A stretch of DNA of 64,000 nucleotides from Acetobacteraceae bacterium H6797 (lineage in GTDB: Bacteria > Pseudomonadota > Alphaproteobacteria > Acetobacterales > Acetobacteraceae): the NCBI GenBank assembly GCA_015223225.1, contig JADFCQ010000006.1:124001-188000 (forward strand), written 5' to 3'. Positions 1 through 64,000 of the stretch are shown here, piece by piece. The notes beneath the pieces are model-generated. The model was given only the letters and a program-made list of their open reading frames with translations. It was not told the DNA's origin and made no database searches. Numbering within the stretch: position 1 is the stretch's first letter; each line of letters begins with the position of its first letter. The translations under genes were made by a program, and so were the position numbers.

Positions 1-1
1 G

Positions 2-199
2 AGCGGTCTTTCCTTCCTCGGCCTCGGCGTTCAGCCGCCCATGACCTCGCTCGGCAATATGGTCGGCTATGGGCGCGAATATCTCACGCGCGCACCTTGG
101 ATCCTGCTCTCCCCGGCGAGCGTGATCGTGCTGACCACACTCTCCGTCTCCCTCCTGGGCGACTGGCTGCGCGACAGGCTGGACCCGACGCTGCGCTAA
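2..199 (+). CDS. ABC transporter permease, DppC/OppC type (C-terminal fragment)
   Basis: Only the last 65 codons are in the window; the gene starts upstream. The visible peptide contains LSFLGLGVQPP and SLGNM, the conserved cytoplasmic loop of DppC/OppC-family permeases that contacts the ATPase, then a last hydrophobic membrane segment and the common ending DWLRDRLDPTLR. The family imports peptides, nickel or glycosides; the substrate cannot be told from this piece. The converging SDR gene begins its coding end 15 bases downstream, so any ATPase genes of the system must lie outside the window or elsewhere. Confidence 0.85.
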   Translation, partial: SGLSFLGLGVQPPMTSLGNMVGYGREYLTRAPWILLSPASVIVLTTLSVSLLGDWLRDRLDPTLR

Positions 200-214
200 C
201 CCCGCCGGGGCGCC

Positions 215-988
215 TCAGCCCCGGAACTGCCCGCCCCCATCGGCATCGACCACCGTGCCGCTCAGGTAGCCGGCGGCGGGCGAGGCAAGGAAAACCGCCA
301 GCGAGGCGATTTCCTCCGGCTCCGCCGGCCGGCCGAAGGGCAGGCCCTCCAGCGTCTCCTCCCAACGTTCCTCATCGCCGAAACGGTCGCGCGCGCGGGT
401 CCGTGCCAGGGTGACGATCCGGTCCGTCCGGGTCGCGGCCGGGTTGATCCCCAGCACCCTCACGCCCTGCGCCGGGCTGGCCCCGCCCAGGGCATTGGTG
501 AAAGCGATCAGCGCCGCATTGCCCGCGGCGCCGCAGATATAATCCGCGCGCGGCGAACGCCCTGCCATGCCGATGATGTTCAGCACCACGCCCGAGCGCC
601 GGGCCTGCATGACCGGCAGATAGAGCTGCGTCAGGTGGATATAGCCGAAAACCTTGAGCTGCCAGGCCTCCTGCCAGCGGGCGAGGGAGATCTTGTCAAT
701 CCCGCCGCCCGGAATGGCGCCCGCATTGTTCACCAGCACGTCCACCGCAGGCTCGGCTTCGGCGAGGCGCTCGCGGGCCGCCGCATCGGCGAGATCGGCG
801 GCATGGAAGGTGACATTCACCTGATGCCGCGCCCTGATCGCCGCTACCGCCCGCTCCAGGCTCTCCGCTTGGCGGGAGACCAGCACGAGGTCACAGCCCT
901 CGGCGGCGAAAGCCTCAGCACAGGCCAGGCCAATCCCCTTGGAGCCCCCGGTCACGAGAACGCGCCGGCCGGTCAGTCGCATGTCCAT
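215..988 (-). CDS. SDR-family NAD(P)-dependent oxidoreductase
   Basis: A 257-residue classical short-chain dehydrogenase. The N-terminal Rossmann glycine motif is VTGGSKGIG, followed by the NNAGAIPG structural motif and the C-terminal DGGGQF stretch typical of FabG-like enzymes. I chose the ATG at 988 because GAGGAG lies about eight bases upstream; a longer open frame to 1030 has no such site. The usual catalytic YxxxK tyrosine is not clean: the segment reads ADYICGAAGNAAL, so Tyr is present but Lys appears replaced by Gly-Asn, which may reduce activity or shift function. Substrate unknown. It is divergent from the deacetylase gene and shares its control region. Confidence 0.8.
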   Translation of the reverse strand: MDMRLTGRRVLVTGGSKGIGLACAEAFAAEGCDLVLVSRQAESLERAVAAIRARHQVNVTFHAADLADAAARERLAEAEPAVDVLVNNAGAIPGGGIDKISLARWQEAWQLKVFGYIHLTQLYLPVMQARRSGVVLNIIGMAGRSPRADYICGAAGNAALIAFTNALGGASPAQGVRVLGINPAATRTDRIVTLARTRARDRFGDEERWEETLEGLPFGRPAEPEEIASLAVFLASPAAGYLSGTVVDADGGGQFRG

Positions 989-1020
989 GGCTTTCTCCTC
1001 CTCAATCAGGCCGCCCAGAA

Positions 1021-1030
1021 TTGTGTACAT
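1021..1030 (-). promoter_or_regulatory. Candidate operator, copy 1 (ATGTACACAA)
   Basis: On the minus strand this reads ATGTACACAA, matching nine of ten bases of a second site at 1105-1114 (ATGTATACAA, plus strand). Both contain a TGTRTACA near-palindrome of the kind bound by GntR-family regulators. They sit in the 149-base divergent region between the SDR and deacetylase genes. The regulator is not identifiable in the window. Confidence 0.4.
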
Positions 1031-1104
1031 ATCGGGCGGTCTGCGGCGAATTTTCTGCGTTGCGTCAAGATTTTCCGTTTTCGCCCGACCGAAGCCTTGC
1101 CATC

Positions 1105-1114
1105 ATGTATACAA
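1105..1114 (+). promoter_or_regulatory. Candidate operator, copy 2 (ATGTATACAA)
   Basis: Second copy of the ATGTAYACAA motif, 24 bases before the deacetylase start codon. It contains the perfect palindrome TGTATACA (1106-1113). The position fits repression of the deacetylase gene; binding is inferred only from the repeated motif. Confidence 0.4.
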
Positions 1115-1137
1115 AGAGACGGGCTTCCGGAGAGACC

Positions 1138-2043
1138 ATGCAATACGACTTCGTCCCGATGCCGATGCGCAAGCCCCTGCGCTGGCCCAATGGCGCGCGT
1201 ATCGCGCTCATGCTGACCACCAATCTCGAATATTGGGACCGCACGAAGGACACCGACAAGCCCTTCTACCCGGGCGGACCCTCCATCATCACCGACATGC
1301 TGCCGGGCAATGTCTATGACAACCCGAACTGGACCTGGCGCGAATACGGCCAGCGCGTCGGCGTCTGGCGCATGTACGAGACCTTCGAGAAGGCCGGCGT
1401 GCCCACCAGCTGCACCATGAACGCCAAGATGGGCCTGGAGCGGCGCGAAGTCGTCCAGCACGCCGTCGATCGCGGCTGGGAGATCGTCGCCCATAACTAC
1501 GTGCAGACGGATTTGCTCTCGAACTACCAGTTCGATATCGAGGGCGAGCGCCGCGTCATCCGCGAGACGCTGGAGGTCTATGAGAAGGTCGTCGGCCGCA
1601 AAGCGCGCGGCTGGCTCTCCTGCTCGTTGCGCAGCACGCCCAATACGGCCGATATCCTGGCCGAGGAGGGGCTGAGCTTCCTCACCGACCTGCTGAACGA
1701 CGACCAGCCCTATCTGATCCGCACGGAAAGCGGCAAGCCGCTCGTCTCCATTCCCTATACCTCGGAGGTGAATGACTTCACCGTCTTCCTCCGCCAGGGC
1801 AAGGATGTCGACGGCGCCTTCCGCGTCTTCAAGGAGCAGTTCGACGAGCTGTATCGCGAGGGGGCAAGCAGCGGGCGGCTGATGAATATCGGCCTGCATC
1901 CGCATGTCATCGGCCAGCCCTTCCGCATCCGCGCCCTGCGCGAGTTCATCGACTACGCCAAGGGCTTCCCCGATGTCTGGTGGGCGACGCGCGAGGAAAT
2001 CGCGGACTACTACCTCGCCAATCACCAGGACCATATCGGCTGA
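1138..2043 (+). CDS. Polysaccharide deacetylase family (CE4/PuuE-like) hydrolase
   Basis: A 301-residue cytoplasmic protein without a signal peptide, of the NodB-fold family that includes PuuE-type allantoinases. The N-terminus MRKPLRWPNGARIALMLTTN is characteristic of the soluble PuuE-like branch rather than of secreted chitin deacetylases. The segment EIVAHNYVQTD occupies the place of the family's metal-binding HG(S/T) motif, and NIGLHPHVIGQPFRI supplies the later conserved histidines. Start taken at ATG 1138, where family similarity begins; the open frame upstream is not conserved-looking. Its neighbourhood (Dpp-type permease, SDR) suggests catabolism of an imported amide or cyclic ureide-like compound, but the substrate is not known. 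Confidence 0.8.
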   Translation: MQYDFVPMPMRKPLRWPNGARIALMLTTNLEYWDRTKDTDKPFYPGGPSIITDMLPGNVYDNPNWTWREYGQRVGVWRMYETFEKAGVPTSCTMNAKMGLERREVVQHAVDRGWEIVAHNYVQTDLLSNYQFDIEGERRVIRETLEVYEKVVGRKARGWLSCSLRSTPNTADILAEEGLSFLTDLLNDDQPYLIRTESGKPLVSIPYTSEVNDFTVFLRQGKDVDGAFRVFKEQFDELYREGASSGRLMNIGLHPHVIGQPFRIRALREFIDYAKGFPDVWWATREEIADYYLANHQDHIG

Positions 2044-2072
2044 CGCGGCACGGGCGCCACGGCGCCCGGCCT

Positions 2073-3530
2073 TCAGATCAGCCGCGCCGCGATCAGCAGC
2101 GCGGCTGCCATCAGCACCATGAAAGCGGCGGCGGCGAAGGGCAGCATGACGCGATAGGCGTCCCGCTCCCGCCCCGGCGTGCCGGCGAGGCCGCAGACGA
2201 TGGCCATGCGCACCGGCGAGAACATGCTCATCGATAGGCCCGACATGTGCTGAAGCGCGATCATAGCCGCGACATTGAGCCCGGCCGTCGCCGCCAGGCT
2301 CGCCTGCGCCGCCATGAAGAGCCCGTTCGAGGCATTGCCGCTATTGGCTAGCCCGCCGAAGACGCCCGAGAGAAGGGGCGTGGTCAGCGCCGCCCATGGC
2401 CCCAGCGCCAGGAAGAGCCCCTGCGCCAACCCCGCCGCGATGCCTGAGACGGAGAGGATCTCGGCCATGAGCGAGAAGGCGACGATGCTCAGGATGGCGA
2501 TCCGCCCCGTTCTCCAGGCCCCGCGCGTCTCGTCCGGCAAATGCCGCGCCTGCCCGCCCAGCAGGCTCGTCAGCAGGGCCGCGACCATCAGCCAGGTACC
2601 AGCATGCAGCAGCGGTGACCAGGCCGGCGCCTGGGCGAAGGGGGCGAGGCGCCATGTCTCCTCAAGCGAGGTCCGCAGCGGCAGGACGAGGCGCGAGAGT
2701 ACAAGCCCGCCGATTGTCAGCGCGAAGGGCAGCGCCCGCCATGCGGCGGCGGCCAGCCGGGCGCGGCCCGGCCGCTCCTCCAGCAGGAAGCGAAGGACGA
2801 TGAGCGGCCCATAGGCTGCCAGCATCGCCGGCTCCGGCCCCAGCAGCAGCGTCGCGCCCACGGCCAGGCCGAGCGCGCCCGCCATCCAGATGGCTTCGGC
2901 CAGATGCTCCAACGGGCCCGCACCCAGCCCCGCTCGCCAGGCCATCCGCCAGAAGAGCGGCAGCCAGAACACCAGGAAAGCCGCCAGGAAGAGGCTGCAA
3001 TGCAGGACCAGCGCCGTCACGTCCGTCCCGGCGAAGGCCGCGCCGACGATGGCGCCGCTGCCCATGGCCCCCCAGAGGATCATGGTCTGGCTGAGCAGGG
3101 AAAAGGCCAGGAGATGCAAGGGCGCCACCCCCAGCGGCCTGATCAGCGCCATGGCGCCAATGATGCCAACCCCGAAGCCGGTCGCAGATTCGGCGAAGGG
3201 GCCCATGATGAAACAGGCGGTGAAGAGGCGCCGGCGCCTGAGGATCGGCGCTTCCGGCGGCGGGGCGGCCTCGCCGGATCTTTCCCGCGCCGCGACCTGC
3301 CAGAAGAGCAACCCGCCGAAGATATAGGGAATGACGACCCAGCCGATCCAGGCGCCGCGGAGCAGGGCCGTCTCCAGTTCCGCCAGCGCGAAGGGCCTGG
3401 GCGCTGCGAGCAGGGCCACCGCCGCCGCGAGCACCGTGCCCGCGAGGCCCGCGCGAAAGGCATTGACCCGGCCGCTGGCGATGAGGGCGATGACGGCGAG
3501 GGCCGGCAATGACCACGTCAGATACTGCAC
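2073..3530 (-). CDS. lldP: L-lactate permease family transporter
   Basis: A 485-residue, strongly hydrophobic protein with about 12 membrane segments. Residues 110-122 read GPFAESATGFGVG, the signature of the LldP/GlcA lactate-glycolate permeases, and the C-terminal third has ALQHMSGLSMSMFSPVRMA, also typical. It probably imports L-lactate (or glycolate) with protons. The start is the GTG at 3530 (VQYLTWSLPALAV); the open frame continues far upstream, but that part is antisense to the receiver gene at 3757 and is not real. It is shorter than the usual 550 residues. A lactate dehydrogenase lies 5 kb away at 8715, supporting lactate use. Confidence 0.85.
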   Translation of the reverse strand: MQYLTWSLPALAVIALIASGRVNAFRAGLAGTVLAAAVALLAAPRPFALAELETALLRGAWIGWVVIPYIFGGLLFWQVAARERSGEAAPPPEAPILRRRRLFTACFIMGPFAESATGFGVGIIGAMALIRPLGVAPLHLLAFSLLSQTMILWGAMGSGAIVGAAFAGTDVTALVLHCSLFLAAFLVFWLPLFWRMAWRAGLGAGPLEHLAEAIWMAGALGLAVGATLLLGPEPAMLAAYGPLIVLRFLLEERPGRARLAAAAWRALPFALTIGGLVLSRLVLPLRTSLEETWRLAPFAQAPAWSPLLHAGTWLMVAALLTSLLGGQARHLPDETRGAWRTGRIAILSIVAFSLMAEILSVSGIAAGLAQGLFLALGPWAALTTPLLSGVFGGLANSGNASNGLFMAAQASLAATAGLNVAAMIALQHMSGLSMSMFSPVRMAIVCGLAGTPGRERDAYRVMLPFAAAAFMVLMAAALLIAARLI

Positions 3531-3756
3531 CCTGCCACCCAAGCACCCTGGAGTCTTGGGCGACAGGCTTCCTCCCTGCCGCCCGGCCGTCAAGCTGGCG
3601 CGGCATCTATCTTTTGCATCCCGAAGGGCCACTAACGCGTTGTCACGGCCGGACGTCTGGCGGAAAACAGTCGATGTACATGAGCAGGATGACGTGCCCT
3701 GACCACGCCGTGCCTTCCCGCCTTTCACGGCCCCTGCGCGAGGGAGTGCTGAAGGC

Positions 3757-4128
3757 ATGACGCAGTTCCGCATCCTGGTCGTGGAGGACGAGATCATCGT
3801 CCGCATGGTCCTGAACGAGATGCTGACCGATCTCGGCTGCGAGGTCGTCCAGGCGGCCACCGGCGAGGAGGGGGCCGCGCATCTGGCCGAGGGCAGCTTT
3901 GACCTGCTCTTCACCGATGTCCGCCTGCCCGGCGCGCTGTCCGGCCTGGACATGGCCGAGATGGCCCGCGCGAAAATGCCCGGTATCCCCGTGATCATCG
4001 CTTCCGGCGCCACGGCGGACTTGAAGGAGAAGCTGGCGAGCCTCGAGCCGCCGCCGGTCGTCATGCCCAAGCCCTATAATTTCGCGGCTCTCATGACACT
4101 CGTTCGCGGAATGATGCCCGCCGCCTGA
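3757..4128 (+). CDS. Single-domain response regulator receiver (CheY-like)
   Basis: A 123-residue receiver with no output domain. The acidic pocket is VVEDE near the N-terminus, the phosphoacceptor aspartate is in LLFTDVRLPG (about residue 53), Ser-Gly of IIASGA occupies the Thr/Ser switch position, and the conserved lysine is in MPKPYNF. It lies 79 bases before the hybrid kinase start, in the same direction, and resembles that kinase's own C-terminal receiver, so it is probably a phosphate acceptor or sink in the same relay. The output is not visible. Confidence 0.9.
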   Translation: MTQFRILVVEDEIIVRMVLNEMLTDLGCEVVQAATGEEGAAHLAEGSFDLLFTDVRLPGALSGLDMAEMARAKMPGIPVIIASGATADLKEKLASLEPPPVVMPKPYNFAALMTLVRGMMPAA

Positions 4129-4207
4129 GGCGCCGGAGCAACCTCCAGCCATGACTGGAGTTTGCGCCTGCGGAGGCGGGTGCAATGTTTTTTCCGGTAT
4201 CGAGTTG

Positions 4208-7072
4208 ATGTCAGTGACTTCCTCGCCGGTCCCATCGGGGGAGGAGCTTTGGAAATTCCTGGGCGATGGCGGTGCGATGGGTGCGCTGGTCCGGGGCCAT
4301 GACTGGGCCTCGACGCCGCTCGGCGCGCCCGACGGCTGGCCGCCCTGCCTGAGGCATTCGCTGCCGGTCTGCCTCAATGCCGGGACGCTCTCGGCCCTGT
4401 TCTGGGGCCCGGACCATCTTCTCCTGCCCAATGACCGCTGCCGCCCCGTGCTGCGGGAGCCCGAGGCGGCGCTGGCCAAGCCTGCGCGCGACGCCTTCGG
4501 CACCGCCTGGGACATGCTCGGGCCGGAACTCGAGCGCGTGCTGGAAAGCGGCCGCGGTCTCGAAAAGCAGGGCCTGCGGCTCGATGGCGCCGAGACGGGC
4601 GGCTGGTGGAATATCGGCATCGCCCCGATCCTGGATCATGACGGCACCGTCGCCGGCCTCTGGCTGCACGGCGTGGAAAGCACGAGCCACAGCCATGCCC
4701 TGGAGCGCTCCCGCGCTGCCGAGGAGCGCTATTCCCTCGCCCTCGCCGCCGGGGGCGGCCTCGGCGCCTGGGACTGGGACGTGGAGCGCGATACGGTCGT
4801 CTCCGATGCCCGCTTCGCCCGGATGTATGGCGTCGATCCCGCCAAGGCCGCCGAGGGCGTGCCCATGTCGGAATTCTTCCGTTGCATCCACCCGCAGGAC
4901 CTGCCCCGCATCAAATCTGCCATCCGCCACAGTATCGAGACGGGGGAGGGCTTCGCCGAGGATTACCGCCTGGTGCTCGGCGAACGCGAGATCTGGATCG
5001 CGGCACGCGGTCAGCCGCATTACGACGAGGCGGGCAAGCCCATCCGCTTCCCCGGCGTGAGCTTCGACATCACCGCGGGGCGACAGACGGAGCAGGCGCT
5101 GAAGGATAGCGAAATCCGCTACCGCGCCCTCTTCGACGCCATCGACGAAGGCTTCTGCATCATCGAATTCCTCGACGGGCCCCATGGCCCGCTGAGCGAC
5201 TACATTCATATCGAGGCCAACCCGGCCTATGCCGTGCATGCCGGCATTCCCAATGTCGTCGGCCAGAAGCTGCGCGACATGGTGCCCGACGAGGCCGAGG
5301 GCTGGCTCGAGCTCTATGGCGGCGTGCTGCGCACCGGCAACCCGATCCGCTTCGAGCGCGAATTGGTGGCGACGGGGCGCTACCTGGAACTCGCGGCCTT
5401 CCGCATCGAGCCCGCCAGCCGCCGGCAGGTCGCCGTCTTGTTCCAGGACATCACGGCCCGCAAACGCGCGGAGGCCGAACTGCGGCGCCTGAACGACACG
5501 CTGGAAGCCCGCGTCGCCACCGCCCTCGCCGAGCGCAAGATCCTGGCCGATGCCGTGGAAGGCATGGCCGCCTCGGTGCATGTCGTCGATAGCGACCTCC
5601 GCTGGCTCGCCATCAATGGCGCTGCGACGCGGGAATGGGAGCGACTTTTCGGCCTTCGCCCTCAGGTGGGCGACAGACTGCCGGACCTGCTGGCCGCCCA
5701 GCCGGAACAGCGCGAGGCCCTGCTTGAGCTATGGCACCGCGCCCTGGCGGGCGAGGAATATGTTCAGGTCCTGCAACTCGGGGACCGCCGCAGCCGCCAC
5801 TACGAAATGCGCTTCAGCGCCTTGCGGGATGCGACGGGGCAGCAGATCGGCGCCATCCAATTCGCCTATGACGTGACCGAGCGCCTGGCCGAGCAGGAGC
5901 GGCTCCGCAGCGCCGAGGCCGCCCTGCGCCAGAGCCAGAAGATGGAGGCCGTAGGCCAGCTCACAGGCGGCATCGCCCATGATTTCAACAATTTGCTGAC
6001 CGGCATTTCCGGCAGCCTCGAACTTCTGGGCAATCGTATCTCCCAGGGGCGCTACAAGGATGTGGGCCTCTTCGTCGAGGCCGCGCAGGGCGCCGCACGC
6101 CGCGCGGCCTCCCTGACGCACCGCCTCCTGGCCTTCTCCCGCCGTCAGACGCTCGACCCGAAGCCCACCGACGCCAATCGCCTCGTCGCGGGCATGGAGG
6201 AGCTGATCCGCCGCACCGTGGGGCCGGAAATCACGCTGGAAGTGGTCAAGGCGGGCGGGCTCTGGCCCACGCTGGTCGATCCGCCGCAGCTGGAGAACGC
6301 GCTGCTCAACCTCTGCATCAATGCGCGAGACGCCATGCCCGAGGGCGGCCGGCTGACCATCGAGACGGCCAATCGCTGGCTCGATGCCCGGACCGCCCGC
6401 GAGCGAGAGCTTGAGCCGGGGCAGTATATCTCCCTCTGCGTCTCAGATACGGGCACCGGCATGACGCCGGACGTCATCGCCAAGGCCTTCGACCCCTTCT
6501 TCACCACCAAGCCGATCGGGCAGGGCACGGGCCTCGGCCTCTCGATGATCTACGGCTTCGCCCGGCAGTCCAACGGCCAGGTGCGCATCTATTCGGAAGT
6601 GGGGCAGGGCACCTTGGTCTGCCTCTACCTCCCCCGCTATGTCGGCGAGCTGGATTCTGGCGATGCCATGCCCGAGGCCGGCCAGGCGCCTCGCGCCGAG
6701 GCGGGCGAGACCGTCCTCATCGTCGATGACGAGCCGACGGTGCGCATGTTGGTGACCGAGGTGCTGGAAGAGCTGGGCTATTCCGCCATCGAGGCCGCGG
6801 ATGGCGCGGCGGGGCTAAAGGTGCTGCAATCAGACGCGCGGGTGGATCTTCTGATCACCGATGTCGGCCTGCCGGGCGGGCTCAATGGCCGTCAGGTGGC
6901 CGATGCGGCGCGGGTCGTCAGGCCGGGGCTGAAAGTGCTCTTCATCACCGGCTATGCCGAGAATGCCGTGGTCGGCAACGGGCATCTGGAGGCCGGGATG
7001 CATGTCCTGACCAAGCCCTTCACCATGGAAACCCTGGCCGCGCGCATCCGCGAACTCATCAGCGGCGGCTGA
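4208..7072 (+). CDS. PAS-containing hybrid sensor histidine kinase
   Basis: A 954-residue cytoplasmic kinase with no clear membrane segment. Order of domains: an N-terminal PAS-like module (about 10-155, with [15 protein letters not shown]), PAS with PAC tail (about 175-292), PAS (about 300-420), a short coiled coil (about 415-445), PAS (about 445-560), HisKA dimerization box with the phosphoacceptor His591 in [11 protein letters not shown], HATPase (about 690-810; DTGTGM and GTGLGLSM), and a C-terminal receiver (about 835-950; [10 protein letters not shown]). The alternative ATG at 4151 would add 19 residues; neither start has a good ribosome site. It is probably paired with the receiver at 3757 and sits among lactate and carboxylate genes, so it may sense such acids (inference). 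Confidence 0.9.
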
Positions 7073-7077
7073 CCAAG

Positions 7078-7116
7078 GCCCCGGTCGTGCTCTTCACGAT
7101 CGGGGCAGTCTTGTTC
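7078..7116 (+). terminator. Probable Rho-independent terminator after the hybrid kinase
   Basis: Twelve-base arms 7078-7089 and 7095-7106 (GCCCCGGTCGTG / CACGATCGGGGC) pair throughout with one G-U pair and a five-base loop, followed by a T-rich tail AGTCTTGTT. It begins six bases after the kinase stop codon and separates the kinase from the DASS transporter. Confidence 0.75.
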
Positions 7117-7202
7117 CAGATCAATGCGCCTTCCTGTCGGTTTTGTTACGTCGTCCGTGAGCCTATGCCCGTCCGCCGCAACACGTCGTCAGGAATAATG
7201 CA

Positions 7203-8708
7203 ATGTTCGCGAAGTTGAGGGACGCCTTCCTCTATTTCAACAAGGTCGTCCCCTTCCGGCTGAAGCCGGCCATCATCACCACCCTCTTCCTCGTCGTGAT
7301 GCTGCTCCTGCCGGTGCCGGCGGGGCTGACGCCCAAGGCCTGGGCGCTTGTGGCGATCTTCCTCACCACCATCCTGGCGATCATCCTCAAGGTCATGCCC
7401 ATCGGTGTCATGGCCATGATGGCGATGACCATCCTCGCGCTCTCTCAGGTCACGGCCACCTCCTCGAAGGCGGCCATCGCCGATGCGCTGGCGAGCCTCT
7501 CCAATCCGCTGATCTGGCTGATCGTGGTGGCGATCCTCATCTCGCGCGGGCTGAAGAAGACGGGTCTCGGCAATCGCATGGGCCTCATCTTCATATCGCT
7601 GCTGGGCCGCAAGACGGTCGGCATCGGCTATGGGCTCGCGGTCTGCGAGTTGATGCTCGCGCCCTTCACGCCGAGCAATACGGCGCGCGGCGGCGGCATC
7701 GTGCACCCCATCATGAAGTCCATCGCCAGCGCCTTCGGCTCCGACCCCGCGCAAGGCACGGAACGCAAGATGGGCACCTATCTCTCGCTGGTGAACATGC
7801 ATGCCAATACGATCACCTCGGGCATGTTCATCACCGCGACCGCGCCCAATCCGCTCGTGGTGGATTACGTCGCGCGGGTGACGAACCAGAGCTTCCATCT
7901 CTCCTGGACGACCTGGGCGCTCTGCATGTTGCTGCCGGGCCTCGCCTGCCTGCTGCTCATGCCGCTCGCCATCGCGCTGCTCGCGCCGCCGGAGGTGAAG
8001 GCGACGCCCGATGCCATCGGCTATGCGCGGGGCGAGCTGAAGCGCATGGGCCCGCTCTCCGGCAGCGAGAAGGTGATGATCGGCACCTTCCTGCTCCTGC
8101 TGGTGCTCTGGGCCAATCTGCCGGCCATGGTCTTCGGCCCGGCCTTCACGCTCGACCCGACGGTCGTGGCCTTCCTCGGCCTCTTCATCCTCATCATCAC
8201 CGGCACCATCGACTGGGATGACGTGCTGTCGGAGAAGAGCGCCTGGGATACGCTGATCTGGTTCGGCGCCCTCGTGATGATGGCCGAGCAGCTCAACAAG
8301 ACCGGCGTCATCGCCTGGTTCTCGGAGATGCTGAAGAATGCCATCCTCTCGGCCGGCATGGGCTGGGAAATGGCGGCGGGGCTGCTGGTGCTGCTCTTCG
8401 TCTTCTCGCACTATTTCTTCGCCAGTACGACGGCGCATATCAGCGCGATGATGCTGGCCTTCCTCACCGTCGGCGTCGCCCTGGTGCCGCCCGCCTATGT
8501 GGTCCCCTTCCTGCTGATGATGACGGCGGGTTCGACCATCATGATGACGCTGACGCATTACGCCACCGGCACCTCACCGATCATCTTCGGCAGCGGCTAT
8601 GTGCCGCTCGGCACCTGGTGGCGCGTGGGCTTCATCATGTGCGTCGCCGAACTCGCGATCTATGCCGTGCTCGGCAATCTTTGGTGGAAGCTGCTCGGCT
8701 ACTGGTGA
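7203..8708 (+). CDS. DASS-family di/tricarboxylate anion symporter
   Basis: A 501-residue membrane protein with 12 or more hydrophobic segments, of the divalent anion:sodium symporter group (CitT, TtdT, SodiT1 relatives). The key signature is APFTPSNTARGGGIVHPI (about residues 158-175), which includes the SNT substrate/ion motif; a second SxT-like hairpin occurs near THYATGTSPIIFGSGY close to the C-terminus, as expected for the inverted-repeat fold. It likely moves malate, succinate, citrate, tartrate or 2-oxoglutarate, by exchange or sodium symport. It has its own promoter space behind the terminator at 7078 and converges on lldD with only six bases between stops. Confidence 0.88.
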   Translation: MFAKLRDAFLYFNKVVPFRLKPAIITTLFLVVMLLLPVPAGLTPKAWALVAIFLTTILAIILKVMPIGVMAMMAMTILALSQVTATSSKAAIADALASLSNPLIWLIVVAILISRGLKKTGLGNRMGLIFISLLGRKTVGIGYGLAVCELMLAPFTPSNTARGGGIVHPIMKSIASAFGSDPAQGTERKMGTYLSLVNMHANTITSGMFITATAPNPLVVDYVARVTNQSFHLSWTTWALCMLLPGLACLLLMPLAIALLAPPEVKATPDAIGYARGELKRMGPLSGSEKVMIGTFLLLLVLWANLPAMVFGPAFTLDPTVVAFLGLFILIITGTIDWDDVLSEKSAWDTLIWFGALVMMAEQLNKTGVIAWFSEMLKNAILSAGMGWEMAAGLLVLLFVFSHYFFASTTAHISAMMLAFLTVGVALVPPAYVVPFLLMMTAGSTIMMTLTHYATGTSPIIFGSGYVPLGTWWRVGFIMCVAELAIYAVLGNLWWKLLGYW

Positions 8709-8714
8709 GGCCGC

Positions 8715-9860
8715 TCAGCGGAAGCGCAGATTTTCGGGGGTGAGCTGGCCGATACTCGTACAGCCCATCAGCTTCATCCCCCGCTCCACCTCATGGCGCA
8801 TCAGCTCCAGCGCCAACTCCACCCCCGGCCGCCCGGCGGCGGCGAGGGGGAAGAGATAGTAGCGCCCGAGCCCCACGGCCTTGGCGCCCAGGGAAAGCGC
8901 CTTGAGCACATGGGTGCCGCGCTGGACGCCGCCATCCATCATCACGTCCAGCCGGTTTCCGACGGCATCGACGATTTCCTTGAGCTGGTCGAAAGCCGAG
9001 CGAGAGCCGTCGAGCTGCCGCCCGCCATGGTTGGAGATGACGATGCCGGTGCAGCCGATATCGGCCGCCCGCCTGGCATCTTCCGCATCCATGATGCCCT
9101 TGAGGCAGAAATGCCCGCCCCATTCGGCCACCATGGCCGCCACGTCGTCCCAGGACATGGTGGGGTCCAGCATCTCGGTGAAATAATGGCTGATCGACAT
9201 GGTGCCCCGGCCCATATCGACATGCGTATCGAGCTGCGGCAGCCGGAAGCCGCCGCTGGTGAAGTAGTCGATCGCCCAGCGCGGCTTGAGCGCGAATTGC
9301 GACATGCCGGCGAGGGTGAGGCGGAAGGGGATGGCGAAGCCGGTGCGCTTGTCGCGCTCGCGATTGCCGCCGGTGATGCTGTCCACGGTCAGCATCATCA
9401 CCTGCACGCCGGCCTGCTTGGCGCGGGCCATCATCTCGCGGTTCAGGCCGCGATCCTTATGGAAATAGAACTGGTAGACCTGCGGGCCTGTGCTCGCCCG
9501 CCGCGCCTCCTCGAGGCTCGTGGTCCCGAGGGAGGAGACGCCGAACATGGTGCCGTAGCGGTTCGCCGCCCGGGCCACGGCCAGCTCGCCATCGCGGTGG
9601 AAGAGCTTCTGCAGCGCGGTCGGCGAGCAATAGAAGGGCAGGGCGAGCTTCTGGCCCATGACCGTGGTGCTGAGGTCGACCTCGCCCACGCCCTGCAGCA
9701 CCTTCGGCACGAGGTCGCAACTGTCGAAGGCGGCGGAGTTGCGCCGGTGGGTCACCTCGTCATCGGCCGCGCCATCGATGTAGTTGAAAATCGGTGCGGG
9801 AAGCTTGCGCCGGGCCATGCGCCTGAAATCATGGAAATTATGGCATTGGCTCAGACGCAT
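8715..9860 (-). CDS. lldD: FMN-dependent L-lactate dehydrogenase / alpha-hydroxyacid oxidase
   Basis: A 381-residue member of the flavin-linked alpha-hydroxyacid dehydrogenase family; the length equals that of typical LldD. It oxidises L-lactate to pyruvate and passes electrons to quinone at the inner membrane face. Visible features: N-terminal DFRRMARRKLPAPIFNYIDGAADDE, LPFYCSPTALQKLFH, the catalytic-His/substrate-Arg motif SNHGGRQLDGS, and the FMN-phosphate site DGGVQRGTHVLKAL. Start ATG 9860 has GAGG six bases upstream; the longer open frame to 10025 lies in the promoter region. It is divergent from the iron-transport genes and probably works with the permease at 2073. Specificity for lactate over mandelate or glycolate is inferred. 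Confidence 0.9.
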   Translation of the reverse strand: MRLSQCHNFHDFRRMARRKLPAPIFNYIDGAADDEVTHRRNSAAFDSCDLVPKVLQGVGEVDLSTTVMGQKLALPFYCSPTALQKLFHRDGELAVARAANRYGTMFGVSSLGTTSLEEARRASTGPQVYQFYFHKDRGLNREMMARAKQAGVQVMMLTVDSITGGNRERDKRTGFAIPFRLTLAGMSQFALKPRWAIDYFTSGGFRLPQLDTHVDMGRGTMSISHYFTEMLDPTMSWDDVAAMVAEWGGHFCLKGIMDAEDARRAADIGCTGIVISNHGGRQLDGSRSAFDQLKEIVDAVGNRLDVMMDGGVQRGTHVLKALSLGAKAVGLGRYYLFPLAAAGRPGVELALELMRHEVERGMKLMGCTSIGQLTPENLRFR

Positions 9861-10009
9861 GACCTCAGATTCTCCCCCAGGGCCTCGATCCCGAAAGCGG
9901 GGCGTCCACCGCGCCGCGCCTGTCTTTGCGGTCATGCTTAAACCGCCATGGGGGGGAGCGTCACTAGCCGATGCGGGGCCCGCAAGGCCTTGCCTGGTTT
10001 GGCGGTCAG

Positions 10010-10024
10010 TGAAACTCATTCTCA
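10010..10024. promoter_or_regulatory. Fur-type box upstream of iron-transport genes
   Basis: TGAAACTCATTCTCA matches the 7-1-7 Fur consensus TGATAATNATTATCA at 11 of 14 positions. It lies 64 bases before the iron-binding protein start, in the divergent region with lldD. This suggests iron-repressed transcription of the ferric importer; alphaproteobacteria may instead use Irr or RirA at similar places. Confidence 0.55.
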
Positions 10025-10088
10025 TCTGTTCACCGGCCGCGCTCTCCGATAGAGACTACCAAACGTCCATCTTTCAGAGGCCAGTTAC

Positions 10089-11120
10089 ATGACCCGCCTG
10101 CGGAGCGCCCTGCTCGCCCTGTCCTTCTTCGCCGTCACCCCGATCGTCGCGCCGGCCCAGGCGGAGGCGGCGGAGGTGAACCTCTACACCACGCGCGAGG
10201 CGGGGCTGCTCAAGCCGCTGACGGATCGCTTCACCGCCGAGACGGGTATCCAGGTCAACACGGTCTTCGTCCAGGGCGGCCTCGCCGAGCGCCTGGCCGC
10301 CGAGGGCAGCCGCTCGCGCGCCGATGTCGCCATCGTGGTCGATGTGGGCAATCTGATGGAACTGGTCGACCGCGACCTGAGCCAGCCCATCCGCTCCGAG
10401 GTGCTGGAAGGCGCCATTCCGGCCAATCTGCGCGATCCGCAGGGCCGCTGGTTCGCCCTCTCCACCCGTGCCCGCGCCATCTATGCCTCGCGCGAGCGCA
10501 TCTCCGAGGCCGATGCCAAGGCGCTGACCTATGAGGCCCTGGCCGAGCCGCGCTTCAAGGGCCGTGTCTGCATCCGCTCGGGCCAGCACCCGTATAACAC
10601 GGCCCTCTTTTCCACGCTGCTCATCGCCCATGGCGAGCCCTGGCTGCGCGACTACCTGACCAAGCTCAAAGGCAACCTGGCCCGCCGCGCCGCCGGCGGC
10701 GATCGCGAAGTGGCGCGCGACATCATGGCCGGCATCTGCGACGTGGGTGTCGCCAATACCTATTATGCCGGCCTGATGCTCTCCGGCCGTGGCGGCGAGG
10801 AGCAGAAGCTTTGGGGCGAGGCGGTGCGCGTCGTGCTGCCGGGCCGCGAGACGGCGGTGAACATCACCGGCGCCATCGTGACGCGCCATGCGCCGAACCG
10901 CGCGGAGGCGCTGCGCCTGCTGGAATTCATGGTCTCGCCCGAGGCGCAGACCGTCTACGCCAACGGCAATTTCGAGAACCCCGTCCGCCCCGGCACGCCG
11001 ACCAACCCGATCGTGGAGAGCTTCGGCGACCTGACGCCGCGCGACGTCTCCATGCCCGAGGTCGCGGCGCGGCGCGCGGCGGTGAGCCGCATCGTCGACG
11101 AGGTCGGCTTCGACCGCTGA
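10089..11120 (+). CDS. Ferric-iron ABC transporter, periplasmic binding protein (FbpA/FutA-like)
   Basis: A 343-residue secreted protein; the Sec signal runs to about residue 25 (TPIVAPAQAEA followed by AEVNLYTTREAGLL). The mature protein begins like FbpA/FutA ferric-binding proteins. CDVGVANTYYAGLML carries the adjacent tyrosines that ligate Fe(III), and SGQHPYNTALFSTLL is another family block. It binds Fe3+ in the periplasm and delivers it to the permease encoded 16 bases downstream. A Fur-like box lies upstream. Confidence 0.9.
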   Translation: MTRLRSALLALSFFAVTPIVAPAQAEAAEVNLYTTREAGLLKPLTDRFTAETGIQVNTVFVQGGLAERLAAEGSRSRADVAIVVDVGNLMELVDRDLSQPIRSEVLEGAIPANLRDPQGRWFALSTRARAIYASRERISEADAKALTYEALAEPRFKGRVCIRSGQHPYNTALFSTLLIAHGEPWLRDYLTKLKGNLARRAAGGDREVARDIMAGICDVGVANTYYAGLMLSGRGGEEQKLWGEAVRVVLPGRETAVNITGAIVTRHAPNRAEALRLLEFMVSPEAQTVYANGNFENPVRPGTPTNPIVESFGDLTPRDVSMPEVAARRAAVSRIVDEVGFDR

Positions 11121-11136
11121 GAAAGCTTCGCGAGAC

Positions 11137-12774
11137 GTGCGTTTAGGCCGGTTATGGGCGGCCGCCGGCGTGGCCTTGGTCGCGCTGCCGGTCCTCGCCC
11201 TCGCTCAGGCGGCTTCCAGGGGGTCGGGAGACCTCTGGCCGCATCTGATCCGCTATGTCCTGCCGCAGGCGGCGGTCGAAACCGTGCTGCTGCTGGCCGG
11301 TGTCGGCGCCGTCGTCGCGGCCGTGGGCGCGGGCACGGCCTGGCTCGTCTCCTGCTATCGCTTTCCCGGCAGGCGGGTGCTCTCCTGGGCACTCATCCTG
11401 CCGCTCGCCTTGCCCACCTATGTTTCCGCCTATGCCTGGCTGGATGTGATGCATCCGGCCGGGCCTGTGCAATCGGGGTTGCGCGCCCTGCTGGGCCTGA
11501 CTGACCCGCGCGCCATCCCGCTGCCCGAGATACGTTCGCTGGCCGGCTGCATCCTCGTGATGGGCAGCGTGCTGTTCCCGTATGTCTATCTCACCGCGCG
11601 CGCCGCCTTTCTCACCCAGGGTGCCGAGCTGCTGCGGGCGGGGCGGGGGCTGGGCGCGGGCGGCTGGCGGCTTTTCCGCTCCATCGGCCTGCCCATGGCC
11701 TGGCCCGCCATCGGGACCGGCTGCGCCCTCGCCCTGCTCGAGACGCTGAACGATGTCGGCGCGGCGGAATTCCTGGGCGTGCGGACGCTGACCGTCTCGG
11801 TCTACGTCACCTGGATCACGCGCTCCTCGCTCGAGGGCGCGGCGCAGATCGCGCTTGCCATTCTGGTGCTCGTCGGGCTGCTGCTGGCGCTCGATAGCTG
11901 GGCGCGCAGCCGTGCGAAGGGCGGCCAAGCAGTGCGCGAGATCGCCCGGCCCGCATTGCGGCCGCTGTCTGCGGGGCGGGGGGTGCTGGCGGCGGCGCTC
12001 TGCGCCCTGCCGGTGCTGATCGGCTTCTTCATTCCGGCGAGCTATCTGCTCTGGGCGGCCTGGCGGCGCGTGGCGGCTTTCGGCTTGCCGCCGGGTCTGT
12101 GGGACTGGGTGGCCAATAGCGCCAGCCTCTCCGCCATGGCGACGCTGCTGGTCCTGCCCGCCGCGCTGCTGCTGGCCTCCAATGCGCGGGGCGATGCCCT
12201 GCCGGGGCGGCGGCAGGTGGCGGACACGGCGCTGCTGCGGGCGAGCCTGCTGGGCTATGCGCTGCCGGGTGGGATCGCGGCGGTCGGGCTGATCGTGGCG
12301 CTCGGCGCTTTCGATGGGCTGACCGAAGGGCTCGCGCAATGGGTGCCGGCCCTGTCCGGCACGGCGGGGGCCGTGGTGCTGGCCTATTTCGTGCGCTTCC
12401 TGGCCATTCCAGCGGGCGGGCTCGATGCCGCCTATGCCCGCATCCGGCCCGAGGTGGATTGGTCGGCCCGCTCCATGGGCGCGGGGCGTGGGCGCATCCT
12501 GTTCAAGGTGCATCTGCCGCAGCTGGTGCCGGCGCTTTCCGCCGCCGCCCTGCTGGTCTTCCTCGACGCGATGAAGGAACTCCCGGCGACGCTGCTGCTG
12601 CGCCCCTTCAATCGCGAGACCCTGGCCACCGCGCTCTACGCCGAGGCCGCGCGCGGCACCTATGAGGAAGGGGCCGTCGCCGCCCTGGCCCTGGTGCTCA
12701 CGGGGCTGCCCGTCATCGCGCTGCTGGCGATGAGCGGCCGCGGCGGCCGGCGCGGCACGCCGGACGAGGGCTGA
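11137..12774 (+). CDS. Ferric-iron ABC transporter permease (FbpB-like)
   Basis: A 545-residue inner-membrane protein with about 12 segments and two tandem binding-protein-dependent permease halves, as in FbpB/SfuB. Each half ends with an ATPase-contact loop: GRGLGAGGWRLFRSIGLPMA in the first and SMGAGRGRILFKVHLPQL in the second. Translation starts at GTG 11137, 16 bases after the binding-protein gene, so the two are one operon. The expected third gene, an FbpC ATPase, does not follow: the next gene is the converging copCD. The ATPase must come from elsewhere. Confidence 0.9.
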   Translation: MRLGRLWAAAGVALVALPVLALAQAASRGSGDLWPHLIRYVLPQAAVETVLLLAGVGAVVAAVGAGTAWLVSCYRFPGRRVLSWALILPLALPTYVSAYAWLDVMHPAGPVQSGLRALLGLTDPRAIPLPEIRSLAGCILVMGSVLFPYVYLTARAAFLTQGAELLRAGRGLGAGGWRLFRSIGLPMAWPAIGTGCALALLETLNDVGAAEFLGVRTLTVSVYVTWITRSSLEGAAQIALAILVLVGLLLALDSWARSRAKGGQAVREIARPALRPLSAGRGVLAAALCALPVLIGFFIPASYLLWAAWRRVAAFGLPPGLWDWVANSASLSAMATLLVLPAALLLASNARGDALPGRRQVADTALLRASLLGYALPGGIAAVGLIVALGAFDGLTEGLAQWVPALSGTAGAVVLAYFVRFLAIPAGGLDAAYARIRPEVDWSARSMGAGRGRILFKVHLPQLVPALSAAALLVFLDAMKELPATLLLRPFNRETLATALYAEAARGTYEEGAVAALALVLTGLPVIALLAMSGRGGRRGTPDEG

Positions 12775-12783
12775 GCCGCCCCA

Positions 12784-14355
12784 TCAGCGCGAGACGGTGA
12801 CGTCGAAACTCACACCCGTCTCATCGAAATCGCTGACGAGGATAGAGGCCCTGATCCGCCATACCCCCGCGGTCGCCAGTTCGGCGCCTTCGTAGGCGAA
12901 GCTGCCAGGCGCGGTCGCCCGCATCTGGCGACCGGGCGCCGTCACGCCCGCCTCGGGCTGGGCGAAATCGAGCCAGACTTCCTGCGAGGCGAAGGGCTGC
13001 CCATCGGGCCGCCGCAGCCGCAGGGTGAAGGTATTGGGTCCGACACGGGCGGGGCTGACGCTCAGCGTCGCGACCAGATCCTGCGCCGTGGCTTCGCGAG
13101 TGACGATGCGGGGCGCGGGCGCATGGTGATGCCCGGCGGCGGGAACGTGATAGGCATCATGCGGCGAGGTCATGCTCAGCACGGCGGTGACGGCGAGGAT
13201 CGCGCCGCCCAACGCCGCCTCGGCGGCGACGCTGTGGCGGAGCCGCGCGGGGGTCTGCGCCTCGCCCGCCGCTAGGGCCGGGGTGAGGCGGCGATGGTTT
13301 AGGGCGGCCAGGCCGAGCAGCATCAGCGCCAGCGCACCCTTGGTCAGGAGGAGCTGGCCCCATTCCGAGGAGAGGAGAGATTGCGCATCGGCCAGATGCA
13401 AGAAGCCCTGGGCCACGCCGCTCGCCAGCAGCAGCGCCACGGCGGGCATGGCCAGGCGCGAGAAGCGGCGTAGGGGCTCCAGCGCGCCAGCCCCGTCCCG
13501 CCGGAGCAGCAGCGCCAGGGGCAGGAAGGCGCCCAGCCAGAAGGCGGCCGTGACCACATGAACCATCAGCAGCAACTGGGTGAGGAGCCCGCCGACGGCG
13601 GCATGGCCCGCGACCATGAAGCCCAGCAGCGCCAGCAGCGCGCCGATCAGGCTCTCGCGCCAGCCGCCGATGAGCACCAGCGCCAGGCCCGCCGCGATGA
13701 TGGCCGAGCGCAGGAAGACGGTGGAGCGCAGCGCCGCCTTCCAGGTCTCGCCCGCCAGCAGCGCCTCGGGCCCCGGCGCCGCGAGCATGGCCCCGCCCTG
13801 GACGCCGATGGTGAGCAGCGAGGCGATCACGCCGAGCGCTGCCCCCAGCCGCATCGCGCGCAGGGCCCCCGTGGGCAGGGGCGCGACCATGGCGCCGAAA
13901 AGCGCGCCGCCCGCGCCGAGTGCCGTGCCGATATAGAGCAGGAAGCGCAGCACCTCCGCCGCGCGGGTCCAGAACCCGTCATCGGGAAGCGCGGTCGGCG
14001 CAGGCTGGGCGTCGACCCCGATGCCGAAGGCGATGCCGCCCGAAACCGGATGCCCATCGGCCGAGATGATGCGGTAGCTCGCCAGATAAGGGCCCCGCGC
14101 CAGGCCGGGCGGCAGGCGGACCGAGATCTGCCCGCCTTGCACCTGGCCGAGCAGGCTCACCACCCCATCGGGCCCGGCCAGGCGAAGGTCGAGCAGGGTG
14201 ATGGGCTCGTCGAAGCGCAGCGTGACCTCGCCCGGCGCCGCTTCGGCCCTCGCCCCATCGGCCGGCTGGCTCTCGACCAGCGCGGCATGGGCCCAGGCCC
14301 CGCCCGAAGGGGACAGGGCCAGGAGAAGGAGCAGCAGAAGCAGGCGCCGGAGCAT
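12784..14355 (-). CDS. CopC-CopD fusion copper-resistance/uptake protein (YcnJ-like)
   Basis: A 523-residue, three-part protein. A signal peptide is followed by AHAALVESQPADGA, the mature CopC start whose N-terminal histidine binds Cu(II), with ISADGHPVSGG as the second CopC copper motif (CopC about 28-125). About eight membrane segments make the CopD part (about 140-420). After a GHHHAP histidine cluster comes a periplasmic beta domain of about 95 residues, YtkA/FixH-like in pattern. It probably handles copper import across the inner membrane. Start ATG 14355 gives the signal peptide. It lies seven bases after ycnI. Confidence 0.88.
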   Translation of the reverse strand: MLRRLLLLLLLLALSPSGGAWAHAALVESQPADGARAEAAPGEVTLRFDEPITLLDLRLAGPDGVVSLLGQVQGGQISVRLPPGLARGPYLASYRIISADGHPVSGGIAFGIGVDAQPAPTALPDDGFWTRAAEVLRFLLYIGTALGAGGALFGAMVAPLPTGALRAMRLGAALGVIASLLTIGVQGGAMLAAPGPEALLAGETWKAALRSTVFLRSAIIAAGLALVLIGGWRESLIGALLALLGFMVAGHAAVGGLLTQLLLMVHVVTAAFWLGAFLPLALLLRRDGAGALEPLRRFSRLAMPAVALLLASGVAQGFLHLADAQSLLSSEWGQLLLTKGALALMLLGLAALNHRRLTPALAAGEAQTPARLRHSVAAEAALGGAILAVTAVLSMTSPHDAYHVPAAGHHHAPAPRIVTREATAQDLVATLSVSPARVGPNTFTLRLRRPDGQPFASQEVWLDFAQPEAGVTAPGRQMRATAPGSFAYEGAELATAGVWRIRASILVSDFDETGVSFDVTVSR

Positions 14356-14362
14356 CGGTCGC

Positions 14363-14866
14363 TCAGTTCTTCGGGGTGATGCGTACGGCGAAGGCGGGCA
14401 TGCGCAGCGCCTCGCCCGGCGTCGAGGGCCGCTCGATCCAGCGCGAGACCTTGCCGCCCTCGCATTCCTGCACGATGGCGAAATAGGCCGTGCCGCCCGC
14501 TTCGGCCGGCGTCTGCAGGCGGAGGACGAATTCCTGGTAGAAGGCGTCGGGTAGATTGCCGCCGCGCCACACCACTTCCCGCACCGGGGCGCTTTCGCCA
14601 TGGCCGCCGCCCGAGGAAGCGCCCTCGGCCGTGACGGTGGAAAGCTGCCAACCGGCGACCGGCATGGGCTTCACATTGCGGAACCCCTCGGGGATCTGCA
14701 CGCGGATGCCCGTCGTGGCCGCGCCTTCGCAGCCATGGGGGACGCGGACGGCGACGCGGAGATAGCTGTCGGCCGGCATGGTGGCCTGGTCGAGCGTGAC
14801 ATGCGCCATGGCGGGCGCGGCCGCGAGGGCGAGGATGGAGGCGAGAGCAGCGCTTTTCAGCGACAT
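14363..14866 (-). CDS. YcnI-family (DUF1775) copper-binding periplasmic protein
   Basis: A 167-residue protein with signal peptide cleaved at APAMA-HVTLDQA, leaving an N-terminal histidine. In YcnI the metal site is formed by this histidine with a glutamate and tryptophan. VPHGCEGAATTGIRVQIPEGF, GWQLSTV and VVWRGGNLPDAFYQEF are family blocks. Unlike many YcnI proteins it has no C-terminal membrane anchor. It is next to copCD, the usual partner, and probably donates copper to it. AGGAGAAxACC-type bases precede the ATG weakly; no better start is present. Confidence 0.88.
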   Translation of the reverse strand: MSLKSAALASILALAAAPAMAHVTLDQATMPADSYLRVAVRVPHGCEGAATTGIRVQIPEGFRNVKPMPVAGWQLSTVTAEGASSGGGHGESAPVREVVWRGGNLPDAFYQEFVLRLQTPAEAGGTAYFAIVQECEGGKVSRWIERPSTPGEALRMPAFAVRITPKN

Positions 14867-15029
14867 GGGTATTCTCCGGTGTTTCCGGATGGATGGGGCA
14901 GGGCGCGCGCCGGCGCCCTATCGGCGCGGTCCGGGAACAGGCGGAAGGGCTGATTCCGGGCCTCGCGCGTGGCGCATAAGGCGAAACCGCCCCTCCCTGG
15001 CTCAGGCCAAGGCGGCGGCGGTTTCCGGA

Positions 15030-15401
15030 TCAGGCGATGGGTGGTGCCCGGGGCTGTTGCGGCGGCGCGCGCGCGGGCAGGGGCGGCAGGCCCGGATGCC
15101 GCAAAGCGGGCGCCTCGGCCCGGGCCTCGACCATCGCGATGACGATGGCCGGCGGCATGGGCAGGATGGCATGCTCCAGTTGCAGGCAGAGCGGGCAGCC
15201 CGCATGGATATGCGCCTTCGGGATCTCCTTGCCATCGGCGTCGATCGTGATCGATCGGAGGCCGTGGGTAGGGTCGCAGATCTCGATGGTCTGGGCGGCC
15301 GCCGCCCGGGCCAGGCCCCGCATGCCAGGCAACAGCGCGGCCGACCACTGCATGAGCAGCAGCGCCGCAATGAGGCACGACAGGAGGCGATGATGGCGCA
15401 T
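15030..15401 (-). CDS. Small membrane/periplasmic protein, probable DUF2946 family
   Basis: A 123-residue protein with an N-terminal hydrophobic segment (LLSCLIAALLLMQWSAALL), EICDPTHG, then HIHAGCPLCLQLEHA, and a proline-rich tail. The H-x2-CPLC arrangement with an upstream cysteine is characteristic of DUF2946 proteins, which are commonly found beside copper transport genes, so a copper-binding or shuttle role is a reasonable inference. It lies 163 bases upstream of ycnI in the same direction and may be the first gene of the copper operon. The family assignment is by motif only. Confidence 0.65.
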   Translation of the reverse strand: MRHHRLLSCLIAALLLMQWSAALLPGMRGLARAAAAQTIEICDPTHGLRSITIDADGKEIPKAHIHAGCPLCLQLEHAILPMPPAIVIAMVEARAEAPALRHPGLPPLPARAPPQQPRAPPIA

Positions 15402-15460
15402 CTCGGCCGCAAGCCCTATCAGCCGGGCCAGGGCTTGTCACCAGGGAAGCGCGGCCGGTC

Positions 15461-16603
15461 TTACCGGGGCATGGCCAGCCTTAGGGTCACGCCCTGGCCC
15501 GAGGTCCAGATCGGCTCGGCATTGATCTGCCGGCACAGGCCCTGGATGAGGTGCAGACCGGTGCCGGATGATTGATCGCCATTGGACTGCGGAAAGCCGC
15601 ACCCATCATCCTGGATAAGGACGAAGAGCTTCTCCCCCTCGCAGAAGGCGCGGACGGCGATCTCCCCCACATCGCTCGGGCAGAAGGCATGCTTCAGGCT
15701 GTTGGTGGCGAATTCGTTGAGGATGAGGCCGAGCGGGACGGCGATGTCACTCTGGATGTCGACCTCCTCGATCTGCACGCTCAACCGGACGGGGATTTCC
15801 CGATGCAGCGAAAGCAGCCCCTCCAGCAATTGCGTCACATAGGGACGGAGCGGGAGCCGATCGGTCGACTTGGTCGCATAGACCAGCTCATGCACCAGCC
15901 TCAGCGCCTCGATACGTTCGCCGATGAGGAGAAGCTCAGCGCGCGTCTCCTCCGAATTGGCCGCCTTCGCGCGCATGCGCACGAGGCCGCGGATGGCGCC
16001 GATATTGTTCTTGATGCGGTGCTGCAACTCGCGAAGCAGCGTGCGATTCCGGTCGAGAGCGGCCTGCAACGCATGAACCTTGTATAGCCGGTCGATCACA
16101 GGGCCGAGAATGGCCGCATAGGTGCGCAGGAACTCCGTCGTCTCCTCATCGGGCAGCCAGGGTTCCCGGCTATCGACCTGCAGGAGCCCGTAGGGCCTCC
16201 GGCCAGGGAGGAGAATCGGGACATTGACGATACCGACCACCCCGGCCGAGCGCATGAAGGTCGGAAAATCGAACCGTTCCTCCCGCCGGATATCCGGCGT
16301 GATCACCGGCTGGCCGATCTCGACGGAGTAGGCCTCGGACGAGCGCTCGCTCATGGCGACACGCATCCTGCCGACCACGCCCTCCGGCCAGCCCACGCCG
16401 GCGCGGACCAGGAGCCAGCGCCCTTGATCCTGAATTTCCATCACCTTCGCCAGATCGGTGCCGAGCGCCTTGCCCACCAATCGGCATGCTTCGGATAGAA
16501 CCTCGTCCAGATCCTCGCTGCCCAGAGCGAATTCGCCAAAATCGGCGAGCACTCTCTGGCGCTTGACCATGTCTCCTCGAATGGCCACGCCGGAGCTCCT
16601 CAT
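15461..16603 (-). CDS. GAF-HisKA_2 sensor histidine kinase in the cyo operon
   Basis: A 380-residue soluble kinase. Residues about 20-180 form a GAF sensor domain (VLSEACRLVGKALGTDLAKV; GVVGIVNVPILL). The dimerization box is LLRELQHRIKNNIGAIRGLV, with His at about residue 199, of the HisKA_2/HWE-related type, followed by an ATPase domain with NEFATNSLKHAF, QDDGCGF and GTGLHLIQGL. No receiver is fused or adjacent. The start ATG 16603 is only 17 bases after cyoD, so it is probably co-transcribed with the oxidase; ATG 16570 is an alternative start. A redox or respiratory signal is a possible input (inference). Confidence 0.85.
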   Translation of the reverse strand: MRSSGVAIRGDMVKRQRVLADFGEFALGSEDLDEVLSEACRLVGKALGTDLAKVMEIQDQGRWLLVRAGVGWPEGVVGRMRVAMSERSSEAYSVEIGQPVITPDIRREERFDFPTFMRSAGVVGIVNVPILLPGRRPYGLLQVDSREPWLPDEETTEFLRTYAAILGPVIDRLYKVHALQAALDRNRTLLRELQHRIKNNIGAIRGLVRMRAKAANSEETRAELLLIGERIEALRLVHELVYATKSTDRLPLRPYVTQLLEGLLSLHREIPVRLSVQIEEVDIQSDIAVPLGLILNEFATNSLKHAFCPSDVGEIAVRAFCEGEKLFVLIQDDGCGFPQSNGDQSSGTGLHLIQGLCRQINAEPIWTSGQGVTLRLAMPR

Positions 16604-16620
16604 GGAGAATGGTGCCCTTC

Positions 16621-17016
16621 TCAGGGCTGCATCGACGGCATCTCTCCTGTGGGATGCATGTTGTGATGCATATTAGCCATGATCCAGATTGAGCCTGCAA
16701 CGATCAGGAAGACGACAAGAATCCCGAAAACGAGAGCGAGCACATTGTTGGTATTGTCCGGCCCGGTCGTGATGTGCAGGAAGAAAACGAGCTGCACGCC
16801 CATCTGCGCGATGGCGAGGACGATGAGGGCCACGGGAAGCGTCGGCGCATAGAGCACATCCGAGCCGGCCAGGAGGAAGGAGGCGGCCGTCAGAAGAACC
16901 GAAAAGCCGAGGCCGAGATTGGCGTTCCGCAGCGAATGGCCGCTGCTTTCGCCGGGCTCGTCGCCAGGCGCATGATCCGCGCTGTGATGCGTCACACTGT
17001 GTTCGTGCTGGTTCAT
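16621..17016 (-). CDS. cyoD: Cytochrome o ubiquinol oxidase subunit IV
   Basis: A 131-residue protein with three membrane segments after a hydrophilic, histidine-rich N-terminus (MNQHEHSVTHHSADHAPGDE). ALIVLAIAQMGVQLVFFLHI is the CyoD helix that packs against subunit I. It assists assembly or stability of the quinol oxidase. Its start codon overlaps the cyoC end by four bases (17013-17016), which is strong evidence for translational coupling. Confidence 0.92.
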   Translation of the reverse strand: MNQHEHSVTHHSADHAPGDEPGESSGHSLRNANLGLGFSVLLTAASFLLAGSDVLYAPTLPVALIVLAIAQMGVQLVFFLHITTGPDNTNNVLALVFGILVVFLIVAGSIWIMANMHHNMHPTGEMPSMQP

Positions 17017-17708
17017 GGAGTGACTCCCATCAGATAGACGATCGTGAAGATGCCGATCCAGACGATGTCGAGCGCGTGCCAGAAGAGATTGAAGCAGACG
17101 AGGCGATGGATGATCTCGGGCCTGAAACCCTTGACCTGGACCTGGGCCATCATCGTCAGCAGCCACAGGCCACCGAAGGTGACATGCACGCCGTGAAGGC
17201 CGACCAGGCCGAAAAAGGCGGTAAGCATGCCGCTGCGCTGCGGCGTGATGCCCCGCTCCGCCAGCTCGATGAATTCCTGCAGTTCCAGGGAGAGGAAGGC
17301 GAGGCCGAGAATGCCGGTCAAGGCGAGAAAAACCTGCGTCCATAGCCGGCTGCGCGCATTGGTCGCGGCGGCGGAGAGCATGCAGGTGTAGCTGGAGAGC
17401 AGCAGGGCGGCCGTCTCCAGCCCTACGCGAGGGATATCGACGACCTCCTGGATACCGGGGCCGCCGGCCGTCGCATCCCGCTGCACTGCGAAGGCCGCGA
17501 AGAAGCAGGAGAACATGATGATGTCGCTGAGCAGGAAGATCCAGAAGCCGTAGCCGACGATGATCCGCTTGCTGGCAGGCCCCGTCGCGCCCTGGCCCGT
17601 GCCGGCGACGGCTTCGCGCGAGGCATGGGGTCGATGGCCCAGCCGGTGCGGGTCTTCCCTGAGCCGCCGGAGCGCCTCGACGCTGGCGGGTAGGCCGGGC
17701 CCGCTCAT
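17013..17708 (-). CDS. cyoC: Cytochrome o ubiquinol oxidase subunit III
   Basis: A 231-residue protein with five membrane segments, typical for CyoC. Conserved stretches are SDIIMFSCFFAAFAV, LQEFIELAERG, FFGLVGLHGVHVTFGGLW and CFNLFWHALDIVWIGIFTIVYLMG. It stabilises the proton-pumping core. It overlaps cyoB at its start (17705-17708) and cyoD at its end, both by four bases. The soluble N-terminus of about 50 residues is longer than in some homologues. Confidence 0.93.
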   Translation of the reverse strand: MSGPGLPASVEALRRLREDPHRLGHRPHASREAVAGTGQGATGPASKRIIVGYGFWIFLLSDIIMFSCFFAAFAVQRDATAGGPGIQEVVDIPRVGLETAALLLSSYTCMLSAAATNARSRLWTQVFLALTGILGLAFLSLELQEFIELAERGITPQRSGMLTAFFGLVGLHGVHVTFGGLWLLTMMAQVQVKGFRPEIIHRLVCFNLFWHALDIVWIGIFTIVYLMGVTP

Positions 17709-19717
17709 GGCCTGGCCTCCTGTTGTCGTAGCCGTTGCAGCATTGCCTCGCGCGCGGCGCGACGCGCGCGATCAACGCGGGCGACTTCCTCGGCGGTCAC
17801 TTCGAACTCATGCACGTCCCGCCAGGCCATGATGATGAAGGCGAAGAGCGCGGCGAAAAGCGCCACGCCTGCGAGCCACCAGATGTACCAGACCATGGCG
17901 AAGCCGAAGACGGTCGTGAAGAAGGCGGTATAAATGCCGGTCGGGCTGTTCACCGGCATCTCGATCGGCTCGTAGATCGGCTCGGGTGAGAGCTGCTGTG
18001 TCTCGATGGCGCGCTGCTTGATGCCCCAGTAGGCTTCCTCGCCTTCGACATTGGGCAGAACGGCGAAGTTGAAGAAAGGTGGCGGCGAGGGAGTGGCCCA
18101 CTCCAGGGAGCGGCCGTCCCAAAGATCGCCCGTCACGTCGCGGAGCTTGTCGCGATCGCGGATGCTGACGACGATCTGCCAGATCTGCGCGACCACGCCG
18201 ACAAAGAGAATGACGACGCCGAGGACGGAGACATAGATCCAGGGCGTCCATTCCGTGATGTTGATATGCTGCAGGCGCCGCGTCATCCCGAGCAGGCCGA
18301 GCACGTAGAGCGGCGCGAAGGTGACCCAGAAGCCGACGAAGGCGAACCAGAAGGCGGCCTTGCCCCAGCCCTCATGCAGCCTAAAGCCGAAAACCTTGGG
18401 AAACCAGAATTCCAGCCCCGCGAAGATGCCGAAGACCACGCCGCCGATGATGACGTTGTGGAAATGCGCCACCAGGAACATGGAGTTATGCGTGACGAAA
18501 TCCGCGGGCGGAATGGCCAGCAGCACGCCCGTCAGGCCGCCGATGGTGAAGGTGACGAGGAAGCCCATTGACCAGAGCATGGGAACATCGAAGCGGACCC
18601 TGCCGCCATACATGGTGAAGATCCAATTATAGATTTTCACGCCGGTACCGACGGCGATGATGCTCGAGGCGATGCCGAAGAATGTGTTCACCGCGGCGCC
18701 GGCGCCCATGGTGAAGAAGTGATGCAGCCAAACCGTCATGGAGACGACGCAGATGAAGAGCGTCGCCGCCACCATCGACCGGTAGCCGAATAGCGGCTTG
18801 CCTGAGAAAGTGGGAAATATCTCGGAAAAGATGCCGAAGGCGGGGAGGATGAGGATATAGACTTCCGGATGCCCCCAGGCCCAGACCAGGTTGACGAACA
18901 TCATCGGACTGCCGCCGGCATCCTGCGTGAAATAGTGGAAGCCGAGATACCGATCCAGCGTCAGCATCGCGAGCGTGGCCGTCAGTACCGGGAAGGCCGC
19001 GACGATAAGCAGCGATGAGCCAAGCGCCGTCCAGCAGAAGATGGGCATCCGGAGATAGCTCATGCCGCGGCAGCGCATCTTGAGCACGGTCGTGACGATA
19101 TTGATGCCGGTTATCAGGGTGCCGACGCCCGATATCTGCACGGCCCATAGATAATAGTCGACGCCGACACCGGGTGAATATGTCGTCTGGCTCAAGGGCG
19201 GATAAGGCAGCCAGCCGGTGCGCGCGAATTCGCCGACGAAGAGCGAGATATTCACCAGCAGCGCGCCGCTCGACGTCAGCCAGAAACCGACGGAATTGAA
19301 GGTGGGGAAAGCGACGTCGCGTACGCCCAGCTGAAGAGGAACGAGGAAATTCATGAAGCCCAGCACCAGCGGCATGGCGCCGAAGAGGATCATGATCGTG
19401 CCATGGGCGGTGAATATCTGATTGTAATGCTCTGGCGGCAGATAGCCCTCGGCATTGATGGCCACGGCCTGCTGCGTGCGCATCATGATGGCGTCGGCAA
19501 AGCCGCGTATCAGCATGAGCGCGCCGAGCAGGCAGTACATCACGCCGATACGCTTATGATCGACGCTGGTTATCCATTCACGCCAGAGATAGGGCAGCCA
19601 TCCTTTCACGGCGACGAGCACGAGCACGCCGAGCATCGCCAGGATGACGACGGCCGAGGTGACAAGAGGAATGGGATCGGAGAAGGGGATTGCCGAAAGG
19701 CCGAGCTTGCCCAACAT
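17705..19717 (-). CDS. cyoB: Cytochrome o ubiquinol oxidase subunit I
   Basis: A 670-residue catalytic subunit with about 15 membrane segments. Heme-copper signatures visible: FTAHGTIMILFGAMPLVLGF (low-spin heme ligand His), VWAWGHPEVYILILPAFGIF (CuB His-Glu-Tyr region with the D-channel glutamate), WLHHFFTMG (CuB histidine pair) and VAHFHNVIIGGVVFG (heme ligands). It oxidises ubiquinol and reduces O2 to water with proton pumping. It starts two bases after the cyoA stop and overlaps cyoC by four bases. cyoE (heme O synthase) is not in the window. Confidence 0.95.
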   Translation of the reverse strand: MLGKLGLSAIPFSDPIPLVTSAVVILAMLGVLVLVAVKGWLPYLWREWITSVDHKRIGVMYCLLGALMLIRGFADAIMMRTQQAVAINAEGYLPPEHYNQIFTAHGTIMILFGAMPLVLGFMNFLVPLQLGVRDVAFPTFNSVGFWLTSSGALLVNISLFVGEFARTGWLPYPPLSQTTYSPGVGVDYYLWAVQISGVGTLITGINIVTTVLKMRCRGMSYLRMPIFCWTALGSSLLIVAAFPVLTATLAMLTLDRYLGFHYFTQDAGGSPMMFVNLVWAWGHPEVYILILPAFGIFSEIFPTFSGKPLFGYRSMVAATLFICVVSMTVWLHHFFTMGAGAAVNTFFGIASSIIAVGTGVKIYNWIFTMYGGRVRFDVPMLWSMGFLVTFTIGGLTGVLLAIPPADFVTHNSMFLVAHFHNVIIGGVVFGIFAGLEFWFPKVFGFRLHEGWGKAAFWFAFVGFWVTFAPLYVLGLLGMTRRLQHINITEWTPWIYVSVLGVVILFVGVVAQIWQIVVSIRDRDKLRDVTGDLWDGRSLEWATPSPPPFFNFAVLPNVEGEEAYWGIKQRAIETQQLSPEPIYEPIEMPVNSPTGIYTAFFTTVFGFAMVWYIWWLAGVALFAALFAFIIMAWRDVHEFEVTAEEVARVDRARRAAREAMLQRLRQQEARP

Positions 19718-19719
19718 CG

Positions 19720-20613
19720 TCAGTGATGTCCTCCTGTGGAGACTTGGCGCCCGTTATGAGAGCCCTCGGTTTCCGGGCCTGGGCCCGGGGCTATGGTCTG
19801 GCTGGCGATGCCCTGGAAGAGCTGCGGGTCCACGCTGCGATAACTGGTCAGCGGCACCTTCGCACTCTGACGGACTAGTTGCCCGTAGGAGGCTTCGTCG
19901 AGCACTGGTCCGGAGGCCTGCACGCGCGTGATCCAGGCGCTGAATTCCTCATCCGGCACGCTGTTCACGTCGAACTGCATGTCGGAGAAGCCATCGCCGG
20001 AGAACTGTGCGGAGATGCCCCACATCTGGCTGGGATGATCGGCCTGAAGATGGAGGCGCGACACCATGCCCGGCATGGCGTAGATCATCGTGCCGAGACG
20101 GGGTACGAAGAAGACGTTGAAGACGCTGGCTGAGGTTATCAGGAAACGAACGGGCGTGCCCGCCGGCACGACCAGTTGATTGACTGTCGCGATGCCCTGC
20201 TCCGGATAAATGAACAGCCATTTCCAGTCGAGCGAGACGACCTGGACCTCGAGCGTCGGCTTCTCCGATTCCAATGGTCGGAAAGGATCGAGCCTGTAGG
20301 AGCCAATCCAGATAACACCGCCGAGAAACATGATCGTCAGGATCGGGATCGACCAGACGACGGCCTCGATCCGGCCCGAATAGGACCAGTAGGGCAGGTA
20401 CTCCGCCTTGGTGTTCGAGGCGCGGTACCGCCACGCCATCCAGAAGGCCAGAAGGATCGTCGGTACGACGATGGCCAGCATGATGACGGTCGCGTTGAGC
20501 AGGACATCCGCATTGCCCCGCCCAACCGGACCGAGAGGGTCCAGAATGCCGCCCGAGCACGCAGTCAGGTTCAGCGCCAATCCAACCGCGATCGCGGTGT
20601 GCGCAAGACGCAT
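19720..20613 (-). CDS. cyoA: Cytochrome o ubiquinol oxidase subunit II (lipoprotein)
   Basis: A 297-residue subunit II. The signal peptide ends in a lipobox (ALNLTAC, lipid-modified Cys about residue 19), followed by two membrane hairpin helices and a cupredoxin domain. SLDWKWLFIYPEQGIATVNQ and LQADHPSQMWGISAQFSGDGFSDMQF are typical. CuA ligand cysteines are absent, as expected for a quinol rather than cytochrome c oxidase. The start at 20613 has a strong AGGAGAAGGAGG site; an in-frame extension to 20721 is rejected because the lipoprotein signal begins here. Confidence 0.93.
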   Translation of the reverse strand: MRLAHTAIAVGLALNLTACSGGILDPLGPVGRGNADVLLNATVIMLAIVVPTILLAFWMAWRYRASNTKAEYLPYWSYSGRIEAVVWSIPILTIMFLGGVIWIGSYRLDPFRPLESEKPTLEVQVVSLDWKWLFIYPEQGIATVNQLVVPAGTPVRFLITSASVFNVFFVPRLGTMIYAMPGMVSRLHLQADHPSQMWGISAQFSGDGFSDMQFDVNSVPDEEFSAWITRVQASGPVLDEASYGQLVRQSAKVPLTSYRSVDPQLFQGIASQTIAPGPGPETEGSHNGRQVSTGGHH

Positions 20614-20767
20614 TTCGGCCCTCCTTCTCCTGGCGGGTTGGACCTCTCGAATGCCGCTTGCGCCGAGGGGAAGAGCCGGCGGGCCGCGAAATCCTTGCGC
20701 GCAGCGTCGCCGCGCTCTCAAGAGAAACTTTCGGCGCGATCGTGCCGATGCGCTTTAACGCAGATTA

Positions 20768-20792
20768 GGTCACTACGCTTAGCGCAATGACC
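20768..20792. promoter_or_regulatory. 25-base near-palindrome upstream of cyoA
   Basis: Outer arms GGTCA / TGACC and inner arms CGCT / AGCG form a palindrome in which 10 of 12 arm positions match about a central base. It lies 155 bases upstream of the cyoA start and after the decarboxylase stop. There is no T-run on the minus strand, so an operator is more likely than a terminator. A nine-base direct repeat TGTGAGACG follows at 20797-20805 and 20816-20824. Confidence 0.4.
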
Positions 20793-20836
20793 TTTGTGTG
20801 AGACGCGTATTTTTCTGTGAGACGGTTCGGCTTAAG

Positions 20837-23164
20837 CTATTCGCGAACGACGTAGGTGTGGAAACGGATCCTGCCGTCCGCACCCGTCTCGCGGTATAGC
20901 CCCTGGATCTCGCTCTCGAAGCCGGGGAAGCGATTGCAGGCTTCCTCGAAGGCCTTGAGATAGTCCACCGCCGGCTTCGCTCTCTCACCCAGGCGCTCGC
21001 CGGGAATGATGGTGGCGATGCCGGGCGGATAGACGAGCCAGAGTGTCGCCGCGAGGCGCTCCGCGGTTTCCTCCAGCGGCACGTAATCCACCTTGTTCTT
21101 CACCAGGGCGCGCACCGCCTCGTTCGGCGGCATCGCCATCTCGGGGAAATGGCGCTCGGTGAATTGCGCCGATTGCAGGCGGCTGATGCCCGCGGCGCGA
21201 TAGAAGGCATGCATCTCCGCGCAGAGGTCGCGCAGCCGCGCCCGGCCGTAACGCTGCGGGCGGCGGGCGACGAAATTCGGGATGACCTCGTCGAGCGGCG
21301 CGTTGTTATCGTGCAGCTTCTTGAAGGTGATGAGGTGCGCGAGCAGCGTGCCCGCCTTGCTGCTCTCGACGCCCGGCGTGAGCAGGAAGAGCAGGCTGTT
21401 GAGGTCGTTCTTCTCCGGCACGATGCGGTTCTGGCGCAGATACTCGGCCAGGACAGGCGCGGGGATGCCGTGATCGGCATAATCGTCGCCCGCGAATCCC
21501 GGCGTCAGGATCGTCAGCTTGTTCGGGTCGGTGATCGCCCAATGCTCGGGATTATCACCGAAGCCGTGCCAGGCGGCATCGGGCGTCAGCGCCCAATGCG
21601 CCGGGTCGCTCGCCAGCGCATCGGTCGGCGCGTCTTCCCAAGGCATCTCCACGCCATTGACGCGCACCATCTTGGGAATGAAGGGCTCGAAGAACCAGCG
21701 CTTGGCTGGATCGCGATCAGCGGCGAAATCGCGCTTCGTCAGGCGCAGCTTCTTGCGCAGCTCGATGCCGAGGCGGACGGTGTCGTCCCAGAGCACTTCG
21801 CCCGAGCGGCCCTTCATCATCTGCGCCCCGACATCGAGCGAGGCGAAGAGAGGATAGAAGGGGCTGGTGGAAGCGTGCAGCAGGAACATCTCGTTGAAGC
21901 GGCGATGCTCTACGCGACGGCGCTGCTCGCCGAGATGGCTGTCCTTCACATGAATCTGTGAGGCCTGCGAAAAACTCGCCAACTGCTTATGCGTACTCTG
22001 CGTGACGATGATGCCGGGGCTATCTTCGCTTAGTTTGTCGAGCCCCATGCCGAAGCGCCCGCGAAACAGCGGGTGGAACTTCATGAAGCCGGCCCAGGCC
22101 TCGTCAAAGAGGATGTAGTCGCAGAGATGGCCGATCTTCGCGATGATCTGCTCGGCCGAATGGATCGTGCCGTCATAGGTGCATTGCTCGATCACCGCCG
22201 CGCGGAAGGGGCGGGGGCGCTGCCAGGCCTCAGGGTCCTTCACCAGCGGATTGTCGCGGATCGAGGCCCGCAAACGATCCTCGCTCAGCGCATCGGCCGA
22301 CATGGGGCCGATCAGCCCATGCGCATTGCGACGCGTCTCGATGAAGATGGGCGTCGCCTCGCCGAGGAAGAGCGCGCCGTGATGCGCCGCCTTGTGGTTG
22401 TTGCGGTCGAAAAGCACGAGATCGCCCTCCGCCAGCAGGGCCTGAAGCGCGATCTTGTTGGAGGTGGAGGTGCCGTTTAGCACGAAATAGGTGCGCTCGG
22501 CGCCGAAGATTTCGGCTGCTTCCTGCTGCGCCTTGAGCGCCGGGCCTTCATGGGTCAGCAGGTCGCCCATATCGAGCACGGAATTGTCCAGGTCATCGCG
22601 GAAAATGGCTTGGCCCAGATGTTCCACGAAAATGCGCCCGACGGGGCTGCGGCTGTAGAACATGCCGCCATTATGGCCAGGGCAGGTCCAGAGCTGATTG
22701 CCCTGCTCCGCATAATCGACGAGCGCGCCGAAGAACGGCGTCTTCAGGGATTCGGCATATTGCCGCAGTTCGGAGACGAGATTGCGGGCGATGAAATCCG
22801 GCGTCTCCTCGGCGAGGAAGACGAAGCCATCGACATCGTCGAGCACTTCGACCGGAATGTCCTCGAGCCGCTGCCGCCGGACGAGGAGGATGATAGGCAC
22901 ATCGAGCCCGCGCTTGCGCACCAGGGAGATCAGCGCGGCGGAACGGCCCTGCAGGCCCTTCTTGCCCCAATCCACCACGATGCAGCCGATGGCCGCATCG
23001 GTGCGCACCACGAGCTCCGCATCGTCATCGCGCCGCGCGCGGGTGACGGTGTAGCCCATGCCCTCGATCTCGGCGAGAATCTGCCGCAAGCGCGCCCCTT
23101 CAAGGTCGGCTTCGTCGAAGCCCGGAGCGCAGACGAGAAACTTGAAACGTCGGCCGTATTCCAT
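20837..23164 (-). CDS. Orn/Lys/Arg decarboxylase, PLP-dependent, with N-terminal wing domain
   Basis: A 775-residue member of the prokaryotic ornithine/lysine/arginine decarboxylase family. Residues 1-130 form the receiver-like wing domain; the fold I PLP core spans about 140-590. TCPGHNGG (160-167), LNGTSTSNKIALQALL, FDEAWAGF (353-360) and the Schiff-base lysine Lys393 in QSTHKQLASFSQAS are all present. It makes a polyamine or agmatine with CO2, used in acid resistance or polyamine supply. Which amino acid is used cannot be read reliably. No dedicated antiporter gene is adjacent, unlike the acid-resistance operons adiAC, cadBA and speF-potE. Confidence 0.9.
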   Translation of the reverse strand: MEYGRRFKFLVCAPGFDEADLEGARLRQILAEIEGMGYTVTRARRDDDAELVVRTDAAIGCIVVDWGKKGLQGRSAALISLVRKRGLDVPIILLVRRQRLEDIPVEVLDDVDGFVFLAEETPDFIARNLVSELRQYAESLKTPFFGALVDYAEQGNQLWTCPGHNGGMFYSRSPVGRIFVEHLGQAIFRDDLDNSVLDMGDLLTHEGPALKAQQEAAEIFGAERTYFVLNGTSTSNKIALQALLAEGDLVLFDRNNHKAAHHGALFLGEATPIFIETRRNAHGLIGPMSADALSEDRLRASIRDNPLVKDPEAWQRPRPFRAAVIEQCTYDGTIHSAEQIIAKIGHLCDYILFDEAWAGFMKFHPLFRGRFGMGLDKLSEDSPGIIVTQSTHKQLASFSQASQIHVKDSHLGEQRRRVEHRRFNEMFLLHASTSPFYPLFASLDVGAQMMKGRSGEVLWDDTVRLGIELRKKLRLTKRDFAADRDPAKRWFFEPFIPKMVRVNGVEMPWEDAPTDALASDPAHWALTPDAAWHGFGDNPEHWAITDPNKLTILTPGFAGDDYADHGIPAPVLAEYLRQNRIVPEKNDLNSLLFLLTPGVESSKAGTLLAHLITFKKLHDNNAPLDEVIPNFVARRPQRYGRARLRDLCAEMHAFYRAAGISRLQSAQFTERHFPEMAMPPNEAVRALVKNKVDYVPLEETAERLAATLWLVYPPGIATIIPGERLGERAKPAVDYLKAFEEACNRFPGFESEIQGLYRETGADGRIRFHTYVVRE

Positions 23165-23264
23165 GCTGCGGCTCCTGCTACAGGCCGGCCGGCCGGTCTA
23201 TCACAGCCGGATGAAGAAATCCGGCGGCTAACGGCTGCAGGCGCTGAAGGTTGCGGAGCCGCCC

Positions 23265-23927
23265 TCAGCCACGGCCGTTCAGGAAGGGGTTGCTACGGCG
23301 CTCCTCGCCGAAAGTGGAGCCGGGGCCATGGCCGCAGAGGAACTGGATCTGGTCGCCGAGCGGCAGCAGCTTCTGCTCGATGGCGTCGATCAGCGCGGCA
23401 TGGTCGCCATAGGGAAAATCCGTCCGCCCCACCGAGCCGCGGAAGAGCACATCCCCCACGATGGCCACGTTTAGGGCCGGAGAGACGAAGGCGACATGCC
23501 CCGGCGTATGGCCGGGGCAGTGCAGAACCGCGAATTCCTGCCCGGCGATGGAGACCGTATCGCCCTCTGCGAGCCAGCGATCGGGGGTGACGTTCTCCAA
23601 CTCCATCTGATAGCGGGTACCCTGTTCCACTAGGCCCTGGAGCAGGAAGTCATCCCGCCGGTCCGGTCCCTCGATGGGCACCGGGGCGCCCTGACGGGCT
23701 TCCAACTCCCGCTTCAGGGCCGCGGCGCCGCCGGCATGGTCGAGATGGCCATGGGTGAGCAGGATGCGATCGACTGTGAACTTGACCTGATCCAGCGCGA
23801 CCAGGATACGCGGCACGTCACCGCCCGGATCGATCACGGTTCCGCGCCCCGTTTCCGCATCCCAGATCAGGGCGCAGTTCTGCTGGAAGGGCGTGACGGG
23901 GATCTGGGCGGCTTGGATCTGGGGCAT
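23265..23927 (-). CDS. MBL-fold metallo-hydrolase (glyoxalase II / YcbL-like)
   Basis: A 220-residue cytoplasmic hydrolase. The metal motif is LLTHGHLDHAGG (THxHxDH), with further ligands in HCPGHTPGHVAF, VGDVLFRGSVGRTDFP and FLCGHGPGSTFGEER. The length and the FRGSVGRTD motif fit the single-domain YcbL/glyoxalase II-like group, which cleaves S-lactoylglutathione or related thioesters; a persulfide dioxygenase is less likely. It is between the decarboxylase and a small protein gene, all on the minus strand, without tight coupling. Confidence 0.88.
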   Translation of the reverse strand: MPQIQAAQIPVTPFQQNCALIWDAETGRGTVIDPGGDVPRILVALDQVKFTVDRILLTHGHLDHAGGAAALKRELEARQGAPVPIEGPDRRDDFLLQGLVEQGTRYQMELENVTPDRWLAEGDTVSIAGQEFAVLHCPGHTPGHVAFVSPALNVAIVGDVLFRGSVGRTDFPYGDHAALIDAIEQKLLPLGDQIQFLCGHGPGSTFGEERRSNPFLNGRG

Positions 23928-23972
23928 GCGGACTGCGTGCCATGCTCGGCAGGCAGGGTCAACGCCAAGTGG

Positions 23973-24260
23973 CTAGTCGAGTCCGAGAAGCCAGCGGTCG
24001 AGCTGCGCCACGCGGATCGAGGCGCCGGGGAAGCGGCAATTGAGCTCCACGCGATGCTGCATGATCCATTGCAGGCAATCGAGCCGGCTGGTGAAGGGCT
24101 CGAATTCCTCGCGGCTCACCCGTAAGGTCGCGCAATTGACGATGAAACGGGCGCCTTCACGGCAGCCGGGCGCGGCGGCCCAGTCCCGCTGCGGTGCCTC
24201 GAGAACGGGCACCCAATAGGTGCGGGAAAGGTCCAGCCGGTCGACGTCGCGCCGGTGCAT
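23973..24260 (-). CDS. Small hypothetical protein
   Basis: A 95-residue protein with no signal or membrane segment that I can see. The sequence is rich in aromatic and charged residues (RTYWVPVLEAPQRDW; SREEFEPFTSRLDCLQWIMQ; ELNCRFPGAS) and has three or four cysteines. I do not recognise the family. The start ATG 24260 has GGAGG about 11 bases upstream. It follows katG by 75 bases, with a possible hairpin between, and precedes the MBL hydrolase by 45 bases. Confidence 0.6.
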   Translation of the reverse strand: MHRRDVDRLDLSRTYWVPVLEAPQRDWAAAPGCREGARFIVNCATLRVSREEFEPFTSRLDCLQWIMQHRVELNCRFPGASIRVAQLDRWLLGLD

Positions 24261-24298
24261 TTTCTGGTTCCTCCCGTGCTTCTGTAACCCTGGCCAGC

Positions 24299-24326
24299 GC
24301 CACGGCACGCGGCTGCGCACCGTGGC
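24299..24326 (-). terminator. Possible katG terminator hairpin
   Basis: Seven-base arms GCCACGG (24299-24305) and CCGTGGC (24320-24326) pair perfectly around a 14-base GC-rich loop, ten bases after the katG stop. No T-run follows on the minus strand, so it may only be an attenuating or protective hairpin. Confidence 0.35.
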
Positions 24327-24335
24327 GGATGGCGA

Positions 24336-26883
<2,548 letters not shown>

Positions 26884-27567
26884 ATGACTGCGAAACCCGC
26901 CCGTATCCCGCGCCTCGAATCAAGCGCGCTGGAAACGCCGAACCGCATCCTCGCCGCCGCGCTCGCGACTTTCGCCGAGCGCGGCTTCCACGCGGCGTCG
27001 CTCAAAGAGATCACCGAGCGGGCGGGGGCGAATATCGCCGCGGTGAATTATCACTTCCGCTCGAAGGACGAGCTGATCCGCCAGGTCCTGGACCGCTTCC
27101 TGGGCGCGATCAACAGTGAGCGACTCGCGGCGCTGGATGGCTGCGAGGCCGAGGCAGGGGCCGACGGTCCGACGCTGGAAGCGCTGATCGAGGCGCTCAT
27201 CCGCCCCATGGTAAGCCTGAGCCGCGATCAGCATGACGGCCGCGCTATCGTCCGCCTGCTGCTGCAGGTCCGCGCCCTGCCGCGCGGCGTCACCAACAAT
27301 GCCGTGGCGCAGCAATTCGACCCCGTCCATGCGCGCTTCATCAACGCGCTGAACCGCGCGGCGCCTTGGCTGCATCGGGAGGAAGTGGTCTGGCGCTATG
27401 ATTTCGCGCGCGGCGCCATGATGCATATCCTGAGCGATCTGGACCCGGGCATGCGCCGCCTGGCCGATCTCTCGCCTAGCATCACGGCGGCGGATGACGA
27501 GACCATCATCCGCCAGCTCGTGGCCTTCATCGCCGGCGGCTTCAGGGCCCCGGCGACGCCGCGCTGA
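26884..27567 (+). CDS. TetR/AcrR-family transcriptional regulator (CecR-like)
   Basis: A 227-residue regulator. The N-terminal TetR helix-turn-helix is clear: RILAAALATFAERGFHAASLKEITERAGANIAAVNYHFRSKDELI. The ligand-binding part starts with FLGAINSERLAAL, followed by EALIRPMVSLSRDQHDGRAIVRLL, a pattern seen in the CecR/YbiH branch. It is probably a repressor acting on its own promoter and perhaps on katG in the divergent region. The ligand is unknown. Its stop touches the convergent kdgK stop (27567/27568). Confidence 0.88.
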   Translation: MTAKPARIPRLESSALETPNRILAAALATFAERGFHAASLKEITERAGANIAAVNYHFRSKDELIRQVLDRFLGAINSERLAALDGCEAEAGADGPTLEALIEALIRPMVSLSRDQHDGRAIVRLLLQVRALPRGVTNNAVAQQFDPVHARFINALNRAAPWLHREEVVWRYDFARGAMMHILSDLDPGMRRLADLSPSITAADDETIIRQLVAFIAGGFRAPATPR

Positions 27568-28491
27568 TCAGGCCGTGATGCCGGCCGTGACCTCCTTGGG
27601 GATGATCGCGCCGCGATGTTGCACGACCAGCGAAGCGAGGCGATGCGCCGCCTCCGCCGAGGCCGGGGGCGCCTTGCCCACGAGCCGCGCGGCGAGATAG
27701 CCGGCGGCGAAACTGTCCCCCGCGGCCGTGGTATCGACTACCTTCGGCACTTTTCGCGCCGGCACCAGCGTCTCCTCACCCTCGACGCGCAGCCGGGCGG
27801 CCGGCGGTTCGAGCTTCAGCACGATTTCCGGCACTTTCCGCGCGGCAAGCTGGTCCATCACCGCCTGCTCCTCGCCCCAGCCGAAGATCTCGTCCAACTC
27901 GGTCGAACCGGCGAGGAGAATGTCGGTGCGGGAGAACATGGCCTCATAGGCCTCGGCGGCGGCTTCCTTGCCGGCCCAGAGGCGCGGGCGCCAATTGGTG
28001 TCGAAGGCTACCAGCCCGCCGCGCGCGCGGAGCCGATCGAGCAGCGGCAGGAGTTTCGCCCGACCCTCGGCGCCCCAGATGGCGAGGCTGATGCCGGAGA
28101 GATAGAGCAGGTCATAGCCCTCGAGCGCCGCCATCAGCGCATCGGCGCCAGGCAGCAGGAACAGCTCCCGCGCGGGCGCTTGGTCGCGCCAATAGAGGAA
28201 GCGCCGTTCTCCATTGGCATCCGTGAGGATCATGTAGAGCCCCGGCACCCGGCCCGGCAGGCGGGCGACATGCGTGGTGCCGACGCCCTCCCTGTTCCAG
28301 GCGGCGACCATGGCATCGCTTTCCGGGTCATCGCCGAGCGCGGTGACATAGTCGGTCGCGATACCCAGGCGCGCGAGATAGACGGCCGTGTTCAGCGTAT
28401 CGCCGCCGAAGCCGACGGTCGTGTTCCCATCGGCGCGGCGGGAAAGCTCGATCATGCATTCGCCGAGGCAGGCGACGCGCGGGGCGCTCAT
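27568..28491 (-). CDS. kdgK: 2-dehydro-3-deoxygluconokinase (PfkB family)
   Basis: A 307-residue ribokinase-family sugar kinase. VACLGECMIEL opens the fold, FGGDTLNTAVYLARLG is the substrate-binding first PfkB signature, and DTTAAGDSFAAGYLA is the second, with the catalytic base Asp in AAGD. It phosphorylates KDG to KDPG. The assignment to KDG rests on sequence style and on eda immediately upstream, overlapped by four bases (28488-28491). It is the last gene of the sugar-acid operon. Confidence 0.9.
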   Translation of the reverse strand: MSAPRVACLGECMIELSRRADGNTTVGFGGDTLNTAVYLARLGIATDYVTALGDDPESDAMVAAWNREGVGTTHVARLPGRVPGLYMILTDANGERRFLYWRDQAPARELFLLPGADALMAALEGYDLLYLSGISLAIWGAEGRAKLLPLLDRLRARGGLVAFDTNWRPRLWAGKEAAAEAYEAMFSRTDILLAGSTELDEIFGWGEEQAVMDQLAARKVPEIVLKLEPPAARLRVEGEETLVPARKVPKVVDTTAAGDSFAAGYLAARLVGKAPPASAEAAHRLASLVVQHRGAIIPKEVTAGITA

Positions 28492-29138
28492 CGCGGCAGC
28501 TTCGCCAGCGAGCGCCGGGCGATCTCGGTGATTTCCGACCACTGGCCGTCCCGCATGAGCTTGGTCGGCGCGAGCCAGGAGCCGCCGACGGCGACCACCT
28601 GCGGCAAGGCGAGCCATTCCGCCGCCTGATCCTCGCCGATGCCGCCCGTCGGGCAAAAGCGCATCTCGGGGAAGGGGCCCGCGAAGGCCTTGAGCGCGGC
28701 AATGCCGCCCGCCGGCACGGCCGGGAAGAACTTGACCACCTCGAAACCGCGCTCGACAGCCGCCATCAGCTCGGAGGGCGTGGCGATGCCGGGCACGAAG
28801 GGCAGGCCCAGGGCGGCCGCCGCATCCAGCAGTGCGGGCGTGGCGCCGGGACTCAGCGCAAAACGTGCGCCGAGCGAGCGGGCCAGTTCCAGATCCTTCG
28901 CCGTGGTCACGGTGCCGAGGCCGACCAGGGCTTCGGGTACTTCCGCGATGATGGCCCGCGCGGCATCCGCCGCGGCCGGGGTGCGCAGCGTGATTTCCAA
29001 CATGGTGATGCCGCCGGCCACGAGCGCACGCGCCAGCGGCACGGCATCCGCCACTTTCTCGATGGTCAAAACGGGCACGAGGCGGCTCTCGGCCAGCAGG
29101 GCCAGCGCCGGGGCCTGAGAGGAGGAAAGTGCAGTCAT
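28488..29138 (-). CDS. eda: KDPG/KHG aldolase
   Basis: A 216-residue class I aldolase splitting KDPG into pyruvate and glyceraldehyde 3-phosphate. Blocks visible: LVPVLTIEKVADAVPLARAL, GGITMLEITLRTPAA (catalytic Glu region), VGLGTVTTAKDLELA, and the Schiff-base lysine in VVKFFPAVPAGG, followed by FCPTGGI for phosphate binding. It overlaps kdgK by four bases and lies 32 bases after uxaA. Confidence 0.94.
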   Translation of the reverse strand: MTALSSSQAPALALLAESRLVPVLTIEKVADAVPLARALVAGGITMLEITLRTPAAADAARAIIAEVPEALVGLGTVTTAKDLELARSLGARFALSPGATPALLDAAAALGLPFVPGIATPSELMAAVERGFEVVKFFPAVPAGGIAALKAFAGPFPEMRFCPTGGIGEDQAAEWLALPQVVAVGGSWLAPTKLMRDGQWSEITEIARRSLAKLPR

Positions 29139-29170
29139 GATCTCTCCATCACGCGGCCGCGAGCGGCACG

Positions 29171-30694
29171 CTACATCGTCGCGCCGATTTGCCAGGGCAC
29201 GAACTCATGCCGACCATAGCCGAGCTGTTCGGATTTGGAACGCTCGCCGGAAGCGATATCGAGGATCTTCTGGAAGATCTCCTCGCCCTTCTGCTCGATC
29301 GTCACGCCGTCGAGAATGTCGCCGCAATCGATATCCATATCCTCCTCCATGCGGCGGTAGAGGTCGGAATTCGTGGCGAGCTTGATCGAGGGTGTGGGCT
29401 TGCAGCCATAGGCGGAGCCGCGCCCGGTCGTGAAGCAGAGCACATTGGCCCCGCCGGCCACCTGGCCCGTTGCGGCGACCGGGTCATAGCCTGGCGTATC
29501 CATGAAGACGAAGCCGCGGCGGTCAATCTGCTCGGCATAGCGATAGACGCCGCGCAGCGTCGCCGTGCCGCCCTTCGCGGCAGCGCCGAGGGACTTCTCG
29601 AGAATGGTCGTGAGGCCGCCCGCCTTGTTGCCGGGTGAGGGGTTGTTGTTCAACTCGCCACCGGCGCGCGCGGCGTAATCCTTCCACCAGTCGATAAGAT
29701 CGACGATCTTCCGGCCGACCTCGGGGCTTTCGGCGCGGCGGGTGAGCAGATGCTCGGCGCCGAAAATCTCCGGCGTCTCGGAAAGAATGGCCGTGCCGCC
29801 ATGGCGCACGAGCTTGTCGGCCGCCGCACCGAGAGCGGGATTGGCCGTCATGCCGGAATAGCCGTCGGAGCCGCCGCATTGCAGCGCGAGCGTCAGTTCG
29901 GAGGCCGGCACCGCCTCGCGCTGGGCGCGCGCGGCGAAGGGCAGCATTTCGCGAACCTTCGCGACGCCGGCGGCGATGGCCTTGCGCGTGCCGCCGCTCT
30001 CCTGGATCGTCAGGCTCTGGAAATGCTCGCCTTCAATGATGCCGTAAGCCTCCTTAAGCCGCGGAATCTGGAAGACCTCGCAGCCCAGGCCGACGACGAC
30101 CACGGCGGCGAAATTCGGATGGCTCGCATAGCCCCATTGTGTGCGCGCGAGCAGGTCGAATTCCTCGCCCTTGCTGCCCATGCCGCAGCCCGTGCCATGC
30201 GTGAAAGGCACGACGCCGTCGATACTGGGATAATCGGCCAGGATGCCGGATTTGTTGATCTCATCGGCGATGTAATCGATCACCGTGGCCGAGCAATTTA
30301 CCGAGCTGAGGATGCCGATATAGTTGCGCGTGCCCACGCGCCCATTCGGCCTGCGGAAACCCATGAAATGCGCGGGGAGCTCGCCGGGGCGCAGCATCTG
30401 ATCGGCGCGGACCTCGGTGGCGAAAGCATAGTCGCGCTCGAAATCATGGATGGCGACGTTATGCTCGTGCACCCAGGAGCCGGGGGTGATGTCTTTCCCC
30501 GCGAAGCCGATGATCTGGCCGAATTTCCGCACCGGCTCGCCCCGCGCGATGCCCGTGGTGGAGAGCTTGTGCCCCTTGGGCACGCGCTCCGTCACCGTGA
30601 GGCCGAAGGGAAGGATCGTGCCGGGTGGAACGGAATCCACCGCGACGACGACGTTATCGGCTTCGTGCAGGCGCAGGGTGCGGGGCATCGCCAT
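29171..30694 (-). CDS. uxaA: Altronate dehydratase-like (UxaA/GarD superfamily)
   Basis: A 507-residue full-length protein with an N-terminal SAF domain (about 1-90) and the dehydratase core (about 110-500). Motifs include RPNGRVGTRNYIGILSSVNC, HGTGCGMGSKGEE, LQCGGSDGYSGMTANPALG and TTGRGSAYGCKPTPSIKLATN, which carry the conserved cysteines and histidines of the iron site. It removes water from D-altronate to give KDG. Galactarate dehydratase GarD is a relative, but the nearby tagaturonate-reductase-like and KDG genes favour altronate. It starts six bases after the lgoD-like stop. Confidence 0.85.
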   Translation of the reverse strand: MAMPRTLRLHEADNVVVAVDSVPPGTILPFGLTVTERVPKGHKLSTTGIARGEPVRKFGQIIGFAGKDITPGSWVHEHNVAIHDFERDYAFATEVRADQMLRPGELPAHFMGFRRPNGRVGTRNYIGILSSVNCSATVIDYIADEINKSGILADYPSIDGVVPFTHGTGCGMGSKGEEFDLLARTQWGYASHPNFAAVVVVGLGCEVFQIPRLKEAYGIIEGEHFQSLTIQESGGTRKAIAAGVAKVREMLPFAARAQREAVPASELTLALQCGGSDGYSGMTANPALGAAADKLVRHGGTAILSETPEIFGAEHLLTRRAESPEVGRKIVDLIDWWKDYAARAGGELNNNPSPGNKAGGLTTILEKSLGAAAKGGTATLRGVYRYAEQIDRRGFVFMDTPGYDPVAATGQVAGGANVLCFTTGRGSAYGCKPTPSIKLATNSDLYRRMEEDMDIDCGDILDGVTIEQKGEEIFQKILDIASGERSKSEQLGYGRHEFVPWQIGATM

Positions 30695-30700
30695 GGGATG

Positions 30701-31711
30701 TCAGACTTCCAGAATGGCCTTGATGACGCCGGCCTCGGGGCGGATCCAGTCGCGGAACAGCTCGGGCCCCGCGGTGAGGGAACCGCGATGCGTGTTGAGC
30801 GCCTTGGTCGGCACCTTGCCGGCCGCCATCTGCTTGACCACCTCGGCGAAATCGTCCGGCTGCGCATTGCGGCTGGCAAAAAGCGTGGTCTCGCGCTTAT
30901 GGAATTCCGGGTCGTTGAAGGTGATGTTCTCGCGCACGACGGAAACCAGCACATAGCGCCCAGCATGGCCGACGAAGCCGAAGCCGCGCTGCATCGCGGC
31001 CGTATTGCCGGTGCAGTCAATGACGACGTCGAAGAAATCCCCACTGGTCGCAGCCGCCGCCTTGGCCTCAGCATCGGCATTGGCGAGCAGCAGCGCATCG
31101 GCGCCGAGTTGGTCTTGCGTGAAGGCGAGACGGTCCTCGCGCATATCCATCACCGTGACATGCGCGCCGCGCGCTTTGGCGAAGATGATGGCGGACATAC
31201 CGATCGGGCCCGAGCCGACGACGAGAACGCGGTCTGCGGCCGTAATGCCGCCACGCTTCACGCCATGCGCACCGATGGCGAGGAACTCGATCATTGCCGC
31301 GTCTTCGAGCGGCGTATCGCCGACGGCGACGACATTGCTGGCGGGAACACAGAGAAGTTCCGCCATGCCGCCGTCGCTATGCACACCGAGGACGCTGATA
31401 TTCTGGCAGGCATTGGTGACGCCCTTGCGGCAGGCCACGCAATGGCCGCAAGACAAATAGGGCACGATGTAGCAATTCTGGCCGGGTGAAAGATCGCTGC
31501 CGGCGGGCGCACTCACCACGGTGCCTGAAAGCTCATGACCCATGACGCGCGGATATTCCAGGAACGGGTGCTTACCCTGGAAGATATGGAAATCCGTGCC
31601 GCAGATGCCGACGCGCTTGATGCGCACCAGGACCTCGCCATCCTTCGGCTTCGGCTCCGGGCGTTCGATCACCGACAGCTTGCCGGGTTCGTCGCAGATC
31701 AACACCTTCAT
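30701..31711 (-). CDS. Zinc-dependent alcohol dehydrogenase, L-galactonate/L-gulonate 5-dehydrogenase-like
   Basis: A 336-residue medium-chain dehydrogenase. Catalytic zinc ligands: VGICGTDFH (Cys), GHELSG (His-Glu) and later glutamate; structural zinc cysteines occur in CGHCVACRKGVTNAC. The NAD site is VVGSGPIGMSA. It most resembles the LgoD (YjjN) and L-idonate/L-gulonate dehydrogenase group, which oxidises C5 of aldonates. With UxaB-like and UxaA-like partners, oxidation of L-galactonate to D-tagaturonate is the best-fitting reaction. That substrate is inferred from context. Confidence 0.82.
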   Translation of the reverse strand: MKVLICDEPGKLSVIERPEPKPKDGEVLVRIKRVGICGTDFHIFQGKHPFLEYPRVMGHELSGTVVSAPAGSDLSPGQNCYIVPYLSCGHCVACRKGVTNACQNISVLGVHSDGGMAELLCVPASNVVAVGDTPLEDAAMIEFLAIGAHGVKRGGITAADRVLVVGSGPIGMSAIIFAKARGAHVTVMDMREDRLAFTQDQLGADALLLANADAEAKAAAATSGDFFDVVIDCTGNTAAMQRGFGFVGHAGRYVLVSVVRENITFNDPEFHKRETTLFASRNAQPDDFAEVVKQMAAGKVPTKALNTHRGSLTAGPELFRDWIRPEAGVIKAILEV

Positions 31712-31740
31712 CGTCGTATCTTTCGCGGTTCAGTCGGATG

Positions 31741-31769
31741 AAAATCCCCGGCGACACGGGCCACCGGGG
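31741..31769 (-). terminator. Intra-operon hairpin with T tail after the binding-protein gene
   Basis: On the minus strand CCCCGGTG (31769-31762) pairs with CGCCGGGG (31753-31746) across an eight-base loop, with one wobble pair, and is followed by ATTTT. It lies 11 bases after the binding-protein stop and 35 bases before lgoD. Partial termination here would set more transporter than enzyme message. Confidence 0.6.
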
Positions 31770-31780
31770 TAATCACGGTA

Positions 31781-32572
31781 TCAGACGGCAGGCATCTCGG
31801 CCGGCAGGTCGACACCGTTGTATTTCTTATAGATCGCACGAAGCTTGCCGTTCTCGAGATTCTTCGCGATCCAGCTGTTCAGCTCGCCGGCTAGCGCCGT
31901 GTCGCCCTTGCGGACGCCGATGGCATAGGGGTTGGTCTTGATGACGATCTTGACCTCGAAAGCATCATTGCCCGCGCGGCCATTGGCGGCGGCCATGATC
32001 TGCGGCGAGGTCGCCATGATATCCACCTGGCCGGAAACCAGCGCCGTCACCAGGGTCGCGTCGTCGTCATAGCGGACGATCTGCGCATTGGTGTTGAGCG
32101 CGGTGAATTCCTTGTCGTTGGAGCTGCCGCGCGTGGTGCCGACGCGCTTGCCGGCGAGATCGGCATAGGTCTTGATGGCGACGCCCTTCTTGGCGGCCAC
32201 GACGATCTGGATGACGCCATAGGCGTTCGAGAAGTCGATGACGCGCTTGCGCTCCTCGGTCACGCTGAAGCTCGCCATGACCATATCGGCCTTGCCCGTC
32301 AGCAGGAAGGGCACGCGGTTCGGGCTGGTGACCTGCACGATCTCGAGCGGCATGCCCCAGTCGGCGGCGAGAAGCTTGGCGGATTCGACGTCGGAGCCGA
32401 TCGGCTGCATGCTCGCATCGGTCATGCCGAAAGGCGGCGAGCCGAGATCGACCGCGACGAGCAGCTTCTTGCGGCTGCGGATGGTGTCGAGCGTGTCGGC
32501 GAGAGTCGGCATGGCAAGGCCGGCGCCGACGAGGCCGATGCCGGCACCGAGCAGGTTACGACGATTCATCAT
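31781..32572 (-). CDS. PAAT-type ABC transporter periplasmic binding protein, probably for a sugar acid
   Basis: A 263-residue secreted binding protein with an RR-containing signal (MMNRRNLLGAGIGLVGAGLA). The mature domain is the amino-acid (family 3) fold: LLVAVDLGSPPFGM, and SVTEERKRVIDFS with Arg108, which matches the carboxylate-binding arginine of LAO/HisJ. At the place of the conserved aspartate that binds the amino group (GRLDAALQD in LAO-type proteins) this protein has GQVDIMATS, with Ser189. Loss of that acid argues against an amino-acid ligand. It is in the middle of a sugar-acid operon. Start ATG 32572 has GGAGG upstream. Confidence 0.85.
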   Translation of the reverse strand: MMNRRNLLGAGIGLVGAGLAMPTLADTLDTIRSRKKLLVAVDLGSPPFGMTDASMQPIGSDVESAKLLAADWGMPLEIVQVTSPNRVPFLLTGKADMVMASFSVTEERKRVIDFSNAYGVIQIVVAAKKGVAIKTYADLAGKRVGTTRGSSNDKEFTALNTNAQIVRYDDDATLVTALVSGQVDIMATSPQIMAAANGRAGNDAFEVKIVIKTNPYAIGVRKGDTALAGELNSWIAKNLENGKLRAIYKKYNGVDLPAEMPAV

Positions 32573-32596
32573 TCTTGGTTCCTCCAAAAGACTAGA

Positions 32597-33325
32597 TCAG
32601 AGCCCGCTGCCGACGAAGTCGCGCAGTTCGGGCGTATTCGCGTTGTCGAGCTGATGGCCCGGGAGCACCTCCCATACCTTGCCCTGACGCATGTAGATGA
32701 CGTTGCTCGCGACCTTCTTCGCGAAACCCATTTCGTGCGTAACGAGGATCATGGTCATGCCGCCACGGGCGAGATCCTCCATGACCTTCAGAACTTCGCC
32801 AGTGAGCTGAGGATCGAGGGCTGAGGTCACCTCGTCGAAGAGCATCACTTTGGGCTGCATCGCCAGGCTGCGCGCAATGGCCACGCGCTGCTGCTGGCCA
32901 CCGGAAAGCTGCTCCGGGTAATGCCCCGCCTTATCGGCCAGGCCCACACGCGTGAGGCACTCCATGGCAAGGTCACGAGCCGCCTTCTTGCTGAGCCCCT
33001 TCACGCAGGTCGGGGCAAGCATGATGTTCTGCTCGGCCGTCAGATGCGGGAAGAGATTGTAGCTCTGGAAAACGATGCCGACATCGAGCCTAAGCGCGCG
33101 TTTGTCGAGCTTGTCGCTATGGATCTCGTGCCCGCAGACTTCGATGCTGCCCTGCTCGATGGTTTCGAGCGCGTTGATGCAGCGCAGCGCGGTCGACTTG
33201 CCGGAGCCGGACTGCCCGATCACCGCCACCACTTCGCCGCGGCCAACCTCGAAGGACACGCCGTCGAGAACCTTGAGCGTACCGAAGCTCTTGTGAACGT
33301 TCGAAAGCTTAACGACGACCGACAT
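32597..33325 (-). CDS. PAAT-type ABC transporter ATP-binding protein
   Basis: A 242-residue ATPase of the GlnQ/HisP type. Walker A is GQSGSGKST, the signature is [16 protein letters not shown], Walker B is [13 protein letters not shown], and the switch histidine is in [12 protein letters not shown]. It energises the two permeases encoded just upstream (overlap of 17 bases at 33309-33325) and the binding protein 24 bases downstream. Confidence 0.93.
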
Positions 33326-33962
33326 TGAGCCTCCTTTCCAGCCCGCGGCTCCAGGCCGAGAGCGGGTAGCAGATCAGGAAATAGAAGACCGCAACCGTGA
33401 GGAAGACGGTGAAGGGCTGGAAGGTGGAATTGTTGATGAGCTTGCCAGCCTGCGAGAGCTCGACGAAGCCGACCACCGAGGCCAGTGAGGTATTCTTGAC
33501 GATCTGAACGAGGAAGCCGACCGTGGGCGCCGTCGCGATACGCATCGCCTGAGGCAGGATCACGCGCGTCATCCGCTGCCAACGTGTCATCGCGAGGCAT
33601 TCTGCGGCTTCCCACTGCGTCTTGGCCACCGATTGGATGCAGCCGCGCCAGATTTCGCCGAGGAAGCCAGATGCATATATCGTCAGGCCTGCACCCGCTG
33701 CGATCACCGCCGGTAGCTGGTCGAAACCCGCGATGGCCAAACCAAAGTAGATCAGGAACAGCAAGATCAGCAGCGGTGTGCCTTGCACGATCTGCACATA
33801 GGCCGAGGCGAGCCCGCTTACCAGCTTGCTGGGAGAAACGCGAGCCAGCGCCACGAGAAAGCCGAGGAAGCCGCCGCCGATGAAGGCAATGGCGGAGAGC
33901 ACAAGAGTCAACCCCGCCGCGATGACGAGGAACCAGAGATGGCCGAGGCCGAAGCTGGGCAT
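33309..33962 (-). CDS. PAAT-type ABC transporter permease, second subunit
   Basis: A 217-residue permease with five membrane segments of the HisQM type. [21 protein letters not shown] is the usual first signature and [20 protein letters not shown] is the ATPase-contact EAA loop. It forms a heterodimer with the product of 33972-34655, which starts 10 bases upstream in the transcript. Confidence 0.92.
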
Positions 33963-33971
33963 GCTCTCCTC

Positions 33972-34655
33972 CTACAGCGCGGTGCCGAGCTTGCGCCGGC
34001 GGGTAAAGACGAGCATGCCGAATCCCCAGAAAGCCCAGCGCACCACGAAGGAAAGCGCGAGGTAGAGGAGGCCGACGACGATATAGGTCTCGAAGCTGCG
34101 GAAGGTATCGGACTGGATGCGGTTCGCCACCGCCGTCAATTCCTCAGCCGAAATCTGCGACGTGATCGAGGAGGCGAGCATCAGCAGCACATATTGGCTG
34201 ACGAGCGCCGGATAGACGCGCTCGATCGCAGGCCGCAGGATCACGTGCCAATAGGTCTGGCGCTTGTTCAGCCCCAGGCAATCGGCTGCTTCGATTTGCG
34301 CCTTATGCACACTTTCGATGCCGGCGCGCATGATCTCGCAAGTATAGGCGATGACATTGACGACAAGCGCCGTCACGGCGGCCAGGTTCGCATCGACACG
34401 AATGCCGAGAACCGCGATGCCGAAATAGACGAGGAAGACCTGCACCAGCAGCGGCGTGTTGCGGATCACCTCGACATAGGCACCGACCACTGTCTTGAGC
34501 CAGGGCGGCCCATCCGCTCGCGCGATGGCGCATAGCGCGCCACCCACGAAACCGAGTACGGTGGAAATGGCGGAGAGCTGCAGGGTCAGCCAGACGCCCG
34601 TCAGGAACTCACGCCAGTATGGCAGCAGGGAAGCGAAATCGAACTGATAGGTCAT
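33972..34655 (-). CDS. PAAT-type ABC transporter permease, first subunit
   Basis: A 227-residue permease with five membrane segments. YVEVIRNTPLLVQVFLVYFGI and the EAA loop ESVHKAQIEAADCLGLNKRQ are clear HisQM-type motifs. The start overlaps the end of the uxaB-like gene by four bases, which ties the transporter to the sugar-acid enzymes in one transcript. Confidence 0.92.
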   Translation of the reverse strand: MTYQFDFASLLPYWREFLTGVWLTLQLSAISTVLGFVGGALCAIARADGPPWLKTVVGAYVEVIRNTPLLVQVFLVYFGIAVLGIRVDANLAAVTALVVNVIAYTCEIMRAGIESVHKAQIEAADCLGLNKRQTYWHVILRPAIERVYPALVSQYVLLMLASSITSQISAEELTAVANRIQSDTFRSFETYIVVGLLYLALSFVVRWAFWGFGMLVFTRRRKLGTAL

Positions 34656-35788
34656 GCCGCCTTCCCATGGATGTTTCGCGCTACAAGAGCGGCCAGTTCG
34701 GGAGTCGCGGGGCGTGCTTGTGCGCCATCGATCCAGGACAGGAAGGCCGCTATACGGCGTTCGACTTTGGCCTGGTGGTTCTGTGCGATATCGGCCACAC
34801 GATGCGCGAGGAAGGGGTTCAGGAAGCGATCCATCGTGGTGGTGACGTAGGTTTTGGCTTCCTGGCCCATGCCGCGGGCGGCGAAGCCGGGTAGCACCTC
34901 GTGCGTATAGATCGCCTCCAGCCGCGCGCGGACGGCACCATCCGCGAGGATCTCGCGCACCGTTTCGCCTGCCGGCCTTGCTTCGGCTTGCCAGATATCG
35001 GCCAAAACCGTATGGCCGAGATTGAGAATATGCAGCTTAAGTCTCTCGAAAGGCTCGAGATCATCGGCCAGAACGATGCTGGGATGGCTGCAGGGCAGCA
35101 CGAGGCCGGGGCGGTGCTCGATCACCCAGATGGCATAGGGTTCGGCCACGGCACCGATGGGTTCCAATGGCTCGGAAACGATGCGGTCGACGAGTGTGTC
35201 GGCCCAGATCACTCCCTCTCTCAGCCAGGTCAGAAAGGCCTCCGGCGCTTGGGCAGCCCCGGCGAGTTCTGTCACTTTTCCTTGGAGAATCCTGGCATTA
35301 TGATTGATCAACTCGCAGGGCAGAATGGTCATCGGCTTGCCGCCGGCCTGCCAGCGGCGATGCAGCAGGGCCGTCAGCTTGCCAGGGAAGGAAGCCGGCA
35401 CACGACCGTCGAGCAGCGTCGGGTTCCGTTCCTCTTCAGCGACATCATAGCCGGCGTCCCCCATATTGGAGACCACGTAATGAGCTTCGTCGACGAAGAG
35501 GGAGGTCAGAGCCTGCCAATCCGCAGCGGCGGAAAGGCCACGATCGACGCTGGTGACGGTGATCTTTCGTTCGACGGGCGCGCCATCTTCCATCCCGCGG
35601 ATGATGACCGGATAGCCGCCGGCAGCGCCGAAAGCCGCCACGCGACCCGCACGCGCCGCCGAGCCCGAAGCCTGCACGACGGCGATGGGGCCCACGGCCT
35701 GCCCCGCGAGACGCGCTTCATGCACGAACAGATCGACATGCGCCTGCAGAAAGCGGCTGGTGCCGAACTGGATAATCCGGCCGCTCAT
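34652..35788 (-). CDS. Mannitol-dehydrogenase-family oxidoreductase, tagaturonate reductase (UxaB)-like
   Basis: A 378-residue NAD-dependent long-chain dehydrogenase. The Rossmann start is RIIQFGTSRFLQAHVDLFVHEA; TILPCELINHNA and LKLHILNLGHTVLADI are the catalytic-lysine and asparagine/histidine blocks of the polyol/hexonate family. It would reduce D-tagaturonate to D-altronate, feeding UxaA. It is about 100 residues shorter than E. coli UxaB, so fructuronate or another ketoaldonate cannot be excluded. Start ATG 35788; the open frame to 35908 has no conserved content. First gene of the operon, divergent from the GntR regulator. Confidence 0.78.
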   Translation of the reverse strand: MSGRIIQFGTSRFLQAHVDLFVHEARLAGQAVGPIAVVQASGSAARAGRVAAFGAAGGYPVIIRGMEDGAPVERKITVTSVDRGLSAAADWQALTSLFVDEAHYVVSNMGDAGYDVAEEERNPTLLDGRVPASFPGKLTALLHRRWQAGGKPMTILPCELINHNARILQGKVTELAGAAQAPEAFLTWLREGVIWADTLVDRIVSEPLEPIGAVAEPYAIWVIEHRPGLVLPCSHPSIVLADDLEPFERLKLHILNLGHTVLADIWQAEARPAGETVREILADGAVRARLEAIYTHEVLPGFAARGMGQEAKTYVTTTMDRFLNPFLAHRVADIAQNHQAKVERRIAAFLSWIDGAQARPATPELAALVARNIHGKAA

Positions 35789-35865
35789 GCCTTTCCCGCC
35801 AGGAAAAAGGCGCGCGGATATAGAGGGGGAATCTTGGACACATCTCCTCCGAGCAATTCGTTGCT

Positions 35866-35935
35866 CTTGTATGTTAAGCATAAAGGACCGTTGCCAAAGG
35901 GCTGTCAAGACGGTTCTTAATGTTCAAGATACAAG
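35866..35935. promoter_or_regulatory. Inverted CTTGTAT / ATACAAG half-sites between uxaB-like and gntR genes
   Basis: CTTGTAT (35866-35872) and its complement ATACAAG (35929-35935) lie 56 bases apart in the 210-base divergent region. The second is part of a CAAG-ATA-CAAG direct repeat. TTGTAT-type half-sites are usual for FCD-class GntR regulators, so these are candidate operators for the adjacent regulator, controlling both directions. Confidence 0.4.
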
Positions 35936-35998
35936 CACGAACCGCTCCCGATAGCGGCCGAACCACATGAAATCAGAGCCTTGGGAAAGATTGCCTGC

Positions 35999-36922
35999 AT
36001 GAAGGCAAATACCGTTTACAAGCGGGCTTATAATCACTGCCTGGATCTGCTTACCGCTCGGCCCTTAGGCGACTGGCCCTGTTCCGAGATGGAATTGGCC
36101 GAGGCGCTGGAGGTGAGCCGGACGACGGTGCGCGCCGTCTTGGCGAGCCTGACACAGAACGGCATCGTCGATACCAGCGGCAATCGGCGCGTCATCCTGC
36201 GGCATCCGGCCGGTGCGGATTACTTTCCCGGCGTGCAGACCGAGAGCGTCGCCCAGGTCGTCGAACGCAAGTTCATGCAATGGGTTCTGCAGGGCGATTG
36301 CCGGCCCGGCCAGATGGTCAATGGAGCGGAACTCGCACGGCTTTTCGGCACCTCGACCACAGCGGTTCGCGAGTATCTCACGCGCTTCAGCCATTTCGGT
36401 CTGCTGGAGCGGCGAGAGAATAGCGGCTGGATCTTCAAGGGCATCACGGCGGATTTCGCTGCCGAGATCTACGAAATCCGCGAGATGTTCGAGCTGCGCT
36501 CGGCCCGGCGCTTCGTGGAATTAGCCCCTGATTCACCCGCCTGGGCGGAGCTCGATGAGATCGAGCGCGAACATCTCCTGCTGCGCGATGACATCGACGC
36601 CCGCTTCAGCGACTTCTCGGCCCTGGACGAGCGGTTGCACCGGCTCATCCACGATGCTTCGCGTAATCGCTTCATGCGCGACTTCTATGATGTCATCGCC
36701 ATTATCTTCCACTACCACTACCAGTGGAACAAGCGGGACGAGAAGGAGCGTAACCTCGTCGCCATCAACGAGCATCTCGATTACATCGCGGCGCTTCGCA
36801 CGCATGACCTGCGGCTCATCGACATGAAGTGCCGCGCCCATCTGCGCACAGCCCGCGCCACGATGCTTCGTTCCATCGAGGTCGGCCCACTCAGCGGCGC
36901 AGCCAGATCTGATGAGGATTGA
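35999..36922 (+). CDS. GntR-family regulator with two winged-helix domains and an FCD domain
   Basis: A 307-residue regulator. The C-terminal helical FCD ligand domain (about 150-290) has the metal-ligand pattern YEIREMFELRSARRF...ALDERLHRLI...HLDYIAALRTHD. A canonical GntR winged helix precedes it (about 80-145: GQMVNGAELARLFGTSTTAV). Unusually, a second helix-turn-helix is at the N-terminus (about 5-70: SEMELAEALEVSRTTVRAVL, then a wing GNRRVILRHP). Start ATG 35999; a TTG at 35981 is also in frame. It is divergent from the sugar-acid operon and likely its ligand-controlled repressor. Confidence 0.88.
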   Translation: MKANTVYKRAYNHCLDLLTARPLGDWPCSEMELAEALEVSRTTVRAVLASLTQNGIVDTSGNRRVILRHPAGADYFPGVQTESVAQVVERKFMQWVLQGDCRPGQMVNGAELARLFGTSTTAVREYLTRFSHFGLLERRENSGWIFKGITADFAAEIYEIREMFELRSARRFVELAPDSPAWAELDEIEREHLLLRDDIDARFSDFSALDERLHRLIHDASRNRFMRDFYDVIAIIFHYHYQWNKRDEKERNLVAINEHLDYIAALRTHDLRLIDMKCRAHLRTARATMLRSIEVGPLSGAARSDED

Positions 36923-36934
36923 TGGCCTGGACCA

Positions 36935-38596
36935 TCAATTGACCCTGCCCAGCAGCCCCCGAGCGATGACCTGCGCCTGAATCTCGGCCGCACCTTCGAA
37001 AATCGAAAGAATGCGCGCGTCGCACAGCACGCGGCTGATCGGATATTCCAGCGCATAGCCATTGCCGCCATGGATCTGCAGCGCGCAATCCGCGTTGCTG
37101 AAGGCGATCCGCGCGGCAAGGAGCTTCGCCATCCCCGCCTCGATGTCGCAGCGTCGGCCTGCATCCTTCTGGCATGCGGCAAAATAGGAGAGCTGCCGCG
37201 CCATCATGGTCTCGGTCGCCATGAAGGCGAGTTTCCCGCTCACGCGCGGAAAGTTCACGATGGGCTTGCCGAATTGCGCGCGATCCTTGGCATAGTTCAG
37301 GCCCAGTTCCAGCGCATTCTGCGCGACACCAAGCGCCCGCGCCGCCGTCTGAATACGGGCGCTCTCGAAGGTTTCCATGAGCTGCTTGAAGCCCTGGCCC
37401 TCGACACCGCCAAGGAGCGACGTGACGGGAACCTCGAATCCGTCGAAAGAAATCTCGTATTCCTTCATCCCACGATAGCCGAGCACGGGAATCTCCGTCC
37501 CGCTCATGCCCTTGGCGGGGAAGGGGTTTCCCTCGCTGCCGCGCGGTTTCTCCGCCAGCAGCATCGAGAGGCCCTTATAACCCTCCTCGGCCGTTCCCGT
37601 TCGCACCAGCAGTGTCATGAGGTCGGAGCGGGAACCATGGGTGATCCAGGTCTTGGCCCCGTAAACCTTGTAGACGTCACCTTCACGAACCGCGCGTGTG
37701 CGGAGGCTGCCGAGGTCGGAGCCGGTATTGGGCTCGGTGAACACCGCCGTCGGCAACACCGCACCGCTGGCGATGGCGCCGAGCCAACGCGCCTTCTGCT
37801 CTTCCGTTCCGCCGAGCCGGATCAACTCCGCGGCGATCTCCGACCGCGTGCCCAGCGAGCCCACGCCGAGATAGGCACCGCTCAGGGCTTCCGAGACCAG
37901 GCACATCGCCACCTTGCCCAGCCCCAGCCCGCCGAACTCCTCCGGCACGGTGAGGCCGAAGACGCCCATTTCGGCAAGTTTCTCCATCAGCTCTATAGGA
38001 ATCAGCTGGTCCTTGGCATGCCATTCTGGCGCGAAAGGCGTGATCTCTGCCGCCCCGAAGCGCAGGAACTGCTCGCGCGTCGCCTCCAGCATCTCGTCAT
38101 CGAGCCCGAGCGCGCCGAATTGACCCTCCGACAGCGCTTCCACCAACACGACTCGCGCCGCCTCCAACCCTTGGCGATCAGAAAGTATCGCCAGGGCCGG
38201 CTCGGCCGCGTATTGCGCCAAGGCCGCAGCGGGCAGATCCATATCCTCCGGCCGGATCATCTCCGACTGGCTCATCGGAATGCCGCCCTGCAACTGCCGC
38301 CCATATTCGGAGAAGCCTAGCCGCAGCATGGCCTGTTCAGCCGCGCCGAAACGGCCCGCTTCTTCCAAACGCCGGGCCCAATGCAGCGTCTGCCGCAGCG
38401 CCTCCACATAGGTCGCCTGCCAAGCGAGCCCATGCGCCGCGTGCTGGTGCTTCTCGAGCAGGGAGGCGCTCGGCTTGCCGCCGGGCGAGACCAGCCCCTC
38501 GAGCGCCCGCCGCGTCGCGTCATGTAGCCGCTCGGCCGCGCTCAGCAGGGCGGCGCAGGGGGCGAGAAGGCCGGGAATGGTGTTGATGGCGGGCAT
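36935..38596 (-). CDS. mcd: Acyl-CoA dehydrogenase, methylsuccinyl-CoA dehydrogenase (Mcd)-like
   Basis: A 553-residue flavoprotein, much longer than ordinary acyl-CoA dehydrogenases (about 380) because of a helical N-terminal extension of about 150 residues (HGLAWQATYVEALRQTLHWA). That extension and length are typical of (2S)-methylsuccinyl-CoA dehydrogenase of the ethylmalonyl-CoA pathway. The core has TAVFTEPNTGSDLGSLRTRA, KTWITHGSRSD, and ALQIHGGNGYALEYPISRVL near the catalytic region. It would form mesaconyl-C1-CoA. It follows the mct-like gene by 11 bases. Other pathway genes (ccr, ecm) are not in the window. Confidence 0.82.
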   Translation of the reverse strand: MPAINTIPGLLAPCAALLSAAERLHDATRRALEGLVSPGGKPSASLLEKHQHAAHGLAWQATYVEALRQTLHWARRLEEAGRFGAAEQAMLRLGFSEYGRQLQGGIPMSQSEMIRPEDMDLPAAALAQYAAEPALAILSDRQGLEAARVVLVEALSEGQFGALGLDDEMLEATREQFLRFGAAEITPFAPEWHAKDQLIPIELMEKLAEMGVFGLTVPEEFGGLGLGKVAMCLVSEALSGAYLGVGSLGTRSEIAAELIRLGGTEEQKARWLGAIASGAVLPTAVFTEPNTGSDLGSLRTRAVREGDVYKVYGAKTWITHGSRSDLMTLLVRTGTAEEGYKGLSMLLAEKPRGSEGNPFPAKGMSGTEIPVLGYRGMKEYEISFDGFEVPVTSLLGGVEGQGFKQLMETFESARIQTAARALGVAQNALELGLNYAKDRAQFGKPIVNFPRVSGKLAFMATETMMARQLSYFAACQKDAGRRCDIEAGMAKLLAARIAFSNADCALQIHGGNGYALEYPISRVLCDARILSIFEGAAEIQAQVIARGLLGRVN

Positions 38597-38607
38597 GGTC
38601 CTCTCCC

Positions 38608-39843
38608 TCAGCCGATGGCCATCTGCGCGGCCTTGGCAGGCCCGGCGATGGTGCCTGCGTCATGCAGCTTGCCGATCTGCGTGCTCGACAGGCCCAGCAC
38701 CTCGCTCAACACCTGATCGGTGTCCTGGCCCATGACGGGCGCCGGCGCCGGCGGCAACCGCTCCAGACCCCCGATCGCCAAGGGCGAGCCCGCGGCGAGC
38801 ACAGACCCCACACCCGGCTGGTCGATATGGCCGAACATCGGGTTCTCCGTCGAACAGCGCCGGTCTTCCTTCACCAGCTGGCCGAAATCCTGATACGGCC
38901 CCCAGAGCACGCCGGAGCCGTCGAGCAGCCGCGTGATTTCGGCGAGGCTCCGCTTCGAGGTCCATGCTTCCAGCACCGCGAAAATCGCTGCGCGCGCCTC
39001 GAAACGCCCGCCCTCGGTATCGAGATCGACGCCCATCATCGGCCCGATCATCGCGAGCTTTTCCGACAGCCCCGTGGCCTTGCCGATGGCGCGCCACTGG
39101 CGGTTGGAAACGGCGACGATCATCACCCGCCGCCCATCCGCCGTGGCGAAATCGCGGCCCAAGGCGCCGTAGAGATCATTGCCCAATGGCTCGCGCACCG
39201 CGCCATTCACCTGGACATCGGCGATGTAACCAAGATTGCCCACGCTCGCGAGCATTACATCCGACAGGGCAAGGGTGATCTCACGCCCCTGGCCGTCCCG
39301 CCGGCGCTGCCGCTCGGCCGCGAGCAGGCCGGTCGAGAGATAGAGCCCCGCCGCGATATCCCAGGCGGGCAGCACATGGTTCACCGGCTTGCCGCCCCGG
39401 CCTGTGGCCATGGGGAAGCCCGAGGCGCAGTTCACGGTATAGTCCACTGCCCCGCTGCCATCGTGATTGCCGGTCAGCCGCGCCATGATCAGGTCCGCGC
39501 GATGCGCCGACAGGGCCTCGTGGCTCATCCATCCGCTGGCGGGCAGGTTGGTCAGCAGAATGCCGCTTTCCTCGCCCGGCTGGGTGATCAGCGCGCGGGC
39601 GATTTCCTGCCCCTCCGGTGTGTTCAGCGCCAGGGAGACGGAGCGTTTGCCCTTGTTCAGGCTCGCCCAGTAAAGGCTGGCGCCCGAGGGCGACAAGGGC
39701 CAGCGGCGATAGTCGATATTCCCGCCGATAGGGTCGATGCGGATCACCTCCGCCCCGAGCTGCGCCAGGGTCATGCCGCCCAGGGGTGCCGCGATGAAGG
39801 CGGAAACCTCGACGATGCGCATACCTCGGAGAATGGTGCTCAT
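38608..39843 (-). CDS. mct: Family III CoA transferase, mesaconyl-CoA C1-C4 CoA transferase (Mct)-like
   Basis: A 411-residue CaiB/BaiF-type enzyme. The N-terminus GMRIVEVSAFIAAPLGGMTL with GAEVIRIDPIGGNIDYRRWP is strongly reminiscent of Chloroflexus-type Mct, the intramolecular CoA transferase of the 3-hydroxypropionate bi-cycle. VDYTVNCASGFPMATG includes the catalytic aspartate expected in this family, and NHVLPAWDIAAGLYLSTGLLAAER and YGALGRDF are further shared blocks. It would move CoA from C1 to C4 of mesaconate. The Mcd-like partner downstream produces the C1 isomer. Assignment is by recalled similarity, not alignment. Confidence 0.78.
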   Translation of the reverse strand: MSTILRGMRIVEVSAFIAAPLGGMTLAQLGAEVIRIDPIGGNIDYRRWPLSPSGASLYWASLNKGKRSVSLALNTPEGQEIARALITQPGEESGILLTNLPASGWMSHEALSAHRADLIMARLTGNHDGSGAVDYTVNCASGFPMATGRGGKPVNHVLPAWDIAAGLYLSTGLLAAERQRRRDGQGREITLALSDVMLASVGNLGYIADVQVNGAVREPLGNDLYGALGRDFATADGRRVMIVAVSNRQWRAIGKATGLSEKLAMIGPMMGVDLDTEGGRFEARAAIFAVLEAWTSKRSLAEITRLLDGSGVLWGPYQDFGQLVKEDRRCSTENPMFGHIDQPGVGSVLAAGSPLAIGGLERLPPAPAPVMGQDTDQVLSEVLGLSSTQIGKLHDAGTIAGPAKAAQMAIG

Positions 39844-39900
39844 GCCGTTTCCTCTCTCGCCATGCCGTGCCGCATGGTCCTTGCCGGGAGAGTGCCGCGA

Positions 39901-39918
39901 CTTTCCCGGCGGGGAAAG
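39901..39918. promoter_or_regulatory. Perfect inverted repeat between mct and ctaC
   Basis: CTTTCCC-GGCG-GGGAAAG has fully complementary seven-base arms. A further GGGAAA/CCTTTC pair occurs within the next 25 bases. It lies 58 bases upstream of the mct start and 99 bases before ctaC in their 173-base divergent region, so it is a candidate operator for either. Confidence 0.45.
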
Positions 39919-40016
39919 CCCGTGGGGAAATTAGCCTTTCTCGTCCTGCAGAGTGAAAAATCGGCAACCATTCCGTCATCTCAGCATTCTCGCCGGGTAG
40001 GCCGGAGGGGTGCGTA

Positions 40017-41000
40017 TTGCGGAACAGCCCAGTCAGGCTTTGGCTCGCTTTTCTCCCGGTCGGGCTCGCTTTCAGCCTTGCGGGCTGCAGCGGCGAGCAA
40101 TCGGCGCTGGACCCGGCGGGCCAGGAGGCGTCGGCCGTCGCCCGACTCTTCTGGGTCATGCTGTCGGCCGCCGCCCTGATCTGGGCCGTGATGATGGGCC
40201 TCGCGCTCTTTGCCTCGCGCGGGCGCGAGCGCCCCTGGACCGAGCGTGGCGCGATGCGGCTGATCGTCATCGGTGGCGCCGTCATTCCCACCTTGCTGCT
40301 CGCGGCGCTGCTGGCTTTCGGCCTCGGCCTCATGCCGGCGCTTCGCTCGCCGGGCGATGGGCTGCGCGTCGCGGTGCGCGGCGAGCAGTTCTGGTGGCGC
40401 ATCGACTACGAACTGCCCGATGGCAGCCGCCTCGTCACCGCCAATGAACTGCGCCTGCCGGTCGGCCAGCGTGTCGAGTTCCTCCTGACGGCGCAGGACG
40501 TCATCCATTCCTTCTGGATCCCGGCGCTCGGCGGCAAGATGGACATGATCCCGGGCGCCACCAATCGCATCGTGCTGGAACCCCAGCGCTTGGGCCGTTT
40601 CCGTGGGGTCTGCGCCGAGTTCTGCGGCCCCTCCCACGCCCTGATGGCTTTTACCGTCGAGGTGATGGAGCCCGCGGCCTTCGAGGCCTGGCTGGCCGCC
40701 GAACAGGCCCCCGCCGCGGCGCCGGAAGGGCAGGGGGCCGCGCTCTTCCTCGCCCGCGGCTGCGGCGCCTGCCACACCGTGCGCGGCACCGAGGCGGATG
40801 GTGTCATCGGCCCGGACCTGACCCATCTCGCCACCCGCCACAGTATCGGGGCAGGGATCATGGAGAATGATCCGGCGGCGATCGACCGCTTCATCCGAGA
40901 GGTGCAGGAGATCAAGCCAGGCGCCCGCATGCCCGGCTTCTCCATGTTGCCCCCGGAAGAAACCGCCCTGATCGCCCGCTGGCTCGGGAGCCTGAAATGA
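40017..41000 (+). CDS. ctaC: Cytochrome c oxidase subunit II with fused cytochrome c domain
   Basis: A 327-residue caa3-type subunit II. A lipoprotein-like signal (LAFSLAGCSGEQ) and two membrane helices precede the cupredoxin domain. CuA ligands are in VCAEFCGPSHALM (Cys-x3-Cys and His-Met) with DVIHSFWIP earlier. A C-terminal cytochrome c domain has the heme motif CGACH and axial Met in GARMPGFSM. It accepts electrons and passes them to subunit I. The start is TTG 40017 with GGAGG nine bases upstream. The stop overlaps the next gene by four bases. Confidence 0.93.
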   Translation: MRNSPVRLWLAFLPVGLAFSLAGCSGEQSALDPAGQEASAVARLFWVMLSAAALIWAVMMGLALFASRGRERPWTERGAMRLIVIGGAVIPTLLLAALLAFGLGLMPALRSPGDGLRVAVRGEQFWWRIDYELPDGSRLVTANELRLPVGQRVEFLLTAQDVIHSFWIPALGGKMDMIPGATNRIVLEPQRLGRFRGVCAEFCGPSHALMAFTVEVMEPAAFEAWLAAEQAPAAAPEGQGAALFLARGCGACHTVRGTEADGVIGPDLTHLATRHSIGAGIMENDPAAIDRFIREVQEIKPGARMPGFSMLPPEETALIARWLGSLK

Positions 41001-43516
41001 GCGACGAGACCCTCCGCCGCGAGCAGGAAGAGCGTCTGCAGCGCGTCTGGGCCTCGCCGCCCGGCTGGCGCTACTGGTCGGCGGTCAACAATACGGAGAT
41101 CGGCCGCTGGTATACGGCAACGGCCTTCGGCTTCTTCCTTTTCGCCGGCGTGCTGGCGCTTTTCGTGCGCACGCAACTGGCGGTGCCGGATAACGATCTC
41201 GTCTCGGCCGGGCGCTACAATCAGCTCTTCACGCTGCATGGCACGGCGATGATGTTCCTCTTCGCCGTGCCGATTTTCGAGGCTGTGGCCATCCTGCTGC
41301 TGCCCACTATGCTCGCGGCGCGCGATCTGCCTTTCCCGCGCCTTTCCGCCTTCGGCTATTGGTGCTTCCTGCTCGGCGGCGTCTTCGTCTGCGGTTCGAT
41401 TTTCTTCGATGCGGCGCCCGATGGCGGGTGGTTCATGTATCCGCCGCTCACCACCAGCCCGAAGCTCACCGGCATCGGCGCGGATATCTGGCTGCTGGGC
41501 CTCTCCTTCATCGAAGTCGCCTCCATCGCCGCCGCCGTGGAGCTGATCGTGGGCGTGCTGAAATGCCGCCCGCCGGGCATGCGCATCAACACCATGCCGC
41601 TCTATTGCTGGTATGTGCTGATCGTGGGCGGGATGATCCTCTTCGCCTTCCCGCCGCTGATCGCGGGCGACATTCTCTTCGAATTGCAGCGCCTGGCCGA
41701 CTGGCCTTTCTTCGACCCCGCGCGCGGCGGCGATCCGCTGCTCTGGCAGCACCTCTTCTGGATCTTCGGCCATCCGGAAGTCTATATCGTCTTCCTCCCT
41801 TCCATCGCGCTGCTCGCCATGATGGTGCCGAGCTTCGCCCGCCGCCCGATCATCGGCTATTCCTGGATCGTGCTGGCCGCGATCGGCACGGGCTTCCTGA
41901 GCTTTGGGCTCTGGGTGCACCACATGTTCACCACGGGGCTGCCGGCTATCTCGCTCGGCTTCTTCTCGGCCGCATCTGAGGCTGTGGCGATCCCGACGGG
42001 CGTGCAGATCTTCGTCTTCCTCGCGACGATGCTCGCCGGACGCATGGTCACGCGCTCGGTTCCGATGCTCTTCGCGGCCGGTGCGCTGGCCATCTTCGTC
42101 TTCGGCGGGCTCACCGGCGTCATGGTCGCCGTCGTGCCCTTCGACTGGCAGGCCCATGACAGCTACTTCATCGTGGCCCATCTGCATTACACGCTCGGCG
42201 GCGGCATGCTCTTTCCGCTCTTCGCGGGCGCCTATTACTACGTGCCGCTGGTGCTGGGCCGGCAGCTTTCGGCGCGTCTCGGTCGCTGGGTCTTCTGGCT
42301 GATGTTCGCGGGCTTCAACATCACCTTCATGCCGATGCACTTCACCGGCCTGCGCGGCATGCCCCGCCGCGTCTTCACCTATCCCTCGGATATGGGTTGG
42401 AACTGGCTGAACCTCATCTCAACCTTCGGCGCCTTCCTCTTCGCCATCGGTGTCGTCCTCTTCGCCTGGGACCTTTTCTTCGGCATCCGCCGCCGCGAGG
42501 CCTCGCCGCGTGACCCGTGGAAGGCCGGCACGCTGGAATGGATCGGCCCGCTGCCCGCACCCGACCATGGAATCCGAACCGTGCCCGAAATCACCTCCCG
42601 CTACCCGCTATGGGATCAGCCCGAGCTCCGCCGCGAGGTGGCAGAGGGGCGCTGGTACCTGGCCGATGCACAGGAAGGGAAGCGCGAGACGCTCGTGACC
42701 TCCGTGCTCGATGGCGAGCCTGAACAATGCCTCCGCGTGCCCGGCAACAGCTTCATGCCCATGATCTGCGCGCTGCTGATCGGCGCCAGCTTCGTCGGCA
42801 CGGCCTTTCATCTCTACTGGTCCTCTCTCTTCATCGGCCTGGCCGGCATCTTCGGCATCACGGTCTGGCTCTGGCGCGGCACGGCCGTGATCCCCGAGAC
42901 GGGCGAGAAGGATGTCGGACGCGGCCTGCGCCTGCCGCTCTATGTCTCCGGCCCGAAATCGGTCGGCTGGTGGGCGATGTTCATCACCATGTTCGGCGAT
43001 ATGACGGCCTTCGCCAGTCTGGTCTTCGGCTATTTCTACTTCTGGACGGTGCATGACGTCTTCCCGCCGCGCGGGCCGGATGGCAGCCCGATGGGTCCGG
43101 GCCTGCTCTGGCCCGCCCTGGCGGCCGCCCTGCTCCTCGGCGCCTGGGGCGCGATGCTCTGGGCCCGCGCCCGCAATGCCGCCGGCAGCGCCTGGGGCCT
43201 GCGGTTCGGCCTCCTGGTCGCCATGCTGCTGGGCGCTGGCAGTGGCGCCGCCATGCTCTGGGCGCCCTGGCAGGCGGGGCTCGATCCGATGAGCCATGCC
43301 TATCCGGCGACGGTCTGGGTGCTGCTGCTCTGGGCGGCGCTGCATCTGCTGCTCGGCCTGCTCATGCAGGCCTATTGCCTGGCCCGCAGCCTCGCCGGGC
43401 TGCTCACGCAGCGCTTCGATATCGACATCCACAACGTGGTTCTTTTCTGGCACTTCGCCGCGCTGACCGGCGCGGTGACCCTCGCCGTCACCACGCTCTT
43501 CCCGCTGCTGTCCTGA
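40997..43516 (+). CDS. ctaD: Cytochrome c oxidase subunit I-III fusion
   Basis: An 839-residue fusion. The subunit I part (about 1-560) has LFTLHGTAMMFLFAVPIFEA (low-spin heme His), HLFWIFGHPEVYIVFLPSIA (CuB His, Glu and Tyr of the A-type D channel), WVHHMFTTG and VAHLHYTLGGGMLFP. The subunit III part (about 640-839) starts near SVGWWAMFITMFGDMTAFASLVFGYFYFW and supplies the remaining helices. Together it reduces O2 and pumps protons. The start overlaps ctaC by four bases. Fusions of I and III occur in some bacterial and thermophilic aa3/caa3 oxidases. Confidence 0.93.
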   Translation: MSDETLRREQEERLQRVWASPPGWRYWSAVNNTEIGRWYTATAFGFFLFAGVLALFVRTQLAVPDNDLVSAGRYNQLFTLHGTAMMFLFAVPIFEAVAILLLPTMLAARDLPFPRLSAFGYWCFLLGGVFVCGSIFFDAAPDGGWFMYPPLTTSPKLTGIGADIWLLGLSFIEVASIAAAVELIVGVLKCRPPGMRINTMPLYCWYVLIVGGMILFAFPPLIAGDILFELQRLADWPFFDPARGGDPLLWQHLFWIFGHPEVYIVFLPSIALLAMMVPSFARRPIIGYSWIVLAAIGTGFLSFGLWVHHMFTTGLPAISLGFFSAASEAVAIPTGVQIFVFLATMLAGRMVTRSVPMLFAAGALAIFVFGGLTGVMVAVVPFDWQAHDSYFIVAHLHYTLGGGMLFPLFAGAYYYVPLVLGRQLSARLGRWVFWLMFAGFNITFMPMHFTGLRGMPRRVFTYPSDMGWNWLNLISTFGAFLFAIGVVLFAWDLFFGIRRREASPRDPWKAGTLEWIGPLPAPDHGIRTVPEITSRYPLWDQPELRREVAEGRWYLADAQEGKRETLVTSVLDGEPEQCLRVPGNSFMPMICALLIGASFVGTAFHLYWSSLFIGLAGIFGITVWLWRGTAVIPETGEKDVGRGLRLPLYVSGPKSVGWWAMFITMFGDMTAFASLVFGYFYFWTVHDVFPPRGPDGSPMGPGLLWPALAAALLLGAWGAMLWARARNAAGSAWGLRFGLLVAMLLGAGSGAAMLWAPWQAGLDPMSHAYPATVWVLLLWAALHLLLGLLMQAYCLARSLAGLLTQRFDIDIHNVVLFWHFAALTGAVTLAVTTLFPLLS

Positions 43517-43527
43517 GGGAGATCGCC

Positions 43528-43935
43528 ATGGTTCTCCGCCTCCGCGATACCGCCGATCTCTGGACCTTGCTGATGCCGCCCACGGTCTGGGCCTCGCATT
43601 TCCTCTTCTGCTACGTCGTCGCGGCCATCCGCTGCGCGAAGGTGGGCGAGGCGGGGCTCTTCGGCCCGCAAGCGGGCGAGAATTTCGCCGATCTCGGCTT
43701 CGCCCGGCCAGCGATCGCGGCGGGCACGGCCGTGGCCCTGGCGCTGATCGTCATCGGGGCGCGCCAGGCTTGGCGCCATTGGGAATACGGCAGGAGCGCG
43801 CCGCCGCATGACGAGGCGACGGCGGAGGACCGGCAGCGCTTCCTCGCCTATGCCACGCTGCTGCTTTCGGCGCTGAGCTTCGTCAGCGTCATCTTCATCG
43901 CCATGCCCGCCTTCCTCATACAGGACTGCCGGTGA
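43528..43935 (+). CDS. Small membrane protein of the caa3 oxidase operon
   Basis: A 135-residue protein with three predicted membrane helices (LMPPTVWASHFLFCYVVAAI; ARPAIAAGTAVALALIVIGA; LLLSALSFVSVIFIAMPAFL). I do not recognise a named family with certainty; similar small proteins occur between oxidase subunits and ctaG and may aid assembly. GAGGGAGA is just upstream of ATG 43528. It overlaps ctaG by four bases. Confidence 0.75.
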   Translation: MVLRLRDTADLWTLLMPPTVWASHFLFCYVVAAIRCAKVGEAGLFGPQAGENFADLGFARPAIAAGTAVALALIVIGARQAWRHWEYGRSAPPHDEATAEDRQRFLAYATLLLSALSFVSVIFIAMPAFLIQDCR

Positions 43936-44540
43936 TGCGGGGCACGGCGCTTCTCGGCGGCGTCACGGTGCTGGCCCTGGCCTGGGCGGGGCCCATTCCC
44001 GCGCTGCTCGGCCCCAGCTTCAGCGGCGGCATGGTGCGGCATATGGCGCTCGTCGCCCTGGCCGCGCCGCTCCTCGCCATCGGCCTGACGGGCACGCGCT
44101 TCGACCCGACGCGCCGCTGGCCGCGCCTCCTGGGCCCCATCGCGGCCTCGCTCGTGGAATTCCTCTTCGTCTGGTCCTGGCACATGCCCGGCCCGCATGA
44201 GGCCGCGAGCGAGAACCTCGGCTTCCGCGCGCTCGAACAGGCGAGCTTCCTCCTGGCGGGTCTGCTGCTCTGGCTCTCGAGCATCGGTCCCGGCGCCCAA
44301 GGCGCGGGCGGCATCCTGGCGCTGTTGCTGACCTCGATGCACATGACGCTGCTCGGCGCGCTGCTCACCCTCGCCCCCCGGCCGCTCTACCACCATGAAG
44401 CCTGCCTCGGCCTGACGGTGCTGGAGGATCAGAGCCTGGGCGGGGTGATCATGCTGCTCGTCGGCGGCCTGGCCTATATGGCCGGCGGCCTCTTCCTGGC
44501 CGCGCGGCTGCTGCGTGAGGATGCGAGGAAGCCGGCATGA
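43932..44540 (+). CDS. ctaG: Cytochrome c oxidase assembly factor, caa3-type CtaG
   Basis: A 202-residue membrane protein with about five or six helices. FSGGMVRHMALVALAAPLLA, FLFVWSWHMPGPHEAA, RALEQASFLLAGLLLW and TSMHMTLLGALLTLAPRPLYHHE are conserved blocks of the caa3-type CtaG family, and their histidines and methionines suit copper handling. This is the Bacillus-type CtaG, unrelated to Cox11. It overlaps both neighbours by four bases. Confidence 0.9.
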   Translation: MMRGTALLGGVTVLALAWAGPIPALLGPSFSGGMVRHMALVALAAPLLAIGLTGTRFDPTRRWPRLLGPIAASLVEFLFVWSWHMPGPHEAASENLGFRALEQASFLLAGLLLWLSSIGPGAQGAGGILALLLTSMHMTLLGALLTLAPRPLYHHEACLGLTVLEDQSLGGVIMLLVGGLAYMAGGLFLAARLLREDARKPA

Positions 44541-45619
44541 CCATTCGCCTGACATGGAAGCGCCTGTTTCTCGGCCTGGGCGGCCTGGCGCTCGGCGGCC
44601 TCTTCGTCATCTGGATCGGCATTTTCAACATCGGCGCCACGGGCGGGCATTGGGCCATCACCGACTGGCTGCTGCATGGCGCGATGCGCAGCTCCGTCCG
44701 CACTTATTCCCTTCTGGTCGAGACCCCGCCGCCGCTCGCCGATCGCGCGCTTCAGGCGCGCGGCGCCGGGCATTACGCGGAGGGCTGCGCGCCTTGCCAC
44801 GGCGCGCCTGGCGAGCCGCAGAACCCCGCCATGCGGCGCAGCACGCCGCCGCCGCCCGATTTCTCGCGAGGCATCGACGACTGGGGCTCGAAGGAGCTGT
44901 TCCGCATCGTCCAGCACGGCGTGCGCTTCACCGGCATGCCCGGCTGGATCGTGCCCGAACGGCATGACGAGGTCTGGGCCATGGTCGCCTTTCTCGAAGC
45001 CATACCCCGGCTTTCGCCCGAGGAATACAGGCGCCTCTCGGCCGGCGAAATGGCCGGGAAGCCCCTGGGCGGCGAGGGGTTTGAGGGCCTGCTGAGCGAT
45101 TGCGCCCGCTGTCACAATGCCGATGGCCTGGGCCGGGATGGCGCCGCCTTTCCCCGTCTGGCCGGCCAAAGCGAGGCCTATCTCCTTCACGCCCTTCGCG
45201 CCTTTGCTTCGGGCGAGCGGGCCAGCGCCATGATGCGCCTGCCGACGGAGCGGCTGGACGAGGCCGAGATGCGCGCCCTTGCCAGCCATTACGCCGCCTT
45301 GCCCTGGTCCCCGGCGCCGCAGAACTTTCCCGCCGAACAACTGGCCCTTGGCGAGCGTATCGCGCGGGAGGGCCTGCCGGCTGCGCAGGTTCCCTCTTGC
45401 CTCTCCTGCCACGGGGCCGAGGCACGGGCGCGCAATCCTGCCTGGCCGCGGCTGGACGGCCAGCACGCGCCCTATCTGGAGAACCAGCTCGCGCTGTTCC
45501 GGAACGGGCAGCGCCGCGAGCCCGTCATGCGCACCATCGGCGACCGCCTGACCGAAGAACAGGCCAGCGCCGTCGCCGCCTGGTTCGCCGCCTCCTCTGG
45601 CGCGTCTCAGGGCCGCTGA
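44537..45619 (+). CDS. Triheme c-type cytochrome
   Basis: A 360-residue protein anchored by one N-terminal membrane segment. It has three cytochrome c domains with heme sites CAPCH (about residue 83), CARCH (about 193) and CLSCH (about 291). The methionine ligands are probably in FTGMPGW, ASAMMRL and REPVMRTIG. It likely delivers electrons to the caa3 oxidase encoded upstream, or is a membrane-bound dehydrogenase-type electron subunit. The start overlaps ctaG by four bases; its last 13 bases overlap the converging DUF6525-like gene. Confidence 0.9.
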   Translation: MTIRLTWKRLFLGLGGLALGGLFVIWIGIFNIGATGGHWAITDWLLHGAMRSSVRTYSLLVETPPPLADRALQARGAGHYAEGCAPCHGAPGEPQNPAMRRSTPPPPDFSRGIDDWGSKELFRIVQHGVRFTGMPGWIVPERHDEVWAMVAFLEAIPRLSPEEYRRLSAGEMAGKPLGGEGFEGLLSDCARCHNADGLGRDGAAFPRLAGQSEAYLLHALRAFASGERASAMMRLPTERLDEAEMRALASHYAALPWSPAPQNFPAEQLALGERIAREGLPAAQVPSCLSCHGAEARARNPAWPRLDGQHAPYLENQLALFRNGQRREPVMRTIGDRLTEEQASAVAAWFAASSGASQGR

Positions 45620-45981
45620 ACCGTCGCCCCGGCGGCGATATGGGGCAGGGGCCCGCCATGGGCGGCGCGATAGGCCGCGTCGAAGGCGCTCCGCTCGTCC
45701 CGCTCGCAGCGGTCGAAATGGCGCAGCAGCGCCCGCTCCGCCCGCGCCGAAGAGGCGTGCCGTCGGCGGAAGTCGCGCCAGAGCAGATGGGCATTGGCCG
45801 CCCAGGGGTCATAGGCATGCGCCTGAAGGCGCCGCCGGATGGCAGGCGGCAGGGCGTCGTAACAGGCCCAATCATCGCCCTCATGCCGGAACCACACCCC
45901 CTCGCGGGCCGTCACGTCATTATCCGCCGAGGAGGCGACGGGGTCTCTGGTCAAGTAATTTGGTATGTTATACTGTTTCAT
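45607..45981 (-). CDS. Small protein, DUF6525-like
   Basis: A 124-residue soluble, arginine-rich protein. The central CYDALPPAIRRRLQAHAYDPW and LLWRDFRRRHAS match what I recall of DUF6525 proteins, which have no known function. ATG 45981 gives the longest form, but the first codons lie on a GTATgttATAC palindrome that looks like an operator; a GTG start near residue 23 to 29 is possible. It is divergent from a ZnuD-like receptor. Confidence 0.6.
   Translation of the reverse strand: MKQYNIPNYLTRDPVASSADNDVTAREGVWFRHEGDDWACYDALPPAIRRRLQAHAYDPWAANAHLLWRDFRRRHASSARAERALLRHFDRCERDERSAFDAAYRAAHGGPLPHIAAGATVQRP
45963..45973. promoter_or_regulatory. Zur-like site 1
   Basis: GTAT-GTT-ATAC is a perfect inverted repeat containing ATGTTATA, the half-site core of Zur boxes. 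It overlaps the first codons of the longest form of the DUF6525-like gene and lies 90 bases before the TonB receptor start. Confidence 0.45.
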
Positions 45982-46030
45982 TCTTATCCATGGGTGACTG
46001 ACGCCGCGCGACCGTGGCCCGGCCCTAGGA

Positions 46031-46047
46031 ATGATACGTTATATCAT
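46031..46047. promoter_or_regulatory. Zur-like site 2 upstream of the ZnuD-like receptor
   Basis: ATGATA-CGTTA-TATCAT is a perfect six-base inverted repeat whose centre includes GTTATA, as in Zur boxes. It ends 15 bases before the receptor start codon, where binding would block transcription or initiation. The zinc-type receptor makes Zur the likeliest regulator. Confidence 0.5.
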
Positions 46048-46062
46048 ATCTCGGAGTCGCCA

Positions 46063-48126
46063 ATGAGGCTACCCTTCACGCTGGCCCTGCTCTCCTCGGT
46101 GTCGGCGCTGCCCGCCGCCGCGCAGGAGGCAACGGTCGTCCTGCCGCCGATCTCGATCACCGCGAGCCCGGTCCAGACCGGCCAGGCCGGCAGTTTCGTG
46201 CCTGTGACCACGCTGGAGCAGCCGGGCGATACCGGCGCCCGCTCCATCGGCGAGGCGCTGGCCAATGAGCCGGGCATCGCCGCCAGCAGCTTCGCCCCCG
46301 GCGCCAGCCGGCCGATCATCCGCGGGCTGGACAGTTTCCGCGTGCGTCTGCAGGAGAACGGCTTCGCTGCCGGCGACGTCTCGGCCTATGGCGACGACCA
46401 CGCCCCGCCGCTCGACCCCCAGGCGGCCCAGCGCGTGGAGGTGATCCGCGGGCCCGCCTCGCTTCGCTGGGGCTCGCAGGCCATCGGCGGCGTGGTGAAC
46501 GTCATCAACAACCGTATCCCGACCGAACTGCCGGAGCGCGACGTCCAGGGCCGGGTGAGCGGCGGCTGGAGCAGCGGCACCCGTGGCTGGGACGGTGCGG
46601 CGAGCAGCGATGTCCGCGCCGGCAACTGGGTGCTGCACGGCGATTTCTCGGGCCGCGACGACCATGACTACGCCCTGCCGGGCGGCCGCAATCAGGCCAA
46701 TAGCTTCGTGCGCACCAATAGCCAGGCGCTCGGCCTGAGCTATATCGGCGAACAGGGCTTCATTGGCGCCTCCATCTCGCGCATGGGCAGCGTCTACGGC
46801 ATCCCCGGCCCCGAGGATGCCGCGCTCCGCACCAGGCTCGACATGGAGCAGACCCGCCTGGCCAGCCGTGGTGAATACCGCCCCAGCGAAGGCCCGGTCC
46901 GCAGCATCGCCTATTGGCTGGGCTTCACGCGCTACCATCACGAGGAGATCGGGCTCGAGGATGCCGACAGCACCGAGAGCGTGGTGCATGGCGGCTTCCG
47001 CAACCAGACCTGGGACGGCCGGATCGAGATGCAGCTTCGCGCCTTCATGAGCCCGCTCGGCGAGGTGAACGGCACGCTCGGCTTCTCCTTCGAGCAGGAG
47101 CGGCTGCGCACGACCGGCGAATCCCTCGAATTCCTCCCGCCGGCCGATACGGCTCGTTATGCCAGCTACATCTTCGAGGAATTGAGCCTGACGCCGACGC
47201 TGCGCCTGCAGGCCGCAGCGCGTATCGAATCTGTCCGCATCGACGGTTCCACGGCGAGCTTCCCGAACGATTTCCTGCCGACTTCGCCCACCGACACGCT
47301 CAGCAACGGCCCGCGCCAGCGCGACTACACTCCCGTCAGCGCCAGCCTCGGCCTCTTGAAGGACCTTCCCTGGTCCATGCAGGCGCGGTTGACGGGCCAA
47401 TATGTGGAACGCGCGCCGAGCGCGGCCGAGCTCTATTCACGCGGCGCGCATGATGCCTCCGGCAGCTTCGATATCGGTGACCCCAATCTCGACAAGGAAG
47501 CGGCCGCTACGCTGGAACTCGGCCTCTCGCGCCAGACGGGCAGCTTCCGCTTCGATACCAGCGCCTTCCTCTCGCGCTTCGACGGCTTCATCTATCACGC
47601 GCTCACCGGCAATAGCTGCGGCGAGGATTTCGCCTCCTGCGCGCCCGGGCGGGGCGGCGAATTCGTGCAGACCGCCTATGGCCAGCGCGACGCGCGCTTC
47701 TATGGCGCCGAGGCCAAGGTGGAGCAGGATCTCTTCACTGTCGGCGAAGGAAGCTTCGGCGTGAGCGGGCGCTATGACATCGTCCGTGCCGAATTCTCGG
47801 GCGGCGGCAATCTTCCGCGCATCCCGCCGCAACGGCTCGGCGGCGGCGTCTTCTGGCGTGGCGACCACTGGAGCATGAATGCCGACTATCTCCACGCCTT
47901 CGACCAGAACCGCACCAGTGCCAACGAAACCCCGACCAAGGGCTACGAACTGGTCAATGCGCGAATCGCCTATACGGCGCCGCTCGAGAATGGCCGCGCG
48001 CTGACTTTCGCTTTGCTGGGCAACAATCTTCTCGACCGCGATATGCGGGACGCCGCTTCCTTCAAGAAGGACGAGGTGCTCCTGCCGGGCCGCACCGTGC
48101 GCTTCATGGCCTCGCTGACCTTCTGA
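46063..48126 (+). CDS. znuD: TonB-dependent outer-membrane receptor, ZnuD-like (zinc)
   Basis: A 687-residue outer-membrane receptor. Signal peptide MRLPFTLALLSSVSALPAAAQ, then the TonB-box and plug (about 30-160: ASRPIIRGLDSFRVRLQENG and RVEVIRGPASLRWGSQAIGG), then the 22-strand barrel ending in aromatic TVRFMASLTF. GDVSAYGDDHAPPLDP, APSAAELYSRGAHDASGSFDIG and YGAEAKVEQDLF resemble the ZnuD zinc receptor. It would import zinc with TonB energy. Zur-like sites lie just upstream. GGAG precedes ATG 46063. Long open frame upstream is rejected. Confidence 0.87.
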   Translation: MRLPFTLALLSSVSALPAAAQEATVVLPPISITASPVQTGQAGSFVPVTTLEQPGDTGARSIGEALANEPGIAASSFAPGASRPIIRGLDSFRVRLQENGFAAGDVSAYGDDHAPPLDPQAAQRVEVIRGPASLRWGSQAIGGVVNVINNRIPTELPERDVQGRVSGGWSSGTRGWDGAASSDVRAGNWVLHGDFSGRDDHDYALPGGRNQANSFVRTNSQALGLSYIGEQGFIGASISRMGSVYGIPGPEDAALRTRLDMEQTRLASRGEYRPSEGPVRSIAYWLGFTRYHHEEIGLEDADSTESVVHGGFRNQTWDGRIEMQLRAFMSPLGEVNGTLGFSFEQERLRTTGESLEFLPPADTARYASYIFEELSLTPTLRLQAAARIESVRIDGSTASFPNDFLPTSPTDTLSNGPRQRDYTPVSASLGLLKDLPWSMQARLTGQYVERAPSAAELYSRGAHDASGSFDIGDPNLDKEAAATLELGLSRQTGSFRFDTSAFLSRFDGFIYHALTGNSCGEDFASCAPGRGGEFVQTAYGQRDARFYGAEAKVEQDLFTVGEGSFGVSGRYDIVRAEFSGGGNLPRIPPQRLGGGVFWRGDHWSMNADYLHAFDQNRTSANETPTKGYELVNARIAYTAPLENGRALTFALLGNNLLDRDMRDAASFKKDEVLLPGRTVRFMASLTF

Positions 48127-48133
48127 AGACGAA

Positions 48134-48172
48134 GCCCCCGCCGCCCGACCTGCAAGGGGCGGCGGCGGGGGC
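48134..48172. terminator. GC-rich bidirectional hairpin between convergent genes
   Basis: GCCCCCGCCGCCC (48134-48146) can pair with the complementary strand of the run at 48157-48172 around a short loop, giving a very stable stem directly after the receptor stop and seven bases before the ATPase stop. It lacks a T-run; it probably ends transcription from both sides. Confidence 0.55.
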
Positions 48173-48179
48173 CTGTCGC

Positions 48180-48959
48180 TCAATCCTGCAAGCCCAGCAA
48201 AGCGAGCGCCTCGCGCCGCAGCTCCACGAGATGTGGATCGTCCCGATGGCGCGGATAGGGCCTGTCGACCACCAGCTCGGCGGTGATGCGGGCGGGGCGG
48301 GGGCTGAAGATGATCACCCGTTGCGCCAGGATCAGCGCCTCTTCCACATCATGCGTCACCAGCAGCGCGGTAAGGCCGCCGCGCTGCCATAGCCGCACCA
48401 ACTCCCCCTGCATCGACAGCCGCGTCAGGCTGTCGAGCTTGCCCAGCGGCTCGTCGAGCAGCAGCAGGCGCGGGTCGTTCACCAGGGCCCGGGCCAGGGC
48501 CACGCGCTGCGCCATGCCGCCGGAGAGCTGATGGGGATAGGCGCTATCGAAGCCGGTGAGCCCGACGAGGCGGATCGCATCATCCACCCGATGCGCCTGC
48601 GTCCTCAGCAAGCCGCGCGCCTCGAGCCCGAGCGCGACATTCGCCCGCACCGTCCGCCAGGGATAGAGCGTCGGATCCTGGAAGACGAGCACGCGGGAGG
48701 GGTCGGGCCCCGGCACCGGCGTTTCATCCGTCAGCACCTCGCCCTCGCTCGGCGCGTCCAACCCGGCGAGAAGGCGCAGCAGGGTGGACTTGCCGCAGCC
48801 CGAAGGCCCGAGCAGGGCGACGAACTCGCCGGGCGCCACGTCGAGATTGACGTGGTCGAGCACCGGCAGCGGCTTGCCGTCGAGCAGGAAGCGCTGGCTC
48901 ACGCCTTCCAGGCGCACGGCCATGCCCTGCGCGGTTTCGATTTTCTCGAGCGCTACCAA
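48180..48959 (-). CDS. ABC transporter ATPase, taurine/sulfonate type
   Basis: A 259-residue ATPase of the TauB/SsuB/NrtD group. Walker [11 protein letters not shown]-loop [12 protein letters not shown], signature [15 protein letters not shown], Walker [13 protein letters not shown], and VTHDVEEAL. The start is taken as TTG 48959, which overlaps the permease stop and has AAGGA upstream; ATG 48923 is the alternative, 12 codons shorter. It powers the permease encoded upstream. Substrate is not certain: sulfonate, taurine, nitrate or an aromatic acid are the family choices. Confidence 0.88.
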
Positions 48960-49957
48960 CGAACCGTTCCTTTCTGCCAGATGAGTAGCCGATCGCGAAG
49001 CCGGAAGAGAAGCGTGGTCAGGCCCGAGCACATCAGCGCCATGACGAGGAGCGCGGCATACATATTGCCATAGGCCGCCCAGCCCTGCGCCCATTGCAGA
49101 TACCAGCCGAGCCCTGCCTTCACGCCGAGCATCTCGGCCACGACCAGCACCGAGAAGGAGGCGCCGAGCCCCATGAAGAGCCCTACGAAAACCTGAGGCA
49201 GGGCCGCCGGAATGGCCACTTTCAGCACCAGGAAGCGCTGGCTCGCGCCCAGGGTGCGGGCGATGTCGTAATAGGCGCGGTTCACGCCCGACACGCCCGA
49301 CCAGGTGAGCACCGTCGTCGGGAACCAGGCCGCGAGGGCGACGAGGAAGGTGCTGGCGCTGCCGCTCGTGGGAAAGAGGAAGAAGGCGATCGGCAGCCAG
49401 GCCGTCGCCGGCAGCGGCCCGATCAGCCGCAGCACCGGATGCACCCAATAGCCGATGGCGCGCGACCAGCCGAGCGCCACGCCCGCGACGAAGCCCGCGA
49501 TGGCGCCGATGGCATAGCCGCTCGCCAACAACCAGAGCGAGCGCAACACGCTTTCGCCCAGCCTCGGCCAGTCTTCGAGATAGACTTCGACGAGCCCTTG
49601 CGGCGAGGCGAAGAAGGGCAGGGGAAGCAAGGCGAATTTCGCCGTCAGCAATTCCCAGGCGAGCAGGACGATGCCGATGAGCGAGAGCCAGGGCCCGGCT
49701 TTGGCGAGCGGCGCCAGCGCCCGCCCGGCCCAGGGCCAGGCGAGTGCCGTGGTCGCAAGCAGCAGCGCGAGCACGAGCAGCGCGGCCCCGAGATCCTGCG
49801 TGCGTCCCACCTCGATCTCATCGGGAAGCAGCAGGGTTACGGCGCCGGCCGTGGCCCAGAGGAAGGCGGCGAGGAAGCCGAGGCGCCAGAGCCCCGTCTG
49901 GGGCGCGGCCCGGCTGGCGGCTTCTGGCGAGGTGCGGATGGCGGCGGAATGGCTCAT
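48953..49957 (-). CDS. ABC transporter permease, taurine/sulfonate type, with N-terminal extension
   Basis: A 334-residue permease; TauC/SsuC relatives are near 260-280. The core (about 85-334) has [14 protein letters not shown] and the ATPase-contact loop [25 protein letters not shown]. The extra N-terminal 80 residues contain two hydrophobic segments ([19 protein letters not shown] and [20 protein letters not shown]). It starts three bases after the binding-protein stop and overlaps the ATPase start. Confidence 0.88.
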
Positions 49958-49960
49958 GGC

Positions 49961-51055
49961 TCAGACACTCAGCACATCGGCATAGACGCGATCCGCGAAA
50001 CGCTGCGGATCGGTGCTCGCGCGGAAGACGCCGACGGATTTCAGCTCCTGTACGTAGAGCGCGATCTCCTGCCGCAGATCGGCGCCATGCGGGCTGTGCC
50101 CATGGGTATGGCTGCGCAGCATGGCGATGAGGTCATCGCGGCTAGTGCCGCCCGGCGCATATTCCTGAAAGACGTCGACGGCGATGGAAGGGTCATGGGC
50201 CGCGATGTTCTGCGCCTCCAGCAGCGCGCGGGTGAGGGCGGCGGCCACGGGCTTATCGTTCCGCGCCAGCGCGCCGCTCACGGCCAGGATGCAGCAGGAG
50301 CGATCGGCCCATTCGCCGGTCAGGTTGGTCGCGACCTCCAGCAGGTTCTTGTCGCGCCGCAGGAGCCAGGCGATCGGGTCGCCCGCCGAGACGGCCTGCG
50401 CCTCGCCGCGTTCCAGCGCCAGGCCGAAGACATGCTGCGGGAAGACGCGCCAGGTGACGTCGCGATCCGGGTCGAGCCCCCGCCGCTTCAGCAGCATGGA
50501 GAAGAAGTTCTTGTCGGCGCCGCCGATATCGGCCGTGGCGATGGTCTTGCCGCGAAGCGAATTGACGTCGCTGGTGATGCCGCTCTTGGGATCGGCGATC
50601 AGCCGCATGCAGCCGCCATGGGTGCCGGCGGTGATCTTCACGTCGAAACCCTGTTCGAGCGGCTTCAGCCAGCGCAGTGCCATGCCGACGCCGGCATCGG
50701 CCTTGCGCGTCGCGATGGCCTCCAGCAGCGCCTCGGTGGAACTGCCGAAATTCACGAATTCCACCTCGAGACCGTGCCTGGCGAAAATCCCTTTCCGCTG
50801 CGCGACGGCCACCGGAGAGACGCAGATCGCCGTTGCATTCCAGGCGAGGGTCACCTTGCGCAAGCTGCCGCCGACGGGCGCCTGTGCCTGGACGGGGGTA
50901 AGGCAGGTCGGCTCCTGGCCGAGCAGCGCGTCGAAGGCGGCATAGGGATCGGTCGAGCGGGGCGCGAAACCGGCGAGCGGCAGGCCGAGGCCGGCAAGGC
51001 CGAGCCCTCGGAGCAGCGTTCGGCGCCTCGTGGCGTCTGGATGGAAAGCGGACAT
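49961..51055 (-). CDS. ABC transporter binding protein, SsuA/TauA-like
   Basis: A 364-residue secreted protein with an RRR-containing, possibly Tat, signal (DATRRRTLLRGLGLAGLGLP). The mature core GSLRKVTLAWNATAICVSPVAVAQRKGIFARHGLEVEFVNFG is the NMT1/SsuA-type fold. GSSTEALLEAIATRKADAGVGMALRWL follows. It binds a sulfonate, taurine or similar anion. It heads the three-gene transporter operon and lies 154 bases after the SfnB-like gene, which supports a sulfur-acquisition role. Confidence 0.86.
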   Translation of the reverse strand: MSAFHPDATRRRTLLRGLGLAGLGLPLAGFAPRSTDPYAAFDALLGQEPTCLTPVQAQAPVGGSLRKVTLAWNATAICVSPVAVAQRKGIFARHGLEVEFVNFGSSTEALLEAIATRKADAGVGMALRWLKPLEQGFDVKITAGTHGGCMRLIADPKSGITSDVNSLRGKTIATADIGGADKNFFSMLLKRRGLDPDRDVTWRVFPQHVFGLALERGEAQAVSAGDPIAWLLRRDKNLLEVATNLTGEWADRSCCILAVSGALARNDKPVAAALTRALLEAQNIAAHDPSIAVDVFQEYAPGGTSRDDLIAMLRSHTHGHSPHGADLRQEIALYVQELKSVGVFRASTDPQRFADRVYADVLSV

Positions 51056-51209
51056 GCGGAAAGCTCCTGCGGACGGGGTCCGAAAGGGAAAACTGCCCGT
51101 TGAACGGGATGGAAAGGGAGGAGAAGGAGCGGGCTCGCCCTCAGGCGGCCCGCATCAACATCGGCGACAGGCCATCATGGGCTCGGCTCCCTCCATCGAT
51201 GCCGCGCCG

Positions 51210-52367
51210 TCAGGCCAGAGCGGCACGGCCGGCAGCCTGCAGGGCGCTATCGGCCTGGGGCACATGGATCAGCCCGCATTGCACGTCGCGCCAATGGCGT
51301 TCGAGCGGGTTGTGCCGGCTGAGGCCGTGATTGCTGGCCAGCGAGGTGGCCAGGCGCACCGCCTCAACGGCATTGCGCGTGACCGTCACCTTCAGCAGCC
51401 CGCTCTCGGTCGAGGAGGGCGGCACCCCGGCATCGTTCTCGGCGGCCACGCCCTGGATGAGGCGGCGATTCACCGTGAGCAGCGCCTCGATCTCGCCCAT
51501 CACCTCCTGCACGCGCGGCAGGGTGGAAAGCGCGGCCCCGAGATTGGCCGGCACGCGATGGTGCAGGAAGTCCCGCAGCCAATCCCGCGCGGCGAGGGCC
51601 ACGCCATGATAGAGGCTACCGATCATCGCTGCGTTCCAGGCCGCCTGGCCATCGTCGCGCGCTGGCGCGCCCTGGGAGGGGGCCGCAAGCTGCCCGACCA
51701 GGTCGGAGGGGACGAAGACATCCTCGAGCAGCACGTCATGGCTGCCCGAGGCCCGCAGGCCCAGATGGTCCCAGGTCTCGATGATGCTCAGGCCCGGCGC
51801 GCCGGCGGGAATGAGGAAATTCCCCAGGCGCGGTGCCTCTTCATCGGTGCGGCAGAGCACCTCGAACCAAGCGAGGCCGGGCGCGCCGGTCGAATAGATC
51901 TTCCGCCCCGACACACGCCAGCCCCCCGGCACGCGCCGCGCGATGGTCGCCGGCAGGCCACCGCGCGTCGGCGTGCCGAGTTCCGCCTCGACGCGGATGG
52001 CGTTGAGCAACGCGCCCCGGCTCACCGCCTCCCGTCCCAGGCGCTCGCGCGTCGCCTCGGGATAGAGCCGGTGCCGCGCAATGGCCGCCTGCTTGATCAG
52101 TTGCATGGCGAAGACCAACGCCGTCGAAGCGCAGCCCTGGGCGACCAAACCCACCGCCTCGGCCGAAAGGGCGAGCCCCGCACCCTGACCGCCCAAGGAG
52201 CGCGGCACGGTCAGCGCCAGCAGACCCTCATCGCGCAGCAGGGCCAGGTTGTCGAAAGGGAAGCTGCCGTCGCGGTCATGACGGGCGCCGTTCTCGGCCA
52301 GTGCGGCGATGAGAGCCGGCCAGTTGGGGCCGGAGGGCACGAGATGAGCAGCGCGGGCAAGCGACAT
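51210..52367 (-). CDS. Acyl-CoA dehydrogenase-fold flavoprotein, SfnB/DszC-like
   Basis: A 385-residue protein of the acyl-CoA dehydrogenase fold, similar in layout to SfnB and DszC-type monooxygenases. Features: LLALTVPRSLGGQGAGLALSAEAVGLVAQG, the flavin-contact block GWRVSGRKIYSTGAPGLAWF, WDHLGLRASGSHDVLLEDVF, and SNHGLSRHNPLERHWRDVQ at the C-terminus, a replacement of the acyl-CoA catalytic glutamate region seen in monooxygenase members. It likely uses reduced FMN to oxidise an organosulfur compound. Start ATG 52367 has GGAGAGGAT upstream. It is upstream of the sulfonate-type transporter. Confidence 0.82.
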   Translation of the reverse strand: MSLARAAHLVPSGPNWPALIAALAENGARHDRDGSFPFDNLALLRDEGLLALTVPRSLGGQGAGLALSAEAVGLVAQGCASTALVFAMQLIKQAAIARHRLYPEATRERLGREAVSRGALLNAIRVEAELGTPTRGGLPATIARRVPGGWRVSGRKIYSTGAPGLAWFEVLCRTDEEAPRLGNFLIPAGAPGLSIIETWDHLGLRASGSHDVLLEDVFVPSDLVGQLAAPSQGAPARDDGQAAWNAAMIGSLYHGVALAARDWLRDFLHHRVPANLGAALSTLPRVQEVMGEIEALLTVNRRLIQGVAAENDAGVPPSSTESGLLKVTVTRNAVEAVRLATSLASNHGLSRHNPLERHWRDVQCGLIHVPQADSALQAAGRAALA

Positions 52368-52489
52368 GATCGATCCTCTCCGCCTTGGCGGGCAGTTCAT
52401 GATGCCATGGAGCCTAGAGCACCGATCTGCAATGTGAAACAGTGGAATCACTAGAAAGATAAGTTTTTAATGGACCAGGAGCTTTGTCT

Positions 52490-52550
52490 GACGACGACCA
52501 TCGGTTTTGATTCGACGAAAAATATTGATTTTTATATGTTTTCCGTCGTC
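52490..52550. repeat. AT-rich island with nested inverted repeats
   Basis: GACGACG (52490-52496) and CGTCGTC (52544-52550) enclose an AT-rich segment that itself contains the perfect hairpin AAAAAT-ATTG-ATTTTT (52518-52533). The composition is unlike the GC-rich genome. It lies between the lrp gene end and the SfnB-like gene start and may be a promoter or regulatory structure of the latter. Confidence 0.5.
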
Positions 52551-52599
52551 GCCGGCCCACGTATAAAACCGAAAAATTTCCGTGATTAGGCAGGCGGCC

Positions 52600-53088
52600 T
52601 TATCGCCGAAGGTGCCCGGTCGGCAAGGCAGTCGTGTATTTCACCTGATCCAGTGCGAAACTCGAGCGGATGTTCGACACGCCCGGAATCTGCGTCAGGC
52701 ATTCCAGCATCAGCTCCTGATAGCGCAGCAAATCCTCCACCACGACGCGCAGAAGGAAATCCGCCTCGCCAGTCATGAGGTAGCACTCCATCACCTCGGG
52801 GCGGCCGGCGATGGCATCGGTGAAGGTCTTCAGTGACAGTTTGTCCTGCTGCTTCAGCGTCACATGCACAAAGACGTTCACCGCAAGGCCCAGCTTCAGC
52901 GGATCGACCAGCGAGACCGAGCGGCGGATAATCCCCCGCTCCCGCATCTCCGATACCCGGCGCCAGCAGGGCGAGGCGGAGAGGCCCACACGCTCGGCCA
53001 GTTCAGCATTGCTGATCTCGGAATCCGTCTGCAGGAGGTCGAGGATACGCAGACTGGCTTCGTCCAGTTCCGGCTGCTTACTCGGCAT
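52600..53088 (-). CDS. Lrp/AsnC-family transcriptional regulator
   Basis: A 162-residue regulator. The N-terminal helix-turn-helix is ILDLLQTDSEISNAELAERVGLSASPCWRRVSEMRERGII, and the RAM ligand domain includes PEVMECYLMTGEADFLLRVVVEDL. The C-terminal IPGVSNIRSSFALDQVKYTTALP is typical. It is divergent from an EamA exporter by 69 bases, the usual arrangement when an Lrp protein controls amino-acid export. Inducing amino acid unknown. Confidence 0.92.
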   Translation of the reverse strand: MPSKQPELDEASLRILDLLQTDSEISNAELAERVGLSASPCWRRVSEMRERGIIRRSVSLVDPLKLGLAVNVFVHVTLKQQDKLSLKTFTDAIAGRPEVMECYLMTGEADFLLRVVVEDLLRYQELMLECLTQIPGVSNIRSSFALDQVKYTTALPTGHLRR

Positions 53089-53121
53089 GATTTTCCTTCT
53101 CTTTCAGGATTAGAGGATAAA

Positions 53122-53148
53122 TCTGCCCATTTATCGCCGAAAGGCAGA
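53122..53148. promoter_or_regulatory. Inverted repeat between lrp and the exporter gene
   Basis: TCTGCC (53122-53127) and GGCAGA (53143-53148) form perfect six-base arms 15 bases apart within the 69-base divergent space. Candidate Lrp-type operator for both genes. Confidence 0.45.
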
Positions 53149-53157
53149 AAATGAGGT

Positions 53158-54162
53158 ATGACTTTCCCGCTTACCGCTCCGATCCTTTCCGGGACCTTCT
53201 CTTCCCGGGACATGACCATGGCTTCCGCCCAGAGCGCCGCCGTCAAGGCCGTCAGCATTTCCCTGCCGAGCGGCAGCGCCACGCGCCTCTGGCTGCTCGC
53301 CATGGTGCTGCTCTGGGGCTTGAGCTGGCCTGCCACGAAAATGGCGCTGGACCTCATGCCGCCTCTCTGGCTGGCCGTCACGCGTTTCGGCAGTGCCGCG
53401 ATCTGCCTCTTCGCCTTCGTGGCGCTGCGCGGGGAATTGCGGCTGCCGCGCAAGGCGGACTGGCCCATCGTCGCCAGCGTTGGCCTGCTCCAGATGATGA
53501 CCTTCACCGGCCTGGGCATGATCGCCATGACCCATACCGATACCAGCCACGCCGTGCTCCTGGCCTATACGACGCCGCTCTGGAGCACTGTCATGGCCAT
53601 GCTGCTCTTCCGACAGGTGCCGAACCGGCTGCAATGGGCGGCGCTCGGCACGGGCTTGGCCGGTATCGCGCTGATCTGCTCGCCGCTGGAGATGGATTGG
53701 GAGAAGCCCGGCACGGTGATGGGCGCCTGCTTCCTCCTCATCGGCGCCATCGCCTGGTCGGTCGTGATCCTGCATATCCGCCGGCATCGCTGGACAGCCT
53801 CGCCGCTCTCCCTGGCGCCGTGGCAGATGGTGCTCGCGACGGTGCCGCTCGCCGGTTTCGCCTTCGCGCTGGAAGGCCCGCCAACGGGCTTCGAGCTCAG
53901 CCCGCGCCTGCTGGAACTGCTCTTCTTCATCGGCCCGGTGGCGACCTCGGCCTGTTTCGTGATCTCGGCCGAGCATGGCCGCCGCATCACGGCCTTCGCC
54001 ATGTCGAACTTCACGCTGGGCGTGCCGCTGATCGGGATCCTCTCCTCTGTCTGGCTGCTGGGCAACCGCCTGAGCCTGCCCTTCCTGGCCGGCCTGGCCC
54101 TGATCACGGCGGGGATGCTGATCACCGCCATGGCCGCGCGGAAGCCCGCGCCGCGTCGGTAA
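53158..54162 (+). CDS. EamA/DMT-family transporter
   Basis: A 334-residue membrane protein with ten helices in two EamA halves, of the RhaT/YdcZ/EamA exporter superfamily. LLWGLSWPATKMALDLMPPLWLAVTRF starts the first half; VPLIGILSSVWLLGNRLSLPFLAG is in the second. Such proteins export amino acids or related metabolites. Start uncertain: ATG 53158 lacks a well-spaced ribosome site; ATG 53212 or later would remove the hydrophilic leader. It is divergent from the lrp gene, which probably controls it. Confidence 0.88.
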   Translation: MTFPLTAPILSGTFSSRDMTMASAQSAAVKAVSISLPSGSATRLWLLAMVLLWGLSWPATKMALDLMPPLWLAVTRFGSAAICLFAFVALRGELRLPRKADWPIVASVGLLQMMTFTGLGMIAMTHTDTSHAVLLAYTTPLWSTVMAMLLFRQVPNRLQWAALGTGLAGIALICSPLEMDWEKPGTVMGACFLLIGAIAWSVVILHIRRHRWTASPLSLAPWQMVLATVPLAGFAFALEGPPTGFELSPRLLELLFFIGPVATSACFVISAEHGRRITAFAMSNFTLGVPLIGILSSVWLLGNRLSLPFLAGLALITAGMLITAMAARKPAPRR

Positions 54163-54236
54163 GGGGCTGGTGGCAAGGGGTGGTGGCATGACGGCTCGGC
54201 CCGGGCGTGCTACTGGGCCCGCCACAGGAGATCTCA

Positions 54237-55289
54237 ATGCTGCCGACGGACCGCCCTCTCGTTCTCGCCACCCATAGCGGCACTTTCCACGCCGATGATG
54301 TGCTGGCCTATTCCATCCTCTCCGTCGCGCTCGGTCTCACGGACCCCGCCTCGCACAAGCTGATCCGCACGCGGGACAAGGAAGCCCTCGCCACGGCCGA
54401 TATCGTCTGGGACGTGGGCGGCACCGCCGATGCCGCCACCTGGCGCTTCGACCATCACCAGCAGGGCGCGCCCAAGGCGGAGAATGGTGACCCGCTCAGC
54501 TCCGCCGGCCTGGTCTGGCGCCATCTCCACCCGGAAACGGGGGAGACGATCGGCGCCATGTTCATCCGCAATACCCTGAAGCGGCTCGGCCATGGCGAGA
54601 CGGTCTTCTCCGCTTCGGCGATCGGCATCATGGCCTCGGCCATCGGTAAGAAGATCGTCCGGCACGTCGATCTCTGCGACAACGGCGTCGAGCGCGGCCT
54701 CCCGACCGACCTGACCTCGGCCATCGACGGCTTCAATGCCGCCTGGGACAGCCCGACCCAGACCTCGCCCGAGCTTTTCGAGGCCTCGCAATACAGCCAG
54801 TTCCTAGAAGCGAAGGCCTTCACCCTGGGCTTCCTCGACCGCCAGGTCGAGCGGGAGCGGGCCAGTGTCGCGGCCTATGAGATGGTCGCCCAGGCCTGGG
54901 AGGACTGCAAGGCGGGCAAGACCGGCCTTCACCCCGACGTGCTGGAGCTGCCGCGCGGCATGCCCTGGCTGCGCCCGGCCTTCGAACTCGACATGCCCAT
55001 TCTCTATGCCATGAGCCCCGAGGCGAATGGCCACTGGAAGCTGCAATGCATGCCGGTGGAGAAGGGCTCTTTCGAGAACCGGCTGGACCTGCCGCTGGAA
55101 TGGGCCGGCCTCGCCGATGAGGAACTGCAGAAGGCGAGCGGTATTCCCGACGCGATTTTCGTGCACCGGAACCGCTTCATGGCCGTCGCCAAGTCCCGCG
55201 ACGGCGCGCTGGCCATCGCCCGCGCGGCCCTGGCGCGCAAGCTCACCCCCGCGCAGATGCTGAAGCAGGCGCTGGAGCGGCGGCGCTAA
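54237..55289 (+). CDS. MYG1 family (UPF0160) metal-dependent protein
   Basis: A 350-residue protein of the conserved MYG1 family, DHH-phosphoesterase-like exonucleases in eukaryotes. THSGTFHADDVLAYSIL carries metal-binding histidine and aspartates, WDVGGTADAATWRFDHHQQGAP has the DHH motif, and GFNAAWDSPT is family-specific. CAGGAG is eight bases upstream of ATG 54237. Bacterial function is not established; RNA or phosphoester hydrolysis is possible. Its stop overlaps a convergent small gene by four bases. Confidence 0.9.
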   Translation: MLPTDRPLVLATHSGTFHADDVLAYSILSVALGLTDPASHKLIRTRDKEALATADIVWDVGGTADAATWRFDHHQQGAPKAENGDPLSSAGLVWRHLHPETGETIGAMFIRNTLKRLGHGETVFSASAIGIMASAIGKKIVRHVDLCDNGVERGLPTDLTSAIDGFNAAWDSPTQTSPELFEASQYSQFLEAKAFTLGFLDRQVERERASVAAYEMVAQAWEDCKAGKTGLHPDVLELPRGMPWLRPAFELDMPILYAMSPEANGHWKLQCMPVEKGSFENRLDLPLEWAGLADEELQKASGIPDAIFVHRNRFMAVAKSRDGALAIARAALARKLTPAQMLKQALERRR

Positions 55290-55615
55290 GGCGCCACGCT
55301 CTCTCCTTTCGGCAGGCAGCGCACGACGCCCGGGTTGAAGCGGGCGCGGACCGGTTCGGTGCCTTCCGGGCAGGGCTGCTGGTTGCGGTTGGTTGGCGGC
55401 AGGCCGCGATCCCAGCTCGTCACGCCCGGGTCGCAGCGCCCAGGCATGCCCTTAACCGGCGAGCCGCCATGCGGGCAGAGCCAGCGGCGAATGGCCTCTA
55501 ACTGCTGCGGCGTGGGGCGGCGATATTCCGCCGCCTGGGCTGCCGGCGCGCAGGCCAGAAGCGCCAGCAAGGCGCTGCCTAGCCATAAGTTTGGCCGTGG
55601 AATGGGCTTGGTCAT
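55286..55615 (-). CDS. Small secreted cysteine-containing protein, unknown
   Basis: A 109-residue protein with a clear Sec signal (LWLGSALLALLACAPAAQA, then AEYRRPTPQQ). The 80-residue mature part has four cysteines in WLCPHGGSP, GRCDPG, QPCPEG and VRCLPK, enough for two disulfides, and is rich in Pro and Gly. I do not recognise a family. It converges with the MYG1 gene, overlapping its stop. Confidence 0.68.
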   Translation of the reverse strand: MTKPIPRPNLWLGSALLALLACAPAAQAAEYRRPTPQQLEAIRRWLCPHGGSPVKGMPGRCDPGVTSWDRGLPPTNRNQQPCPEGTEPVRARFNPGVVRCLPKGESVAP

Positions 55616-55744
55616 GCTGCGAGCTTAAGGCGGGGGCATGCGCGGGGTTGCGGCGGTCATCGCGGTCTCCTTCCGCAACCATGGCGGAACGGGCAAGTTC
55701 CACAAGCGGCAATGCCCGCCCGCCATGGAAGAGGAGACCGCCCG

Positions 55745-56449
<705 letters not shown>

Positions 56450-56561
56450 CCTGACGCGGGTTTAACCCGCAGGCTATGGCGAAGCGGGCGCTTATTGCCT
56501 AGGTTCCGCCCCGCCTATGCCAGCGGCGTTTTCCGGGCAGCCGCGAGGAAGTCTTGCCCTT

Positions 56562-57716
56562 ATGTCGTTCCTGCCGCGCCGCGGTGCTTTCGCCGCCGCG
56601 TTTCTCGCTCTCGGCCTTTCGCTTCCCGCCTATGCCCAGCCTGCGCCGCCGCCGATCGCCGCCCGGTCCTGGCTGGTCTATGACCGTGCCGCCGGGCGCG
56701 TCCTGGCCTCCTCCGAACCCGATCTGCGCTGGGAACCCGCCTCGCTCACCAAGCTGATGACGGCCTATATCGTCTATGAGGCGGTGCGAGCCGGTAAGCT
56801 GAGCCTGCAGCAGGTGGTCGAAGCGCCGGATGACGTGCGCCGCATCGCCAATGATGAGAGCCGGATGTATCTGCGCCCGGGCAATCGCGTTTCGGTCGAG
56901 ACGCTGCTGCACGGCCTGCTCATCATCTCCGCCAATGACGCCGCCGTCACGCTCGCTACCGCCGTCGATGGCAGCGAGGCGGCTTTCGTGGCGCATATGA
57001 ACGCGACGGCGAAGCAACTCGGCATGACCGGCACGCATTTCGAGAATCCCTCGGGCATTCCCGGGCCCACACATTTCACCACGTCTTCCGATCTGCTCAA
57101 GCTCGCGCTTGCCTTCGACCGTGACTTTCCGCAGGTCTATGACATCACCCGCCAGCGCCGCTTCACGTTTCGCGACTTCGCCGGAGAGTCCTCCAATCTT
57201 CTCATGCGGCAGGATGGCGCCATCGATGGGTTGAAGACGGGCCATACGAAGGCAGCGGGCTACAATATGATCGTCTCCCGCCGTGGAAACGATCGCGGCC
57301 TCATCTCCATCGTGCTCGGCACCGGCTCCAAGACGATGCGCGATCGCAGTTCGCGAGAGTTGCTCGATTATGCGGCGAATGCCTTCGAGGTGAAGCAGGC
57401 GATGACGGCGGGGCAGGAGCTGAAGCGTGTGCGCGTCTATGGCGCCACCGCCGATGATCTCTCCCTCGGCGTGGAAGAGAATCGCTTCGTCGCCCTGCCG
57501 CGCGGCGAGAATATCGAGCTGCGCGTCACACTGAATGACGAGAATAACTTCGCGCCGATCCCGCGCGGCACCGTCATGGGCCAGGTCGAAGCGATGAATG
57601 GCGATACGGTCGTCGCAACGGCACCGCTGATCGCGCTGGAAGAGGCCGATCCCTCCGCTTGGCCCTTCCGCCTCTATGACAGGATCGCGCTTTTGCTCTC
57701 GCGTTATTTCGGCTGA
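56562..57716 (+). CDS. D-alanyl-D-alanine carboxypeptidase (PBP5/6 family)
   Basis: A 384-residue periplasmic enzyme trimming the last D-Ala from cell-wall pentapeptides. Signal peptide FAAAFLALGLSLPAYAQ. Active-site motifs: SLTKLMTAY (SxxK), SANDAAV (SxN) and DGLKTGHTKAAG (KTG). A C-terminal beta domain (about 285-375) and a last amphipathic helix (YDRIALLLSRYF) that should anchor it to the membrane are present. Start ATG 56562 opens the signal peptide; 56517 is an in-frame alternative. Confidence 0.93.
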   Translation: MSFLPRRGAFAAAFLALGLSLPAYAQPAPPPIAARSWLVYDRAAGRVLASSEPDLRWEPASLTKLMTAYIVYEAVRAGKLSLQQVVEAPDDVRRIANDESRMYLRPGNRVSVETLLHGLLIISANDAAVTLATAVDGSEAAFVAHMNATAKQLGMTGTHFENPSGIPGPTHFTTSSDLLKLALAFDRDFPQVYDITRQRRFTFRDFAGESSNLLMRQDGAIDGLKTGHTKAAGYNMIVSRRGNDRGLISIVLGTGSKTMRDRSSRELLDYAANAFEVKQAMTAGQELKRVRVYGATADDLSLGVEENRFVALPRGENIELRVTLNDENNFAPIPRGTVMGQVEAMNGDTVVATAPLIALEEADPSAWPFRLYDRIALLLSRYFG

Positions 57717-57732
57717 GCGGGGTCTGGCGGGA

Positions 57733-57780
57733 GGGAAACGATTGCGCGCAGCCCGCGTTATCGATTGCAACTGAGCAATC
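57733..57780 (+). promoter_or_regulatory. EcfG-like promoter and GATTGC repeats upstream of the HWE kinase
   Basis: GGAAA (57734-57738), 17 bases, then CGTT (57756-57759) matches the EcfG stress-sigma promoter (GGAAC-N16/17-CGTT) at eight of nine bases. A perfect inverted repeat GATTGC-AACTGA-GCAATC (57763-57780) follows, with a third GATTGC at 57740-57745. The spacing puts the expected transcript start about 50 bases before the kinase gene. Confidence 0.45.
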
Positions 57781-57826
57781 TCAAACCGCGGCATCCCCCG
57801 TGCCAGCTGCGACGGATGAATGGCCG

Positions 57827-59980
57827 ATGCCGATCCTCGATATCCCGCCGTCCATCCCGCGACGGTTCTATGAGATGTCCTCTGAGATCTTCACGACCGT
57901 CTCTATGCCCGATGCGGTCTGGCGCAGCGTCAACCCCGCATTCACGACGCTTCTCGGCTGGCATGACGATGAGGTCGTGGGCCTCGCCGTCGACAACTTC
58001 ATTCACCCTGCCGATCGTACCGAACTGGCCTCCGCTCTCGCCGGACTGAAAGCTGGGCAGGAGATCGCGGGTTTCGAATGCCGTATGAAATGCAGCGACG
58101 GTGATTATTGCCCCATTGCCTGGCGGACCGCGATGGATCAGCCAGACGGCCTCACCTATTGGGTCGGCACCAGGGCTGTTCCGCCCCAACTCGAGAATGA
58201 GGAGAAATACCGCAATCTCTTCAATTCCATGGATCAGGGCTACTGCATCATCCAGATCCTCTACGAAAATGGCGAAGCCTGTGACTGGCGCTTCATAGAG
58301 GTCAACCCGGCCTTCGAGAAGCACAACGGCCTGCATGACGCCGCCGGGAAGCGCATTCGTGAGCTGGCTCCCGATATCGAGAAGAAATGGATCGAGATCT
58401 ATGCCCGCGTTGCCGAGACGGGGGAGAGCCTCCGCTTCGAGGAGACCTCGTCAGCGCTCGATGGCCGGGTCTTCGATCTCTATGCCTTCCGCGTCGGCGA
58501 CCCTGAAGCCCGCAAGGTCGCCGTCCTCTTCCAGGATATTACCTCCCAAAGGATGGCCGAAGCCGCGCTTCGCGAAAGCGAAGAGATGCTACGCCAATTC
58601 GGCAATGCTTCTTCGGACGGCTTATGGATACGCACCGCGGCAACCCTGGTGTTCGACTATGCGAGCCCTGCCATGGAGACCATCTACGGTGTCACCCGCG
58701 AGGCCCTAAAGGCCGATCCAAGGCTCTGGGCGGCGTTGATCGTTCCGGATGATCGTGCCGATGCGCTGGATCATTTCAATCGCGTCCTGGCCGGCGAGGC
58801 GCTGGTGCATGAATTTCGTATCCTTCGTCCCTCCGATAACAGCTTCCGCTGGGTGCGGAGCGTCGGTTTTCCGCTTTTCGACGAGCGGGGCAGGGTGCAG
58901 CGCATCGCCGGCATCTCCTCCGACGTCACGACGGAGAAGCAGCTCGCGCAGCATCAGGCGGTGCTGCTTGCCGAGTTGCAGCACAGGGTCAGGAACGTCA
59001 TGGCTATCGTGCGTTCCATCATCAGGCGCTCTGCGCAGACGGCCGATGGGCTCGATGATTACGTGTCTCAGCTTTCCGGCCGCATCGCGACGCTCGCCCG
59101 CGTTCAGGCGCTCCTGACCCATGCCGGCAATCGCGGGGTGCAGATGGAGCGCATGATACGCGACGAACTCGCCGCCCAGTCGCAGCATGAAGGGCAATAC
59201 GAGTTATCTGGGCCCGACATTCTCCTGTCACCGAAGATTTCCGAAGTCCTCACCCTCGTGATCCACGAGTTGACCACCAATGCGCTGAAATACGGCGCGC
59301 TGTCGGTGCCCGAGGGCCGCGTGCGCGTCACCTGGGCGGTCGAGCAAGGCAAGGACGCATCCTGGCTGCGTATGGATTGGTCGGAAGAGGGCGCACCTGC
59401 GCGTCAACCCGGCGCACAGCCGCCGCGCAAGGGATTCGGCACCGAGCTGATCGAGAAGCGTATCCCATATGAGCTGCGGGGCCTCGGCAGCCTCGAGATC
59501 ACGCCCGAAGGGGCGCAATGCTGCCTGCAACTGCCTCTCCTGGACGGCGCGAGCATCTTCGAGACGGAAGCGCCCCAGGTGGACAAGATTTTCGGGGGAT
59601 CGATCGATATGACCAAGGAAGCCGATCTCGCCGGGATCAAGGTTCTGGTTCTGGAAGACGACTACTACCTGGCGACCGATACCGCCCGCGCCCTGGGCGG
59701 GGCGGGGGCGACCCTGCTCGGGCCATGCCCCACGGAAGAGGCCGCGATGGAGCTTCTGCGCCGGGGTGCCCCCAGTGCCGCTGTGCTGGATATCAATATC
59801 GGCGAGGGCCCTGCCTTCCGCGTCGCCCGGCTGCTTCGGGCGGCCAATGTCCCCCTGCTCTTCGTGACGGGCTATGACCCCGAGAATGTTCCCGACGATC
59901 TCCAGCCGGTGCCCCGGCTGCACAAGCCCGCCGCCCTGGCCGATATCGTCGCCCATGTGGCGAAGCTGGCCGGACGCTGA
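57827..59980 (+). CDS. PAS-HWE histidine kinase with C-terminal receiver
   Basis: A 717-residue soluble kinase. PAS domains at about 10-118, 125-240 and 248-368, then the HWE-type dimerization box LLAELQHRVRNVMAIVRSI with phosphoacceptor His387, an ATPase domain (NALKYGAL; WSEEGAP, the W-x-E motif of HWE kinases; FGTELIEKRI), and a receiver at about 600-710 with phospho-Asp in AAVLDINIG. ATG 57827 was chosen over GTG 57800; both lack a good ribosome site. The receiver resembles the stand-alone one at 63162. An EcfG-like promoter upstream suggests a stress-response role. Confidence 0.88.
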   Translation: MPILDIPPSIPRRFYEMSSEIFTTVSMPDAVWRSVNPAFTTLLGWHDDEVVGLAVDNFIHPADRTELASALAGLKAGQEIAGFECRMKCSDGDYCPIAWRTAMDQPDGLTYWVGTRAVPPQLENEEKYRNLFNSMDQGYCIIQILYENGEACDWRFIEVNPAFEKHNGLHDAAGKRIRELAPDIEKKWIEIYARVAETGESLRFEETSSALDGRVFDLYAFRVGDPEARKVAVLFQDITSQRMAEAALRESEEMLRQFGNASSDGLWIRTAATLVFDYASPAMETIYGVTREALKADPRLWAALIVPDDRADALDHFNRVLAGEALVHEFRILRPSDNSFRWVRSVGFPLFDERGRVQRIAGISSDVTTEKQLAQHQAVLLAELQHRVRNVMAIVRSIIRRSAQTADGLDDYVSQLSGRIATLARVQALLTHAGNRGVQMERMIRDELAAQSQHEGQYELSGPDILLSPKISEVLTLVIHELTTNALKYGALSVPEGRVRVTWAVEQGKDASWLRMDWSEEGAPARQPGAQPPRKGFGTELIEKRIPYELRGLGSLEITPEGAQCCLQLPLLDGASIFETEAPQVDKIFGGSIDMTKEADLAGIKVLVLEDDYYLATDTARALGGAGATLLGPCPTEEAAMELLRRGAPSAAVLDINIGEGPAFRVARLLRAANVPLLFVTGYDPENVPDDLQPVPRLHKPAALADIVAHVAKLAGR

Positions 59981-60030
59981 TCGGCCAAGCCCCATTGGCA
60001 AGGCCTGCGACTTCCGGCAGGGATAAGTCC

Positions 60031-63000
60031 ATGCTGCTGTTCGAAGGGCCGGGCGAGGTCCGCTCCATTCTCCGTGCGATCGATTGGAGCGCGACGCCGA
60101 TGGGCCCCGTCGCGTCCTGGCCGCGCAGCCTTTCCTCGACCATCAAGCTGCTTCTCGGCTCCCGCTACCCCATGGTCCTGCTCTGGGGGCGGGAGGATCT
60201 CGTCCAGGTCGATAACGACGCCTATACCAAGCTGATCGGCACCAAACACCCGCAGGCGCTGGGCCGCTCCATTAAGCTGACCCAGGCGGAATCCTGGCAG
60301 ACCATCGGCCCCATGATCGAGCGGGTGATCGAGACGGGGGAGCCGAACTGGGTCCCCGCCCAGCTTCTGGCGGTCAATCGCTTCGGCTTCGTCGACGAGA
60401 CCTATTTCTCCCTCTCCTACAGCCCCGTCGAGGACGACGAGGGCGCTATCCAGGGCATGCTCTGCGTCTGCAGCGAGGTCACGCCCCAGACCCTCGCCCA
60501 GCGGCGGCTTCAATGGCAGCGCGACCTGGGCGCACGCTCGGCCGAAGCCCGGCATGCCGATGCCGTCTGTGATGGCCTCGCCGCCGTGCTGCGCATGGCC
60601 CAGGCCGATATTCCCTTCGCCATGCTCCATCTGCGCGAGGAGGAAGGCGCCTTCGCCCGCAAGCTCACCGTCGCTCCGACCCCGGAAGGCGAGGCCTCGC
60701 TCGCGCGTCTGGCCGAAACGGGCGATTGGTTGGCGCGCGCCGCCTCGGGCGAGGCGGTGCTGATCGAGCAGCCGGACCTGCCAGCCGATCTCCACGGCGG
60801 GCCTTGGGGCGAGCCGGTCCGCGCCGCGCTGGCCCAGCCGCTGACGGGCGGCGCTGGCGCTGCCCCGCTCGGCGTACTGCTCTGCGGCATCAGCCCGAAC
60901 TGCCCGCTGGACGAGAATTACCGCTCCTTCCTCCAGCTTTTCGCCGCCCAGCTCGCCTCTGCCCTGCGCAATGCCCGCGCCTATGAGGATGAGCGCCGCC
61001 GCGCCGAGGCCCTTGCCGCGCTGGACCGTGCCAAGACGACCTTCTTCTCCAATGTCAGCCACGAATTCCGCACCCCGCTGACGCTGATCCTGGGGCCGCT
61101 CGAGGATGCCCTGGCCGCGCCGCCGGCCGATCTCGCCGCCCATCGCGAGCCGCTCGAGGTCGCGCGCCGGAACGCCCTCCGGATGCTCCGGCTGGTCAAT
61201 ACGCTGCTCGATTTCTCCCGCATGGAGGAGGCGAGCATCCCCCTCTCTCCCCGGCCGACCGATCTCGCCGCCCTGACGGCCGATCTGGCCTCCGCCTTCC
61301 GCACCGCGACCGACCGCGCCGGGCTGGCGCTGGCACTGGACTGTCCACCCTTGCCCCGGCCCGTGATGGTGGACCCGGAGATCTGGGAGAAGATCGTCCT
61401 CAATCTGCTCTCCAACAGTTTCAAATTCACCGCCGAGGGCGGCATCGCCGTCAGCCTGCACGGGCTGGAGGAGGGCGTGCGCCTCACCATCGCCGATACC
61501 GGCGCCGGCATCCCTTCCGAGGCGCTGCCGCGGCTGTTCGAGCGCTTCTTCCGGATCGAAGGGCAGTGGTCCCGCAGCCATGAAGGCAGCGGTATCGGCC
61601 TTGCCCTGGTGCGCGAGCTCGTGGAACTGCATGGCGGCCGCATCGAGGCCGAGAGCGATGGGCCGGGCAGGGGCAGCGCCTTCCACGTCTTCCTGCCCTA
61701 TGGCGAGGCCGCTGCCGGCGCCGTCGCCGGCACGGCCACGCCCCGATCGCGCGCCTTCGTCGAAGAGGCGCTCCGCTGGCTGCCCGACGAGGCCGAAGCG
61801 CCTCTCACACCGCCGCTCGGTACCAGGCCGCGCCTGCTGGTGATCGACGACAACGCCGACATGCGCCTCTACCTCAAGCGGCTGCTCCTGCCCGCCTATG
61901 AGGTGCTGATCGAGGCCGATGGCGCGGCGGGGCTCGAGGCTCTGCGCCGCTTTCGCCCCGATCTGGTGCTGTCGGATGTGATGATGCCCGGCGTCGACGG
62001 CATGTCGCTGCTCGCCTCCCTGCGCGCCGATCCGGCCACGGCCGCGACGCCGGTGATCCTCCTCTCGGCCCGGGCGGGGGAGGATGCGCGCGCCGGCGGC
62101 CTTGCGGCCGGCGCCGATGACTATCTGGTCAAGCCCTTCGGCTCGCGAGAACTGCTGGCCCGGATCGAGGGCGTGTTGCGCCTCTCGGCCGCCAGGGCGG
62201 TCTCGGCGCGCATCGAGGCCCAGGTGGAACTGCGCGCCATCGCCGACGCCCTGCCGGTCATCATCGCCCAGGTCGGCCCCGACCTGCGCTATCGCTTCGT
62301 CAACGCCACCTATGAAAGCTGGTTCGGCACCCCGCGCGACACGCTCATCGGCCGTACCATGCTCGAACTCATCGGCGAGAAGGCGTTCGAGATGGTGCGG
62401 CATCGCCTCGAGGCCGCGCTTAGGGGTGAGGCCGTCACCTACAAGGCCTCGCTACCCTACCGCCTCGGTGGTCACCGCGACGTGCAGGTGGAATATGTCC
62501 CTCGCCTGGGTAACGACGGGCAGCCCGATGGCTTCTATGCCCTCGTGCAGGACATCACGGCGCAGGAGCAGGCGGCGCGGCATCGCGAATTGCTGGTCAA
62601 CGAGCTCAATCACCGCGTGAAGAACACGCTGACCGTCGTCCAGGCCATCGCGGGGCAATCCTTCCGCGACCCCCGCGTGCCGCCCTCGGCGCGGGAGACC
62701 TTCGAGGGCCGTGTCGCCGCCCTGGCCCGCACGCATGACCTGCTGACGAGCGAGAATTGGGATGCCGCCTCGCTGTCCGATATCGTGCGCGGCGCCCTGG
62801 CCCCCTTCGGCGACTGGACGCGCGTGCAACTCGACCTTCCCAACCTGCGCCTCGGCGCCAAGGCCGCCGAAAGCCTCTCTCTGGCCCTGCATGAACTGGC
62901 GACCAATGCCTGCAAATACGGCGCGCTCTCCGTCCCCGACGGCAGGCTCTCCCTCACGGCCGGTATCGGCGAGAGGTTCTGGCTGGAATGGCGCGAAAGC

Positions 63001-63165
63001 GGCGGGCCGCCGGTGGCCGAGCCGCAAAGCCGTGGCTTCGGCTCCAGGCTGGTCGAACATGGGCTCGCGGCGGAACTGGGCGGCGAGGTGAAGCTCCTTT
63101 TCCTGCCCGCGGGCCTGGTCTGCCGCATCGAGGCACCGCTCGCTCATGTGGTGCCGTCTGCATGA
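60031..63165 (+). CDS. Dual-core hybrid histidine kinase (HisKA core plus HWE core)
   Basis: A 1044-residue soluble protein with two kinases in one chain. An N-terminal PAS-like module (about 10-155, AIDWSATPMGPVASWP) and GAF (about 165-320) precede a classic HisKA with His344 in NVSHEFRTPLT and its ATPase (445-560; GSGIGLALV). Then comes a receiver (about 605-720, LVLSDVMMPG), a PAS domain (about 740-850), and a full HWE kinase with His861 in ELNHRVKNTL, NACKYGAL and WLEWRESGGP. TTG 59995 is an alternative start. It overlaps the next receiver gene by four bases, which likely receives its phosphate. Confidence 0.9.
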   Translation: MLLFEGPGEVRSILRAIDWSATPMGPVASWPRSLSSTIKLLLGSRYPMVLLWGREDLVQVDNDAYTKLIGTKHPQALGRSIKLTQAESWQTIGPMIERVIETGEPNWVPAQLLAVNRFGFVDETYFSLSYSPVEDDEGAIQGMLCVCSEVTPQTLAQRRLQWQRDLGARSAEARHADAVCDGLAAVLRMAQADIPFAMLHLREEEGAFARKLTVAPTPEGEASLARLAETGDWLARAASGEAVLIEQPDLPADLHGGPWGEPVRAALAQPLTGGAGAAPLGVLLCGISPNCPLDENYRSFLQLFAAQLASALRNARAYEDERRRAEALAALDRAKTTFFSNVSHEFRTPLTLILGPLEDALAAPPADLAAHREPLEVARRNALRMLRLVNTLLDFSRMEEASIPLSPRPTDLAALTADLASAFRTATDRAGLALALDCPPLPRPVMVDPEIWEKIVLNLLSNSFKFTAEGGIAVSLHGLEEGVRLTIADTGAGIPSEALPRLFERFFRIEGQWSRSHEGSGIGLALVRELVELHGGRIEAESDGPGRGSAFHVFLPYGEAAAGAVAGTATPRSRAFVEEALRWLPDEAEAPLTPPLGTRPRLLVIDDNADMRLYLKRLLLPAYEVLIEADGAAGLEALRRFRPDLVLSDVMMPGVDGMSLLASLRADPATAATPVILLSARAGEDARAGGLAAGADDYLVKPFGSRELLARIEGVLRLSAARAVSARIEAQVELRAIADALPVIIAQVGPDLRYRFVNATYESWFGTPRDTLIGRTMLELIGEKAFEMVRHRLEAALRGEAVTYKASLPYRLGGHRDVQVEYVPRLGNDGQPDGFYALVQDITAQEQAARHRELLVNELNHRVKNTLTVVQAIAGQSFRDPRVPPSARETFEGRVAALARTHDLLTSENWDAASLSDIVRGALAPFGDWTRVQLDLPNLRLGAKAAESLSLALHELATNACKYGALSVPDGRLSLTAGIGERFWLEWRESGGPPVAEPQSRGFGSRLVEHGLAAELGGEVKLLFLPAGLVCRIEAPLAHVVPSA

Positions 63166-63530
63166 GCCTCGCAGGCAAGAACATCCTCATCGTCGAGGAC
63201 GAGATGATCGTGGCGATGGATCTGGAGGATAGTCTCCGCCGCCACGGTGCGAAGGTCATCGGCCCCGCGCTGCGCCTCAAGACCGCGCTGGACCTCGCCG
63301 GCTCGGCAGCGATCGACGCCGCAGTGCTGGACGTGAACCTGAACGGCGAGCGCTCCTATCCCGTCGCGCAACTGCTGCTGGAGAGGGGCATTCCCTTCCT
63401 CTTCGCCACCGGCTACGGCCATGTCGAGCAGGAAATGCGCTTCGCCGAGGTGCCGCTTCTTAAGAAGCCTTATCGCAGTCAGGAAGTCGTCGCCCGGCTG
63501 GAGGCCTTGCTGCCTCTGACGAATAGTTGA
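63162..63530 (+). CDS. Single-domain response regulator (HWE-associated)
   Basis: A 122-residue receiver: ILIVEDEMIVAMDLED acidic pocket, phosphoacceptor in AAVLDVNLNGE (about residue 53), FATGYG switch threonine and LKKPYRSQEV lysine. It has the short, output-free form that commonly partners HWE kinases. The four-base ATGA overlap with the dual-core kinase makes it the clear partner. Confidence 0.93.
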   Translation: MSLAGKNILIVEDEMIVAMDLEDSLRRHGAKVIGPALRLKTALDLAGSAAIDAAVLDVNLNGERSYPVAQLLLERGIPFLFATGYGHVEQEMRFAEVPLLKKPYRSQEVVARLEALLPLTNS

Positions 63531-63574
63531 TCGTTATCTTGCGCCGCCTCGACCGTTGCCACGCTCGCGAAGGC

Positions 63575-63600
63575 CGCGCCGTTTCTGGGCCCGGGGCGCG
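63575..63600 (+). terminator. Possible hairpin after the receiver gene
   Basis: Six-base GC arms CGCGCC (63575-63580) and GGCGCG (63595-63600) with a 14-base loop, followed by an AT-rich stretch (TGATATATTA), lie 45 bases after the receiver stop. Confidence 0.35.
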
Positions 63601-63640
63601 TGATATATTAGAGGCTGGCAGCCATGGGGGCTCCTTGGTA

Positions 63641-63660
63641 ATGGTGGCGCACCATATGGT
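63641..63660. promoter_or_regulatory. Overlapping palindromes upstream of the LOV gene
   Basis: ATGGTG-GCG-CACCAT (63641-63655) and the perfect palindrome ACCATATGGT (63651-63660) overlap, giving three alternating ATGGT/ACCAT half-sites 48 bases before the LOV gene start. Candidate operator. Confidence 0.4.
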
Positions 63661-63707
63661 ATCCGGCGCTTGGCTCGAGGCGGACCGGCTCCTCGCGAGG
63701 CCATGAC

Positions 63708-64000
63708 ATGACCCGGAACATTCCCGACCAGATCCAGGACTATTTCGAGCGTTCCCGCATCGCGCTCGCCCTGGCCTCCGCCGCCGACGACAATCCGCTG
63801 CTGCTGGTCAACGGGCATTTCCGGCAGCTGACCGGCTATCTCGACGAGGACGTCATCGGGAAGAACTGCCGGATGCTGCAGCGGGACGCCGAGAACACCG
63901 AAGCCCGCCAGCGGATCAACGACTTCCTGAGGCATGAGAAGGACACGAACGTCCGCACTTCCATCATCAATTTCCGCAAGGACGGCCAGCCCTTCGTCAA
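63708..64000 (+). CDS. LOV-domain blue-light sensor protein (N-terminal part)
   Basis: Ninety-seven codons are visible before the window ends. A short N-terminal helix (QIQDYFERSRIALALAS) leads into a PAS/LOV domain. GKNCRMLQRDAENTEARQRI matches the LOV signature GxNCRFLQ with the photoactive cysteine (about residue 56) that bonds flavin, and NFRKDGQPF corresponds to the later flavin-binding N/Q segment. The output domain is not visible; in alphaproteobacteria LOV domains are often fused to HWE kinases. It lies 177 bases after the receiver gene. Confidence 0.88.
   Translation, partial: MTRNIPDQIQDYFERSRIALALASAADDNPLLLVNGHFRQLTGYLDEDVIGKNCRMLQRDAENTEARQRINDFLRHEKDTNVRTSIINFRKDGQPFV

Follow-up and report, generated by a model that had tools for sequence, protein, structure and literature searches.

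The window analyzed here, a 64,000-nucleotide stretch of the Acetobacteraceae bacterium H6797 genome, raises the question of what an importer of the polar amino acid (PAAT) family carries when its genes lie among those for sugar-acid catabolism. The assignment of the four transporter genes to this family by the earlier note was borne out, as Pfam and NCBIfam PAAT-type families identified a complete importer on the minus strand with an SBP_bac_3 periplasmic binding protein (SBP), HisMQ-type permeases, and a GlnQ/HisP-type ATPase together in one unit (Table 1). Open reading frame positions likewise agreed with its placement between a uxaB-like gene and a pair of lgoD-like and GD/AH-dehydratase genes, and the four-base overlap at 34652-34655 is real, with the uxaB-like frame ending at 34652 and permease 1 starting at 34655 (ATGA). 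Such overlaps suggest that the importer, uxaB-like, and lgoD/uxaA-like genes are likely on one transcript. The SBP start is an ATG (MMNRR...) and an alternative TTG start would extend the frame to 32587. A hairpin between the SBP and lgoD-like genes is possibly a partial terminator or 3' stabilizer and is not significant by itself; it was rejected as a proven terminator since it was not above chance (six hairpins found in the terminator-like scan compared to 5.8 expected; fold z of -0.74 for 31746-31769).

Table 1. Coordinates in the window of the importer, catabolic, and regulatory features.
Feature	Position	Strand	Basis
KDG kinase (KdgK-like, PfkB)	27568..28491	-	NCBIfam KdgK 328.6 bits (cut-off 400); 4-base overlap with eda
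KDPG aldolase (Eda)	28488..29138	-	NF004325 255.5 bits (cut-off 241); TIGR01182 245.6 bits (cut-off 156)
GD/AH dehydratase (altronate/galactarate dehydratase family), predicted D-altronate dehydratase	29171..30694	-	GD_AH_C 350 bits
LgoD-like Zn-dependent L-galactonate dehydrogenase (predicted)	30701..31711	-	42% to E. coli LgoD over 335 aa
10-pair hairpin + ATTTT	31746..31769	-	Terminator-like scan and fold
Periplasmic binding protein (SBP), SBP_bac_3	31781..32572	-	Pfam 108 bits; alignments; AF2 model
ABC ATPase, GlnQ/HisP type	32597..33325	-	Best match GlnQ model 310 bits (cut-off 379); Pfam ABC_tran
PAAT permease 2	33309..33962	-	HEQRo_perm_3TM TIGR01726 82.8 bits (cut-off 42.2)
PAAT permease 1	33972..34655	-	HEQRo_perm_3TM TIGR01726 96.4 bits (cut-off 42.2)
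UxaB-like (tagaturonate reductase/mannitol dehydrogenase family), operon gene 1	34652..35788	-	Pfam Mannitol_dh and C
Divergent control region	35789..35980	.	Conserved block ACATTAA..ACC..TTGAC
LgoR-like GntR/FCD regulator, divergent	35981..36922	+	36% to E. coli LgoR over 268 aa, E=3e-57

The operon is predicted to encode the full L-galactonate route, comprising LgoD, LgoR, the reductase, the dehydratase, Eda, and KdgK. This is the enzyme chain of E. coli L-galactonate catabolism (LgoD-UxaB-UxaA-KdgK-Eda, with LgoT and LgoR), and identities to the E. coli proteins were 42% for LgoD over its full length (compared to 33% for RspB), 36% for LgoR, 29% for UxaB, and 34% for UxaA (compared to 39% between the GD/AH dehydratase and GarD). 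The UxaB-like protein scored 204 bits with the NCBIfam tagaturonate reductase model (cut-off 359) versus 58 bits with fructuronate reductase, and KdgK was the best model for the operon kinase although below its cut-off; the UxaB-like, GD/AH, and KdgK-like proteins all fall under their own NCBIfam cut-offs and Eda lies above its curated ones. The regulator had no match to ExuR. In the control region, the ACATTAA..ACC..TTGAC block was conserved across five aligned loci and the promoter scan found no sigma-70 match. The L-galactonate genes are scattered in E. coli compared to the single cluster of H6797, and uptake in E. coli is annotated to the MFS symporter LgoT, whereas the H6797 operon has the PAAT ABC importer and no MFS gene.

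The importer is probably a PAAT-architecture ABC system whose SBP has abandoned an amino-acid ligand and re-specialized on a polyhydroxylated monocarboxylate. The plant sugar acid L-galactonate, or else a close aldonate, is its most likely substrate, as we infer from the observed gene content, homology, conserved linkage, and conserved pocket columns. The importer would capture L-galactonate via the SBP and pump it into the cell, where the LgoD-like enzyme would oxidize it at C5 to D-tagaturonate, the UxaB-like enzyme would reduce this to D-altronate, and the GD/AH enzyme would dehydrate D-altronate to KDG. KdgK would phosphorylate KDG and Eda would then split the product into pyruvate and glyceraldehyde-3-phosphate, with the operon under the putative control of the LgoR-like GntR regulator.

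Comparison with other genomes revealed that, across the sampled tree, 14 loci carry the set of SBP, permease, ATPase, lgoD, uxaB, and uxaA genes; they fall into two separate and well-supported SBP clades (alphaproteobacterial and Comamonadaceae) with different gene orders. Ten further relatives adjoin a GD/AH dehydratase with other partners, and relatives at 41-46% identity adjoin RpiB, mostly together with a ribokinase-like gene. Two SMP-30 lactonase-like genes were observed in relative L020, and sequence inspection of relative L042 identified a rhamnose-mutarotase-like and a ribose-type ABC gene. Of the 22 SBPs in the H6797 genome, this one alone has any of the three GD/AH genes within 50 kb. 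A search of viral contigs found no relative. UxaC (PF02614) was found in none of 15 carrier genomes, while the same search was positive in seven of 14 control genomes; tagaturonate is therefore not made by the UxaC isomerase and galacturonate is an unlikely feed. As statistical proof this absence was rejected, since UxaC is rare anyway (6/58 genomes of the class) and bears only on the possible pathway. An LgoT-like permease was absent at E<=1e-20 from five of 11 carriers, and H6797 encodes an LgoT-like MFS protein (29% identical) elsewhere in its genome.

A similar chain occurs in Luteolibacter LG18, which belongs to a different phylum and whose dual L-glucose/L-galactose pathway (lguABCDEF) shares with H6797 an L-gluconate/L-galactonate dehydrogenase, tagaturonate reductase, altronate dehydratase, KDG kinase, and KDPG aldolase; the word "transporter" is absent from that article (PMC12632266). 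In this strain L-gluconate joins the chain via a C4 epimerase, LguD oxidizes L-galactonate as well as L-gluconate, and LguC also acts, more weakly, on 5-keto-L-gluconate (PMC12632266). The Luteolibacter activities lend weight to an importer for another hexonate or lactone that enters the H6797 chain, such as L-gluconate, L-galactono-lactone, D-altronate, or a hexuronate or aldarate, as do the greater similarity of the dehydratase to GarD than to UxaA and the lactonase-like, mutarotase-like, and ribose-type ABC genes of the two relatives. The SBP residue R86 also agrees with such a substrate, occupying the column of GltI Arg75, the extra arginine of this dicarboxylate-binding protein. Another hexonate or lactone is nevertheless rather unlikely, as LgoD and LgoR were the closest among the E. 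coli relatives compared, hexuronates entering via the UxaC isomerase conflict with the absence of UxaC, an aldarate route would need neither LgoD nor UxaB, and D-altronate would not need LgoD. L-gluconate in Paracoccus 43P reportedly undergoes C5 epimerization to D-idonate.

The earlier note had arrived at an aldonate from two SBP residues, Arg108 as the retained carboxylate ligand and Ser189 at the position of the aspartate that binds the amino group. Both observations held when the SBP was aligned by MAFFT to E. coli GltI, HisJ, ArgT, and GlnH, as R108 fell on the invariant arginine and column 189 was Asp in all four; in the sampled relatives this column was S, T, A, or similar and never an acid. 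Among 65 PF00497 proteins from 41 alphaproteobacterial genomes, Arg108 was kept in 64 and Asp or Glu was present at column 189 in only 28, such that a kept arginine with a missing aspartate is the majority state and an acid at this column is no sequence hallmark of the family. Among the other PF00497 proteins of H6797, the seven that scored best also had no acid there. The missing aspartate therefore has little diagnostic weight and was rejected as a decisive ligand clue. The aldonate conclusion itself is well supported, mainly by genomic evidence outside the view of the note, including the LgoD/LgoR-like genes, the absence of UxaC, recurrence of the gene set with this SBP clade in Alphaproteobacteria and Comamonadaceae, and several carriers without an LgoT-like protein.

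The pocket is also not readable from two residues because the conserved acids D42 and D171 and arginines R86 and R148, all missed by the note, are likely pocket residues as well. Pocket assignments were based on alignment to the E. coli proteins and on the GltI/LAO contact residues, with an AF2 model (pLDDT 86) displaying the PBP fold in its open form. R108 is the presumed carboxylate ligand, and Arg86/Arg148 and Asp42/Asp171 may contact hydroxyls or carboxylates. S45, S83, N85, S101, S103, S150, S189, P190, D42, R108, R148, and D171 were invariant in the 14 operon-type loci and R86 was present in 13, with the RpiB-linked relatives differing at columns 45, 83, 85, and 150.

The two conserved acids could instead hold an amino group and stand in for Asp189. 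This would suit an importer that still carries an amino acid, or an amino-sugar acid such as an aminoaldonate, with the linkage reflecting co-regulation or a carbon skeleton entering the pathway after deamination; many PF00497 proteins of unknown ligand also have no such aspartate, and the published description of SBP_bac_3 predicts binding of amino acids only (PMC9602780). Transport of an amino acid appears improbable, given that none of the operon genes was identified by Pfam or NCBIfam as encoding a transaminase, deaminase, or other amino-acid enzyme, that two clades of the SBP tree show the linkage to sugar-acid enzymes, and that all 14 loci have Ser at columns 45 and 83, where Tyr, Phe, or Trp predominate in the family sample. 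A neutral sugar or polyol, with R108 merely structural, would match the near invariance of this arginine across the family and the RpiB and ribokinase-like neighbors that suggest a pentose in the relatives at 41-46% identity, and is highly improbable here as LgoD-type enzymes start from an aldonate and Pfam and NCBIfam searches found no sugar dehydrogenase or lactonase in the operon. Points that count against L-galactonate are the scores of the UxaB-like, GD/AH, and KdgK-like proteins under their cut-offs, the GarD-leaning dehydratase, the frequent loss of the aspartate in the family, the acids at 42 and 171, the rarity of UxaC in the class, the genomic LgoT-like protein, and the lack of a sugar-acid-binding PF00497 structure among the PDB matches.

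Known systems resemble the H6797 importer in part. The SBP of the E. coli glutamate/aspartate importer GltIJKL (GltI/DEBP, 2VHA) is a PF00497 protein with the same Ser/Arg/Ser at columns 83, 86, and 101 and Arg at 108, but shares 23% identity and has Asp/Arg/His at columns 189/42/171 compared to Ser/Asp/Asp in H6797. Agrobacterium SBPs for deoxyfructosyl amino acids (5L9O/5LOM) and nopaline (5OT8) also belong to PF00497 and have unusual ligands that derive in part from sugars or acids, although these still hold an amino-acid moiety and the sequence similarity is distant (5L9O E=1.2e-12). No sugar-acid-binding PF00497 structure was among the PDB matches to the SBP and no report of a PAAT sugar-acid importer was found in the open-access literature. 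Sugar-acid SBPs of TRAP transporters (DctP family) bind D- and L-galactonate and are similar in ligand class and SBP-dependent uptake (PMC12076931), whereas they belong to an unrelated, ion-driven transporter class and the H6797 operon has no DctP protein.

We tentatively suggest, with slightly less than even confidence, that an entire branch within the PAAT family (SBPs about 37-100% identical to the H6797 SBP; Alphaproteobacteria and Burkholderiales) may have left amino acids for carbohydrates, with sugar acids beside GD/AH dehydratases and perhaps pentoses beside RpiB and ribokinase. Its marks would be the absence of an acid at column 189, the RYDDDAT motif, and the arginines R86, R108, and R148. 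PF00497 SBPs are among the most numerous bacterial binding proteins. Routine annotation treats them as specific for amino acids (PMC9602780), a rule that an aldonate-carrying clade, if true, would correct, and a ligand should not be inferred from a missing aspartate alone. The transporters reviewed for L-galactonate are TRAP SBPs (PMC12076931) and LgoT, the symporter of E. coli, to which the H6797 system would add an importer of the ABC type. It would also be a naturally occurring shift of specificity within the best-studied fold among binding proteins.

Nine minus-strand genes encoding the importer and a set of sugar-acid enzymes (table below) likely form a single predicted transcript. The run contains two 4-base overlaps, a 17-base overlap between the permease 2 and ATPase genes, and other intergenic gaps of 6-32 bases except for 69 bases between the genes for the periplasmic binding protein (SBP) and the LgoD-like dehydrogenase. 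A 10-pair hairpin followed by ATTTT within this gap was no better than chance (6 sites versus 5.8 expected in a terminator-like scan; fold z -0.74). A divergent gene upstream codes for a GntR/FCD regulator, and an ACATTAA..ACC..TTGAC block kept in five divergent promoter regions may contain the GntR operator. Two genes convergent to the regulator gene, identified by eye, fall outside the conserved sugar-acid set.

Coordinates of features in the window, in the host genome (G000 contigs), and in loci of related importers (L handles)
Location	Coordinates	Strand	Feature
Window	35788-27568	-	uxaB-like, permease, permease, ATPase, SBP, LgoD-like dehydrogenase, GD/AH dehydratase, eda, kdgK
Window	34652-34655		4-base overlap
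Window	32572-31781	-	SBP (SBP_bac_3/PF00497)
Window	28488-28491		4-base overlap
Window	35789-35980		Divergent promoter region with the conserved block
Window	36935-39843		Acyl-CoA-dehydrogenase-like and CaiB-type CoA-transferase-like genes
G000:C4	384267-384992		GD/AH dehydratase
G000:C3	217694-218419		GD/AH dehydratase
L043	7905-12341		RpiB-linked PAAT-type importer
L045	8036-12419		RpiB-linked PAAT-type importer
L159	6340-10663		RpiB-linked PAAT-type importer
L044	8049-12199		RpiB-linked PAAT-type importer
L042	5658-6002		L-rhamnose-mutarotase-like gene
L028	4100-8158		PAAT locus with ~360-aa protein
L026	560-4591		PAAT locus with ~360-aa protein

The Zn-dehydrogenase shared 42% identity with E. 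coli LgoD (L-galactonate oxidoreductase) against 33% with RspB, and the regulator matched LgoR (36% identity, E=3e-57) with no match to ExuR. Together with the UxaB-like protein (29% identity to UxaB), the GD/AH dehydratase (39% to GarD, 34% to UxaA), Eda, and KdgK, the predicted functions make up a complete E. coli-type L-galactonate route. UxaC was not found in any of the 15 carrier genomes tested, so galacturonate is unlikely to feed the UxaB-like step; since UxaC occurs in only 6 of 58 genomes of the class, this is a pathway argument rather than a statistical one. No LgoT-like MFS protein (E<=1e-20) was present in 5 of 11 carrier genomes. Of the host genome's 22 SBPs, only that of the operon has one of the three GD/AH genes in its vicinity; the next nearest SBP is 59 kb off. 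The two further GD/AH dehydratases, with no PF00497 gene nearby, are each about as GarD-like as the operon copy.

The importer occurs together with lgoD, uxaB, and uxaA homologues, in differing gene orders, at 14 loci in Alphaproteobacteria (the window, L009-L013, L042) and in Comamonadaceae and relatives (L021-L025, L027, L150). Their SBPs split into two separate, well-supported clades in a maximum-likelihood tree that are only about 50-55% identical. In L042, the L-galactonate cluster is preceded by the mutarotase-like gene and a ribose-type sugar ABC system, a hint that L-galactose or some other L-sugar could be an upstream source. Ten further relatives adjoin a GD/AH dehydratase with other partners, including a two-part dehydratase, an SDR, and an RraA-like protein in Rhizobium, two SMP-30 lactonase-like genes plus an HpcH-type aldolase (by sequence) in a Comamonadaceae bin, and an aldehyde dehydrogenase gene (best model alpha-ketoglutaric semialdehyde dehydrogenase) in a Variovorax bin. 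In the close pair L028 and L026, a conserved ~360-aa protein directly upstream of the PAAT permeases (76% identical between loci) resembles the cyclase/kynurenine-formamidase type by eye but matches no Pfam model at 1e-10. The system has a sparse, patchy distribution, with relatives in 5/385 alphaproteobacterial genomes (E<=1e-60, host counted) and 20/399 Burkholderiales-order genomes (E<=1e-45).

Four other PAAT-type importers, with SBPs 41-46% identical to the window SBP, directly adjoin RpiB, and in three of them also a ribokinase-like gene, which suggests that their cargo is a pentose or a derivative of one; two tandem SBPs are present in L044. All 14 SBPs with an L-galactonate context carry S45, Q80, S83, P84, N85, S101, S103, S150, S189, and P190 (numbered from the ATG at 32572), whereas on the RpiB/ribokinase side column 45 is I/V, column 83 G, column 85 T/S, and column 150 T. 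This pattern would be expected if the 14 share one ligand, unlike that of the other branch.

The earlier note had argued for a carboxylate ligand lacking an amino group, for instance an aldonate, from a retained carboxylate-binding Arg108 and a Ser189 in place of the amino-group Asp. Alignments with E. coli GltI, HisJ, ArgT, and GlnH bore out both residues: R108 is the invariant Arg column, column 189 is Asp in all four, and sampled relatives have S, T, A, or similar there and never an acid. As a diagnostic alone the combination has little force because it is the commonest state among 65 aligned PF00497 proteins from 41 alphaproteobacterial genomes (Arg at column 108 in 64, Asp/Glu at column 189 in only 28, Ser in 10). 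The acid is also missing from the host genome's seven best-scoring other PF00497 proteins, and Ser189 is not confined to the 14 SBPs.

The two-residue pocket overlooked Arg86, Arg148, Asp42, and Asp171. Arg86 (motif NRVPFL; Arg in 11/65) shares its column with the GltI Arg that contacts the glutamate side-chain carboxylate in the DEBP structure, and Arg148 adjoins Gly-Ser/Thr at 149-150. Column 42 is Asp in HisJ, ArgT, and GlnH and Arg in GltI; column 171 (RYDDDAT) is His in GltI and acidic in only 5/65. At columns 45 and 83 the SBP has Ser, where Tyr/Phe/Trp predominate among the sampled family members. This small polar, Arg- and Asp-rich set would suit a polyhydroxylated acid, and Asp42 and Asp171 could still leave room for a ligand amino group. 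The AlphaFold2 model (mean pLDDT 86) is open and shows the two-lobed fold that was expected, and its closest solved structures are amino-acid binders.

From the observed gene content, homology, and conservation we infer L-galactonate as the substrate and the following residue roles. The SBP would probably close on L-galactonate, with the carboxylate gripped by R108, perhaps aided by R86 or R148, and the hydroxyls taken by Ser, Asn, and Asp side chains; the two permeases and ATPase would bring the sugar acid in. LgoD would oxidize it to D-tagaturonate, the UxaB-like enzyme reduce this to D-altronate, the GD/AH enzyme dehydrate that to KDG, and KdgK and then Eda yield pyruvate and glyceraldehyde-3-phosphate.

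The same enzyme chain is already known in E. coli, where the MFS transporter LgoT is annotated for L-galactonate uptake, and in Luteolibacter LG18, whose dehydrogenase also accepts L-gluconate and whose pathway paper does not mention a transporter in its text (PMC12632266). TRAP binding proteins are a known L-galactonate import route (PMC12076931). No report of a PAAT-type aldonate importer was found in a search confined to the open-access literature, so novelty is provisional. PF00497 is characterized in the literature as a family with amino acids as its only predicted ligands (PMC9602780). The importer studied here is PAAT by architecture and not by predicted ligand. More than half of the alphaproteobacterial sample lacks the amino-group Asp of HisJ/LAO-type proteins while nearly all of it keeps the Arg, and many "amino-acid binding proteins" may take other ligands.
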